A stretch of DNA of 64,000 bases from Terebella lapidaria. Lineage: Eukaryota; Annelida; Polychaeta; Terebellida; Terebellidae. Below the pieces are notes generated by a model. It ran no database searches. It saw nothing but the letters and a program-made list of their open reading frames with translations, and was not told the origin of the DNA. Made by a program: the position numbers and the translations under genes. Location: the NCBI GenBank assembly GCA_949152475.1, contig OX424568.1, positions 22,605,667-22,669,666 of the forward strand, read 5' to 3'. Below, piece after piece: positions 1 to 64,000 of this stretch. Each line of letters starts with the position of its first letter. Positions within the stretch are counted from its first letter, which is position 1.

Positions 1-780
1 GACAACAAACCTTCAATATTGGGAAAAGAAGCCTATGCATACAAATGGGTAGAAAATGACGTGTGTCATAATTTGACCACAGGAGCTAATACAAAAACTT
101 ATAAAACTAGAAAAAGGGTACATAAAGAAAAGACTCTGTTGAACCCCATTGTATTCGTGTCCTCAAGATAATAACTACGGGTCGGTAAGAGTGATAGAAC
201 AGGTTTGATGGAGTGAACGAAAATTTAACAAATCACATATTTTGTTATTGTTGATCTTCATCTGGAAGAAATCTGCATGATATTTCATGCTACTGAAATA
301 GGCATTGATCCTCCAGAGTCTCACAACTAGCCTCAAAAATAATGCCGCAAGATTGTGTTTATATATAAAAATTACATCCAAAATATTCTATCGAGGTAAT
401 CAAGATGTGGTATATGAACACTGGGAATCTAAAAATATGCAGGTGGAAAAATCAGCTTGTTACAATAAAAGACTTTATCACTTCTCAGTAATATGGTTTC
501 TCCAGACGAACTATAACCAAAGAGGATAGTGGAGAACAGTTGCTGAAGGCAAACACGTACAAGAAAATTTCAATTGCTTTTTGGGTGCAGTTATCATCGC
601 CATGGCAACATGACATGTAGAATCTGCCATGTAATATACAGCACATGTATTTTTTCATATGATAATGTTTCACCATTTCCTTTCATTTATGGTATAATGC
701 TACGTGAAATGAATAGATAATTTTCCATTCAGTTAGTAGATTTTTTTTCCCGCTATTAATCGCTCTATGCATTCGTGATC
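1..780. other. AT-rich noncoding stretch
   Basis: I see no coding region or structured repeat. Open frames here are short on both strands, have no recognisable motif and match the random expectation for AT-rich DNA. Confidence 0.6.
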
Positions 781-955
781 CCCTTTTGATACAGTGCGTA
801 AATTGTGGAATGATGCATTTCAGACGTTGATGGTAATTTCAGGAACACCAGATGCTTCTCACTCGCATCCCTGTTGGATCATGTTTACACACCCATCGCA
901 TACGAGTAGTAAATAAAATCAGTCTAACATGGCAAGCTCGTGATTCATAAGCATG
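781..955 (+). repeat. Dispersed repeat family R1, copy 1
   Basis: This segment contains the core 'gtgcgtaaattgtggaatga' followed by a 'ggtaattt' block, a short hyphenated central part and a 'atcaaatcagtc'-like end. The same order of blocks recurs near 29041-29215 and 35800-35975, with weaker versions near 29935, 38085 and 43010. Dispersed copies in one orientation suggest an old interspersed element, SINE-like or a fragment of something longer. No tRNA-type A and B boxes could be recognised, so the class is undetermined. Confidence 0.55.
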
Positions 956-2059
956 AGAGTGTTAAAACGTTAATTCATAGTCAGTCGTGTGTCTTCATAT
1001 CAATGTTATAAGCTATTGGGGCATGATCATATAGTTTTTTGGTTACCGAACCTTTGGTCCGATAACCTATTGCAATGGCGTTGCGCCCGTCCGTCTACAT
1101 TTTATCTTTAAATCTTACAACCGAATCTTTCTGAAATTTTGCATAAAAAATGCTCAGAAAGTATTCAAAGTGGGAGGTATTTTTTTTTGCATTTTTTTCA
1201 ATATGGATTCCTCACATGTACCCCTGTGAGGTGTATAACTTCCATTATTACATGTGAATTGCCGGCCCACATGTGGCTGCCATTTTAATTTTTGGACGGG
1301 TCAACGAAAGTTTTCACCCCAAATCAAGACACAATACATTTTGAACCCCTTCCAGCAAAAAAAAAATCCACTTTTCCTCCCATGGAATATTGATAAATAT
1401 TTGATTGTGATTAAATATTGGTATATCCAAATGGAAAACTTATCTTGATTGATACTTGCATCTTGCGGTTTCAGTGGTGACCTTGAATTTGACCTTTAGT
1501 CCATTTGCCAGATTGTGAACCTTGTTGCAATGAGAAGTGTATGTTTTTGCATGGATTCACACTCTCATGGATCTCTACTAAATTTTTAGCTTGGTTACCG
1601 GAGCAGAAACTTTTGGGGAAATTTAAATTAGCACAAATCCAAGATGGCCACCATACGCAGTGAAGAAATATAAAATGTTAACCATTCAACTCAGAATCAA
1701 GTGTAACATATGCATTTAGAGTTATTTCAACTGATATCTCTATTTTCGCCTTCAAAACTGTGATTGGCGGTCGAATGTCAAGCGCTAGGGCATTTCTATC
1801 ACGGAAGGTGGCGGTAAAAAGTCGTCACAAACAGATATTTAAACCATTTTTTCATGTCAAAGATTTTTGTATGAAACTGAGGTGATAGTAGGACGTTTCA
1901 TATCGATCAATAATATATCAAGATGCTACAAACAATCAATAGAAACACGTGGCACTGTCCATAACAGTGTGCACACGAAGCAGGGCTCCGCATTTCCTAC
2001 ATTTGAGTTTTTTCCTGTGTCATTGTTTTCATCTACTTGTCTCTTATTGGTTTCAAACA
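956..2059. repeat. Decayed repeat-derived noncoding DNA
   Basis: The block at about 1036-1085 carries a 'ggttaccgaacc...ggtccgataacctattg' signature. A diverged version reappears near 37675-37730, beside the 135-bp minisatellite. The stretch around 1480-1510 also has the 'gaatttgacctttag' phrase typical of that minisatellite. No coding region is supported. Confidence 0.35.
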
Positions 2060-2184
2060 AATGACCTTACGACTGTCATGGTTGAACACCTTTTCTTTGA
2101 AGCGTACACCTCGGACAAATATTGCCGAATAGTAGTAATCCCCTCGGACAAACAACTCGAAGCTTACACCGTCGTAAGGTCAAT
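2060..2184. mobile_element. Small foldback MITE, family M1 copy 1
   Basis: The segment begins 'gaccttacgactgtcatgg' and ends with the inverse 'gtcgtaaggtc'. Its interior has 'cggacaaatattgccgaat'. A second copy lies in reverse orientation at 16617-16745, with the same ends and the same interior phrases. Two matched copies with inverted ends and no coding capacity fit a MITE. The superfamily is not assigned. Confidence 0.6.
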
Positions 2185-2835
2185 TGTCACTGCAAACTCA
2201 TGCACAGTGCACAATGCTTGACATGTTTTCTATGGCGACAGCTACAAAATTTTGATGCTGCATGCCATATATGTGCCTTGCAACTGCACCATATGGCATG
2301 CACTAGATATTTTGGTTTTGATTGATCTGAGTTTGATGGGCATCATCTTTTATTTCCCGACTATACTTCTAGATGTCAAGTGCACTAGTAGTATGCTGTC
2401 CAGCTGCCTTGGCAAGTATGGTCTGCAGATGGGCACGCAGGATATGCATGAATAGACTCTGCTCAGTGGGGGTAGTGACACGAGCTTGAGCAGCTTGCTT
2501 CATTTCTGCGTGTACATTCAGTCAGTACCTCGCCTCACTCCTGGTAATCCCATGCTGCTGACCAAAAAATGCAATGTGGAGTGTTTGTATTGCGTCCATG
2601 AGCTGTGCATAGGTGGTATCGAACTACCTGAATACTGAGTACAGCGCAGGCTATTTGCCAACTCTCAAACATTTCAGGGTCGAGACTTTCCCTTTGCCAT
2701 ACAAGTACAAAGTTGTATCTGTTCCAGTGAAATTGACAGTTGCAATGTAGTGTTTGCTCCTCGTGATGGCATCTCGACAATGTCAGACAATTCCTGTATC
2801 TAGTTGGGTCATCAAGACCAAATTGTCCAGCATTC
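2185..2835. other. Unassigned region with weak minus-strand frame
   Basis: A minus-strand open frame (2535-2780, about 81 codons) is Cys/His-containing but has no motif I recognise and no clean splice context. The region is somewhat less AT-rich than its surroundings, so a decayed transposon coding piece is possible. No gene is claimed. Confidence 0.3.
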
Positions 2836-2919
2836 CCGTGAAGAAAATCTTATTGTTTGATAAATACCATGATGTGGTAGCCGTGAAGAAAATCTTATTG
2901 TTTGATAAATACCATGACG
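2836..2919 (+). repeat. 45-bp tandem duplication
   Basis: The unit 'ccgtgaagaaaatcttattg' plus its continuation to 2880 is repeated immediately at 2881, with about 39 of 45 positions present in the second copy and a single visible substitution before divergence. This is a recent slippage-type duplication just left of the large palindrome. Confidence 0.85.
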
Positions 2920-2981
2920 TTTCTAAGACCATGCGCGAATGCGGCATGATGACTTTAGGTCGATTTACTGTGCATTCACTG

Positions 2982-4973
2982 TTAAGGATGCTTATCAGTC
3001 AGGATCCATGCCTTGTCAGCAGAATTCTGGTAAGTTTTGTTTGGCTCATAACTCCGCAGTTTGGTAATGGATTGCTCTGAAAATTGTTGCGTAGGTTCTA
3101 TCCATGATTACAAGGCTTGTCCCATGGCCAGATGGAAGACCCAGTTGATAGTCATACAGATCCTGAACATTATACACCGCCAATCAAATGTAACTTACAT
3201 AGAAAACTGACAGCGTTTTGGGGGTACAGTTTCTTGACTATGGTTAGATTACATATCATAGAACAATAACCTACTGCGTGTTTTGGATTTACCTCAACAC
3301 TTGATGGGAGTTTGATGGTCAAAATAGCATGTTATATATCATCCGCATTGAAAATACACTGAGCAAAAGAATTTGATTGTCAATCGCATTAAAAACGTGC
3401 ATGTCCGTTGGCATTGTAAACTCAACCGCAAACTACATCAGGAATTCAGCGACTCTAATATTTTTTAAATGCAGTATAGAACCAAAATCACAACAACATC
3501 TCACTCCTGAGTACAACGTTCTCGACAGCTGAGCATTGACGGTATTTGCGATACGAATAATCCGCTGCTCTGTACTTAGCGCTTCACTGACCAGCGGCAC
3601 AAGACATTTTCATGTAATCACAATAGATATATACATTTGCACATCAATTTGACATGATTATCGATGGGATACATAAAATATAAGGGTAGGTTATTGATCA
3701 CGGACATGTGCACTAACTGCAGTTAAGAAACTACACCCTGTAATGCTTCGTGTTCGCAATGTAAGTTACATTTATTCAAGCAACATTCAACTCCATTTGT
3801 ATTGTAATTTATCAATGAAATCTTCAATCTCTTCTTCGCGCCAGCTTCATAGATGTATAAAGAATATATATTCCAAATTTCATGTAAGTTTGTTATGAAA
3901 CGGCCGAGATATTAACTAAAATTGCACGTGGTATGAAACCATTGAAATTACGGGGATCGTGCTCGATACCCAATATTAAGATTGAGTATCGAGCACGATC
4001 CACGTAATTTCAATGGTTTCATACCACGTGCAATTTTGGTTCATATCTCGGCCGTTTCATAACAAACTCACTTGAAATTTGGAATGTATATTCTGTATAC
4101 ATCTATGAAGCTGACAAGAAGAAGAGATTGAAGATTTCATTAATCAATTAGAATATAAATGGAGTTGAATGTTGCTTGAACAAATGTAACTTACGTTGCG
4201 TACACGAAGCATTACAGGGTGTAGTTTCTTAACTGCAGTTAGTGCACATGTCCGTGATCAATAACCTACCCTCAAATTTGAGGTATCCCATCGCTAATTA
4301 TGTCGAATTGATGTGCAAATGTGTATATCTATTGTGATCCCATGAAAATGTCTTGTGCCGCTGGTCAGTGAAGCGCTAAGTACAGATCAGCGGATTATTC
4401 GTATGGCGAATACCGTCAATGCTCAGCTGTCGAGAACGTTGTACTCAGGAGTGAGATGTTGTTGTGATTTTGGTTCTATACTGCATATAGAAAATATTAG
4501 AGTCGCTGAATTCCTGATGTAGTTTGCGGTTGAGCTTACAATGCCAACGGATATACACGTTATTAATGCGATTGACAATCAATTTCTTTTGCTCAGTGTA
4601 TTTTCAGTGCGGATGATATATAACATGCTATTTTGACCACCAAATTCCCATCAAATGTTGAGGTAAATCCAAAAAACACACAGTAGGTTATTGTTCTATG
4701 ATATGTAATCTAACCATAGTCAAGAAACTGTACCCTAAAATGCTGTCAGTTTTTTACGTAAGTTACATTTGATTGGCGGTGTATAACGTTCAGGATCTGT
4801 ATGAATATCAACTGGGTCTTCCATCTGGCCATTGGACAAGCCTTGTAATCATGGATAGAACCTACCCAACAATTTTCAGAGCAATCCATTACCAAACTGC
4901 GGAGTTATAAGCCAATAAAACTTACAAGAATTCTGCTGACAAGGCATGGATCCTGACTGATAAGCATCCTTAA
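2982..4973. mobile_element. 2-kb foldback element (zero-spacer palindrome)
   Basis: Two arms of about 996 bp are reverse complements of each other and meet at about 3977/3978, where 'gataccCAAT' faces 'ATTGagtatc'. The left arm starts 'ttaaggatgcttatcagtca' and the right arm ends with its inverse, '...gcatccttaa'. Landmarks pair along the whole length, for example the 'ggatccatgccttgtcagca' block near 3002 with its inverse near 4940, and the 'taacctactg' block near 3269 with its inverse near 4685. Flanks outside the terminal TTAA differ. Because TTAA is itself palindromic it could be a target-site duplication, as in piggyBac-like elements, but that is inference. There is no coding capacity. 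A transcript would fold into a long dsRNA. Confidence 0.85.
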
Positions 4974-5282
4974 TACATTTCTGCATGAGGAACATTTTCC
5001 TGATAACGTGCTCTGACCTTCATGACAGAAGCAGCACTGATGGTCTTGCGCTGGGGATGTTCTCTCGGTCCAGCCATCACCTGCAGCCCGGATGTTTTCT
5101 ACAAGGAGGCGGACAGAAAACACGATCCAACATTTGTTGTATCTTCCTTTCGAACTACGTGTTATCCCCCTCCTCCATGTCCGGGATTGCATCCGAACTG
5201 CTCGTGTTGGGTACTTTCAAGAAGAGCAGACACACCACTGCTTTTGTATGGTCAAATACAATTGATCAACATTGATATATGA
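4974..5282. other. Possible transposon coding remnant, minus strand
   Basis: Minus-strand frames here are relatively GC-rich and include a Cys-containing stretch ('QCCFCHEG...SGKCSSC') that runs into the palindrome end. The frames are interrupted. It lies directly downstream (minus strand) of the DUF6589-like remnant and may belong to the same decayed element. I do not recognise a family. Confidence 0.25.
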
Positions 5283-5480
5283 AATTTGTTCGAGGTTCGG
5301 AAGAAGAATTGAATTCACCGAAAGAAGATTCCAGACGTGACTGTTTTTGGGCTGTATAGTGGCCGAATAACACTTTTACATGAGCAAGTGTCCCACGTTC
5401 TGCCTTTGTCTGTGCATGCATTGTGTCTTTCATGAGATCAAATCCATGTCTGTCATGCAACTAGATCTATTTTCATGTTA
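5283..5480 (-). pseudogene. Transposon-protein fragment, possibly DUF6589-like
   Basis: This is a minus-strand open frame of about 65 codons with no in-frame stop, containing 'KAERGTLAHVKVLFGHYTAQ'. It lies about 400 bp downstream of the longer fragment at 5872-6431 on the same strand. In DUF6589 proteins, which are associated with animal transposable elements, a segment with a GTL phrase follows the main domain, so I tentatively place this as the continuation. An intron or deletion would have to separate the two pieces, and the visible splice-site candidates do not join them in frame. The assignment rests on memory of the family and was not checked. Confidence 0.3.
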
Positions 5481-5871
5481 ATTTTGGGAAATTCATGACG
5501 GGTGCCACTAGTGGGGCAGGAAATGCTCACTCTTTCCGGAACACCTGATTTCACCTCCTAAATGGCCATTTTTGGGGGTTCATGAGTTTCTATTTTTGTT
5601 TTCTCTCACTTCGTATGCCTGATATGACTTTCTGTCCCCGGACTATGAGATTGGATAACGAACCCTGTTTTGTTTGCTCGGAATACGTAATACTGGGTAT
5701 TGATTCCATGTCTATCCTAGCACAATTGAAAACAATATGACTGTATGCCAGAGTCGTTATCATCAATCACAATTCAAGCGGAAACTATTTATACATTGCA
5801 AATTCAAACAATAAAAATGACGAACATTGCCATACATAAATTGGAAATAATTATACCTCCGTCAGCAGTCT
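5481..5871. other. AT-rich gap between two fragments
   Basis: The region contains no long frame on either strand. It separates the two minus-strand coding fragments and could be an intron or inserted DNA. Confidence 0.4.
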
Positions 5872-6431
5872 TTACTTGTGAAAATCCTGAGTCCGTTCCA
5901 CGAAGGAACTGAATGAATTCACTGATGATTGACTGAGGGATCGACCCTTCTTGGCCTTGGTAATGCTATCGAATGTCCCTCCATCATCGTGCACTGGCAA
6001 CAGGAGAGGCTGCCCGTCGTGAAGTGGCGTATACCTGTTCAACCTGATGCATATGGTATCTGGTGTCCGACGTGGGTTGCCTTCGAAAACACCAAGGTAC
6101 TTTTGGGACACAGCCGTCTCGTGTTCGTGCGATGAACTACGTGGCTTTTTCACACCACGAAGGTTCTTCATGTGCTTGCACACGATGTTCTTCAACGTGA
6201 AAGTCATGTATGTTCGTAGGGTCTGGAAATCAGTCTCCGTTGGCAAGAAAATCCATGGTGACATATCACGTTTCACTGCAGAGGCTAGAGCCATGATGTG
6301 AAAGTGCGACGTTGAATCCTTAGAGCGAAACTTGGGCGCGACCGCAAAATGAACATTATCGTAGCATGAGCTGAATCCTGCAGGGGGAGGGGGGGGGGGG
6401 GGTAAGGATTGCTGAGCCCCGCAGTTTGTTC
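5872..6431 (-). pseudogene. DUF6589-like transposon protein fragment
   Basis: The minus-strand frame runs about 187 codons without a stop and is clearly more GC-rich than its flanks. It reads through 'CYDNVHFAVAPK', 'FHIMALASAVKRDMSP', 'YLGVFEGNPRRTPDTICIRL' and 'LLLPVHDDGGTFDSITKAKK'. The order aspartate-asparagine motif, a 'SH-H-M..A-AV--R' line, an 'FE-NP---DTIC' line and a 'P---D' line resembles DUF6589 proteins of transposon origin. This is my pattern recollection, not a search. The 5' edge at 6431 is preceded on the minus strand by 'cttgtcttgtgtatttcag', a good splice acceptor, so it may have been a terminal exon. The run of prolines near the start is encoded by a poly-G/C tract (6383-6402) and may be slippage. 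It ends in TAA after 'TQDFHK'. No neighbouring exon restores a complete protein, so I call it a relic. A real host exon cannot be excluded. Confidence 0.4.
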
Positions 6432-6942
6432 TGAAATACACAAGACAAGTTATCTAATATTCAATAAATAACAATAATTATGATACAAAAACACCAGTTT
6501 CTTATTTTAACACCGATTCTTTCTTCCATGATGTAACAGATTCGTCAAACCCCGTCCTCAGACGGTCTACGTGGTGTCGGTTGGTGTCACTGCTTTGACT
6601 TGTGCCAAAGTAGTGCATTGCTCTGAAAAGCCGTTGGGTTGATCCTGTATTTACACCTAAGTTGGAAAAAGTCTTTGTTATAAAGCCGACATCATGTCTT
6701 CGGATTCATATCGAACACATGTAAATAGGTCTTGCTGACAACTATCGTTATTGTGTTGAAAATGCGCCAAGCTTTTCAATACGAATTATAATTTGGAAAT
6801 ATATCGATTCACTTAAAAAAAAATATCATTATGTACAGAAAAGCATAACATATTTATCGTCAACATCAAGTACTGTTCACCATTGTCAGGTGTTCTCGCT
6901 TTTCGTGATGATTCCTGTTTTTAAAAAAAATGACCGCGATGT
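6432..6942. other. Noncoding, AT-rich
   Basis: Nothing is supported here beyond ordinary AT-rich sequence between two transposon-protein fragments. Confidence 0.5.
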
Positions 6943-7134
6943 CTAATTTATATGTAATATATATCTAATAGGTCGAAATCCATACTGATTTTCGTAAAAT
7001 ATGTCGTGCATTTGCAAATAATATAATCTTTTATGCAAAACCTTTTCAAGGACTTTGGATATTGCCGGTAGCAAGGATATCGGACGATAATTGTTAAATA
7101 TTTGTTTATCATTACTTTTATGGATGGGAATTCC
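6943..7134 (-). pseudogene. LINE reverse-transcriptase fragment
   Basis: The minus-strand reading frame, which has no internal stop, runs 'IPIHKSNDKQ', then 'NNYRPISLLPAISKVLEKVL', then 'HKRLYYLQMHDIFYENQYGF', to a TAG at 6943. 'NYRPISLL...SK--EK' and 'QYGFR' are conserved phrases of the fingers domain of non-LTR (Jockey/CR1-type) reverse transcriptases. Only about 63 residues survive, and the catalytic FADD box is absent because the fragment ends before it. Sequence downstream turns AT-rich and noncoding. It is a truncated, dead LINE piece, and its clade is not assigned. Confidence 0.85.
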
Positions 7135-7495
7135 TTATTTTATTGGGTGTCTTTCTTAGCGGTATAATTCTAAGGCATCGGGTGTTCCACTCGTGCGTTG
7201 ATGCGTTCCGGTATTGTGAAGTGTTCGACATATAAAGTGTTCGTTCGCAGCGATATGGATCGGCGTTCATTTCCTCTGTGCTCAATGGACATCGGAGGCA
7301 GCACTGCAATATATGACATTTCCGTGGTTGATGATGCTTCATCATGATCATGGGTGCGTAATTTCATGTAACCCATCCCCCCCCCCCCACCCCCGGCCAC
7401 TCCATCAGGCCCCAATATATTTTTCCTGCTCCTATTACTACTCAAGCATTGGAATTTCAAATATTACATTTAATCCGTCTCTATATTTTTATAGG
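7135..7495. other. Unassigned, with C-rich tract
   Basis: The region contains a homopolymeric C tract at about 7377-7395. A continuation of the LINE frame upstream of 7134 on the minus strand is not maintained. No gene is supported. Confidence 0.4.
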
Positions 7496-7676
7496 GCCTG
7501 TAAGTCACGTGCCGTCTCGGTATGATTCTGGTGACCAACAAACATACACCCAGTATACACCTATCGTTTAACATGAGTAATACTCAATTTAGAACTCATA
7601 TTACCCAGATGAGACAATATGTGTATGTTTGTTGGTCACTAGAATCATACCGTGAGGGCATGTGACTTACAGACCG
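7496..7676. mobile_element. 180-bp foldback MITE
   Basis: The left end, 'cctgtaagtcacgtgccgtc', continuing through 'ggtatgattctggtgaccaa' to 'catacac', is inverted at the right end, 'gtgtatgtttgttggtcact' through 'catgtgacttacag'. The terminal inverted repeats are about 52 bp with a few mismatches, and the spacer is about 70 bp. There is no coding capacity. Target duplication is not clear. Confidence 0.8.
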
Positions 7677-8699
7677 TAATAAGATACACGCGGCTGTATA
7701 TATTTAAGTGGTTCGTAGTGGTATGTACCAGAAAGTAGTCTGCCATCAGCAGCCCATGTAGCGCAGGTTACTATTTCTTCTAAATTCATTGAAGATTAAA
7801 AATGTGCCAGACGGATTGAATATGGTATACATTCAGTGGGTGAGTAGTATTAGTAGAGTAAGGTGCGCTACTTGGGCCAAATCAGCTAGTTCGTACTGAA
7901 GCTGAGATACACTGTGCGGAACGCAGGTCAATCTGCAGTTGTTATTGCCTGTTAACATTGACCTGACTGATTTGGTGACAATGAGATTGACCTTGAAAAA
8001 TCGAAATCAAGGCATCAGCAATTTTCGATAAATTTTCATTGGTAAATTGAAGAAATGGAATTTTGTGGTCGCATATCACCTTCACAATACGTGAGTTCGG
8101 AAATGTTTTCAGGTCAGGTCAGTGGAATTGGGTCAGGGTCAAGTGGTATAAACATAGCCAATTCATGCTGTCACGCTACCATTGTCGAGTCACTGTCACC
8201 AACACATTACTCGATTTCGCGGGTACAATACTATATACTTTGTTTACTTCGAGTTCACCTCGTCACTCGCGTTTGAGCATGGTGTGCACGAAAGTTTTGT
8301 TTATACCACTTGACCCGACCTAGAAACATTTCCGAACTGGCTTATGGAGAGCGAGATAAGATTCAGGTATACTTAGTCACCACCTGATTGTTACGTGTAT
8401 TTATTTTTGGTCCGGTCATACGTCTGTAGTGCCATGTGCAGTAACTACCATCGACTGAATGATCCAAAACCAGTTGTGAACACTTCATGTGAACTTTTAC
8501 AAATTAAGCTTGGAAGAGCCCCTTGGAATGGATTCGATGAGTCCAGAGGGTGGCTACACACTTCCCTCTGCATGACGATCTCATTTATTACAGCCACCAC
8601 GTGTGAGATGATGTACCAAACGGCATACACGCCGACCTCCCGCTCCCGATGCTCCCCGCAAAGTTTTCGTATGTCTAGTTGTGGTGTATCCAGAAGTAG
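7677..8699. other. Unassigned region
   Basis: The longest frame (8395-8787, plus) is Ser/Cys/Arg-rich with no domain, and the opposite strand is also open over 8445-8630. Neither shows a motif or splice context. At 8091-8330 a 'gttcggaaatgtttt...aagtggtata' phrase is echoed inverted by 'tataccacttgacc...catttccgaac', suggesting a decayed inverted repeat of about 240 bp (8091-8337). Confidence 0.35.
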
Positions 8700-9010
8700 G
8701 TTGAAGCATATATATTTTTTTCACGATCTCGCACATACACGCACGCGTGAATGTGTAATTGCGCGCATATTACGCGTGAATGTGTAATTGCGCGTGCGCC
8801 TACGTGCATTTACGCGCATTTTGCGCGTTAATACACATAGACGTGTGCGCGTATGTAGATTATCGCGCAGACGTGGGTAGGATTGAACGCGCATGCGCGT
8901 GGATATGCGAAATTTGTCAGGTGTGAAATCTCGCACTTTGAAGCAAAAACGCGCACTTCTGTGTAAGAACGCGCACTCGTGTATCTATAACGTGCTCATA
9001 AACGTGTGTG
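8700..9010 (+). repeat. CG/CA-alternating inverted arm, left
   Basis: The arm starts 'gttgaagcatatat' then 'tttttttcacgatctcgcac', followed by many copies of short units such as 'acgcgcatt', 'tgtaattgcgcg' and 'acgcgtgaatg'. The same order occurs in reverse complement at 10670-10905 ('ttgaag', the poly-T, 'tcgcacatacacgcgtgcg', then 'gcgcgcatatcacgcg'). Runs of alternating purine-pyrimidine make this an unusual CpG-rich island in AT-rich DNA. Confidence 0.65.
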
Positions 9011-10669
9011 TGGGATCGTGATCTGGGAAATACTGTAGGACATTCATAATATTGATGTTGTTCTTATGCAACGATAGTTCATATCTAAATAAAAGTAGAT
9101 CATATTGATGTTGTTCTTATGCTGTAGGGCATTATACTGCAAGTCATTCGTAATATTGCCTATATTGAAATAAAATAATTATTAATTTCCATTTTGTCAT
9201 ATATTTGAACATTCTACGAATGTCTTGCCACCTCTAGAATATATCTAGTTATGAATCAATATGTGTGCAATTCCACGCATATGTGATACCGGTATCTTAT
9301 TCTATGACACCGATGTGATATCTTACTCTGTGACACCAATGTAAGAAAAATAACAGTTGTTTAAATGTTTCAATATTAACGCATTTTATTACCCCCACAC
9401 TGAACTGACATGTGCATGGCAAATACACAGATCTACAACGCAATCGGGTGGTATTCAACATAGTTATCAATCGCCCATGCACGCACCTCGATTGAACTCG
9501 CTCGTGTTGTAATTGTTCGCCTCACCCCATCTCCCTATTGTCCCTCTGTTTATGTAGAAATTGTTGTCTCAGCAAGCCCTACAATATAAGGCCATATCTA
9601 ATGTTTTTGATGTTGAAATCCTGTGAACTTCATTTCCTGGATCGCATTAATCATAGTGTTATCAGATGTACATCAAGTACAAACATACTGCAGTAGGACT
9701 ACATTCGAAAACACTCAATCCGTATGAAAAGTATACTATGCGCGTGTTATTGATATCTCTATTCTATGTCTATGAATAATATAATTGATGACCCAGATAA
9801 AAAAAAAAAAAAGATGTTAAAGACACGCCTCAAACTTAACAATAATCTTTAAAAAATAACGAAAGTTCCTTTATTATTTTATCAACATTGCAATGATTTG
9901 TTGAGTATTAACATGTATAAATGACAGGACGTGACGTGACGTATATAAATATCTCATTTAATCCCGCAAACTTCGTTTTGCGTGATTAAATGACAATTCG
10001 TATTTTTAACGCGACAATAAATATATCCTTTTTTATTATAAACAAACCGCCAGCACCTCGTCCAAACACACAATTGATAAGATCCGTCCGACGTCAGTCA
10101 TCGCCTATGGCAATTTTCAGGCGTCGGATGAACAAACGCGCAAGGAGTGCGCCAACAATCCACTCCATCTAAATAAACTCGGATACATGTATTCCATGCA
10201 ATTTATCCATTTTGAATGGAATGACATTGATCCCACAATCTAAATGTTGGACCTATACCTGTTCAAAAGTAAGAACGTGGCTAGATGTCAAGAAATGTAA
10301 GCCTACAGACATCTTAGATGCCTACTTTTAACCAATATTTTAATCATCTCATCGCACATACTATGTTTTTTCATAAATATATTCTGATGTAGTACAGAAG
10401 CATTTTGCTTGTTAGCATTGTTGTAAACATTGTTAACTGGTTTTAAACGACAATAAATATCATAATAAAAATTGGCCTTGGTGCCCATATAGCGCTCTGT
10501 ACTCTACTAATAGAGGGCGTACTATACTCATCCTCTGAACGAATACCGATAATGCGATATCCGTCAGGCATATTTTTAATCTTCATTGAATTTAGGACAA
10601 AAATACATGGCGATACGTGAGCAGGTACGCATAGCCTGTCAAATTAACAATACATGTAGTTCAATCCAT
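9011..10669. other. Interior between CG-rich inverted arms
   Basis: The interior is AT-rich and noncoding as far as I can see. A short direct repeat, 'catattgatgttgttcttat', occurs twice near 9050 and 9103. A hairpin lies at 9954-9993, where 'tcatttaatcccgcaaa' faces its inverse, just after a triple 'gacgt' phrase at 9928-9942. If the arms are terminal repeats, this is the body of a non-autonomous element of about 2.2 kb. Confidence 0.4.
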
Positions 10670-10905
10670 GTAGACATTTCACGCGCGTGGACGCGCGTCA
10701 ATATAACTGGTGGCTGGGTGCTACAACATTTGCGCGTGCGCGTTATTGCAGGACAGCGCTTGCGCGATGAAGCACACTCACTCTTGATTATGCGCGTTTT
10801 TGCATGTACACACCCGAAAACATGCGCGTGATATGCGCGCAGTTCCACATCAACGCACGCGTGTATGTGCGAAATGTTGAAAAAAATATACCTCGTTGAA
10901 GGATA
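10670..10905 (-). repeat. CG/CA-alternating inverted arm, right
   Basis: This is the reverse-complement partner of 8700-9010. It contains 'cacgcgcgtggacgcgcgtc', 'ttgcgcgtgcgcgttattgc' and 'catgcgcgtgatatgcgcgc', then ends 'cgaaatgttgaaaaaaatat' and 'cgttgaag'. Copy divergence is high within the arms but the order of blocks is kept. Confidence 0.65.
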
Positions 10906-11437
10906 TCGCGACTCGGTCGTGGATCTGTGTCACCAACTCCATGAAAGTGTCTCGTGTTTCTCCCTACAGAAACCACATAGTTGAGGGCGGACATTGACGA
11001 ATATTTGGGAGGTGAAACACCTGAACAATGGCCACCTGGATGTCACTACCATCACCAAGCAGTTGGTGGAATGAGGTGTTTAATCTCCTGTTGATCTGAG
11101 CCAAACTGACCAAACAGGGTAAGACGCGAAATACATAGTCGCCGTCAATGTTCATTTATGATCAAACGCCTACCCATGGTTCATAGGTGCTCCTAAACAT
11201 TTATTCAAACTTCATATAACTGATTGACCCAGGTATGTTGTGCTGCTTGTTGTCCTATATTTAATTAGTATTAGAAAGGTGAGACAGATTAACTGGTATG
11301 TTTGAATGGTGGAGTAATATTACGTGGCAGCCAATTCACAATTTGATACGTGTGGCCCTATTTTAGTGATGCATCCATAAAATACTGCTACGCGTCAGTC
11401 GATATGTGAAATGCCTGGGGTCTTGGTATTATACCGC
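10906..11437. other. Unassigned, weak minus-strand frame
   Basis: A minus-strand frame (10964-11155) contains 'NTSFHQLLGDGSDI' and 'QVFHLPNIRQCPP'. After one stop the same frame continues for about 25 codons ('GETRDTFMELVTQIHDRVAI'). It has the look of a decayed transposon protein, but I cannot name it. Confidence 0.3.
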
Positions 11438-12400
11438 TTAGCATAAAGAAAACTCTGATGGACAATCAGATCCATCCTCCAGGGCGCTCCAAGCTGGTAG
11501 GCGTCGGATTCGAGGGGGAAACAGTTGAGGCTGATTCCCTTGACGAGTAGGCGTGCAGGAACAGCTCCAGTGCCGGGGAGATGATCTGTCTGGAAGGATG
11601 CAGCTTGTACTCGACAGCATCCAGCAGCTCCTCCTCATTGTCTAACTTTAGCTGTTGGGTTAGGAACTGCAGCCTCCCTCTCATGAAGGCAGCCCAAAGC
11701 TTGCAGCTGGCCTGTGGATGGCGAACATTAAAGCCAGAGTAGACTCAGACTCTCCACAGGCGAAGCACGCACGATCTGGGTTGAGATACCAGGGAAGATG
11801 CTTCTTCCACAAGTGACGACGTAATTGAAGTTCCAGGACATTCCCACAGAACTGGCACTGGTGAGTGTTGGTTTCCCTTGCCACTGGTCCAGATTCTCAG
11901 GGGTCCTCTAATGACCTTTTCCTGGGGTTGGCGATGGCGACGGCAGCTTCAGCAATTTCAGCTGACGCAGCGGACGGAGAGTCGAGGACATTCCACGTCA
12001 ACCCACACCCTGTGATGGGGATCGTTGACGTTCTCCCCGCCGTTCATACCGTCGGGCTTCCTGAAGGTGGTTCCGCCCTTTCCCCGATGGTCGTCCCGGC
12101 GGTCATCCTGACGATTGTGGTCTATGGCGGTGCTGGGAGCTGGTGGTCTGGCTCCTCCGGTCACCGTGGTGGTGGACTTCCCGGTGAGATCGGTCCTGTC
12201 CACGACCGGACTGGCTGGTCCACAAGACTCTGGGGCGGACTAGTTGGTTGTGGGAGTGGGACCGATTTCGCCAGAAGGACGAGGAGGACCACCAGGGGAG
12301 CCCGACCACCAGCACCGCCATAGGAGCAGCTCCTGACACCGCCGACACCTCCATCACCCCACTCCTGATACCAAATGTCGTGCCAATAACTATCACTTGC
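11438..12400 (-). pseudogene. Zinc-finger protein relic, TatD-element type
   Basis: The minus-strand frames in order are a Pro/Arg/Asp-rich stretch (about 12203-11958), then a C2H2-like finger (11684-11884) with 'CQFCGNVLELQLRRHLWKKH', 'LPWYLNPDRACFAC' and 'GESESTLALMF'. A frameshift follows, then an amphipathic helical region (11684-11466) with 'LWAAFMRGRLQFLTQQLKL' and 'LLDAVEYKLHPSRQIISPAL'. From memory of molluscan TatD-domain proteins, an 'H-LPWY--P---C--C' finger followed by such a region forms the N-terminal half of proteins that end in a TatD nuclease. I therefore link it by inference to the TatD element at 17.0-19.3 kb, although it lies downstream of that element on the same strand and must be a separate copy. 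GC content is well above the local average. Multiple frameshifts and stops show it is dead. Confidence 0.5.
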
Positions 12401-12718
12401 CTCATTTATGACGACTTTTAGAATGCCTCAAGCCTGAGATTTGTAGAGAGCTTCTAGCTTCGTTGATGGTCACACTCGAAAGGCCGGAACAAGGCAAACC
12501 GAAAGTAGACGTCTGCCCCAGTTCCTTGGTTTGGCAAAACTCGCTGGGTGTCGCTTGCGTGGCACCACAATCCATATGGATATTCAGTCTTCTCTGGCGT
12601 TTGGATGGCTGTTCTTCCCATGTTATCACATGAACAAAGTACGAATGACATTGATCTCGTGGGAATTGCAATAATTGGTGCTATTAAAATGAAATGTTCT
12701 TAGGTGGACGATCTCTAG

Positions 12719-12967
12719 AGCCTAGAAGTACCACAGTCACTAGGCCACCTCCCTGCAGATAAACTGGCGACAGAAAACCTCTTTCCACTCCTGCACCGTA
12801 CCACCGATCATACGGTCGACCTGCAGGCAACACTCCAGCATCTATCACACCATATTCGCTTCCCAACCTTTGTGAAAAAGGACCTCGCTCTATTCCATGA
12901 CTGGTGCTTGAATTTCAATGGCTTGGTGTATTTCCTGGGCAACCGCAGACCAATTATTATTTTGTGA
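12719..12967 (+). other. Open frame of 82 codons, no start codon
   Basis: The plus-strand frame is open from a TAG at 12716 to a TGA at 12965 and lacks an ATG. It reads coherently as 'SLGHLPADKLATENLFPLLH', 'TTDHTVDLQATLQHLSHHIR' and 'FHDWCLNFNGLVYFLGNRRP'. Its composition resembles coding sequence, but I do not recognise the family. It could be an internal exon or a transposon piece. The neighbouring high-GC region at 11.4-12.7 kb argues for the latter. Confidence 0.3.
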
Positions 12968-14878
12968 ATTGCATATATAAAGTCTATTCTGCATCTGTAT
13001 CGTCTTTATCATCTTTGTTCATTCGTGTGGTTGAGGTGTGGACTGTACTCTTCACACTCATGACGTTATTGAACACATGGTGGGCTCACTATGTTAAAAT
13101 GCAAGACTTGTAAATAGTGTTGCTGGTATGACATGAACGTGAAGTTGAATGTAGTGTGCATTAAAACGGTTTGCTCCCTTTCATTGCAATGGAAATTGTA
13201 TACCTGTGAACTTAGGTGTGAAATCCAGTCTTGAGCATCAAAACGACTCGTGATGATGGGGCTGATCTGCTGTGCAATGATGACATTTCTGTTGTCTTTC
13301 TTACAGTGGATGACATACATATTGCCAGTGACTATTATTGATTCGCTGGATCTTCAGCCCTTGAACTCCCCTCCCCCCATTATAGCAATGGAATTGCACA
13401 GAATATTTTTTTTTCACAGCCTTCATTAAAGATTGGACAGGCATTGCTGTTATCCTGAAATAATGACACTTCATGACTGCACCTCAGGAAACCTTGAGGA
13501 AATATGGCAGATTGAATTCGTGCATCACCACCTCAGTCGACGCTGATGGGCTCTCTGTCTGTGTCCCCAAATCTTCCTTCTCTATGTGTGGTTCATCTTG
13601 GAGTTCTCTGTTTGGGAAGGTGAGTTGGGCATCTAGGGGAGCATCTACAGTAAACTCCACGCCATTGTGTCAGTAGGTTTTTCGCCAGTCTCGCTCTTAA
13701 TCCAGGTTATGTACATAATCCTCATGGCAAGGGGAAGCACTATTGCCTGAAAACGAAATGACTCGGCAACAATTGAACCTCACAGATATATAAATATATT
13801 CTTTTGTCATCATTTGTCATTGTCCTTTTTACTGTTTCTACATTGTATCATGTCCAAAATGTTGAAGTGGGGAAATATAAATATTTTTTATTGAAGTAAA
13901 TTCTTATTATGTCAATGATATGAGCGTGTATTCACTGTGGTAATAAAATGACACAATTTTCGAAAATCACCCACTAATTCATGCACACACATTTAATGGT
14001 TAAAACTGAATCTAATGTGCAACTCACACACATTGAAAAAAAACAAACTTCCGCACATTTTCCGCACTTGGGACATTAGGTACATAATTATCAGATGCAC
14101 CTTGCAACACGCCGGGTAGTTTATCCTGGTGATGAGACCTAGTGAAACGAAACACTAACATTATTCAAACAAGGTTTAATGCAAAAACAACTCATGAACA
14201 CATGTGTATTTATTCGCGAAAACTATGTAGATCATTTCGAGGCAAATATTCCTCGAAATGTGTATAACTCTTTTAGTCAACACGCCTGACTGTGAGGTGG
14301 CAGTTACATGGTAGAACCGCCCCATCACCGACCTGGCCGTGGTGGCGGCGTTGTTCATAATGTTGATGCACTGATACATGCACTGTATGTCCGGATAGAT
14401 CAGTTACAGTGACTAATATCTTTCCAACCAGAAGCCTCTTATCAACACTCTAAAAGCCGTGCACATATTTACAGGGACTCTTCCAACCTGCCTGTCCGCC
14501 AACGTGGCATCCTGCTTGTCTGGCGCCATGTCCCCTCATGCCAGCGTTGTTACCTTCACGGCATTGGGGTCATGTGGGTTGCCAAACTCCGGCGTTACGC
14601 CCAATGGCCACTCTGATGGAGGGTTCAGCCGGGACACGTGATACATTCCTTATGTTCCAACATATTGCAAAGGGACTCTTCTGCCGAACGTATTAAATTC
14701 AGTGGAAAATATACACTTGCTCCAAAAGAAATGAAAATGATTTTGGGTAGAGCATTTTGGGTAGAGCATGCGTGTGTTTTGTTTTTCTCTCGAATTCAAA
14801 TTATAGTACTCTACAACTTATTAAAGTATCTCCGCCTATTGTGATGTACAAAGAGCATATGGACATGTGTTTATTCAG
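12968..14878. other. Unassigned region before Harbinger relic
   Basis: Only short frames are present. The moderately GC-rich patches at 13480-13680 and 14440-14640 contain no motif I know. This is where the Myb/SANT DNA-binding exon of the Harbinger element would be expected, and I could not find one. Confidence 0.35.
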
Positions 14879-15140
14879 GATAAATCTGGTGCCGGTGCTC
14901 CCACGCCCAGGATGGGGCCTAAGCCCAGTGGAGTGCCTTCGACCAATGCAGCTCCCTCGACCAGTGCAGCTCCTGCAGCTGATGAGGTATCTGGACAGGA
15001 GAAACATATGGTGAAAAAAATATGGGAAAGATCATGTCACGCGAGATGCTGTGAAGTGGAAGCTGTTATATATGGCTGAAAAAGAACATGAACTGAAGGT
15101 GAAAAAAAATGCACAGCTGGAACTGTACATAAGATTATAA
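14879..15140 (+). pseudogene. PIF/Harbinger Myb-like protein, C-terminal relic
   Basis: A splice acceptor ('catgtgtttattcag') precedes an Ala/Pro/Ser-rich linker ('KPSGVPSTNAAPSTSAAPAA'). A one-base slip in the A-run near 15014 shifts the frame into 'RDAVKWKLLYMAEKEHELKV' and 'KKNAQLELYIRL' before TAA at 15138. A C-terminal charged coiled coil of this style is typical of the Myb/SANT protein that accompanies Harbinger transposases. The pairing with a convergent transposase 150 bp away supports the call. The DNA-binding domain itself is not visible upstream, so this is a fragment. Confidence 0.5.
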
Positions 15141-15293
15141 TTTTGCAAAAAGGAAACTTGAGAACGAAAATACCCCCCCCCCCCCCCTCACAGACAAGCC
15201 ATTCAAATTGATACTAGATACTAGAATACACGTACACTGTTTCATGCGTTATCATGTGGAAATGATATTGCCAATCAATATGCTTACATATGT

Positions 15294-16030
15294 TCAGTTG
15301 AACATATTGATGATAGTATTTCTCATTGCTCTTCCATTTTGCAAGGGGTTCTGTGGTTCATCAACCAGGACATCATCCACCCGATGCTCTGGTGCTTGTG
15401 GTTGCTGCATTCCTCTCCGTCTGGTGATGTTGTGCGAAACACCACATTGCAACGATCACAAACAGCGAAGTGCTTAGTTTTAAACAAATCTGTTGAGCCA
15501 AATATGGGGATCTTCTCTTCCATATCCCCAAACGATTCTCGATAAGAAACCTTGTACGGCAGTGGGCATAACTGAAACGCTGCTCGGCATGGGCTTGAGG
15601 TTGGGGCAGAGGAGTTATAGAATATTGCAGCTGTAGAGGGTAGCCACTTTCATCCAGTAAACACCCGGATATCATTCCTCGTAAACGTACAGATACGTTT
15701 ACGTGCACATCTTCAACTGTTATCAACTATGTTGACTACCGGGCCACCGCACAACTATGTTCCTGTAATTACTATCTCCTATCACTTGCACATTTATTGA
15801 GCTGTATCCTTTTCGGTTTCTGAAGAACTAGGCGTTTGGGATATGAGTGCAATCAATGGCACCTACGACATCAGGTATAACTGGTATCTCATGGCAGTTG
15901 AAAAAGGTATCTCCCATCTGGAAATCATATGAAGTCTCTCCTTCAAGGAGCAACTGACGTTGACACACGAGGTATAGTCCTGCTGACAGTGGTGTCAGGG
16001 CTGACGTTTGAATTTCACGTTGACCTTGTG
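15294..16030 (-). pseudogene. PIF/Harbinger transposase relic (HARBI1-like)
   Basis: The minus-strand pieces in order are an N-proximal 'LTPLSAGLYLVCQRQLLLEG', then after a frame break the first DDE block 'VIPDVVGAIDCTHIPN', a TAG, and 'FFRNRKGYSSINVQVIGDSN' with 'NIVVRWPGSQHS'. Further breaks precede 'RGMISGCLLDESGYPLQ', 'TPLPQPQAHAEQRFSYAHCR' and 'TRFLIENRLGIWKRR'. Last come a helix ('LKLSTSLFVIV') and a terminal 'NGRAMRNTIINMF' before the TGA at 15294. GAIDCTHI, NRKGY, V-RWPGS, DSGYPL and AH--TR--IE are diagnostic HARBI1 nuclease phrases. These transposases cut 3-bp TWA targets. At least four frame breaks or stops make it inactive. A possible N-terminus (ATG near 16398, 'MVYARRNNGDRRRIAREN') lies upstream, but the link is uncertain. 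Confidence 0.88.
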
Positions 16031-16616
16031 CCTGGTCATGATCAAAATAATGGCCATATACAGTTTAGGTGGATCAATATTTAATGAATTGCCACAAAAA
16101 TATACGGTAGTACTCTTTTTATTCATCTGTCATCATCATGCATATGATCCACCCTATCTATCTACCATTACTACGCGAACTCCGACCAATTGGATGCTCT
16201 AGCGTAGGTGCGCAGCTGGGAACATACGAATTTATAAACACAAATTGAATATTTTTACAAGCGTTTAAAACCACCCTGTCTTACAATCTAACAATGCTAT
16301 CAATGGTCGGATTGATTACGTATCATCACGTTGCCCAGTACATGATTTTCTCGTGCTATTCGACGACGGTCGCCATTGTTCCTTCGAGCATACACCATCC
16401 GTCTCCACGTCACACTCACTGCTGGAATCCTCTGGTAAAGTTCACATGTGACGCCACTCTATTGTAGCTAATTTGAATGTTGGAGCGATATGTTTGTAGT
16501 ATTGAAGCTGAGCTCAACTGCGAAATATTGAGAGAAGTTTTGCTCGCTTCATTGATTGCAAAACAACGGGATTAAATCATATGTACATGCATGTATGAGC
16601 AGTATTGCCAATTGAC
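16031..16616. other. Probable remainder of Harbinger element
   Basis: The minus strand at 16398-16300 has an arginine-rich frame of the kind found at HARBI1 N-termini. The rest is noncoding. I could not find matching terminal inverted repeats for the element by eye. Confidence 0.3.
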
Positions 16617-16745
16617 AATTGACCTCACGACTGTCATGTTTGAACATTGTTTAATCCGAGGGGATTACTATTGTTCGGCAATATTTGTCCGAGGAGTACG
16701 CTCCACAAAAGAGGTGTTCAACCATGACAGTCGTAAGGTCATTTG
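16617..16745. mobile_element. Small foldback MITE, family M1 copy 2
   Basis: The ends 'gacctcacgactgtcatg' and 'catgacagtcgtaaggtc' are inverted repeats of about 25 bp. The interior shares 'ttcggcaatatttgtccgag' with the copy at 2060-2184, in the opposite orientation. Confidence 0.7.
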
Positions 16746-17040
16746 ACATGTAGCCACTCGTGCTTGAACTCTTCTCCCATGCATGAAGCGTACTTGGACC
16801 AGGTACCTTGTACTGCTCCATAAATACTACTCGAGCCTGTACACATAATAATCAATCCGTCTCACACCTTTTTAATCCCTATTTTATATGGAGGAACGGC
16901 CCAAGTACCGTACACTGCTCCTTAATGTACTCACTACTCGTCCACTAAAAACATACCATTCTTGCACCTTTTTAATCCTTATTGAATATAGAGGAAGACG
17001 CAGGATATGATACTTGGGCCGGAGGGGCGAGCAGCATGAG
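16746..17040. other. Noncoding with a degenerate direct repeat
   Basis: Two phrases recur about 110-120 bp apart ('accttgtactgctcc'/'accgtacactgctcc' and 'cacctttttaatccctatt'/'cacctttttaatccttatt'), so an old tandem duplication of about 115 bp spans roughly 16790-16995. Confidence 0.55.
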
Positions 17041-17289
17041 TGTAGTGAGATTGTCTACCTAAAGTCGCCTATTCAAATTAAAGGTTACGGCTCCTGGCTT
17101 GTACAGTAGAAAAAGTCACTCGATGGGTGGTTGGGCAACGTCTGGCCATGGCCGGTTGTTGGGCTGCTCTCTTGCGTGGGCGCCGGCAGAGGTCGGCAGC
17201 ATACGGTGCTGTTGTGGTCACCCAGTTCACTATAGGTGACAGTAACTTAGCAGACAGGTCAATCGCCAGGTGGCAGCAGCGTGCTGTCA
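17041..17289 (-). repeat. 3' LTR of the TatD element (249 bp)
   Basis: This repeat aligns with 18994-19283 from 'tgtagtgagattgtc' to 'gcgtgctgtca'. Shared internal blocks include 'acggctcctggcttgtacag' (with 'acagctcctggcttgtacag' in the other copy), 'ggttgttgggctgctctctt' and 'agacaggtcaatcgccaggt'. It is about 40 bp shorter than its partner because it lacks the 'cagttttgcttgcaggtgtt' block, a deletion in one LTR. Confidence 0.8.
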
Positions 17290-17616
17290 CCACACTCCCC
17301 CACAACGAAAGGACGGGATCCCGATCTGACAATTTAACTGAATACAGTGCATTTAACATAATCCCGCATATCCGGGCATATTATATTTACATTGAAAACT
17401 ATGTACAATGCAGACACATTCACACAAGCCAGCAGACAGCAACTGTACCAGACAGCAACTGTCCACAGATGAAGATGGTAAAGGGTGCGGGTAGTGGGCT
17501 GTTCCAGACAGCGACTACCCACGGATGCAGGGATGAATGACATGAACGACATGAATGGGGGCGAGGGCTGTACCAGACAACGTTCAACCCACGATGACAA
17601 GAATGAAATGAGATGC

Positions 17617-18826
17617 TTACAGGTCAAAGCCGAAGAAGCTGGCAGCATTCAGCCTCGCGAGCTCACACACCGTCATCGGGCTCAGGTTCCGACAGCGGAA
17701 TATCGTGTCCACCAGGGGCCGCATGTCCCAAGGGGTGTGGATCCGGTAGGGTGCGTCCGTTTCCAACAGGGTCCTGTCCAATGGAATCTCCTCCAGCAAT
17801 CAGCGTTGCTCAGATCCGGCCGTGGCGGTCTCGATGAGGGCCTTGTCCAACCCAAAATAGGTTTGGGGGAATACGCTGGTCCACTGCTGCACATGATAGA
17901 GAGTGCCGCTGAAGCAGTGGAGGTAAACGGCGTGGTCCTTGGACAGGTGCTAGGACAGAATCCTGAGGGTGTCGGCATACACCTCCTCCGGGTTGCGGTC
18001 GAAGCGGGCGTGGACGACAATCGGTTTCCCGAGATGGTTCACGTGTGGAGCAATCTGTGCCAGGACCCCCAGTTGAAGTCTCCATTCGTCCTCGCCGGTC
18101 TTGTCGCCATAGTCAAGTCCCACTTCCCCGATGGCCAGACAGTAGGGCTGTGCTGTGAGGCACAGGAAGTCCGGGAACCACCGGTCGACTCTAGTCTGGC
18201 TGCTGGTCACGTGGCGGTGTAGGCCGATGTTCAGCACGACCTATTCCCGATGGCGGTACAGCGGGATGTCACGCCAATGCCGGTGAAAAGGCAGTGAACA
18301 CACCATGTGGCTGCAGCTGACGGTCCCGAGACGAGCGGACTGCGCCTTCACTTCCTCCAGGTTGTCGGCATCCTGGCAGTAGAGCCTCAGCTTGGCAAGG
18401 TGGCAGTGACTATCGACTGTCAGCAGGCGAGGAGCGATATGACTGATAGCGGTTCCGGCTCCTTTAGGCGGGGGCGGTCCTCCGGTCGAAGGTACACGAG
18501 CAGGATGCCCAGGATGTTCCAGTGGCACAAGATTACGACACGGCTGAGGGGCCTGAGATGGTAGCGGCCGTGGAACAGTGATCCGAAGAAGAAATCCAAC
18601 ATCCGCCATCCCAGGATGGTGACCATGCCGGGCTGGTGGAACTCCCGGGGGTTGTCTGGAAACCATTGACGCCACACCACAAGGTTGAGCAGGGTAGCAT
18701 GGAGTCGTTGGTGTGCCGGTCATTGTCTGGAGTGTGGCCCCGCAGGACATATCCTGTTCTGTTGCCCATGGTTTCGCAGGTCCAGCGTACCTGGAGACGC
18801 CCCTTGCAAATGGGGCAACATCATCG
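17617..18826 (-). pseudogene. TatD-type DNase relic with N-terminal zinc ribbon
   Basis: TatD enzymes are metal-dependent DNases with a TIM barrel. From the minus strand the relic reads a CPICKGRL zinc-ribbon start (18824), then after a frame change 'FFFGSLFHGRYHLRPLSRV' and 'ILCHWNILGILLVYLRPEDR'. After another shift near 18420 comes one continuous frame to 17617 holding all TatD signatures: DSHCHL (first metal pair, about 18400), AIGEVGLDY (bridging Glu, about 18130), PIVVHARF, HCFSG, LLETDAPYR and a terminal 'NAASFFGFDL' before TAA. This frame is broken only by TAG at 18241, TAG at 17950 and TGA at 17800. The TatD part is about 265 residues, full length for the family. The protein is predicted inactive only because of these breaks. 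It fills the interior of an LTR pair. Confidence 0.88.
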
Positions 18827-18993
18827 CCGAGCCCTCAGTAGCTTTCGGGCCTTAGGGGTGGGTTGCCGACAGGGTCTTTGATCTTGCGAATCAGGGTTGG
18901 AGGCAGGTCCGGGCGAACAAGCTTCCAACCTGACTATGAGGAGGAGGAGGTTGAGCCGGAGCCCGTACCTGCAAGATCTATCTCATCGCCAGT

Positions 18994-19283
18994 TGTAGTG
19001 AGATTGTCCACTCAAAGTCACCTATATTCACCTCAGGTTACAGCTCCTGGCTTGTACAGTAGAAGCAAGGTGCAGTCACTCGACAGGTGGTCAGTTTTGC
19101 TTGCAGGTGTTCTCCCTTCGGGGGTTGGGCAACGTCGGGCGATGGCTGGTTGTTGGGCTGCTCTCTTGCATGGGCGCCAGCAGAGGGCAGCAGCATATAT
19201 GGTGCTGTTGTGGTCGCCCAATTCACCGGGTGGCAGCACCGTAGCAGACAGGTCAATCGCCAGGTGGCAACAGCGTGCTGTCA
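18994..19283 (-). repeat. 5' LTR of the TatD element (290 bp)
   Basis: This is the upstream LTR on the coding (minus) strand and the partner of 17041-17289. Differences are scattered substitutions plus the insertion or deletion near 19085-19125. The LTRs have diverged visibly, which fits an old insertion and a decayed coding region. Confidence 0.8.
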
Positions 19284-19929
19284 CTGGTCTAGCAATTCCA
19301 TGTAATATCCATTATTAGTTACATGTGACGCAGTATCCAATTTCGCAATATCCATCGAATTGTGTGTGCTCATCCAAAAGGAACAAGAAATGTCCCTGCA
19401 AGTTATAATCACATCCACTGCATGTAAGCTATCCAATTTTTTAAATATCCATGAAATCATGTGTGATTATCCCACGTTATGTCTCCAAGTCATATCCACG
19501 ACTGGTTGCATTCACCTTTCACAGCAGAGGATGAGTATATATTGTATTGTGAACATTTGGATATAGTGCGAGTTTCACTTGAACAATACGATGTCGTCCC
19601 TTCAACTTATGTTTGTGCAATGAATGCAGCCGTTTCCCGTTCATCTCTCTTATATAGAACATTTGTGCTCACGTCTTCACACTCGTGAATCATGAGCTAT
19701 AGTGATTGTGTGTGCGTGTGGGAGGATATTTTTTGTGGGTGGGGGATTATTTTTGGGGCTGGTGGACTTTACATTAGTCAAAGCCCTCGTCAGGCTTCGC
19801 CCTCGCTTCCAATACCAATAAGTAATGGAGCGCTCCTCGTGCTTTAACTACTACGTAGTGCACATGCTCACCCTGGTGATCCTCTTTCATACTGCTGTGA
19901 CTGGGCTTTCTGCTCTGAGTACTCCATTA

Positions 19930-20010
19930 ATTCTGCTCTGACTGCTTTGAATGCTCATTCTGCCTTGACTGTTCTGTTTGTTCATCCTGCTCTGACTGTT
20001 CATCGGTGCT
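19930..20010 (+). repeat. 27-bp tandem repeat, three units
   Basis: The units begin 'attctgctctgactgctttg', 'attctgccttgactgttctg' and 'atcctgctctgactgttcat'. On the minus strand they encode an imperfect NSQSRMN-like peptide repeat within an open frame (19887-20225), but nothing else supports a gene. Confidence 0.75.
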
Positions 20011-20420
20011 CGTTTAAGTGATTCAGTGCTCATGTATCTGAGCACTATCAAACACGGGAAAAACTGCTTCATGCATATATTTGATGTCGAACGAACATCG
20101 GCCATGAAAGTAGACACGCAGTAGACGGTGCAGTAAAACATGCAGTAGACGGAGGAAATAGTAGGCAGTGCAGATATAGACATCACATATGCCGGAACAA
20201 AAAATGTATGTAAACTGTAAAACATTTGATGTACAGACGTATATTCCTCTCCCCCTCCACTAGCTCGAACACAACATCAACTGCATGTTAGCTATGGTCA
20301 CTTTACCCGACGTAGCATCCTCCTCAGGCATCCGGCTGCGAATACAAAAGCATACGTCCTATAAAATATTTTGACTCAAGTAGCGAAGACCTTCCGACAC
20401 GATTGTCCACAAAATCTGCC

Positions 20421-20480
20421 CTGTCTTGGCAGAAAGACGTGAGAATTGCCCTGTCTTGAAAGGCGTGAGAATTGTCTTTC
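20421..20480 (+). repeat. Short tandem duplication
   Basis: 'gccctgtcttg' plus '...cgtgagaattg' occurs twice in succession with a unit of about 32 bp and minor changes. Confidence 0.6.
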
Positions 20481-23400
20481 ACGTCTCGTAAAACATCTGC
20501 CCATTTGTTGCCAAACATTTGTTACCAGCTCTGCCTTCTGCAATCTGAATCGCATTTTATTGATAAAATGACAACGTTGTATGGCCTGGTGGTCTTGTAT
20601 TCATAGGTAAGTGTTTATGATTTTAAGGGGTTGTTACCCTCGCCATATTTTAGTCAGTGATGCGCACTGAATATTTTTGAAAATGTTTTTTCTTGAAGAA
20701 ATGAACACATATTTCACATAAATGTTATATCATGTTAATAACTAATTTAAAGCATTTTACGCGCAGTTATTATGCATCTTATGTTAAAATTGGTGAAATT
20801 GACTACCAAAATTTCGGGACATCCGTTCTTGTGGAAAAAGTCGATTACGAATGTTCCAAGTATTTTTCTGAGCATTACTACATATGCTAGTTTATGAGCC
20901 GAGAAATATTTTTTTGAAATTCAAATCCATTGCATCACAAATGATTTTTGAAGTTCAGACATTTATTGACAACTAAACATTTTTCCCATGTGGCCAGTAC
21001 AGGCACTATTTTTTAACCCTTCAAGACACTGCCACAGTGAGAGGGAGACTTCAATATCATATGCTCCACTGTGCACAATTCATATTGGCTTTTACATGTA
21101 GACTGCTACATGTTTGGGCTTCTGTGTGCATTGGAGCATGACACTACTCTGTTCACCTGATCAATGCAAACAATAACCCGCATTTCCAAAGTGACAGTTA
21201 TAAGTGACAGTTATAAGTTTAAAACTTCTGGGGAAGTGACATCTTCTTGCATTTGTCATAATTCATAACACTCTGTTTTCATCAAATAACTAACAGTACA
21301 TGTATGTATTCACTGACCCTGTTGTGCATAATGCTTGTGTCTATGCATACAAAGAACACAAACCCCAAGCTAGATACAGGATACATCCTGATCCCAATAA
21401 CATGTAAATGTGAATATCACCAGGCTTTTGATTCATTGTCATCATGATTACATGTGACGTTAAAGTATCATTATTGCACATGGGTTGTGTCAACATAATT
21501 GATGTGAAATTCACACAGTGGCAGCATTTTATTAGTACAATTCATGAGTTATGAATTGAAGCACTTCATCTTTTGACATATACATGGATCACAGGTATGA
21601 TATCAAACATACCAGACAAGAAATGTCATGAATAAATAGTGTATTTGGTACTATACTCCTTATCCATATGTTTATCTTACAAAGTTTGTACATGGAAGGT
21701 AAACAAGAACAAAATAAATCAAATATAATACCAATCAAAAAGATTATGAATTTATCAAAATTGGCAAACAATATTGCACATGGCCACTTGATACAATGCC
21801 ATTCAAATCTTCATAATGTATTTCTGACCTACACATGTGTATCAATAACAAATTTTTGATACATACAATGTGTTGGCCACTTTATCCATTAAAATATAAA
21901 ATATGAAAATATTATTTATTGGCCATTGAATCCCCAAATTGCTGTTGTATAAGATATCCAATTGTCTTATAGTGACATTACAATACCCAAAATGGTGGTG
22001 TGCAGTTCTGTACAGGTGTTTCAGAATTACAGATCCAACATGCACTTAATTTGAATTTATATATATATTGTTTCAATATACATGTACATGTATATATTGG
22101 TGCAAACTTTAAAACACAAGTTGTTGTTATGTTTTGACATCTATATTGTTGGCCAACTGAATGATTGCTCCTGGGTGCCTGTCATTGGGGGATCAGTCAA
22201 GTGGTGTGGAGCTGCTATTGCCTGTCTTCTGATTGAGACTTGAACCAGGATTTATGGAGCTCCTGGTTGTGTTGTTTTCTGGCTGAGCTGTCAGGAAAGT
22301 GGTGTGGAGTTGTCAGCAACATCTGGAGTCATCTGGAGTCAAAAAAATATGAGATGATGGATTTGTCACATGGCACTCTATTCTGTTGCTGATACCAATC
22401 ACATTGCCTTGAATTGATCATTGGAATATTACAATCAAGTAAACTTCTTGATTTAGAGAAATATATATATGTTGGTGATATAAATAACTTATATAGCTGC
22501 TTATTGATATTTACCTCATATACTTGTGCCAATCAGGGCATCTAATTTAAATTTCTTGACATACATATAGATATACATCTACATACAGTTTCATTTTGTT
22601 ATCGAAATGTATTTAACCACGAACTTATGGAATAGGTACTCATAGATACTTGATCAGTGTTGATAGAGACAGGGCTTCAATATAGAGAATGCTTAAATTA
22701 CGTGTACGTACCTGAACAAATATAATATTATATTATCCTATTTGTGAAAATGAACTCCCAATGTGCAAGAAGGGTCGAAAGAGGGTTAATAATCCACCCC
22801 AGTACATGTGCTCGACGATTTTCCGTGTGGTTCCATGCGATCACTGACCGAGACTGGACTTGAGCAGCTAGTGCGTATTGCTCTTCACATTGAACTCAAA
22901 ACCCTGTGCACGGATTTCAACGGCTTTCTCGCCGGAGCGAATAGAAACTCACGTGGTGAGCGATATGTCAGTTATCGTCTGGAATCATGGTTTTCAGTGT
23001 TTGTCATTCCCCGATCTACAACAATTCTTTGTCTATGAACTAATATGTCTTCGATTATGTACATATTTCTGGGTTTACCTCCGTCATATGCCGATATACA
23101 TGCATAACACATGGGACTGTTGGTACCTCGCGGGAAAACATTCGGAAACGAAGCTACCGAATCTCATTGTCGCAAAATATGGTCTTCACAACCGAAGGAA
23201 ATATTCCGAGGATGACCGCTACCAATCGATATCACAAAACACATGTAATGTGTCGTACTGCGAACATTTTCTGCCGTAGTCCCGTTCAGTATTCAGAAAG
23301 TGGATTATTTGGTGTGTTCAATGGATTATACCGATTACCAGAATCGACATGACCAAAGATAAGTCTCGCGTAAGGATACATCAAACTTTGACCTGGGAAA

Positions 23401-24238
23401 TATGTAAACACGATTTCGTGGCACCTGACGTTGAAAGTAGCCGATGTTCAGACTCAATTTTACTTGGGAAAACGCATTGTCACATGGCTGTGGATAGCTC
23501 GTTATGGAGTCTACGATGTACCAATCCCAAGTAAGTCAGCTATTCTTTGAAAATCATCAAAATAATAGATGATATTCAAAGTCTGTGTGTTGTCCAAATC
23601 CACGTGATATTTTGAAAATGGCGCATTTCGTAGATGTGTCAAAGACAGTCGGGCATTTTGTGACAAATGTAGGCGGTAAATTCAAAAAGTAATTCTCGGC
23701 TCATAGACACTGACTGCTCCACTATGTAAAAAGTCGATGTATTCTAAAGATTACGTGGTTGATATTGAGAACGGATGTACCAACTTTATCGTTATGATCC
23801 GGAATGATCCAGACGTTTCAGGTCGAAGATTGTATTTTTCGAATACAAGAAAATGACTCCTCTATTCACTCCAATTGCAGAAAGTCACTTCGGACTACCA
23901 GAAGTTTTATGACAAATGCTCATATTTTGTATGCGGTACTAAAGTCGTGAAATTTACTGCCAACAATCGGCAGGGTTTCACCATCTTAACTTAACCATTT
24001 CAATAAAGCATTCCCCTCCTTTACTGGCGCAACAATAAATTTTCCTAGTCAGTAATCATGGTCAAAATACATGAATATGTGTACACATGTATATAACGAT
24101 ATGTCTGCATGTCATCCCAAATCACATCTGGACCACTCTAATTGTGCAAGTGCATATAATAGTGTTTACAGCAGCCCACCCAAACTATCCCTAGTCGTCA
24201 CCCAAACATACTGCTGATAACAACTACTTCTTCTTCCA

Positions 24239-25023
24239 AGTAAGCTGTGAGGATCTAATTTTAAAAATATGTAAGCAATAATGAAACCATGATATAACTT
24301 CTCAGTAAAAATGATTGTCTTACTTTTGATGAAACTGTGCGAATACAGTACCAATGGCCACGGTACTGGGTGTGACCAGTCTCGGTGGTCCCGGGCTGGC
24401 AAACATATCCCACACTTGTTGCAATTCGGAGTTTGCCTGCGGTTTCCTGCTCCTGCTGCCTCCTCCTTCTCCACTGTGATGTCCGAGACATACTGAGAGA
24501 TCCTGCTGAACTGCTCATGGAGGTGTTCCCCATGGGTGGAGCTGGATGTCTTATTTCTGGACTAGGCACAATCACCACACGACCCTGGAGAAGGGAAACG
24601 CCTGAGTCAGGTATTTTCTCTTGTCCTTTCTCCTCCCTGACTGGGCTTGCCCTGCTGTGTTTACAGGCAATTCAAACTGGGGTGGAGGGACATTGTGCAG
24701 GGGTAGATTTGCAGCAGTCGTCACAGATGCTATGGGATGTGCTTCTGGCAGCGATAGTGCCTAAGACAAAACAATCCTCTTAAGGTCCTTGCCGCCCGTT
24801 TTACCTAAAATAAAAGAGACGTAATACTACTCTTTATGGAGTATGCACTACCAACATCTGGCGAGTTACTTCTATTGAGAAGCATCATTATATTAAAACT
24901 GTACACCCATTTCTTTTATGAGCACAGTTCATCTCAAGTAAGACAATCATTTTTACTGGGAAGTAATATCATGGTTTCATTATTGCTTACATATTTTTTA
25001 AAATTAAATCCTCACAGCTTACT
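24239..25023. mobile_element. 785-bp element with 105-bp terminal inverted repeats
   Basis: Left end 24239-24341 ('gtaagctgtgaggatctaat' through 'gtaagcaataatgaaaccat' to 'gaaactgtgc') is the reverse complement of the right end 24918-25023, with a few mismatches. The interior is GC-richer. On the minus strand it has an interrupted frame with 'CQPGTTETGHTQYRGHWYC', a Cys/His cluster that recalls zinc-ribbon tails of transposases, though I cannot name the superfamily. Target duplication is not obvious. It is probably a deletion derivative of an autonomous DNA transposon. Confidence 0.75.
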
Positions 25024-26332
25024 CGCCACTGTGTTAGGGTGTACTGCAGCTGGTTCCACCAAATGAAACAGTCGTAATCCGTGGAGAAGGAGGCAAACTC
25101 CAATTGAAAGCCTGGAGTAAGATCCTTTGTCTTGCCGCCAAAGGCAGGGACAAAGGTAATGGCGGTTCCCGGTGAACAGTTCCGTTAAGAAACATTTCCC
25201 AGAGACCACTGATTCAGTCAAGTTTAGTCAAGAAACTTTTCTGAATGACAAGAGTGTAACGGGCATAGAACGAACAGTTTAAGAGAGTTTGCCATTAACA
25301 AATTAAGGGCATAATCAACCTCTAATTTGAAAGCCAGCTAAGATCACTCAAAAGTGTTCATTTTAGAGGTCATAAATATTGTGGTTTCACTGTGTCAGCA
25401 TGTTTCAATGGCCTTCGTTAGTCTCATGACCATGAAGATTTTCTGTCGGACCCGAGACACTTTCACTGTTGATTGCGCCAATTTTTGGGATATCAATGAT
25501 CAGCGATGCTTCGTTTTGAAGCCTAACATTGGCAAAAGACGAAGTTTTTCGATGCGGCAGTATTTTTGGGTGATCTTTTACACTGGTACACAAACCATAG
25601 AATTTGCAAACTGTGTCGTTGAATGAGTGAGATGTTCAGCTATTTTACGTGAATAATAACCACAAAATAGCCTTTTTCAACATGTTCGATGAGTGTTCGA
25701 TTGCAAATGAATGAGAAAAGCATTGAAAACAATAATAATTCAAGAAAATTTTAAATTATTGACATTTCCCAAATCTGTTAGGTTTCAGAAGTGGAAAACT
25801 GCTAAAGGGTAACTGCTAATGGAAAACTGCTAACGGTCTCAAATGGTATTTGATACTAAAACGTAAATCCAGGTTGTAAGATAGTCAGCAGAAACCAAAG
25901 GCCCATTGAAATGCTCACTCTTCCCAGCACACTTGACACAACCTAATATCATTTTCTTCTGAATCTAGTACTTCCTGTGGTTTGAAATATGAGGCATAGG
26001 CCCGAGAAAAATATTGTAGTTAGTTTTCTGCTGGTCACGTTCATGGTTGTGGTTTAGTTATCAATTCTTCATTTCGGTGCCGTATTTGAGTCTGTGTTTG
26101 GGGGAATGGTGAAAAAGACATACCCCTGACCACTCACGGTAACGTGAGGCAGATTTACAGCCTCTGTGTGTACACCTATTCACCACTTCTTTGTAAATAT
26201 CCAAAGGAAACTTTAAATTTCTTCCATATTTGATCAACATGCCAGCCCAAACACTAAACAGAGAAGATAAGCAGACAGTTGGGCTTGTCGGGGGGTGCGT
26301 GTGTGGAGCACGTATATGCTGTTAATGTAATG
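25024..26332. other. Noncoding, AT-rich
   Basis: There is a tiny tandem phrase near 25796-25835 ('ggaaaactgctaa' twice, and 'ggtaactgctaa' between). The 90-codon plus frame at 25354-25626 is not supported by any motif. Confidence 0.4.
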
Positions 26333-26575
26333 TAATTCTCGATCTATTACACATCAATACAATTAGATTTTGATGATACCAATAGCAAACGTGAAATAAA
26401 ACATTTTGGAATAGAAACAATTCCCGAATAAATAATTTATCCAAACGCACACTTCTGTCATCAGGGACAGACAGTGTGTGAAATGTTGTTGTCTCTACTG
26501 TAATTCTGATGGGATTAGTATACAACTGCTGATCAACATATGAAATTAATTTGAAAATCCGAAACAAACCCCACT
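26333..26575 (+). repeat. Dispersed repeat family R2, solitary copy
   Basis: This is a diverged single copy of the 365-bp unit found in tandem at 33861-34760. Shared blocks include 'caatacaattagattttgat', 'agggacagacagtgtgtg' and 'gattagtatacaactgc'. Same orientation as the other copies. Confidence 0.75.
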
Positions 26576-26702
26576 CGTAGGGAATAGATAACGTTTTGTC
26601 ACGATCCCGTTGGTCGGTATTGTGTATAGCGGGATTAGTGGGCGTGGCCTGATAAAATGATCATACGTTCAATTGTGAGTTCTAACAAACGTGAATTTTA
26701 CC

Positions 26703-26708
26703 GTGTAT
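26703..26708. other. Left target-site duplication (GTGTAT)
   Basis: The hexamer gtgtat directly abuts the element's left end, and the identical hexamer abuts the right end at 28777-28782. Confidence 0.75.
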
Positions 26709-28776
26709 CACCCCCTGTTCGCGGCACAGTGGTAAATCAATTCTTGACGTTATCGGTTTTAAATTCTTGACGTTATGCGCAAAATTCTTGACATTATGCG
26801 CGAAATTCTTGACGATATACTTTTGTGTAGCCACAGAAAGGACAATTGAGTACGTTTAATAATGAAATAAACCTGATATGGAACAATTAATATCGTGATA
26901 GTTATGCGCACAGTACACAGATACTATATATATCTTGATATGTAGTCCAACTGTGGATTCAAGCGCCCATTGTAATATACAATGGGCGTTCGGTGGTTAA
27001 CTCTAAATATTGTTCTCCAGCTCTTGAAAAGGCGCAAAAACCGGTCAATAAGTATATGTTATGACTATTTGATTCATCAGTGATTTGTACAATGATGTTA
27101 CATACGGAAAAAGTGGTTATTATCAGGGAAACCTACGCATCCCCAATTTTGCACGGCGTTAAATTATTGACGTTATGATTACACAAGTTAATCATTCTTG
27201 ACGTTATATCACAGAGAAGTTGACGATATTGGTTTTAATTGATTTAAAGAAAAAACATGTTTATAAAAGAAAGAAAAATGTAATAATAGTATTAAATGTA
27301 TTATTGATAAGTATTTAATATATGTTGACGTTTAACCTATTATAAAGCATCATGGTGCTACATAACAACCGTGTGCTCATTTCATGGCCTGGAAATCTAT
27401 TATGTACGCAACAGAAATGTTTTTCCCAGCGTGAAGAAAGTCCTTTAGGGTATATGTGATTGACCGATGGTCGTTGACATCACCCTATATGTATTTCTTT
27501 TTGTTTTCCGACTTCTCTGACGACTCTTTTAGATTCAGTATTAGCCTACATTGGTGTAGAATTCTCGACATTGCAATAAAAGCCGAGACATTCCGGTAAT
27601 CTCATACAATATACTGTTAATATTAATGTCTTAAATTTGGTGACAATTTAAGTGCTGTTTTAAATTAGTTTGCGGCTGGGATGCGACAGTTCCTTTATGC
27701 ATTCTCCTGCCAGTTATTTATTTCTGACCTCTCCAAGTATAATCAATTTGCGTTATATAACTACGCCAACAAAGTTACCACTAGAAATGTGTTGTATTGC
27801 AGCGATGGACAGTGATACATTGGTTTTGAGCATGAATTTAGTAGGATATTTTTTTTAAACAGACTTGCCGACGGCTACGAAAGCTCAGGGCCAAAAACCA
27901 GCACTGGCGGTCAGGCAAAGATATGGCACGTCTAAGTAGACTTTGAGGGAGATAATTTGATTGAGGGTGTTCACAATTTGCCGTGTCATTTACTCTGATG
28001 TGACTGATCGTATGACGATCTATATGAACTGTATAGATATTGGTGTGGCGCTTCCGTATGGGAATAAACTATGTAACCACGTTTCATGTTTTATATGACA
28101 TCTTAAAATGTGTCAGGATGTTTATTTCTTGCATTTTGTAATACGTCATAAGTAATTCCAATTTTGTTTTTACATATTTAGCATCGTATTTTATCTGCAA
28201 GAGGAAACCACTCTTTTATTCAATTTTACTACTTAATTAAATTGCAATCATGCGTCAAAAATAACGACAAAAATTTCTAACATGGCTTTCAATAACGTCA
28301 AGCATGACGAACTAACGTTAATAATACCGAACTCATCATTGTTGGTGGAAAACGACTGACAGGTATGTTTTATTTAACATCTGGGCTTTGAACCTTTCAA
28401 TGCTTAATCATAAATGAGCTGCCAATATGCTAAAGCTCATTTCCAGTACATATCGGATTCATTGCATTGAAATAAAATGCATTTAGTTCATTCGGATAAG
28501 TGCAAGGCACGATCTTCAACTTTTTGTTACACCTCAGAGCGTGATTGGGATGCCATAATGCTTCGTCTAACTCATAATTCGAATATATAGTCACCCTGTT
28601 ACTAATTACCTGAACACAATTGGATAATTTAAGCTGAGATCGCGATAGAACAAAACATGAACAAAGATATCGTCAAGAATTTCGCGCATAACGTCAAGAA
28701 TTTTGCGCATTACGTCAAGAATTTAGAACCGATAACGTCGAAAATTTACTTACCGCTGTGCCGCGAACAGGGGGTG
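26709..28776. mobile_element. 2.07-kb non-autonomous DNA transposon with subterminal repeats
   Basis: The ends are inverted: left 'caccccctgttcgcggcaca', right its reverse complement ending '...gaacagggggtg'. Homology continues inward about 115 bp on each side. There, four units of about 21 bp with the core 'aattcttgacgttatgcgc' stand in series on the left (about 26738-26819) and four in inverse order on the right (about 28667-28750). Further loose copies lie inside (near 27176, 27202 and 28292). A 6-bp direct repeat, gtgtat, flanks both sides. The interior is AT-rich with no frame over 65 codons, so transposition would need an enzyme supplied in trans. Arrays like this are typical transposase-binding sites. 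The superfamily is not assignable from ends alone. Confidence 0.88.
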
Positions 28777-28782
28777 GTGTAT
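28777..28782. other. Right target-site duplication (GTGTAT)
   Basis: Direct copy of 26703-26708, immediately outside the right terminus. Confidence 0.75.
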
Positions 28783-29040
28783 GCTACATTCTGTCAACAT
28801 GTGATTTCTCTATGTGGAATTATTAGTCAACAGTTATCGTCTCCTTTGTGAAATCATCCCCATTCGAATAATTACGAAATAGGCTATGCAACACACAGTA
28901 ATGCTATTTTTGCTATGTTTTTATTATTTCGTTCCGTTCCGTGCTGCAATGTTATATCAGGGCCGACATGATTAGTTCTTTTTTCTGTCTATTTAGTTGT
29001 ATGTACATCCCGCTAGTAATTGCCCAACGCATTTCATACT
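28783..29040. other. Noncoding, AT-rich
   Basis: Nothing recognisable. The 'aggctatgcaacacacag' phrase near 28880 recurs near 35648, marking the start of the local duplication family described for 28.9-43.5 kb. Confidence 0.4.
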
Positions 29041-29215
29041 CCCTTTTATTACACTGCGTAAATTGTGGAATGATGCCTTCAAGACACAAATGGTAATTTA
29101 GGGCACACCACGTGTTGCTGGTCACTCCCTTTCTCGTTTGAGGATGTTTGTTTCTCATCACCTGCAAGTAGTATATCAAATCAGTCTTACCCAACATGCC
29201 AAGTTTTGTGCCATA
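29041..29215 (+). repeat. Dispersed repeat family R1, copy 2
   Basis: It contains the 'gcgtaaattgtggaatgatg' core, a 'ggtaatttagggcacaccac' block and 'aagtagtatatcaaatcag'. It is closest to the copy at 35800-35975. Confidence 0.7.
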
Positions 29216-30129
29216 TATATGAGGATGTCACATTATCAAAATTTATTTAGCAGATTTAGCAATTGATGCTACGAGATAATCGCGGCAAACATATCTGATA
29301 CTCGAACACCTAATACACATACATGTATCGAATACATCAGGATATTACATTATCACCGTTTATTTAGCAGATTTAGCACGTGATAATATATATAAGAAAA
29401 ACATCGTGGCAAAAGATATTTCATTCTCAAAACTAGCATTACCCAACGTTATGTGATGGGTGCAAGAGAGCAACTAGAGAACCGTTCCATCCATTTTGTA
29501 ATGACAATATCATTCTTATTTTGTAATGACAATATCATTCTAAACACAAATAGATAGGGGTCATTGTTCATTCCATTTCAACAATTATTATAACGAAAAT
29601 ATCAATGGTTTGGTTCATACAGACCTATCTGATGTACAATGAAATATATAGTTTGACTTGATGGCTGGTCATATACAGTTTTGATTGAAGTAATTCAGCT
29701 ACGTAAACTACATACATAGTACCTACCAATGAATGTCACCTCCAAAGTATTACAAAAAACATCCGGATACTATGGGATAGATTTTGATTCTGGTTCGCAA
29801 GTGCGCATTCATGTGGTATAAATAATGTTTACATTTGTCCCTCCGTTTTCATGCTAAAATATATATTACGTGTGTAAATTCTACGACCCGACCATGATTG
29901 TGTGCGTTTGTCTCTCTTGACTGTAGTGCCACATTAATTCTCTCCTCTCACCAGTGCATTAATAAACATTGGAGTGGTGCAGTCAGGACGTAGATGGTAA
30001 TAAAATGCAGGCCCGTTCTTTATCCTTTCTGGGATAAGTTATAGTGATTGGTACCAGTCTGTTATATAGTAATGGAACGTAGGAAATGATGATTTGTGAA
30101 GCAACCCATGCATTCCAACATGCTAAGTT
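29216..30129. repeat. Diverged duplication-derived DNA
   Basis: A 'cattatca...tttatttagcagatttagcac' phrase occurs twice (near 29230 and 29348), a tandem repeat of about 117 bp. 'ttttgtaatgacaatatcat' is doubled at 29494-29540. A weak R1 relative lies near 29935-30125. No gene is supported. Confidence 0.5.
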
Positions 30130-30308
30130 CACATATTCCTTAAAAAAATCACTGATCACTGATAATGATCACCCTGCCCGTCTTTTTTAGATAATTAATT
30201 TCAATACAATTTATTAGGTTGTCACATATTCCTTAAAAAATCACTGATAAAGATCACCCTGCCCGTCTTTTTTGGATAATTAATTCCAATACCATTTATT
30301 AGGCTGTC
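30130..30308 (+). repeat. 93-bp tandem duplication
   Basis: Two adjacent copies (30130-30222 and 30223-30308) begin 'cacatattccttaaaaaa' and contain 'atcaccctgcccgtctttttt' and 'tttattaggttgt' or 'tttattaggctgt'. The second copy has a 7-bp deletion and a few substitutions. Confidence 0.9.
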
Positions 30309-32099
30309 AGAGAATGTGAGTGTGCTATTGGGTTCACATTTGATCTAAAGTGGGACCGCCCATGGGCAAATATGGAGGATTTGTGATTTTAAGGTACGTA
30401 CGATGAACATACAGGATAACATCATGGCGTCAGATCGCAAGGCCATAGATGATAATCTGACATGGCTGCATGTGACCACTCTCACACTAACATTCGATGT
30501 GGAGTGCGATGTGAATGGGAACATGACCATGATGGAGGGATAAGAAAGGCCTGTTAGGAGAACCACTCCATCCGAGGTTACACTCTTGTAATGTCACTGC
30601 CATTCCAAGCACAATAGATGCCAGTATATTCCATTGTAATGACGTCACCATCTTCGAATAATAACTAATTGGACGGATATGAAAGGACATAATGTGATTA
30701 CCTGCGAAAACGCGAGGAAAACACAATTGGAATAATTAGAATATCGATGGCTATGATCCACAATAGACCGCTACGGATTAAACTATTCTGGTTGGGCTCT
30801 GATCCAATGATTATGTATATACCTATATAACCTATATAATATAGATTACAATTTATTATATATAATTTTCCTCATGTTTGATCTCATTGGCTTTTGTCAG
30901 ATATATGTTAGTAAATGTCGCCAGTGTTTGTCAAGCAGAAGACACGAATGTTCGTTTTTGTGAACTGTATAACATGATTTATCTAATCATCAAATTGCAC
31001 AGCTTCCGTGATATCATTTATGAAACTTTGTCTCAGTTCATCATCCATGAGTATATGTGCGTGTGCTAGCCAAGTTTTGGGTCATGGAACTGTATTGTCT
31101 TGGTTTGTTGATTCTGTTACCTTTACTTTCACATTATAAGTCAACGGACAAGTGCCTTACTGCACTTAATGGTATGTTAAGTGCAATCAATCATTAAGGA
31201 TGGACCACAGGTAAAATCGCAAATTTGGAATGAGTCGGCTCCCCATTAACTTCTCATGTGCATAATAATGATTTCAGAATATGTCCATCTATAGCCATCA
31301 AGGATCACCAATCGATAACTCTTTCTTGAATGAATATGATTATATATCTGATAACTGTCATTTTCAACTGTAGTTGTGTGACTTGTTTCTCAACAGACAA
31401 TATATACGTAAAACATCCCAAGTGAGAGGATTAGTTCGGGTGCACCAAGGTGTTTGAGCAAACAAGTAGATACGCTTGGAGTATTCCTCTCGCAGAAAGT
31501 CCTTTCGTATATGTATCTATGGTCTCACAACAAAACGTACATACTTACAGCAGCTTGTTTGTCATTTTGAAGATACGAAGCTTTGTTTTGGTGACGCATG
31601 TAAGTGATACATACCATCATCAATTTGTTCAATTCCTGTGATATTATTTATAGAACTATGCCTTGGTTCATCATCCATTGGTATACATTTCTCTGTCATG
31701 GAAGTTCCGGGAAGAACGGTTACGTATTCATGCGGATTTTGTAACTTTTATGTTTACATTATACACTGGTCACGAAAATTTAAGACTCAAGAATTATATT
31801 TCAAAAATTGCATTTTGATGCAAATAAAAGGAAATTACGATGTGCTCTTGATGAAGAATTTATGTAGGTAGCAACATTTTGACCACCAATCCCACCGGAT
31901 GCCAACAGCAAACCTTAAAAATATTTTTTTTGTAACAGACACAAAGACACACTGGTACCATCCGCTGTTCAAGACTTAGACTTTAAACTAATGATTCGGG
32001 ATCTCGCTTGCAGTCGCTTTAATTCAAATGCAAGACTGAGATATCGATTTCCTCATTCCAAATTGACCCTAATACTCCTTCGCTTGTAGCTTATTGAAG
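30309..32099. other. Noncoding, duplication-derived
   Basis: The 30400-30720 part resembles 36180-36330 ('ctgacatggctgcatgtgac' versus 'ctgacatggttacaagtgac'). Frames are short. The plus frames at 30878-31069 and 31450-31871 show no motif. Confidence 0.4.
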
Positions 32100-33590
32100 G
32101 TTGCAGTTTTTGAATGTATCTGGCATCGGTGTATCTATAGGTATCTGATATCCCACACGAAGATCAAAGGCTCAAACACATGCAAAATGCCATGTGAAGG
32201 AAACGAGTCATCGACCAATTATGGCCAAGTCTTGTTGCTTGATATATAATTCGTTACACATTTAAATATTTTCCATTACCTTTTGATACGACCCGGTCCC
32301 TTAAATTGATCAAAAAGTCTACGTCACAGTCAATGTAACTTATGCCCTCGCCGTATACGAGTTGTATAAGTGGTAGTGTACGTCCCTAGGAGGACGTGAA
32401 GCATTTTATATCCATTCACACCAATGACATTCCGTCCAGAATTGTATGGATTCCCATTATATTGTATCATAGGATGCGTGTATCACAACAAGACATACCA
32501 ATGAAGTATTCCATTAGGCATGGAAATGGGACCTTTGCTGTAGCAATTTTCAAGACCACATATAGCTCATATAAAACCGTCTACCACTAATGCACCAATC
32601 AACTGCTGTCACAAGTCCGCGTGTAGGTCATTATTTCATCTAGGGCTATCATCAGAATAGTGTCACCGCTGCTCAGAGGAGATACATTTGGCAACGACAA
32701 GAAATCAAGGGTCTTTGGTCGTAGTAACAAATGAGTATCAGGGAAAGGAGCCAATGCATACAAATGTGCAAGAAATTAACGTGTACCATGATTTGATAGG
32801 ATAATTTATGACTCCAGTATCCACATGCGCACTCGTTTTATCTGTAGTATCTGGAATCTATACATGTAAAGGAAACGGGTCATCGGCCAATTATGAGGGA
32901 GAGATGGTATCGAAGATCTCCGAGACAGAGTAACTTTACGTCTGACCAGAAAAGCTAGAGATCGCTGCTTGATATATATTTCATTACAAATTTATATATT
33001 TTGTCAGTAACTTCTGACGCGACCCCGTCCAATAAATTAATTGAAAGATCTATGAATCGCAGTTAATGTAACCTATGCCCCACTCTATACGAGTTGTACA
33101 AGAAGCACTGTACGTCCCTAAGAGCACATGAAGCATATTATGTCTATTCACACAACTGACAACTTTTCCAGAATTGTGTGGATTCCCATTCTATTGTATC
33201 ATAGGATACATGTATCTGCAACACGACAAGACATGCTGATGAAGTATTGCATTAGGCATAAAAATGGAACCTCTACTCTTGCAATTTTTCAGACTACATA
33301 ATAATATGGGTCATATAAACCCGTCTACCACTAATGCATCAATAAACTGCTATCACAAGTCCGCATGCAAGGCATTATTTCATCCAGGGCATACATGTAT
33401 AATCAGAATAATTTCACCGCTACTCAGAGGAGATAAATTGGGAGACGGCAAGGAATCAAGGGTCTTTGGTTGGGAAGTATAAGTATCAGGGAAAGAAGCC
33501 AATGCATATGTGCAAGAAATTGACGTGTACCATAATTCGACCAGACAATATATGACTCCGGTATCCACATGTGCAAAAATCCGCAGTGTT
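32100..33590 (+). repeat. Tandem duplication of about 735 bp
   Basis: Two adjacent units (about 32100-32845 and 32846-33590) share the order 'gaaacgagtcatcgaccaat', 'tatgccctcgccgtatacga', 'gattcccattatattgtatc', 'gccaatgcataca' and 'tatccacatg', with 10-20% visible differences. They contain no gene. The offset grows from about 680 at the start to 749 at the end because of small indels. Confidence 0.85.
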
Positions 33591-33860
33591 TAAGTTCTAG
33601 TTATGATACCCTATAATGATTGATCCTTTTTGGTTCACCAACCACTATCACTTTGAATTAGCTTGAAATGTTGTTGTTTATAAAAAAAATTAAGATTATA
33701 GTGCATGTAATGCAATACAAACGTGGACGACACCAAGGGCGAGAATGTCAAATGATGATACAAACCATTTTGGTGCTGAACGAGGTTTACACCTTGTTCC
33801 CTTTGATCTCTCGTCAAATGACTCAACATGAATCGATTAACTCATACATAGCAATAGGTG
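33591..33860. other. Noncoding
   Basis: Between the 735-bp duplication and the 365-bp array. No supported feature. Confidence 0.4.
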
Positions 33861-34760
33861 TATGTAAGTATCAATCTATTACCACCAATACAATCAGATT
33901 TTGATGAAGCCAAAAAGAAACGTAAAATACAACGTTTTGCAATAGAAACAAAGCCCGACCAAAGAGTTTATCCAAAGACACACTGGCGTCATCAGGGGCA
34001 GACAGTGTGTTAAATGTAGTTGTTTCTACTGTACACCTGATGGAATTAGTATACAACTGCCCAACAACCTATGAAAATAATTTAGAAATCCAAAACTAAC
34101 CCCATGGAATAGATACATGACAAGTACAATAGTACCCAATCACAAGCCAGAAGGCTACTGAGTTTATGGTATCCTCGGGGACAGATTTAACGTCCGCCAG
34201 CAGTGACACCGACTCAGTGGTATGAATGTAAGTATCAATCTATTACCACCAATACAATCAGATTTTGATGAAGCCAAAAAGAAACGTAAAATACAACGTT
34301 TTGCAATAGAAACAAAGCCCGACCAAATAGTTTATCCAAAGACACACTGGCGTCATCAGGGGCAGACAGTGTGTGGTTATTGTAGTTGTTTCTACTGTAC
34401 ACCTGATGGAATTAGTATACAACTGCCCAACAACCTATGAAAATAATTTAGAAATCCAAAACTAACCCCATGGAATAGATACATGACAAGTACAATAGTA
34501 TCAAATAACAAACCAGAAGGCTACTGAGTTTATGGTATCCTCGGGGACAGATTTAACGTCCGCCAGCAGTGACACCGACTCAGTGGTATGAATGTAAGTA
34601 TCAATCTATTACCACCAATACAATCAGATTTTGATGAAGCCAAAAAGAAACGTAAAATACAACGTTTTGCAATAGAAACAAAGCCCGGCCAAATAGTTTA
34701 TCCAAAGACACACTGGCGTCATCAGGGGCAGAGAGTGTGTTACATGTAGTTGATATATAT
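33861..34760 (+). repeat. 365-bp tandem array (R2), about 2.4 copies
   Basis: The phrase 'agtatcaatctattaccacc' begins units at about 33868, 34231 and 34598, giving periods of 364 and 366 bp. The first two units are nearly identical ('ggtatcctcggggacagatt', 'ccgccagcagtgacaccgac' in both). The third breaks off after 'gagagtgtgttacatgtag'. Solitary diverged copies sit at 26333-26575 and 62611-62845. Both strands stay open through part of the unit (plus 'DFDEAKKKRKIQRFAIETKP'), but the frame is not kept between all copies. Confidence 0.92.
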
Positions 34761-35799
34761 CACACAGTATCCTCGTACGAATGGGGGTACCTATTCCAAT
34801 TGCAAAGTCATCGGCGTCATTCGATAAAGACCCACCTTGCATTTCATGCCCTCTTCCGGGAAAATCGTTCTTGCATAGCGAAGTCATTATTGTTGTCAAT
34901 TTTTGTCGCCTTACTGGTCAGCACTGACCATGCCCTGTGAATATCGATCAATTTTTGCCATGCATGTTTAAACTGTGAAAATTGGAATATCTTTATATGG
35001 TAAGGTGGGTGTATTATACCGAAAGACAAACAATTTGCAGCTTTCGATAATGTACCCCATTCTCTGCTCTACTGACAAAGGGGTACTACAGTTATGAATG
35101 CAACATCTAAATGTATTTTTCTGATAGACATGTATGTACTAATGTATATATCTCCAAGAAGAATGCAAAGAAGTGGAACTTAAAGATTCCCAGCACACAT
35201 TAGAAAAGTCTTCAACAAAATCCCATTGAAAATGGTAATTGCTCAATGTCAACTACTACTCAAACTCGTTCCATCTCAAACAAACTGCACTAACCTACAA
35301 TACGAATAGACGTATATGTGCTAATATAATTGAAATTGTTATATCTAGGAAAAATATTCTCTACACCGATACAAAACTCATCAACCAAATCCCACTGAAA
35401 ACCTTACTAGCTGCAAGTACCCATTCACGTCTCATGATGTGAAGAGCTGGTGGCTTGAAGGATTCTCTTCATCCAAGACTACATCAGTACTGTAATGGTG
35501 TTATCTCAAGTGACATTGGATTAAATTGTTCTGAAAACTCGGAACAATATATCCTGGGCACTCCACACAGCACAAGATGGCATTGCGAGAAACACCTAGA
35601 TGGAGAAACATGTGGCAGAGAATGCAATTATGAAACGTAGAATATGCTATGTAACACACCATGAAGTTCTGGATGATAAGAGTTTACCTCTCACTCAATT
35701 TGTATTATAAGGTTGACGTAGATTATAGTACATGTTATACTATATTTGTTCTTTCTGTTTAGTTGTATCCCACTAATATTTGCCTCATCCATCCCATGT
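34761..35799. other. Noncoding
   Basis: No supported gene. Frames of 60-70 codons are scattered on both strands without motifs. Confidence 0.4.
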
Positions 35800-35975
35800 T
35801 CCATTTTATTGCAGTGCGTAAATTGTGGAATGATGCCTTTAAGACGTAAACGGTAATTTAAGACACACCGCGTGTTGTTGCCTACTCACATTCCCTTGTG
35901 AGCATCTTACATGCTCATCACCTGCAAGTAGTATATCAAATCAGCCACACCAACTTGCCAAGTTATGTATGTGCC
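35800..35975 (+). repeat. Dispersed repeat family R1, copy 3
   Basis: It has the core 'gtgcgtaaattgtggaatga', then 'ggtaatttaagacacaccgc' and 'gcaagtagtatatcaaatca'. Very close to copy 2. Confidence 0.7.
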
Positions 35976-36559
35976 ATATCACTATATCAATAAACATACT
36001 CACTGATACATAGAAACATGCACGTTTCCATACTGAAATATAGCACATCCTTCCAATACTAGTTTATCCATTGTGCCAGTAGTGCCAGCTTTGAAGTTTC
36101 ATTTTAACCGAATTAACAAAATGTTAGATACGATTGTATGATACTCAGTATCAGCATTACTATACCCAACATTATTGGTCCGAATGTCCTATGATAGCCT
36201 GACATGGTTACAAGTGACCACTCCAACATTGAAAACCTGGCCAGGAGGACGTGAATTGTCATATGAGGTTAAAGAATTTGAGAAGTGATGATGAGAGAAC
36301 CGTTCGTCCAAGGTTGGCAATCAATCAATAAATGGTGAGTTTCATTGCGAGTTTGCCGATACATTACCTCTGGATACTACCTCTAGAAATTGCATAAATA
36401 TTTTTCATATCCACATAACTTTCTCTTTCAATCAATAGGACTACATGGGCCTGTGGAACAGAATATTTTCACTTACATCGTCGCACGAAGCTTAAGACAA
36501 TATGTTTATGCTTGTAGATTGTTAGGCTTTTCTTTAGTACCACTAACAATACTGCACTG

Positions 36560-36815
36560 AAGTATTGACGCACTGATACTTAGCATCTCATACAAAACAC
36601 ATCACCCAATCTTGCACGGTTTCAAGTACCCACTTACCCACTTATAACCTGAAGCAAGAGATGTAGAGGAATATGTAGCATGGGAAAAGTGGACTTCATA
36701 CCCGGATGGTCGGAGAGGCACGTCTGAACGACCACTCGATCCAAGGTTGCAATGCGGCAAAGAAAACTATTGTGATGGAGTTATTATTTCAAGGTTAGTA
36801 AATCCCAATGTGTTT
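36560..36815 (+). repeat. Local repeat R3, copy 1
   Basis: This copy shares 'aagtacccacttacccact', 'atgtagcatgg', 'tccaaggttgcaatg' and 'ggagttattatttcaaggtt' with 40080-40385. Part of the mosaic of diverged duplications between 28.9 and 43.5 kb. Confidence 0.65.
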
Positions 36816-36859
36816 ATTATCAGTGCTCGTATGTGCTTTATAATAGGTCACATTGTTCT

Positions 36860-37520
36860 TGAAATCTCACTTAATATTGAGATTAAAGACTAGGAATCAA
36901 TTGTGGACATATAGGGAATCATATATCATGTATATGCTGAATATTCTCATGACCCCGAATTTGACCTCTGACCTCATTACCATGGTATCTCACTCAATAT
37001 CGACTTTACAGCTTAGGAATCAATCGTGGACATATAGGAAATGATATACGCTGGATATTTTTGTGATCTTGGAATTGACCTTTGATCTTATTTTCGAGGT
37101 CATAGCACAAAATGGCTTATATCTCGTTTATTACGGACTTTGCAGCTCAGGAATCAGTAGTGGACTGATAGAAAATGATACATGCTGAATATTCTCGTGA
37201 TCTTGAATTTGACCTCTGACCTCATTTTCGATGTCAGAGCACAAAATGGCTGATATCTCGCCTATTATCGACTTTACATTTTAAGAAATAATTGTGGGCA
37301 TATAATAAATATATACGTTGTATGCTGAATATTCTCGTGACCTCGAATTTGAACTTTGACCTCATTTTCAAGTTCAGATCACAAAATGGCTAATATCTCG
37401 CTTATTATCTACTTTACAGCTTAGGAATCAACTGTGAACATGTATGGAATGAGATATGATGAATATTCTTGTGACCTTGAATTTACTTTCAAGGTCCCTG
37501 AACAAATTGGCTAATATCTC
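36860..37520 (+). repeat. 135-bp minisatellite, about 4.5 units
   Basis: The phrase 'taggaatcaattgtggacat' and its variants start units near 36892, 37014, 37148, 37284 and 37422 (spacing 122-138 bp). Each unit continues with 'atgctgaatattctcgtgac', 'gaatttgacctctgacctca' and 'cacaaaatggctgatatctc'. The same 'gaatttgacctt' phrase appears at about 1484. Confidence 0.9.
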
Positions 37521-37735
37521 AAACATCTGTTGTCCGGTAACCTTCCTTAGCCCTTGGGCTAAATTTTATAAGCATATATAACGATGGGATAGCTACCAGT
37601 ATTCAAAGCTGGAAGTAACATAATGCAATAATTACTAAGATTTGGGCGACTGGTGACATTCAGTGTCCGGGGTTTTTAGGTTACCAGACCATCGGTTCGA
37701 TCACCTATTGGCTAACTGGTAATCTACAGGTCCCT
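37521..37735 (+). repeat. Flanking repeat with 'ggttaccagacc' signature
   Basis: 'ggttaccagaccatcggttc' and 'cacctattgg' match the decayed block at 1036-1085. Probably one repeat type together with the adjacent minisatellite. Confidence 0.45.
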
Positions 37736-38520
37736 TGGGCCTATGTATTATACTGCCTATTCAAACATGTTTTATGAAAATAAAAAGTTGAATAGCTCTG
37801 AAATTAACAGTATATCAACTGCATCCTTACGGGACCATAGTGCATTTATCAAAAGCAATAAACGATTCAGCACAGGTATGGCATGTTCAAACAATTGTAT
37901 CTTGCGAAAAATATTCAATGAAACAACATGAATTGTTAAATGTCTCACTGACGAGACCACTGATAATCAGTTGTAATTAACACATGTAGAATCCTCCCCA
38001 TCTTGTTATATAACCTTATATGTTTGTGTCTTTCGTGTATGTATTTACGTGCACGGGGTGTAAACTATTTTTAGTTGCCCTGTTCATCACTGGGTATAAT
38101 CTGTAGGATTACGCCTTCAAGGCAGACATGGTAAATGAAGTCGTGCCAAGTTTTCATACTTTACCAGAAGGCTATAAATGAAAGCATCCTTTCAAAATTT
38201 ACCAAATTCTCTCGTTTGTTCACCAACAATGTAATTAATAGCCAATGGCGCTGCTTCCATTCAAATTATTAGTTTACCTAAACCAGGTATAGTCTTTCAA
38301 ATTAGGTAATTACACCTATCAGTCCATTCATGATAGTATGGAACATCATACGTGTACGTGATTTATTACCAATGACTAATATGGTATTTAAACGGCACTC
38401 TAAATTATTACAAAGAGGCATGTGTCAACGATTAAGAAGGTGCGAACAAAGCAAATCGAAATATGCAGGGGTGAACGAATCCATGTTGAAAGATCATAAT
38501 CATTCTGACAGACTGAAAAT
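37736..38520 (+). repeat. Local duplication R4, copy 1
   Basis: Diverged direct copy of about 42760-43450. Paired phrases include 'caattgtatcttgcgaaaaa'/'caattatatcttgtggaaaa', 'actgggtataatctgtagga'/'actgggtataaactgtggaa' and 'caagttttcat'. No gene is supported. Confidence 0.65.
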
Positions 38521-40079
38521 GAAGATGAAATAATCTTACCACCCAAAACCTCTAAACACTTCAGTTTTTTTTTTTTCAGAGAGCGTATGAAAAAACTATT
38601 TCATATTCTGCCCACGCTCCGTGGTATGGCACAAACCAAACAAGAAAAAGCTGTCATTCTCTGTATCAATGAGGAATGTGAATTTTGTGACATTCATTAA
38701 TGATATCTTTAAATGATGATGTTTCGGTGTATGAATTGTTCCATGAATAACTACAGAAAATAGCCAATGTTGGAGTGTTTCTCCAACGTTACGCTTGCAA
38801 TAGTTAGGGCACTGAAAAGCACATCGACACTTATAACCATAATGTTTAATATGATCGTTGATAAATAAGCATGGTGCAGACATACATGGTTACACTATAT
38901 CACATTCTATTGTGATACATTTACCATATATCATCGGTTAATTCAAAACAACATGCAACATATTGAAACATATGTCCAAAGGTGAATTGATTGTGGTTGG
39001 TGAATAACGTGTTGGAAACGTGTATTGATAAATATGGAACCTATACCCAAGGACATGGTATTCCGAGAGATCAAAACCAAATTCGTTATCCAATCTCAAA
39101 GTCCATTGTCAGGCAAAAAATCGATAGCAGCTATAATCTTGGTAAAACATAGCCTTGTCGCAGCAGTTTGGAGACTAGCTGGGAACTTCGGCGGACACGG
39201 TCCTCATATCTGCAACTAGCTCTCGAATAGCGTATGAGTTTTGAGACAAACACGCCATATGCTGGCGACATAAGAATGTTGCTGCTTAGAAAAGGAAAAT
39301 TGACTATGTAAATATTAAATTTCACATGAATTAGGTTAATAGGTATGTTATTATTTGCAACGTCAGTGTCAGTCGATCATGGAGGAATTGAATAGTCCGA
39401 ATTTGAACCGTGTATCTGAAGATTAGTTTTGAAGATATAACACAATAGGTTGTCTTGCAATAAGTTGTCTTAATGTTTTTGCTAAGATGGATGGTACTAT
39501 AAGTCTGGCCAGGTGGTCCTTATTTCTGCACTGATTAGTATCAGTCTGTTTCAGGTGGTATTTAAAGAACGAAACATTTCAAACATACCAAGTTCTCACA
39601 TATTGCACTAACGACACGCTGTGATATGAGGATCAGCTTGCTTCTACTTCTTTGGATAATTAGACCTACTCTGAACATTCAAAACATTTTTTATCTATTG
39701 AGTCTTATCTTGGGATTACACTCGATCTGGAATCAAGCTTCATACTAATTGGTTATCAAGTAGTGTTCTAACAACAATATACTCTCTGAAGTATACTCTC
39801 AATATACTCTCTGTGAAGTCTAACCTCAAAATATTTATTTCCCCTCATTTTTTTCCAGTTTTCTCTTTTGTCACGTTTTGTCAATCAATATTTAGGATAA
39901 ATGTAGTATTTTACGAAACATGTTCTGAGCTTGACAGTACTTACTACCTTAGTGGAAATTGCATCAACAAATTTGATACATATCAAGGCCTAATACTCCA
40001 ACTAGCGTCGTCGCACAACGCCCTATACAATATGTATATACACGTACGTTACTAAGCACCTCTTCAGTGATACAAAAAT
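38521..40079. other. Noncoding
   Basis: Short poly-T at 38563-38577. A minus frame at 38596-38883 (95 codons, Cys/His-rich) has no domain I recognise. No gene is called. Confidence 0.35.
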
Positions 40080-40385
40080 AAACAATGTTGCACTGATGAT
40101 CGATACTTATCATCCCATACAAAACATGTTACCAAACGAACGCAATGTGCCCAATGGCAATCTTACATGGCACGAAGTACCCACTTACCCACTCCAAACC
40201 TGAGTCAATGGATGTGGAAGGAAATGTAGCATAGAAGAAGTGGGCTCCATAATCAGGTGATTGGAGAGAGAGAAAGAGAGAGATGGTCTAAAGGACCATT
40301 TCGTCCGAGGTTACATTATACCATAGAGCATGGAAAACGATTGTAATGGTGTTATTATTTCAAGGTTACTAAATAACAATGGTGT
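40080..40385 (+). repeat. Local repeat R3, copy 2
   Basis: Matches 36560-36815 and contains a (GA)n-rich tract at about 40266-40287. Confidence 0.65.
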
Positions 40386-41799
40386 GTTTTGTGTGTGTAT
40401 GTAATTGCTTTTATAGCAGAGTACTGAGTAGATAGCGCTGAACATGGAACTGAAAAAAACATACCTAATCAATTTTATTGAATGTTCTTGTCCTTGTGTG
40501 AATTGTTTTGTTTATTGAAGGTGTTCATTGCAGGAAAAGTTGAAGTTTCCGAAACATACAAATTTAGTATAAATAAGGTGATGGTGGTGTATTGATTCGG
40601 AATCGTCCATTTGTGTATTTCGCGCTCAATATGCGAAAAAAGTTATCACGATTGTGAATGTGCGATCTGTTGTGACGTCACAAGTTTGCAATTTTTCAAC
40701 AGAGTGAACACGTGTTGTTCGTCTCCTACACTATTTTCAGCCAAACGCCGAGAACAGGCATAATAATCGGACTGAAAATTAACGATAATATTTGATAAGA
40801 GATATTTTCTTACCACAAGTCATTGACAAAATCGAATATAGAAAACTGGTCCCAGGTTATCGATTTGAGAAGGGTAATGAGAATGTATGTGGGGACAATT
40901 CGTGAGCGACAGCTTTTTTGGCTAGCGTAGTTCCGTCAATAATTCTTCAAATTGAATTCTGTAAATTACGTTTTGACGACATTCATCCATACAATTTTAT
41001 CGTGCAGTTTCATCCCTTTCTCTCTGATAGTTCGTCCACCATCCAAGTCAAACTGTCAAACAATACCGGATTACCGGTATTCACATGTACATGCACATGT
41101 CAAATATGTGACGTCACAAATGTATGGTAATTGTTATCATGTGACGCAAAATTCGGGCGGCAGTAAAAAAAAAGTCACAAATATGCCCGAAATTCCAACT
41201 CTTTTTGTATCTAAAGGATTTTTCTATTTCTACGCAAGGTAATATCGTCATTTGATTTACATGATTTGATAGCCAAATATTACTGCTTCATATGTATGAT
41301 AATATTTTTTATTTATTTATTTTAAGGTATGCCGGATTTACTAGCAACAGTTGACTATGCCAAGTGTAATTATGTTTACCTGTCAAGTTTCTAGGCTAAT
41401 CCATTATCAACATTTGCAAATAATCATGTGCACTCAAAAGTAGAAAAGGCTATGCAATATTCATTACCGTGCGATATTGTTTGTTTTTCCTTTATTCTCA
41501 TGCAAATATTCAGGTGCATAAGGCAGGTAGAAGAAGCTATGCAAACAGCATTGCTGTGCAAAAATGTTTTGCTTTTTCTATATTCACATCCTTGGGGAGT
41601 TAGATGACTTGACTGTTTTCCTCGTTCATTGCATTGCCTGAATTGTGTGTCTCACCACATTCAGATGTATATAGTTTTTTTTCAGTGCACATACTTAGGA
41701 ATTATATCCAAAATGGAACGATTGAGGCAGTAAGGCAATGTTGTTCAAAGCAAGGTAGTTCAATACGTATGGACTAAAATCTTTTAATTCCATAAATGT
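40386..41799. other. Noncoding
   Basis: The region contains a 'gtgacgtcac' phrase at about 40673 and another at about 41108, both CRE-like, but no gene follows either. The two overlapping frames at 40918-41242 are short and unsupported. Confidence 0.4.
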
Positions 41800-42565
41800 C
41801 CCAACACTAATTATTTCCGATGAACTGATGAATCATTGCCTTGATTCTCCATTTGTGTGTCGTTAATTTAACATACATACCGACAATATTGTGGAAATGT
41901 CACTTCATTGAACCGAAATTGCTCTCTTCCTGCCCCAAAGGTCGAAACTGGTAGCCATACCTAATTTGTATTTAGTCTCCCCAGGCCTATTTTGATAGGT
42001 GTGGACAGGGAGGAGAAAGACTCAGTTTTAGTGGGAGCTAGTAGCCTATTACATGGCTTAGCATAAGGACACCTATAATTTCTCGTCAATTAATCAATGA
42101 GAAGTTGGTAAGGAATCAGCTTTCGACCCTTCAATCAAATACATGTTTTCAAACTCAATAAGTCATTGGTGCTGCACCGCATTTACAATAAAAGTTGCGC
42201 ATGGCATTGACCCAACACAAGTTATTTCAGATGAATTATTGCCTTGATTCTCCATTTATATGTCGTTGATTAGACATGAATACCGACGAAAGTATTGACG
42301 AACTACTACAATGAACCAAAATGTTCTGTCCCTGCTCCAGAGGTCAGAACTGGTAGCCAGGCCTCGGTTATATTTACATTCACCCTAACCTTTTTCGATA
42401 GGTGTGGGCAGGGAGGAAAAGACAGGAGCAAATTTGTTACAGTCTTAGTGGGAGGAATGTAACCAATTATGTCTTAGAATAAGGAAACCTTAAAATACTT
42501 ATCAAATAATCAATGAGAAATTGGTAAGGAATCAGCTATCAACCCTTCAATAAGTCCTCCGCATT
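41800..42565 (+). repeat. Tandem duplication of about 400 bp
   Basis: Two adjacent units (about 41800-42205 and 42206-42565) share 'attgccttgattctccattt', 'aggtcgaaactggtagcca' (aggtcagaactggtagcca), 'gataggtgtggacagggagg' and 'ttggtaaggaatcagct'. Confidence 0.88.
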
Positions 42566-42759
42566 TACAATACCTAGTATTAATAGAAGTAATCTGTGTA
42601 AATTAAATACATCGCAAGATTGTATCAGAAATTATGACGTATATTATGGAAAACCGTTGCTCAATGATAGTCTATGCTGTCTATTTGAAACCGGATCTAA
42701 TTCTTGGTATTTGACTCTTTGTTTTCCAATGTTACATCGACAATGGGCCAAAATGTATT

Positions 42760-43450
42760 GCTTTAGAAACGCAATAAACGTGCTCACAAAGGTATGAACA
42801 CCTTCACACAATTATATCTTGTGGAAAAAATCCACTGAAAAAACACGAAATGTTATTCGGCGCTCTGGAGAATCAGTTAAAGCACAGGTAGAATCTGCTG
42901 TGCAATTACATTTTTCTGCCCATCATGTTATATTGCCTAATTAGTTTTAGCTTTGCAACGCATTATTACATGCATACTAATAGCTTTAGGACATCATATA
43001 TGCGCCATTTTTATCACTGGGTATAAACTGTGGAATCACCACATAAAGGTAGACTTGGTAACTGGAGTCGGGACAAGTTTTCATTGTTAATCAGTAAGCA
43101 GTGAAGAAAACCAGCCCTTCCTAATATACCGACTTCTTTTTTTGCCACCAAGAATATCTAAGTCAGTGGAGCTACTTCCACTAAAATGAATAGCTAGGCT
43201 ATGTATATTAACCCCAATTAGATAATTACACTAATTAATCAAGGTGTGGTAGTAATGAACATCACAGTTACACCTGAGTTACGATCAATGCGTGACGTGG
43301 TATTAGAACGATACTCTATTGGATTACAAAAAGGCATGCGTGGACGATTGAGAATAACAGTTGCTCTATGGTGTTAGACTACTTTGCGTATAAGTCGAAT
43401 CGAAATATATAATGCATTGCTGAAAGAAATATTGTGTGACATCAGGAGCA
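42760..43450 (+). repeat. Local duplication R4, copy 2
   Basis: Diverged direct copy of 37736-38520, about 5 kb away, in the same orientation. Confidence 0.65.
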
Positions 43451-44506
43451 TCTATACTGAAAATGAAAGTTGAATTCACGTAATTAACTCAAACCCATCA
43501 TCGCCCCTCACTAATCGTATTGATCATTTGAAAATTCACGATACGTGTAAGCAATAAAATAAGTTACTTCATGTTCTGTTCGCGTTCCTCTATGCCAATA
43601 ATACCTATCAGAAGAAGAAGTTGACTACTATGTAAATGTACTAAGTATGACAGTGTGGTTCTTTGTCTCACACAGTAAGGATGACACTGAATACCCTGTT
43701 CCAAGTAGTAATATCACCCGCTATGCAACAGTAAGTTCATTTATTACAATACTGACAGTATGAAGCAACGTTTAAGGCACACACAAGCAACCGGGCATTT
43801 CAAACGGAATGAGCCTAAATACATATACATGACACAAATACACACATGGCTACAACAAATACACGAATTTTCTACTGTTACATTTTGGAACATTTCCATT
43901 ACGTATTTATCTTACGTTGTACATCATCATGCAGCATGTGAACCCAGACGTTCAGAAGGTGCCCAGGTTGCGTGAATACTTACGACGAACAAATTAGACG
44001 TGTTCCCTCATATTTCCATCTTAGCTTAATGGTAGTTTCACCTTGGGGAACTTGTAATGACAGGGTCAAAGTCACTCGTCGCGGTAAGTGTTGATCACCG
44101 TAAAAAAACACTAGTGGTAACTGTTCCAAATCTCCGTTTATAGTGATGAGTTTCGTAGATATTTCCCATGTAATAACTTGCTTTTAATGTTTCTGTCACG
44201 TACGAATCTGTCCATGGGATTTCGCTCCAGTGCACACCTAATCAAGATCCGAAAAATGTGCTACTATATATAGGTCTTACTTACGTTAGTTTGGCTGTTT
44301 AACGCCAAAGGCAATTGGAAGATGAAATCGAGTTTTCAATTGGGATAAAAATGAGAATAAAATTCCCATTGCTGGTTTGTCGCTATTACGACTGATTCAA
44401 GCTAGGGTTATCCTTAATGTGCGTCTTCGGAAAGTGAGATATTGAGAATAGACAGGAAATTAATGTATTGAAGGCAGTAGTAAACTGTTGCTGACCGATA
44501 ATGAAT
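43451..44506. other. Downstream flank of the GPCR gene
   Basis: This would include the 3' UTR of the minus-strand receptor gene. I could not pick a confident polyadenylation signal. No other gene is supported. Confidence 0.5.
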
Positions 44507-46666
44507 TCATGTATGTCGTATGGGGGACGTCGATGTGGAAGTTGTCACATCAGAGTAGAGACTTCCCTGTCTCATCCTACTCTGGTAATACGTCCCCGAT
44601 ACACTCGCCTTGCCCTGGCTTTTACAACAACAACTTGTAAAGAGGTCTCGACAGGCCTTCCTAAAATGTTCCGAGAGCAGTGCGTATAGAAATGGATTCA
44701 AAGCAGAGTTCGCGTAGAAGAGCAGGAAGGTTGACGGAGGTATCAGCATGTGTCCGAAGTCGAAGCTCCCTTTCGGAGGAGACCAGTACTGCCAGAGGAT
44801 GCGCACGTGGTGCGGAAGTACGCAAAGGGCGAACGACACGATTATGCAGATGAGGAGGCGTATCACTTTACGTCTCGCTTGCAGGGCTCTGGTTATTGCT
44901 GGCACCTTTGGTTTAGTTTTCCTGACGGAGAGTGCCACGTATTTTCGGCGACAGCTTGTGCCATTTTCTTTGTTGTTGATTGGACAGGTGCAGTTTTGCT
45001 CGATTGATGACGACTCTTCCACGGTATCAGCCCATTTATTACTCCGTTTTAATAAACTTACTTTCATGTCAGCCAATTTCTCCTCGCTATTCTCAGCTTG
45101 GTTGACATTTTTATCACATTTCCTCGGGTTATTGGTCCGATTTATGATCAAACATTTCCCGCAGTATTCGCATTTCACCTGGGAGTAAGTCATGGTGTTA
45201 CGACTTTGTAGTTCCAACTTCGCAGTTTGACGCGATTTCGCATGCGGGGTGCTCGACTTCCAAAGAACGATAGAGATTTGTATATACATCGTGGTTATCA
45301 TAATCAAAGGAACTAAATACAATATAGCAAAGTTCACAATTGAGTATATTTCCATATCAATATTCCAGTCTCCGCTGTTCACACAAAATTCAATTGTGGA
45401 ATTGTTGGAATCCCACGTGGGAATGCTGATGATATCGTATGCAATTAAGTTTGGTATTCCATATATAGCAGCAAGAGTCCAGACAACTACAATGACACAT
45501 TTAAGTAGATACATCCGGGATATTCTGCGGTTCAACATCGGGTGGATGATGGCAAAGTAGCGCTCGAGTGAGATAACCGTCAGGATCAGAACTGAGGCTG
45601 TATAACTTGTACACTGGATGAAGTAGTACATCTTACACATCGCCTGGAAGTACAAATAAATGACTGGTGATGTGATCGTTAAAATCAACTCGCTTATAGG
45701 AATTTTGAAATCATGAAAACGTATTTCATAATGATTATCGTTATTATCCGGAAATGAAAAAACAACACACTAGAAATATGTCATTCTGTGTAACCTGAAC
45801 ACACTGATACCAACATGCTTCCTGACAGTGACAACTTTCAATTAGGAATCGTGTGAAGCATTTTGATGTAATGTTGTATTCGGAATGGTTATTGTTATCG
45901 ATATATCAGCCGAGATAGATGGAATAAAACGTTATAACTGCCCTGATGTGCTAACCTAATAGAGCACTTGTGATGTGCTTGCATTAAGAACTTGATGAGA
46001 TACGTAAGAGCAAAAAAAAACATTACCATTTGCTATACAGCAAATTAATTTTTATAGGCCTTGCTGGTGTTCCCACGTGATTATATTTGAAATGAGAGTC
46101 GTGAGGGAAACAAAAGAGGGCGTGCAACTGCAGTCGGTCACATACCCGTCCTAGGTACCAGATTGTAGACAAATACGTGGACAGATTCGGCAGCACACAG
46201 AAAACCCCGACACACAAATCCGACACCGCCAGGTTAGCCAGGAAGAAATTGGTGACGTTTCTCATCTTCTTGTGACAGAGTATCACGTAAATCACTGTAA
46301 TGTTCCCTAAAAGAGTAATAATCGTCATTAGCACTGCACCGATTTTTTTTTCATGTTGCTAATTATGCCCAAACCGTAAGGATGTGTTGAAAGTGCATAA
46401 CTATTTCGCAGTCTTGTAATAGTCTTTTAAAATACGACTCCCATTATCTTCATGGTAATTAGATGCAAATGGCCAGGAGACTTACCCAGAACACAACAGG
46501 CGAAAATCGCCCCAAAGAGAGCAACATATATTCCGCGGATGTATGCTATGTCAAAGGGTTTTACGATAGAATGAAAATCGGTGTAATTGGCGTGAAGGTC
46601 TTCAGACGACTGGTTTGTCATATTGATTCCAGCAGTATCCACGGCAAAATATATATGTTCATCCAT
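44507..46666 (-). CDS. TrissinR: Trissin-receptor-like neuropeptide GPCR, three exons
   Basis: Rhodopsin-class receptor at the plasma membrane, expected to bind a trissin-type peptide and signal through G proteins. Exons on the minus strand are 46666-46486, 46333-46146 and 45643-44507, all with gt...ag introns (152 and 502 bp; phases 1 and 0). They join to an uninterrupted 501-residue protein. The ATG has a purine at -3 and G at +4. Three N-glycosylation sequons (N15, N18, N27) lie in the N-terminus. Hallmarks are N71 in LLGN (TM1), D99 in LAVSD (TM2), C126 and C210 (extracellular disulfide), E150-R151-Y152, W178, P235, an ALCVLP motif in TM6, NPFLY at 439-443, helix 8 and a CCC palmitoylation site at 461-463. 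The third intracellular loop is long (about 250-385) and Cys-rich. TM2-TM3 ('NFFLANLAVSDLCVGVFCVL') and TM6-loop ('FALCVLPHHVRILWQYWS') phrases match trissin receptors as I remember them. No search was run. Confidence 0.87.
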
Positions 46667-47110
46667 ATCAATCCTTCATCTGATCCCGAAAGTGATTACA
46701 AAAAGTTAAATTTGTGTGAATTCACACGATTTCATGAATCCGTATCAAAGCCCATCACAGTCTCCTCCGAAGTTCTCCGCTTATCAGATCAGGAAGAAAC
46801 ACAAGACCCCTTTCCCTCCAACTTGTAACCGGACAACTGCCGCACGATATATCACTACAGCTCCCCCTCCACGCCGTAAAGGAAACCCAGTCCAGTGAAA
46901 ACAGATCCGCGATCAGCAAACTAGCACGATCACTGCGGCCAGACGCAAGCAACACTTCTGAACAGCGCAGCGTTCCAGTCGTGTTAATGTAGCCGCTGCT
47001 GCAAGGCGCCTGATTGCCGTCTACTCTCGCGTTGGCGGTCAAATATCGCGGGACCTCATTTGGCATTCGTCTGGGGCAAGTTTAAGGGAGTAATCCGTCG
47101 TTATCTGGGC
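46667..47110 (-). promoter_or_regulatory. Probable 5' UTR and promoter of the GPCR
   Basis: The sequence immediately upstream of the receptor ATG is markedly richer in GC and CpG (46750-47100) than the surrounding DNA, as expected for a 5' exon or promoter. A minus-strand frame at 46755-47066 is open but ends before the receptor ATG and shows no domain. It could be an upstream ORF. No TATA box is certain. Confidence 0.4.
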
Positions 47111-47519
47111 GGATTGCCTGGGTGATTGTGGATTCTGGCGACAGTTTCCACCTACTGTTTTCATTCCGTGATCGGGTAAATAATTCCACACGGGAATCAA
47201 AAGTGTAGTGGACAGTGAATTACATACATATATTCTCCAATGTCTGGATAATTAGGGTGGGATATATTGTGTTATTTGTGGAGGCTGCGTTGTTTATCCT
47301 TCTTCCGAAACAAATAGAATCACTGCGAAAATATGGGTTTATGTCACACAAAGGTTGCTGGACAAACACTACATTGTTTACCAATTGACAGTGTAATATC
47401 CAAAACTTAAAAATATGCTACTCTCTTTTTTTGTTTTTTTTAAATGAAACCTGCTGTTGTGTTGTTGTCGATTCCAAAAATAGTTCAATATGAAATACAC
47501 TTGAATTTCCCACATGCTA
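47111..47519. other. Noncoding flank
   Basis: AT-rich with no supported feature. It separates the receptor promoter from the tandem segmental duplication. Confidence 0.45.
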
Positions 47520-50500
47520 ATGCAGCTATAACTCTTTTTGTATTCACAAAAATAAACATCCGGTAAAAATTTTGCAATATAATGGGATATGATTTAGTTA
47601 TGTAAAAATGCGATGTGACGGATGTTGCGATGTAATGATATGGTATCAAGTAATCAGCGCCAGTAATTGCAATTCGTGACTCCACCGTGCAATCACATGA
47701 CTCCGCTTGATAAGCCGTTTATATCATTGCAAATCTGGTAATAAGTATCTAAATCATCCGTCTTCACTGCAAGTATATATTTGGTAAAGTAAGATTCTGT
47801 TTTTGCTACAGAGTTCCAGATCTTGACTGACATGTGATCCATGGCCATCTCCCGCGGTGAAATACCTACAGCGAAGCCAATCAATTCATGGATGTTCCCC
47901 ATAAAATACCCATGAGGATTCTACACAAGGTATCAAGTTCACAGCTGAACTTATCTGAACACGGGGTAATATGGGCTCAAAAAGAGACTTGCACAACACA
48001 CGTGGTATCAACCTTGAGAAGTCCGTAACATTTTTACGTTCGGTATGATGTTCGCTGTGTTTGGATAAGATGCAAAACACATTTCACCACTCATGTCAAT
48101 AAACCGAACATCACCATAATCATACAACAGAAAAAATATTTGGTTTACCCTCTTTAACCTCATTTCATTTCCGGGTGTAGAAGCAACGATATATTATTCG
48201 TAAATGAACCATTATATCGACTCGACGTCGAATAGTGCATGTTTTGAATAACAAATAATAGCTCATTGTTCTGCGAGTAAGTGCACACAATTCCATGCCC
48301 GACAATACCACACAGATTGATACAAATGTCGCGAGGTGAATGTCATTGTTCAGTCAAGGACATCACATTATGTTCGTTCTTTGAAATGTTGCATCATGAA
48401 TATATATGAATTGTACACACCAAAGAGCTTCCGCCAGAGCTTCGTCCGTAGAAATCAACAAGCGGGCCATAGCTGTATAAGGTTGCCAACTTTTTTAATT
48501 TTCAAGATAGAAGTCTGAAATTGGTTTGTTTTTGTTATGTGAACTTTCGCATAAGAGTTTCATTTTCGATAGTTCGTATAGCTAACCCGAATACGAATAG
48601 ACCTTCTGAAGTTTACTGTCCTGTCACCTATCACCGTTCTGAAACAGGTACACACACCCAGGACGCTTGATTGAAAAAAAACGAAAACCAAAGTTTATTT
48701 GGTATGGAAAGGCGATAGTATCGTTTCGACATGCTAAGTTCCTGTGATGTCTTTGATCGGGAAGGTCTGTCGCACTAACACCAGCTATGATTCTTGTGTA
48801 TGCTTCCATGGCATCCTGAAAGTCTTGTTATCAAAAGTCAGGACACATATATGCAGCCCGACAAGCACCATAAGCGCTTCACGCATCGATCGTTTATTTA
48901 CTATAAATCACTCATGAATTGAGTGAAGCGACCGATAAACCTTTACGAAAGTGATGCGTGGTTTATGATCATCAATATCTCGGAAGGCTTCGGTAGAGAA
49001 GTTCAGCTCTGAATGCAATGTGTGATGAACAAAGCAGATCATGAAAAGATAAAACTTTTTTAATATGTGCTCGTTGTGTTGAAGCTTCAGGTCGTTGGTT
49101 GCTGTTCGCTGTCATCCATTGTCAGTTTCCATGTAAAGATACCTACAGCTGAGCTAATCAATTCACGAAAGTTCCTCATAAAACACCCATGAAGATTCAA
49201 CACAAAGTATCTGGCTCGCAGCTAGGCTTACCTAACCAAGAACGCATACAGACGCCATGTAGGTACTAGATGAACTAAAATACCTAGGTAATTTACGCGG
49301 ACATAGGGCCATAATATGACTCAAGAGATTTGCACAACACGTGGTATCAACCTTGAGAACGCTGTGGAAGTTTCATGTTCCGTACGATGTTGCTTTGTGC
49401 TTGTATGAGGTCAAATCACATTTCATCACACGTTAATAGATCGAACATCACCATATTCATACAACTGAAAAATCTTTCGTTTCCCTTTTCATTGTTATTT
49501 TATTTCCAGATGTAAAAATGATATATTATTGATAAATAAACCATTTCATTGACTAGACGACAATGAGTGCATATTGATTAACAAAAAGTTGATTGTTATA
49601 CAAGTAAATACTTACATTCCATGCACGTGCACATCATACGTGTAACATACATAAAGGTATGTTGATAGAAATGTCGCCTGTTGAATGACGATATTCATTC
49701 AAAGACATCAAATCATGTTCGTTGTTCGAAGTGTTGCACAGATTATGTTTCTCGGTAGAAATCAACGATGAAGCCATAGCTGGCTTATGAATGAAACAGG
49801 TAAACATAGAACTTCACTTACCACTGTTCAATGATTCACTGTGTTCCAATAAGGTTATTGTCTCCCCGCAGGGGAGACTTCTTAAACGCTCTCTGAGATT
49901 CCCATGGGGGAAATACTCTTCGACTGGGGGAAAAACCCGGTTTCGAAATGAAAATACTTTGAACGTGTGTTCTACAGAGCTCAACGTAAATAATTCAGTT
50001 AATTAATATAATCTGACGAATATTTTCTTCGAAGGGTGCAATTTTTCTTCACTATCGCCAATTTACGTGAACATTAGCGTCTCGGCTGGATTTGAGAATA
50101 AATACATAACTACGGTGTGCATTCAGTCAACCGTGTATCACTTTTGTCCATACTGTCGAGTCATCGCTCACTTCTCACGTTTATTCTTTGTCAGTGCCAA
50201 AGTTTCCTTGTTTTGGAGCAGTAAAACTAGCACATTTGTTACGTTCCATATCCTGACTGCATCTTCACTTCTAACAATCACACGCATTTATTTTTCGCTG
50301 TCCCGCAAAGACCTAATTTTTCGCTCGCAAAGTGCGGAAGATTGATTACCATGGTATTTATCGTTGGCAAAGTGTAAAAGTCGGAATGGGTTCCGAGTTC
50401 AACACCACCGCCTTCAACATTGATATTTCAGTGCATATGAATATTCCAACGTTACTCAAATTTATTGGACACTTCTCATATGGCATCTATATTGTCGCAT

Positions 50501-52720
50501 ATTTGTACACTATTGACCAAAAACAACTTTACGAATATATTGAATTTTGGGCCAAATAGAAAACGGTGCTGAATTTTATGAACACCTTGTTATTTTTTGA
50601 TGGGCGTACTCGATCAGGGACTCAATTTTTATGGGTGTACTCGATCAGTGTTCATACGAACTATACGGTATCAATTGCTTTCACATCGGTATATTCGTCC
50701 GGCATGGACATCGTAGGCCTATATAATATGCGCACGGAAATAAATTGAAAACAGTTCTAGAAATGATCGCGCAATTGACTTCTGTCATCCGGGGAGATCT
50801 GGTGCTTTGCACCAGGTATGATTCTTGTAGTATTACTGAGAAACAAAGCTAGTAGGATATATCCAAACATAATCGGAAACGTAACATGTGACTATCTCAA
50901 CATTGCAGCATGGTCAAAATTAGACTATATTTGGTAGTATTCACGGGAAAGTAAATCACGAGTATGAATCGACACTTGATTTGAACAGAATAGTTTTAGA
51001 ATTTTAGCCAACTCCAAAATCACTAGCTACAAGCTTGGTGACCCAGGATACAAGCTAAACACATCATCAGTAACATAGCAGGCTGAGAAAGCTTCGAGGT
51101 GATTGATGAGGAAAGTCAGAAACCCTACATACAAATATTTATGTTTCTAACTTGACCCATAAGTCATATCTGTGCTCTTTGGAAGTCACAGATGATGGAT
51201 AAAGTTTGACCTAACACTAAGTTGATACAAAAGGAATACCCGCCATGAACATATCAAATTTTAATGACCTGGAACACGGAGATGAGTTGACATTAACTTG
51301 GTGTGTCATGATGAAGTTTGTATGTTTGACAAATTTGTTGTTGTTTTCAAAACAAACTCATTATCAATGAAGTTCGAATATCACAAAGGCCATGCTTTTT
51401 GGACAATGCAGACATATTCATTGAATTTCAGATTTGACAGATTGGTATCAACTAGTGATCCTTATTTGGGTAATGAGCTAGGCAGGCTTATTACTTAAGA
51501 TACTTATCATTTTGGCAAATTCATGTCAGTTCCACCAGTTCGATTTTTTCTCGATTGTATAGATATTTTTTTCTGAACTAAAAATAAGTGATATGATAAT
51601 AACTTGTGCCTTGTGCCATGATCAGAATGTGGCCTATATCTTATGATAATATTGAATTGAAAAGAAATCTGCTGGTGCCTATAATGCCCAATCTTTCACA
51701 CGGAAGCTTGTGTATGGATATATAAGTATTTCGCGTTGTTTTTCAAAATTTATCAAAATCTCAAAATTCATTTGAGTAGGCCTGCTAACACTGTCGAAAA
51801 ACCCCGTTGACATTCTTCATTCAGGGATGTAGACTCTATACGCCTGATATATGCAAAATATAGGGAATGCATACATACGAACACTAGTAACGTATATGAC
51901 CTAAACTGTCTGGGAATATGAAATAAAGGAGAGTCATTCTTTGCAAATTTGATTCAAATGATGGGAATTATGTCTACACGGGTAATGCAGCCACATGTGT
52001 AACTGGCGTTACAATTGTTTCTAGCTTGGCATTTACCTCCGTTTGGAATAACAACGAACTGTCTTTATAGAGAGTCAGTATCATCTTTTCATCTTGTTGT
52101 CAAGTATTTTGTTCCCATGTCATGATTTATGGATCCATCAGGCCTAACAGTTTTAACATTTTGGTACTGAAAGTAAGGACAATTATGGAATCCCATACGT
52201 GTCATGAAGCACAACTCACTTTACTCGTTTATCCACTCATGAACCACTCAGGAATGAAGTGTAGCGGCGGATAAACCTTTATGAACTTGATCCCAATGTA
52301 GGGGTATGATTTAATGGATGCAACTCAGCGATGAAGAATTCTGAAAAAAATGATATGGTATCAAGTAGGCCAGTAATTTCTGTTGGTGACTCACCACAAG
52401 ATCAAATGACGGGCGTCTAAGGAGCTCATCACGTCACTGCGAACTGTTAATCAATATCTAACCCGTCCTCTATATTACTACGAGTTTATTTTAGTCCGGT
52501 ATAATATTTGCTACATATTTCTCGACTGTCCCAGATCGTTGGTTGGCATTGTTTATGATCCATGGCCAGCGTCTAAGTTGGACTACTTACAGCGAAGCCA
52601 ATCAATTCATGAAAATTTCCCATAAAACACTCTTGAAAATTACACATAGAGTATCTGGTTCAGAGCTAAATTTATCTTAACAACCACGCATGCATGCTTA
52701 TATCATTGCAAATGTAGTAT
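47520..52720 (+). repeat. Segmental tandem duplication, copy A (about 5.2 kb)
   Basis: Copy A runs colinear with 52721-57900. Markers are 'ccatggccatctcccgcggt' (47841 and 53539), 'ccgaacatcaccataatcat' (48106 and 54289), 'cagcccgacaagcaccataa' (48853 and 55055), 'acaaatatttatgtttctaa' (51131 and 56296) and 'atggcatcctgaaagtctt' (48808 and 55011). No coding gene is seen. Within each copy, subunits of roughly 1.3 kb echo each other: 'gaagccaatcaattcatg' at 47874 and 52574 versus 'gagctaatcaattcacg' at 49153, each followed by 'cccatgargattc' and an 'aacacgtggtatcaacctt' block. The unit is therefore itself an old higher-order repeat. Confidence 0.88.
49859..49877. other. Short perfect hairpin
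   Basis: 'gtctcccc' faces 'ggggagac' around 'gca' (8-bp arms). It has no obvious partner in the other duplication copy. Confidence 0.6.
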
Positions 52721-52793
52721 TCACACACAAAAAAACATTCGCTAAAAATTTCGCAATATAATGGGATATGATGTAGTTCATGTAAAAATGTGA

Positions 52794-53327
52794 TAAGCTG
52801 CACTGGGTATAAATAAATTCTGTAAAAATAGTTCTATCCTTTGTGTCATGAAGGTTCATAAAGTTAAAACTACACTTGATGTCAGTTATCTTCAGTTATT
52901 AAGACAGGTGTTCAACTCGAGTTCTAGGACCAGATCATTTTATTGTCATCTTTTGAACATGCATTTGGGTCACAACTTAACTGAAAATAACCTTATTGGA
53001 CGTGCCAATCAGGTCTGTAGAAACCATAATGTGTCGTTTGCTAAATTTATATTTGATGATCAGTATGCAAATATTTGTCAACGGCGTTTGAAATCATTCC
53101 CGGTCAATGATGGGGTGGTGGACTCTATCCGACAATTACTGGTACATTATAACCCATATAACAGGTTTATACTGGAAACAATGACCATGCCATTTTGACC
53201 TACCTGTCACACCTGTGTGAACATTTTGTAATTGTTATTGTGATTTTTACGTGGTGTCTCATGTTATTTTATGCATGTTTTATTTTATGTACTCTCCTTT
53301 TGGAGGCTGAATAAATAAAATAAAATA
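52794..53327 (+). mobile_element. 5'-truncated LINE insertion
   Basis: Comparing copies A and B of the duplication shows an extra 530 bp here: A reads 'gtaaaaatgcgatgtgacgg', B breaks after 'gtaaaaatgtgat' and resumes at 'aacggatgttgc'. The insert holds an open frame (52848-53198) that ends 'DGVVDSIRQLLVHYNPYNRF' plus 10 residues before TGA, the style of a non-LTR reverse-transcriptase C-terminus. A 3' UTR of about 110 bp and a simple 'aataaataaaataaaata' tail follow. Truncation at the 5' side and an A-rich tail are classic LINE features. The catalytic domain is absent. Confidence 0.78.
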
Positions 53328-53824
53328 ACGGATGTTGCTATGTAATGATATGGTGATCAAGTGATCAGCGCCAGGAATTGCAATACGTGACTCCACCGCG
53401 CAATCATATGACTCTGCTTGATAAGCCGTTCATATGAAATCTGGTAATAAGTATCTAAATGATACGTCTTCACTGCAAGTATATATTTGGTAGAGTTTTT
53501 GCTACAGAGTTCCCGATCTTGGCTGACATGTGATCCATGGCCATCTCCCGCGGTGACATACCTACAGCGAAGCCAATCAATTCATGAAAGTTCCCCATAA
53601 AATACCCATGAGGATTCTACACAAGGTATCAAGTTCACAGCTGAACTTATCTGAACAGCTACACATGCGCCCTGGGGATACTAAACTGCTAAATGAACGA
53701 AACAAAGGAAACTTACACCGGGTATGGGCTCATAAAGAGACTTGCACAACACACGTGATATCAACCTTGAGAAGTCCATTACATTTTTACGTTCGGTACG
53801 ATGTTCGCTGTGTTTGGATAAGGC

Positions 53825-54245
53825 CACTCCTGTTTATTTTTTTGTTAGATGTCCTCTGGAAAATCGAAAGCTAGGAGGAAGGGCCAAAAAAAAACCTTTC
53901 AAATAAAAAACGATATACCGTGCATTGATTCTCTGAATGCAAACGATGTTTGGGTGGGGGACCTATATGTTTAAGCATCTGAAAATATATCATAGTTTCA
54001 TATCGAATCTTAGAAACTTATTTGTGGTAAGAATTGTTAATTTGAAATGTTAGTCTGTTCAAAACTCTGGATTCAAAGTTTTGCTGCGGGACCAATATGG
54101 GTAAGCTTTACAGAGATTGGCGGAATTTTGTGTGTCGAAATTCTTTTATTTCCAGAATATTACATATTTATCTTGTTTGTTTTTTTCTAAAAATTTCGCA
54201 AAAAGCTAGGCGTGCGGGGACGAGGAACAGAAATTTGAACAGGAA
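53825..54245. other. Insertion private to duplication copy B
   Basis: Copy A runs directly from 'gctgtgtttggataag' to 'atgcaaaacacatttcacc' (48054-48080). Copy B has about 420 bp between the same two phrases. The insert has a plus frame start near 54097 but no recognised domain and no clear terminal repeats. Confidence 0.65.
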
Positions 54246-57200
54246 TGGCATAAGATGCAAAACACATTTCACCACTCATGTCAATAAACCGAACATCACC
54301 ATAATCATACAACAGAAAAAAATCTTTGGTTTACCCTCTTTAACCTCATTTCATTTCCGGGTGTAGAAGCAACGATATATTATTTGTAAATGAACCATTA
54401 TATCGACTCGACGTCACATAGTGCATGTTTTGAATAACAAATAATAGCTAATTGTTCTGCGAGTCAGTGCACACAATTCCATGCCCGACAATACCACACA
54501 GATTGGTACAAATGTCGCGAGGTGAATGTCATTGTTCAGTCAAGGACATCACATTATGTTTGTTGTTTGAAATGTTGCATCGTGGATATATGTGAATTGT
54601 ACACTCCACAGAGCTTCGTCCGTAGAAATAAACAACCGAGCCATACCTCACTGATGAATAAGGTTGCCAACTTTTCAGTTTTCAAGATAGAAGTCTGAAA
54701 TTTGTTTGTTTTTGTTATGTGAACTTTCGAATAAGTTTCATTTTTCGATATTTCGTAAAGCTAAACCGATTGCGAATAGACCTTCTGAAGTTTACTGTCC
54801 TATCACCTATCACCGTTCTGAAACAGGTACACACACCCATGACGCTTGATTTGAAAAAAAAAACGAATACCAAAGTTCATTTGGTATGGAAAGGCGATAG
54901 TATCATTCCGACATGAGACCTACTTATTGCGTATTGCTAAGTTCCTGTGATGACTTTGATCGGGAAGGTCTGTCGCACTAACACCAGCTATGATTCTTGT
55001 GTATGCATCCATGGCATCCTGAAAGTCTTGTTATCAAAAGTCAGGACACATATGCAGCCCGACAAGCACCATAAGCGCTTCACGCATCGATCGTTTATTT
55101 ACTATAAATTACCCATAAATGAAGTGAAGCGACCGATAAACCTTTACGAAAGTGATGCATGGTATATGATCGTCAATATCTCGGAAATTAATGGTAGAGA
55201 AGTACAGCTCTGAGTGCACCGTTTGATCAACAAATATATCATGAAAAGTTAAAACTTTTTTTAAAAATTGTATTCGTTGTGTAGAAGCTTCAGGTCGTTG
55301 GTAGCTGTTCCCTCCTATCCACGGTCAGTTTCCACGTACAGATACCTACAGCCGAGCCAATCAATTCACGGAAGTTCCCCATAAAACACCCATGAAAATT
55401 CAACACAAAGTATCTGGTTCGCAGCTAGGCTTATCTAAACAAGAACGCAAAGAGACGCCATGTAGGTACTAGATGAACTAAAATAGGTAATTTACAGGGA
55501 TAGGGGGCCATAATATGACCGAGAGATGTGCACAACACATGTGGTATCAACCTTGAGAACGCTGTGAAAGTTTTACGTTGACTACGATGTTGCTTTGTGT
55601 TCGTTAAAGGTAAAAAACACATTTTATCACACGTTTGGATAGATCAAACATCACTATAATGATCATACAACTGAGAAATTCTCTAATCTTTTGTTTTTGC
55701 CTTTTCATTGTTATTTTATTTCCGGATGTAATACAATTATATAATATCAGTTATTTCATTGACTGGACGACACTGAGTGCATGTTTTGAATAACAAAAAG
55801 TTCATTGTCATACAAGTAAATACACACATTTCATGCACGCACACATAGTGTCGACTGTTGGGTGACAATTTCATTAACGGACATCAAATTAATATGTTCT
55901 TTGTTTGAAATCTTGCACGTAAGAGTTTTGTCTGTATAAATCAACAACGAAGCCATCGCTGGGTTATGAATAGGACGGCTGAGCCTTGAACTTCAGCTAC
56001 CACTGTACGATGGTTCACGGTGTTCCAAGAAGGTCACAGTTTCACTGGAAAACAAGGCTAGTTGGTTAAATCCAAACATCGCAGGATATATAATGTGCAA
56101 CCATCTCAACGTTGCAGCATGACGAAACTAGATTAGATTTATGAGTATCCTCGGGAAAGTAAATCACGAGTATGAATCAACGCTTCAAACATCACTAGAT
56201 GGTGACCCACGTTACAAGCTACACACAGCATCAGTAACATACCAGGCTGAGAGAACCTCGAGGTGATTGATGAGGAAAGTCAGAAACCCTACATACAAAT
56301 ATTTATGTTTCTAACTTGACCCATAAGTCATATCTGTGCTCTTTGGAAGTCACTGATGATGGATTACGTTTGAATGAAATTTTATTGACCTGGTACATAC
56401 GGAGATGAGTTGACATTAACTTGGTATGTCATGATGAAGTTTGTATGTTTGACAAATTTGTTGTTGTTTTCAAAACAGATTTTCTCAGTATAAATGAAGT
56501 TCGAATATCACATAGGCCATGCTTTTTCTACAATTCATTGAATTTCAGATTGGACAGAGTGGTATCAACTAGTGAACCTTATTTGGGTAACTAGCTAGAC
56601 AGGCCAAATACTAAGGATTACTTATCATATTGGCAAATTCATGTCGGTTCCACCAGTTCGGGTTTTTTTTTCGATTGCATTGATATCTGATCTTCTGATC
56701 TAAAAATAAGTTATACGAAAATAAGATTCCAACATATACCTCAAAAGCCGTTGTCTACATACAATGCAGAAATCAAGTTTCACTGTCTAGATATATCTGA
56801 CAACGGGATCTTTTCGCCTTGTGCCATGATCAGTTTGTGGCCTATATTCTACGATAATAATGAAATCGAAAGAAATCTGTTGGTGCCTAAAATGCCCGAT
56901 CTTTCACAACGGAGCTTGTGTATGAGTATATATTAAGTATTGCGTGTTGTATGTCTGAAAAATTAAATAGGCCTGCTTACTCTTTCGAAAAAAAAAATCA
57001 CAATGTACACTCAGTTGACATTCTTCATCCAGGGATGGATACGCCTGATATATGAAGATGATAGAGTATGCATACAAACAAATACCGGTCATATAGTATA
57101 CGACCTAAACTGTCTGGAAATATGAAAGAAAGGAGTATTTCTTTGCAAATTCAATTCAGTGATATGGATTAAGTCTTCACGAATGATGCAGTCACATGGG

Positions 57201-58500
57201 TGACTGACGTTACAATTGTTTCTAGCTTGGCTTTTACCTCCGTTTGGAATTACAACGAACTGTCAGAACTGTCAGAAAGTCAGTATCATTTTTTTCATCT
57301 TGTCAAGTATTTTGTTCCCATGTCACGATTTTTATGGATCCATCAGGTCCTGATAGTTTTAACATTTTGGTATTGAAAGTAAGGACACTTATGGAACCCC
57401 ATACGTATCATTACGCACAACTCACTTCTCTCGTTTATCTAGTCATGAACCACCCAGGAATGAAGTGAAGCGGCGGATAAACCTTTATGAACTTGATTCT
57501 AATGTAGGGATATGATTTAATGGATGTAGCTCTGGGATGAAGGATTCTGTAATTAAATGATATGGTATCAAGTAGTCAGACCAGTAATTTCTTTTGGTGA
57601 CTTACCACGTGATCAAATGACGGACGCCTAATGAGCTCATCACGTCACTGCAAAGTTATATCTAATTCGTCCTTTTTACTACTACGAGTTTGTTTTGGTT
57701 CGGTATATTTTTTGCAACATATTTCTCGACTGCCCCCATATCATTGAATGGCATTGGCATAAAACACCCATGAACATTCCACATGGAGTATCTGATTCAG
57801 AGCTAAATTTATCTGAACAGCCACGCATGCATACACCCTGAGGGCACTAAATGAACTAGCATGTGATCTGAACCCATAAAATATACTGACATGTGCACCA
57901 CACGCGTGATATCAACCTTGAGAACTTATGTTTATATGATTTGCAAAACACATTTCTCTACTCGTGTCGATAAACCAAACATCACCCTAATCATACAGTT
58001 GTGAACATTTTTGTCTTTTGTTTCCCATTTTATTGTCATTTTATTTCCGGGTGTAAATGCAATGATATATGAACGGTTTCATTGACTCGATGTCACTGAG
58101 TGCATGTTTTCAATGACAAAAAAGTAAATTGTTTTACAATTCAATACATACATTCCATATGATGTCGCGATGTGAAGGTCAGTGTTCATTCAATGACATC
58201 AAATTATTTTCATTTGTTGAACTGTTGCATCGTGAGTATCTCTGTATTGTACACCCAAGAATTTTATCCTTAAAAATCAAAAACAGAGCCATAGCTGGCT
58301 CACGAATAGAACAACGAAACCTCGATGGCTCACGGCCGTGTTCGGATTAAGTTACAGTAATCCTGGAAAACAAGGCGAGTATGTTATATCCAAAAATCAT
58401 GGGAAATATAACATGGAGCTATCCCAACATTGCATCATGATAAAAATTGATTAGATTCACACGCATTCGGGAGAAATTCTTAAATGCACGATCTTAATGA

Positions 58501-58671
58501 TCATGTGTATCTTAATGATACAAACGTTCATAAGAATTGATACACATCACTTCACCCTGAAGGTATTAAAGGAACAACTAGGAAATTTATGCGGTATGGG
58601 CATCTTATGATTTGGAGATGTGTGCAACATAAGGCCGTATCATGCTTGCGAGTTTCACGATCAAATATCAC
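58501..58671. repeat. Repeat R5, copy 1
   Basis: 'cttcaccctgaaggtattaa', 'aggaaatttatgcggtatgg' and 'gcttgcgagtttcacgatca' recur at about 60041-60156, same orientation. Confidence 0.75.
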
Positions 58672-58856
58672 TGGGTGGGAGCTTGCCCATGATTCTTGAC
58701 GAGTCAACTCGGTAAAAAACCTTTCCTCGCAGGGGCTTTGCTTGGCAAAAATGTTTTGTCGCATTGGCTTTCAGATGCCCCTGTGATTAAAGATTTTTGC
58801 CGATCAAAGGCCTTGCGAGGCAAGATTTTTACTCGTCAAGCGAGCTCTCACCCATT
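58672..58856. mobile_element. 185-bp foldback MITE M2
   Basis: Left end 'tgggtgggagcttgcccatg' plus 'cttgacgagt' and 'cctcgcaggggctttg' is inverted at the right as 'caaaggccttgcgaggcaag', 'actcgtcaagcgagctctca' and 'ccca'. The inverted repeats are about 65 bp with indels. No coding capacity. It interrupts the end of repeat R5. Confidence 0.75.
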
Positions 58857-59590
58857 GAATATGAATCAACGCTTCATCAGATTTGCTAAATTGCAAACAA
58901 ACCAACAAATGAGGGTGTTTTTCTCTAAAATCTACATCGTTTGATCAAATCATTTATTAAATTGTGTAATGTCATATAACTCTAAACATGCTTCACAACA
59001 AAACAACATGTCATTTTCTGGATGGTGGATTGTATTGACAGTATTGTCCAATATTGTACTGTCCAACGAGAGAAAACATCACAAGGTTTGTCAAAAGGAT
59101 TGTTTCAAGGATATAGGACAAAATTAATCATGAGCTGAAGCTTTCACTTTTCAACCATACAACAATATAGGCGATGTTGTTGTTTTTCTTGATTTTGAAT
59201 ATAAAAATCCACTGGGACCTCATATATGCACAAAGGATAAGTGAAGAAAACATACAGTAATAGTTTGACAATAGCGTCCATACTTTCGATTGTAGTTCCA
59301 GTGGATACAAGATTGTGGTGGTTGATAAGGAAGTGCAAATATATCAGACCAAACTAAACTAATTTTTCTTTCAGACTCCATTGAAATGACAAATGCATGC
59401 TTGCAAGTGTTGGCGATGGATTTGTGAAAAAATATTTTACAATACCTGAAAATGACATCTTCGGGCGATCAATAATTTTTCAGGTGTAGCTGGTGCCAAC
59501 TACAATATTGTTTCATGAAATATGTGCATCAACAATACGTTTTGTATTATTACTGTGTTTTACCATAGACATGGTGCTTATTCGATGTTC
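58857..59590. other. Noncoding
   Basis: AT-rich. No supported gene or repeat beyond short phrases ('gtattgacagtattgtccaatattgtactgtcc' region shows a short dyad). Confidence 0.4.
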
Positions 59591-59745
59591 AACAATTGAC
59601 CTATCGCCGAACCAATTTGTCCGAGTCTTTTTACGCCATTTACGACGCATTCTGCAAAACGTTATTATTGGCCAAAGAGAACTTTGAGGACGTAATTTGT
59701 GAAACTCGGACAACTTTTGGGGGCTTTGGCGATAGGTCAATTGTT
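59591..59745. mobile_element. 155-bp foldback MITE M3
   Basis: 'caacaattgacctatcgccg' with 'ttgtccgagt' at the left is inverted at the right as 'actcggacaact' and 'ggcgataggtcaattgttg'. The terminal inverted repeats are about 45 bp and the spacer about 65 bp. Target duplication is unclear. Confidence 0.82.
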
Positions 59746-61368
59746 GGTGGTCATCCTGAGTGTACACAATATCAATGACCGAGAAAATGGAAACATTTGT
59801 TTTTAATCTCAATTTTGTAAATTGAAATCAAATATGAAAATTGCAGGAATCCGTTTTCTTTACATGTCGCACATACTATCCACACATATTATCCTGTTCA
59901 GACCCAAGAACAAACCAAGTTTATCTTAACTACTACTTTTCTACACTAAAAATGGCGCAGGATCTGTTTCCGCATCATACCTGCATATACCAACGACAGA
60001 GAGTATCATACAGCCACGTTCATAAAAATCCAGACACATGACTTCACCCTGAAGGTATTAAAGGAACCGCCAGGAAATTTATACGGTATGGGCATGATAT
60101 GATTTGGATACGTGTGCAACACAATGCCGTATCAAGCTTGCGAGTTTCACGATCAGACGTTTCAATGATTCATGCAGGCAATACAGACTATACAGCTGCA
60201 TAAAACTTCCTTCATCTGGTGTTTGTTTTGTTTTATAGTAATTTTATAGTTCGGGGAAAAGAAATAATATTTTATTCATGGATACACAGTTCCATCAATA
60301 CGACGTCACTCAGTGCATGTTGGAAACTGTGCCAAAAGACGTTTAAATAGAAGTTAATATTGTTATTTTCGTGAGATACTAATATAAATATGAAATATCT
60401 AAAAACATTCCAAGCCACCAAAACCGCGACTATTATCCAATTTTGAAGTCGAGTGTCAGGCAAATTCAGGAAATAGTTCAAACTCATGAACATAGGAAAT
60501 GTTCAGTTATTTAGGATCCTCCCATATATGGCCATCTGGTGCTCAAATGAGATGTGAATGTATGTGGTGCTAATGACAGCAAAACAAGACATATCAGAGT
60601 ATCCGAAATAAAGTAATAGTCAGTTATATAACGAGGAAAAAATGTTAAAATAACACAAAGTTCAACGTGGCTACATAGTGCCACATATGAGAAAACAACA
60701 TACAAACCTATTAAGTCCATTGAGGGTACCCATGTATATTATCCGGCTTTGAGTTTCACTCAGGTATGTGGAGTGCCATTTTTCGGTAGCTTCTTCTAAT
60801 TGGAATGATTCGAATGTATTCAAAAGCTTTTACTGATCCAAAATATAAATACACAGAACGATTGTCATACTTCGACATATATGTTCCTGAAACATTCTCA
60901 TCCAATGTTATTCGTTTTGGTTTATAGACAAAAAGTGTACCTTTCTCCTACGTTGTTGAACATTCTTTGTTCCGGTTGATGGAAAAAGACTAGCTTTGTA
61001 GCAAGCATGCAGCAGCAATGCCCAGGTGCCGACCGTTTGTTTTTAGAGATGTGTGATGTTTTTGTCTGAAATACATTATTTATACACTGAAATTGATTTT
61101 CTGAATTTTATCGATATAAGAAAGCTGATTTCGGTGCAGACCAACTACATCTTCTACAGTTTCGGGAATAATGATATTCTAGTGTAATATTAGATAAGCT
61201 ACCTTATAATTTTTTTAATGAAGGGAAATGTGAATTTAATAGTTACGTTATTTGTTAGTTAAAACTGTCTTTGTATTGATGTCTGCAGCTGTACTGATGG
61301 GTTTTCATGTTGTTTCATCAATTGAATTCATGAGATAACCTGACATGAGTGCATAGAATGTATGCACT
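59746..61368. other. Noncoding with repeat R5 copy 2
   Basis: Repeat R5 copy 2 lies at about 60041-60156. The rest is AT-rich DNA without supported genes. The minus frames at 60272-60493 and 60511-60720 are hydrophobic but lack motifs. Confidence 0.4.
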
Positions 61369-61408
61369 CATACATTCTGATGTATGAGTGCATACATCAG
61401 AATGTATG
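61369..61408. other. Perfect 18-bp-arm hairpin
   Basis: 'catacattctgatgtatg' and its exact reverse complement are separated by 4 bases. The left arm's flank repeats part of the motif ('gcatagaatgtatgcactca'). Could be a decayed palindromic element or a cruciform-forming site. Confidence 0.9.
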
Positions 61409-62610
61409 ACGGAAGTGTTACCGATGGGAGGCGCAAATCCTATTTAAAAGTGGCAGCTGGTATCTGGTATTAAATCACCACCATAAATATGACTGTAAAA
61501 ACATAATATAATAATTTAATCCATAGCCTATAATTCACTGCATTCTAGCGATTTGAATAATGAACCTAATTCACATAACTAATTCTGATTTAGGCTGGCG
61601 GTGAAGTACCAATGTAAAGAACTTGCTTCTATGACTTTAACTCCAGATCAGTATTATGAAAATGTTCTAGTAAGTGAAATTTAAATGCGCTATACAGTTT
61701 TAGGTCCAATATGTCAATGCGGTAAAACATAAAGGATATCATGTACTCCGATAAGGCTTATGAACTCCATCAAATAATGTGTTCTGCAGAAGAGTACTTT
61801 TTGAGAGTTCTTTGGGACCCGGAGTACATTTTTCTGAAATTGTTATATGACCGCAATCCACAAGCTAAGTACACTTTACTTAGCTGTGTGTGTTATTTAT
61901 TAAATCTAACCATTCAACCTAATTTTTTCCAGGGTTTGCCCAGGCATGGCCTGTTTAGTCTGGTTCTTGAAAGTTTCAATGTGTACATTGTGCTTGAAAC
62001 TTGTAACTATTTTTATTTGAACTTGGCCTTTCGAACTTGAATGGTGACGGAATACACATTTCATTAGAAAAGAAACGAAACAAATGCTATGTTGGCTTTA
62101 GATGGTCAACGGGGCTAGTCAATAACTACACAGATAAATGTTGCTAAAGTTACCTTGTCTATAAGTCATAACAGCTACGTTTGCGTAGGTCACGGATGAT
62201 TGATGTCCACCCACCGTAACCAATTGCATAGAACAAACCCAAAACAAAAAGAACCCGCCAGGGACAGGCTAAGTTTCGATGACATTGTAGTTCTACATGA
62301 AGAGAACTTGGAACTGACTGATTCTACCATGGTTGAATGGATCTATTTGACAGGATTCGTCATTAACTTTGAAAATAAACTCTCCTTCCAAGTACCCAAG
62401 TTTACAAATTTAATGCTAGAAGCCCTTTTGTTTGGATGATGCAGACAACTTCGTATAATAATTGAGTTACATAGTTGTAATATTTTCTTTCTGAAATTCC
62501 GAAGCAGCGCCTATTTCTAGAATAATGGGAGTATTAAGAAGAACATTTCACTCCCATCCATTCATTTTCTCACATTATACTAATATCGTCTTTGATTTAA
62601 AAATCAGCCA
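61409..62610. other. Noncoding; two unsupported plus frames
   Basis: Frames at 61741-62040 (99 codons) and 62200-62439 (79 codons) begin with ATG and are moderately coding-like ('EENLELTDSTMVEW'). I find no domain, splice context or repeat support and leave them unassigned. Confidence 0.3.
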
Positions 62611-62845
62611 GTAAGTATCGATCTATTACCACCAATACAGGCAAATTTTGATGATTCCAATAACAAACATACAACATTTTGCAATAGAGACAAAGCCCGA
62701 CCAATTACTTTATCAAAATACACACTGGTGTCATCAGGGGCAGACAGTGTGGCAAATGCAGTTGTTTCTACTGTACACCTGATGGAGTTTGTATACAACT
62801 GCCCAACAACCTATGAAAATAATTTAGAAATCCGAAACAAACTCC
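62611..62845 (+). repeat. Dispersed repeat family R2, solitary copy
   Basis: Matches the 365-bp unit at 33861-34760: 'tctattaccaccaatacag', 'tgtcatcaggggcagacagt', 'ttgtttctactgtacacctg' and 'caactgcccaacaacctatg'. Confidence 0.88.
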
Positions 62846-63070
62846 ATGCTGAAATGGCTTCAAGGTGATTGATGAGGTAAGTATAAAACTAATATTTAAA
62901 ACAAATATTTCTGTTGATACGTTGACCCATGAGTCATAATTCTGCTCTTTGGAAGTCACTGATGATTGATAACGTTTGACCTTACCCTTTACAAGAGAAA
63001 CGAATACAAATGGATAACCCGCCAGGAACGTGTATATTTTTAATGACCTGGTACACGGGGAGAAATTGAG
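62846..63070 (+). repeat. Dispersed repeat R6, copies near 62.85 and 63.9 kb
   Basis: 'ggtgattgatgaggtaagta' and 'aactaatatttaaaacaaat' recur at about 63941-64000, running off the window. A longer relative, 'ggtgattgatgaggaaagtc' with 'ttgacccataagtcatatct', lies in both copies of the segmental duplication (about 51100 and 56260). R6 is therefore part of the same repeat as the segmental duplication. Confidence 0.8.
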
Positions 63071-63480
63071 CTCATTGTGTCATGATTGAGTTTATATATT
63101 ACACAATTTGTCACTGTCACCTAGTTTAGATCATTCGCTAATAATGTATTATGGTACTGGTCAGGCGCGGTGTCACTTAGAACCTCACACATGCATCAGT
63201 CGTTTGGTCTTTTATTAACAGTCATATTGATCAAATGACTGACGTCTAACGAACAGTACTTATCACTTATCACGCCTGCGGCGTCGTCGATTATTTTCCG
63301 GAGGCGCTCCACCTCAGCGCTTATCCTATACATAATATATAAATTAAAAACACTGTATTATGAATCAATGTAGTGAATTTTTTTATTGACATCATCAGAA
63401 TGTTGTGGTGTGGTTATATTCATGTAGCCGGATATTCATTTATGGGTTGGATCTAAAGTTATTCCCAATAGTTAATTATT

Positions 63481-63652
63481 TGTTGTAGTATGGTAATTCC
63501 ACTAATGACGTCACTTCCACTGTAAGAAAATAATATAAAAGGCTTTGGCGCCAAGTTCAATTGCCACTTGCCAGTCATCATCGCACATGTATCATACAAC
63601 ACTGTGAATAAACTGCACTGATTCTACCTGTGTGTCCTGGAGTCTACTTCCA
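63481..63652 (+). repeat. LTR-like promoter segment
   Basis: It starts TGTTGTAGTATGG and contains a CRE-like 'tgacgtca', a TATA box in 'aatataaaaggc' (about 63530), a 'gaataaa' polyadenylation signal (63606) and ends near 'tctacttcca'. This order is typical of short retrotransposon LTRs. 'aacggcgacattc' follows where a primer-binding site would be. No second LTR or coding region is visible within the window and no target duplication was seen, so it could be a solo or truncated LTR. Confidence 0.45.
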
Positions 63653-64000
63653 AACGGCGACATTCACATATATACGCAAACCATTTTCTACATACAACGG
63701 AGTACCAAATGTCAATGTCTTAATTATATATACTATAGAGGTAACGTAATATTGTTACGATTATGAATCAAAGATTTATAAGACCATTGTAGTCAATGAG
63801 AAAAACGGTGGTAAACAAGGCATTTTGCTGACTGAAATAATTTTCATCAAATCTGCAAAAGCCATAAGCCCAGTACAAGCTTGGTGACCGAGGTTACAAG
63901 CCACACACAGCAACAGTAAACATAGCAGGCTAAAATGGCTTCGAGGTGATTGATGAGGTAAGTAAAAAACTAATATTTAAAACAAATATTTTTGTTGATA
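63653..64000. other. Noncoding to window end
   Basis: The stretch contains the second R6 copy from about 63875 ('gcttggtgaccgaggttaca', 'acatagcaggct'), which continues beyond the window. Confidence 0.5.

What the first reader, a model, noticed from the sequence alone, without database searches (positions are those of the whole stretch)
17041..19283. LTR-flanked element whose only cargo is a TatD nuclease
Two TG...CA direct repeats with a correctly placed polypurine tract and a TGG-starting primer-site candidate enclose a full-length TatD domain and no gag or pol. Known LTR elements occasionally capture host genes, but a TatD DNase as sole cargo is not something I know as a described class. 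All metal-binding motifs (DSHCHL, GEVGLD, HAR, HCFSG, LETDAP) remain, so the nuclease may have been functional in active relatives. It could act in replication intermediates, in defence, or as a selfish cargo.
Basis: partly seen in the sequence, partly recalled or inferred. Interest (0 to 1): 0.88.

Follow-up and report, generated by a model that had tools for sequence, protein, structure and literature searches.

The report
Retrotransposon family carrying TatD nuclease gene
The spot in the window is a decayed, shortened copy of a jumping gene (an LTR retrotransposon) whose full-size relatives in the same animal genome carry, besides their usual copying genes, a third gene for a TatD-type nucleic-acid-cutting enzyme that selection has kept intact, something I did not find described for such elements.

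Summary
The repeats at 17041-17294 and 18994-19288 are real LTRs (minus strand) around a decayed TatD gene without gag or pol. But TatD is not a lone cargo. Four full-size elements (9-16 kb) in the same genome share these LTRs and read LTR, PBS, gag, protease, RT-RNaseH-integrase, ORF3, PPT, LTR; ORF3 is zinc finger, helical domain, TatD. At least 86 ORF3 matches in ten or more subfamilies were scored, 65 without stops; 33 of 36 loci examined have pol directly upstream. Six metal-ligand positions are invariant in 14 of 14 proteins; pooled pN/pS is 0.11 in one subfamily; ORF3 and pol co-diverge (r 0.84). Target duplications and host tRNA primer matches show mobility. The window copy is an internally deleted, rearranged derivative. 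A second, young LTR-TatD-LTR derivative (TSD ATGG) has its deletion junction at the primer-site end, suggesting misplaced plus-strand transfer. Seven literature searches found no TatD-bearing LTR element. The enzyme's role is inferred, untested.

The parts
18994..19288 (-). 5' LTR of the degenerate element (the first 4 bases, TGTG in relatives, read ACCA)
   Evidence: other matches of this LTR in the genome are 71-89% identical over the matched part
18974..18991 (-). decayed primer-binding site; relatives match host tRNA-Ser(GCT)
   Evidence: 11 of 18 here; 13 contiguous in the C8 and C11 copies
18918..18972 (+). start of ORF3 in inverted orientation (FQPDYEEE...), next to the PBS end
   Evidence: 89% identical to the ORF3 start of the C8 copy, opposite strand
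18786..18914 (-). ORF3 remnant, N-terminal part up to the first cysteine pair of the zinc finger; about 60 bp (the H....HLPW stretch) deleted after it
   Evidence: 86% to C8 copy
18695..18786 (-). ORF3 remnant from the second cysteine pair of the zinc finger on; about 92 bp deleted after it
   Evidence: 93% to C8 copy
18441..18694 (-). ORF3 remnant, helical domain between zinc finger and TatD (other frame than TatD)
17620..18429 (-). ORF3 remnant, TatD domain with three in-frame stops
   Evidence: PF01026 E 9e-32; 91% identical protein to C8 ORF3
17306..17619 (-). 3' untranslated stretch between ORF3 and PPT
   Evidence: within the 92.7% match with the C8 copy
17295..17305 (-). polypurine tract TTGTGGGGGAG
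   Evidence: a similar tract abuts the 3' LTR of the C4, C8, C11 and C16 copies
17041..17294 (-). 3' LTR (shortened by internal gaps)
11450..11977 (-). second, separate relic of the same protein family: zinc finger and part of the helical domain, no TatD seen
   Evidence: E 8e-9 with P0123; profile E 2e-9 (zinc finger) and 7e-4 (helical part)

Best explanation
It is a dead, internally deleted copy of a Ty3-type LTR retrotransposon whose clade carries a third ORF, in the place where retroviruses have env, encoding a zinc finger, a helical domain and a TatD metallonuclease. Shown: full-size copies have two LTRs, a PBS matching a host tRNA, gag, protease, RT-RNaseH-integrase, ORF3, PPT, and mostly 4-bp target duplications; ORF3 is present in deeply diverged subfamilies, co-diverges with pol and keeps the metal-ligand positions. 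Inferred: capture of an animal TatD gene (perhaps TATDN2-like) by one retrotransposon lineage, then long vertical retention. Inferred for the short forms (about 0.7): during reverse transcription, plus-strand strong-stop DNA (LTR plus tRNA-copied PBS) paired in ORF3 instead of at the PBS complement, deleting gag-pol; in the window copy the switch went with an inversion. Most likely role (about 0.4): the nuclease trims single-stranded or RNA:DNA-hybrid ends in the element's own replication intermediates, or clears such hybrids in germ cells, with the zinc finger and helical domain as binding parts. The confidence given is for the identity of the thing, not for the role.
For: LTR search: 19 matches, pairs on C4, C8, C11, C16. 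Pfam: HHH and CCHC in gag, gag-asp protease, RVT_1, RNaseH, Integrase_H2C2, rve, TatD in ORF3. LTR pairs 292/292, 291/292, 294/295, 254/254. TSD in 3 of 4 subfamily A copies, one with a paralogous empty site, and in 7 of 9 subfamily C copies. Host tRNA-Leu(AAG) and tRNA-Ser(GCT) match PBSs. 86 ORF3 matches, 65 without stops. pol upstream in 27 of 30 and 6 of 6 loci. 58 of 82 pol places have a listed ORF3 within 3 kb. Pooled pN/pS 0.11; Mantel r 0.84, p 0.0001. Six ligand positions invariant in 14 of 14. ORF3 TatDs and five metagenomic proteins one clade, 99/97, on the eukaryotic side. Short copy L046: TSD ATGG, LTRs 1 difference in 300, 17 nt of tRNA-Leu complement, then ORF3.
Against: No enzymatic or expression data. 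The window copy has no TSD and a decayed PBS. C11 and 2 of 9 subfamily C copies lack a matching TSD. Single-pair dN/dS is weak for A (0.55), D (0.75) and one C pair (0.49), on few differences; three remote pairs are saturated. 24 of 82 pol places have no listed ORF3: 17 at 50% identity or more, 2 at 43-46%, 5 at 39-40%; 2 of these last 5 were read and lack TatD, so TatD is not universal in the wider clade. Both lists are capped by the tool. The transfer mechanism rests on two junctions, one degenerate. Ty3 placement is by domains, not by an RT tree; a weak, below-cut-off DUF1759 hit in gag (E 0.03) is, from recall, more usual in BEL elements. TATDN1 and TATDN3 are not in the tree, so a TATDN2 origin is a guess.
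Confidence: 0.93

Rival explanations
1. LTR-TatD-LTR is a non-autonomous class of its own, multiplied in trans by the autonomous elements, with TatD as selfish or useful cargo.
For: Two such copies exist (window and C8:7200797-7202986); the second has TSD ATGG and LTRs with 1 difference in 300, so it inserted recently.
Against: The two are in different subfamilies, one each among 19 and 26 LTR matches. The C8 copy has lost about 185 nt of the start of ORF3 and the window copy is broken, so neither encodes whole ORF3. Another short LTR pair (C5:6.44 Mb) keeps gag remains instead, as deletion at large would give.
Confidence: 0.04
2. Host TatD gene duplicates that happen to lie between unrelated LTR copies.
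For: TatD genes are normal animal genes; the tree puts ORF3 on the eukaryotic side.
Against: ORF3 lies directly after pol in subfamily after subfamily and before PPT and LTR in subfamilies A, B and C, inside LTR pairs with TSDs; copies are open without introns and up to 99-100% identical on different chromosomes.
Confidence: 0.01
3. ORF3 is a genuine part of the element but its role is structural or regulatory (for example chromatin targeting through the zinc finger), the TatD fold being kept for binding only.
For: Zinc-finger cysteines and histidines are nearly invariant too. A related clade (L141, L142) has a third ORF of about 650 aa with a zinc-finger-like start and the F.PDY.EE motif but no TatD.
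Against: All six ligand positions of the TatD metal site are invariant in 14 of 14 proteins although the ten subfamilies are only 26-57% identical, which binding alone would hardly require.
Confidence: 0.2
4. The gag-pol-less copies arose by ordinary chromosomal deletion after insertion, not during reverse transcription.
For: The window copy has further internal deletions, and C5:6.44 Mb is another shortened copy.
Against: Both TatD-only junctions lie at the PBS end (17 nt of tRNA complement, then ORF3, in L046; about 20 nt after the LTR in the window), and L046 is young.
Confidence: 0.25

Closest known systems
Ty3-type (gypsy, Metaviridae) LTR retrotransposons
   Same: LTRs, tRNA-primed PBS, gag with CCHC, PR-RT-RNaseH-integrase order, PPT, short TSD
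   Different: Third ORF is a zinc-finger TatD protein; a helix-hairpin-helix motif starts gag, no capsid domain recognised. RT phylogeny not done.
Errantiviruses and endogenous retroviruses with env as third ORF (recalled)
   Same: A separate third ORF downstream of pol in its own frame, about 80 nt after the pol stop in the C8 copy
   Different: No envelope protein recognised; Pfam and the structure model show TatD
Animal TATDN2 (R-loop RNA nuclease; PMC12709183, abstract and introduction read)
   Same: ORF3 TatD falls on the side of eukaryotic TatD proteins, which includes a mollusc TATDN2, not with the bacterial ones
   Different: ORF3 forms its own clade, has its own zinc-finger and helical domain, and is multicopy and mobile
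Non-autonomous LTR derivatives (TRIM, LARD; recalled)
   Same: Window and L046 copies keep two LTRs, PBS and PPT and lack gag-pol
   Different: They keep element coding sequence and are single deletion products, not amplified families
TATDN2 listed among genes inside the giant squid Hox cluster, beside a pogo-type gene (PMC6962438, one figure-legend passage seen)
   Same: Possibly the same kind of element gene
   Different: Authors list it as a gene; not tested here

Membership tests
LTR retrotransposon (full-size relatives) | pair of near-identical LTRs with TG..CA ends | tested here: met
   subfamily C LTRs begin TG but end in TA
LTR retrotransposon (full-size relatives) | PBS complementary to a host tRNA, and PPT at the 3' LTR | tested here: met
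   PBS for A and C; PPT for A, B, C, none recognised beside the LTR in D
LTR retrotransposon (full-size relatives) | target-site duplication | tested here: met
   4 bp in 3 of 4 (A) and 7 of 9 (C) copies
LTR retrotransposon (full-size relatives) | gag and pol between the LTRs | tested here: met
   (subfamily A); for the others only the end of pol was read
LTR retrotransposon (window copy) | target-site duplication | tested here: not met
   flanks do not match; old, rearranged copy
Ty3-type (Metaviridae) | protease, RT, RNaseH, integrase in that order | tested here: met
Ty3-type (Metaviridae) | placement in an RT tree | not tested
   no reference set at hand
env-bearing element (errantivirus, retrovirus) | third ORF encodes an envelope glycoprotein | tested here: not met
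   TatD_DNase is the only family over its cut-off; no membrane-segment prediction was run
TatD nuclease family | TatD fold and Pfam model over its whole length | tested here: met
   fold of relative P0241:
TatD nuclease family | metal-ligand positions (H, H, E, H, H, D; ligand roles recalled) | tested here: met
   invariant columns; alignment to 1yix
TatD nuclease family | nuclease activity | not testable with these tools
   needs protein
Amplified non-autonomous class (TRIM/LARD-like) | many copies of the gag-pol-less form | tested here: not met
   one TatD-only copy each in subfamilies A and C

The most novel reading that the evidence does not exclude
An old, diverse clade of animal LTR retrotransposons captured an animal TatD nuclease once, fused it to a zinc-finger module in the env position, and depends on its catalysis for its life cycle, either by processing its own RNA:DNA intermediates or by disarming a germline nucleic-acid defence. 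Metagenomic proteins P0241, P0122, P0002 and P0123, nested inside the clade, probably come from other hosts, and some animal genes annotated TATDN2-like would be parts of this element.
Probability: 0.4. Interest if true: 0.9.

Novelty: new variant of a known kind. Interest (0 to 1): 0.8.

Why it matters
LTR retrotransposons are thought of as gag plus pol, with env in some. A conserved TatD ORF shows that a lineage can add and keep a further nucleic-acid enzyme. It makes testable what a retroelement gains from a TatD nuclease, gives a natural contrast (related elements with a third ORF but no TatD), and warns that TATDN2-like genes in animal annotations may be transposon genes. The short copies may record misplaced plus-strand transfer.

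Tried and rejected
TatD as chance cargo or host gene: rejected by order, TSDs and copy structure. + strand PPT near 18940: rejected, it is inverted ORF3 coding sequence. A spliced-RNA origin of the short forms: rejected for L046 because the junction lies inside ORF3. Homology of the zinc finger in the TatD-less related clade (L141, L142): not significant, one of 400 shuffled sequences scored above both; the F.PDY.EE motif is shared. Fold search: the 50 PDB rows shown are TatD or other amidohydrolase folds, and the one viral match at E below 0.001 is a TatD-fold protein; no relative of the N-terminal half appeared. Host identity: a COI fragment reads with the invertebrate code; phylum not determined. 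Search for an ordinary host TATDN2 (P0153) in the genome did not complete, so whether host TATDN genes lie apart is not shown here. Rows dropped before counts: five short second pieces of the 87 pol matches (one search used 82); L043 from the pooled subfamily C figure; subfamily F (L054, cut at the end of the fetched stretch) from identity tables and tree. The 86 ORF3 matches include the window copy and two pieces of one locus on C11. Literature: listings seen; TATDN2 and R-loops; none of the titles or abstract starts listed reports TatD in an LTR element.

Full report
What the window shows. The finding lies in animal nuclear DNA (35-53% GC by 2-kb step; two exons of a rhodopsin-type GPCR at 44.5-46.4 kb). 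On the minus strand two repeats (18994-19288 and 17041-17294) enclose 1.7 kb. They differ at 35 of 249 aligned bases with 45 gap columns. A TatD domain matches the whole Pfam model when three stops are masked. No gag or pol piece of the family was found in the window.

A protein family appears. The best database relative of the TatD was far ahead of the rest (P0002, E 5e-49). Searching with it and with an alignment of its relatives gave P0122, P0123, P0241 and others with a shared layout: a zinc finger (CxxC..H....HLPW..P..CCWxC), a helical stretch and TatD. The window has the helical part too, in another frame, and a second relic of the family at 11.45-11.98 kb (zinc finger, E 8e-9).

The full-size elements. 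The window's genome is held (761.6 Mb, 438 contigs). Its 5' LTR has 19 matches, several in pairs 9-16 kb apart. Pieces of four of these elements show gag (named by position and its CCHC knuckle; it starts with an HHH motif), an aspartyl protease, RT, RNaseH and integrase, then a separate frame of about 500 aa, ORF3, with zinc finger, helical domain and TatD (E 8e-38), then PPT and 3' LTR. Open ORF3 copies exist, others are broken. LTR pairs are 292/292, 291/292, 294/295 and 254/254 identical; one 5' LTR lacks its first bases, the C11 copy lacks part of pol, and the C16 copy holds repeated gag stretches. Four-base target duplications are seen for C4 (CTTG), C16 (ACAA) and C8 (GTAC), not for C11. 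For C8 the same repeat family without the insert is present in the window near 34.03 kb and carries GTAC once. Other LTR matches: five single places (L018-L022) show no ORF3 or pol in the fetched flanks, and C5:6.44 Mb is a short LTR pair around gag remains.

A clade, not a curiosity. Searching the genome with P0241 scored 86 matches of 345 candidates; 65 have no stop in the matched stretch. They fall into at least ten subfamilies; ORF3 identities between ten representatives are 26-57%. In 27 of the 30 best loci the end of pol lies directly upstream on the same strand; exceptions are the window copy, L030 and the short copy L046 (for L030 pol lies 2.4 kb away). All 6 of 6 representatives of remote subfamilies have RNaseH and integrase upstream and the same ORF3 layout, one of them cut by the end of the fetched stretch. 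Conversely 58 of 82 scored pol places have a listed ORF3 within 3 kb, and 59 of 86 ORF3 matches have a listed pol; both lists are capped by the tool, so misses are not proof of absence. Subfamily C LTRs (295 nt) give 26 matches, among them nine ORF3-spanning pairs with outer spans of 10.8-11.5 kb and one short pair of 2.19 kb. Seven of the nine long ones have exact 4-bp duplications.

Priming. A site matching the 3' end of a host tRNA occurs 84 times on C1 (tandem, about 580 bp apart); the one unit tested is tRNA-Leu(AAG). It is complementary to the PBS of subfamily C (22 contiguous bases at C12:33.3 Mb; only 13 of 18 positions at C17:4.29 Mb). Host tRNA-Ser(GCT) fits the PBS of subfamily A (13 contiguous).

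Constraint. Nine subfamily C copies give pooled pN/pS 0.11 over 36 pairs. Single pairs: B 0.05, C 0.13 and 0.49, A 0.55, D 0.75, several on few differences; A against A2 0.23 with dS about 2; three remote pairs are saturated. ORF3 and pol distances over ten lineages correlate (r 0.84; p 0.0001 from 9,999 permutations). In 14 proteins D236, H238, H240, E332, H370, H401 and D455 are invariant, and the zinc-finger residues nearly so; the region aligns with E. coli YcfH (1yix). The structure model of P0241 (pLDDT 84) matches TatD nucleases including TATDN1 and TATDN3. In the tree of 50 rows, the ten ORF3 TatDs and P0241, P0122, P0002, P0123, P0124 form one clade (99/97) on the eukaryotic side, apart from 11 of 12 rows that I had labelled bacterial; the twelfth (P0003) fell among the eukaryotic rows and is probably mislabelled by me. 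The row named TATDN2 (P0153) sits in a neighbouring group; TATDN1 and TATDN3 are not in the tree. P0241 nests with subfamily A, and P0122, P0002 and P0123 with C.

Where TatD is missing. Five pol places at 39-40% identity have no listed TatD. Two of the five were read: a third ORF of about 650 aa follows pol, with a zinc-finger-like start and an F.PDY.EE motif shared with TatD-type ORF3s, but no TatD by Pfam; the zinc-finger likeness is not significant. So a third ORF may predate TatD, or TatD was lost there.

How the window copy arose. Its interior matches the C8 copy at 92.7% over 1405 bp, with the start of ORF3 inverted beside the PBS end, and two deletions. The short subfamily C copy L046 (2.19 kb, TSD ATGG, LTRs 1 difference in 300) goes from 17 bases of tRNA-Leu complement straight into ORF3 near nt 186. 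From textbook knowledge, plus-strand strong-stop DNA ends with a copy of the last 18 bases of the tRNA; if it lands in ORF3 rather than on the PBS complement, gag and pol are lost and the tRNA-copied bases remain. L046 fits this; the window junction, about 20 bases after the LTR, fits but is decayed. This is inference from two junctions.

Role. E. [quoted passage not shown] in medaka tatdn2 is needed in germ cells (PMC12709183, abstract and introduction). A nuclease of this kind made by a germline retroelement could trim its own replication intermediates or clear hybrids. Nothing here tests this.

Known or new. Seven literature searches (listings seen) returned no report of TatD in an LTR element; the library holds open-licence papers only, and no repeat database was searched. 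The giant squid genome paper lists TATDN2 among non-Hox genes in the Hox cluster, beside a pogo-type gene (one passage), perhaps the same thing unrecognised. I rate it a new variant of a known kind.

Noticed in passing
window 11450-11977 (-): Relic of the same zinc-finger and helical protein family, no TatD or LTR recognised; not matched by the C8 ORF3 at E 1e-4, so of another lineage.
   Followed up: partly
window 2982-4973: Very large inverted repeat: 703-bp arms with no spacer (94%), with further outer arms.
   Followed up: no
window 33862-34752, also 26352 and 62625: 366-bp tandem unit of an interspersed repeat family; the C8 TatD element sits inside a member of it.
   Followed up: partly
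window 47800-58250: Many direct repeats with spacing near 5-6 kb, looks like a local segmental duplication.
   Followed up: no
G000 C1:34133668-34203753: 84 exact sites of a tRNA 3' end spaced about 580 bp; the one unit tested is tRNA-Leu(AAG) by ARAGORN.
   Followed up: partly
L141, L142: Related LTR elements with a serine-rich third ORF of about 650 aa, zinc-finger-like start, F.PDY.EE motif, no TatD.
   Followed up: partly
L017 (C16 element): Repeated stretches of gag in one element: tandem duplication or assembly fault.
   Followed up: no
P0004, P0247, P0249: Proteins with CCHC knuckles fused to TatD, outside the ORF3 clade; perhaps an independent mobile or domesticated fusion.
   Followed up: no
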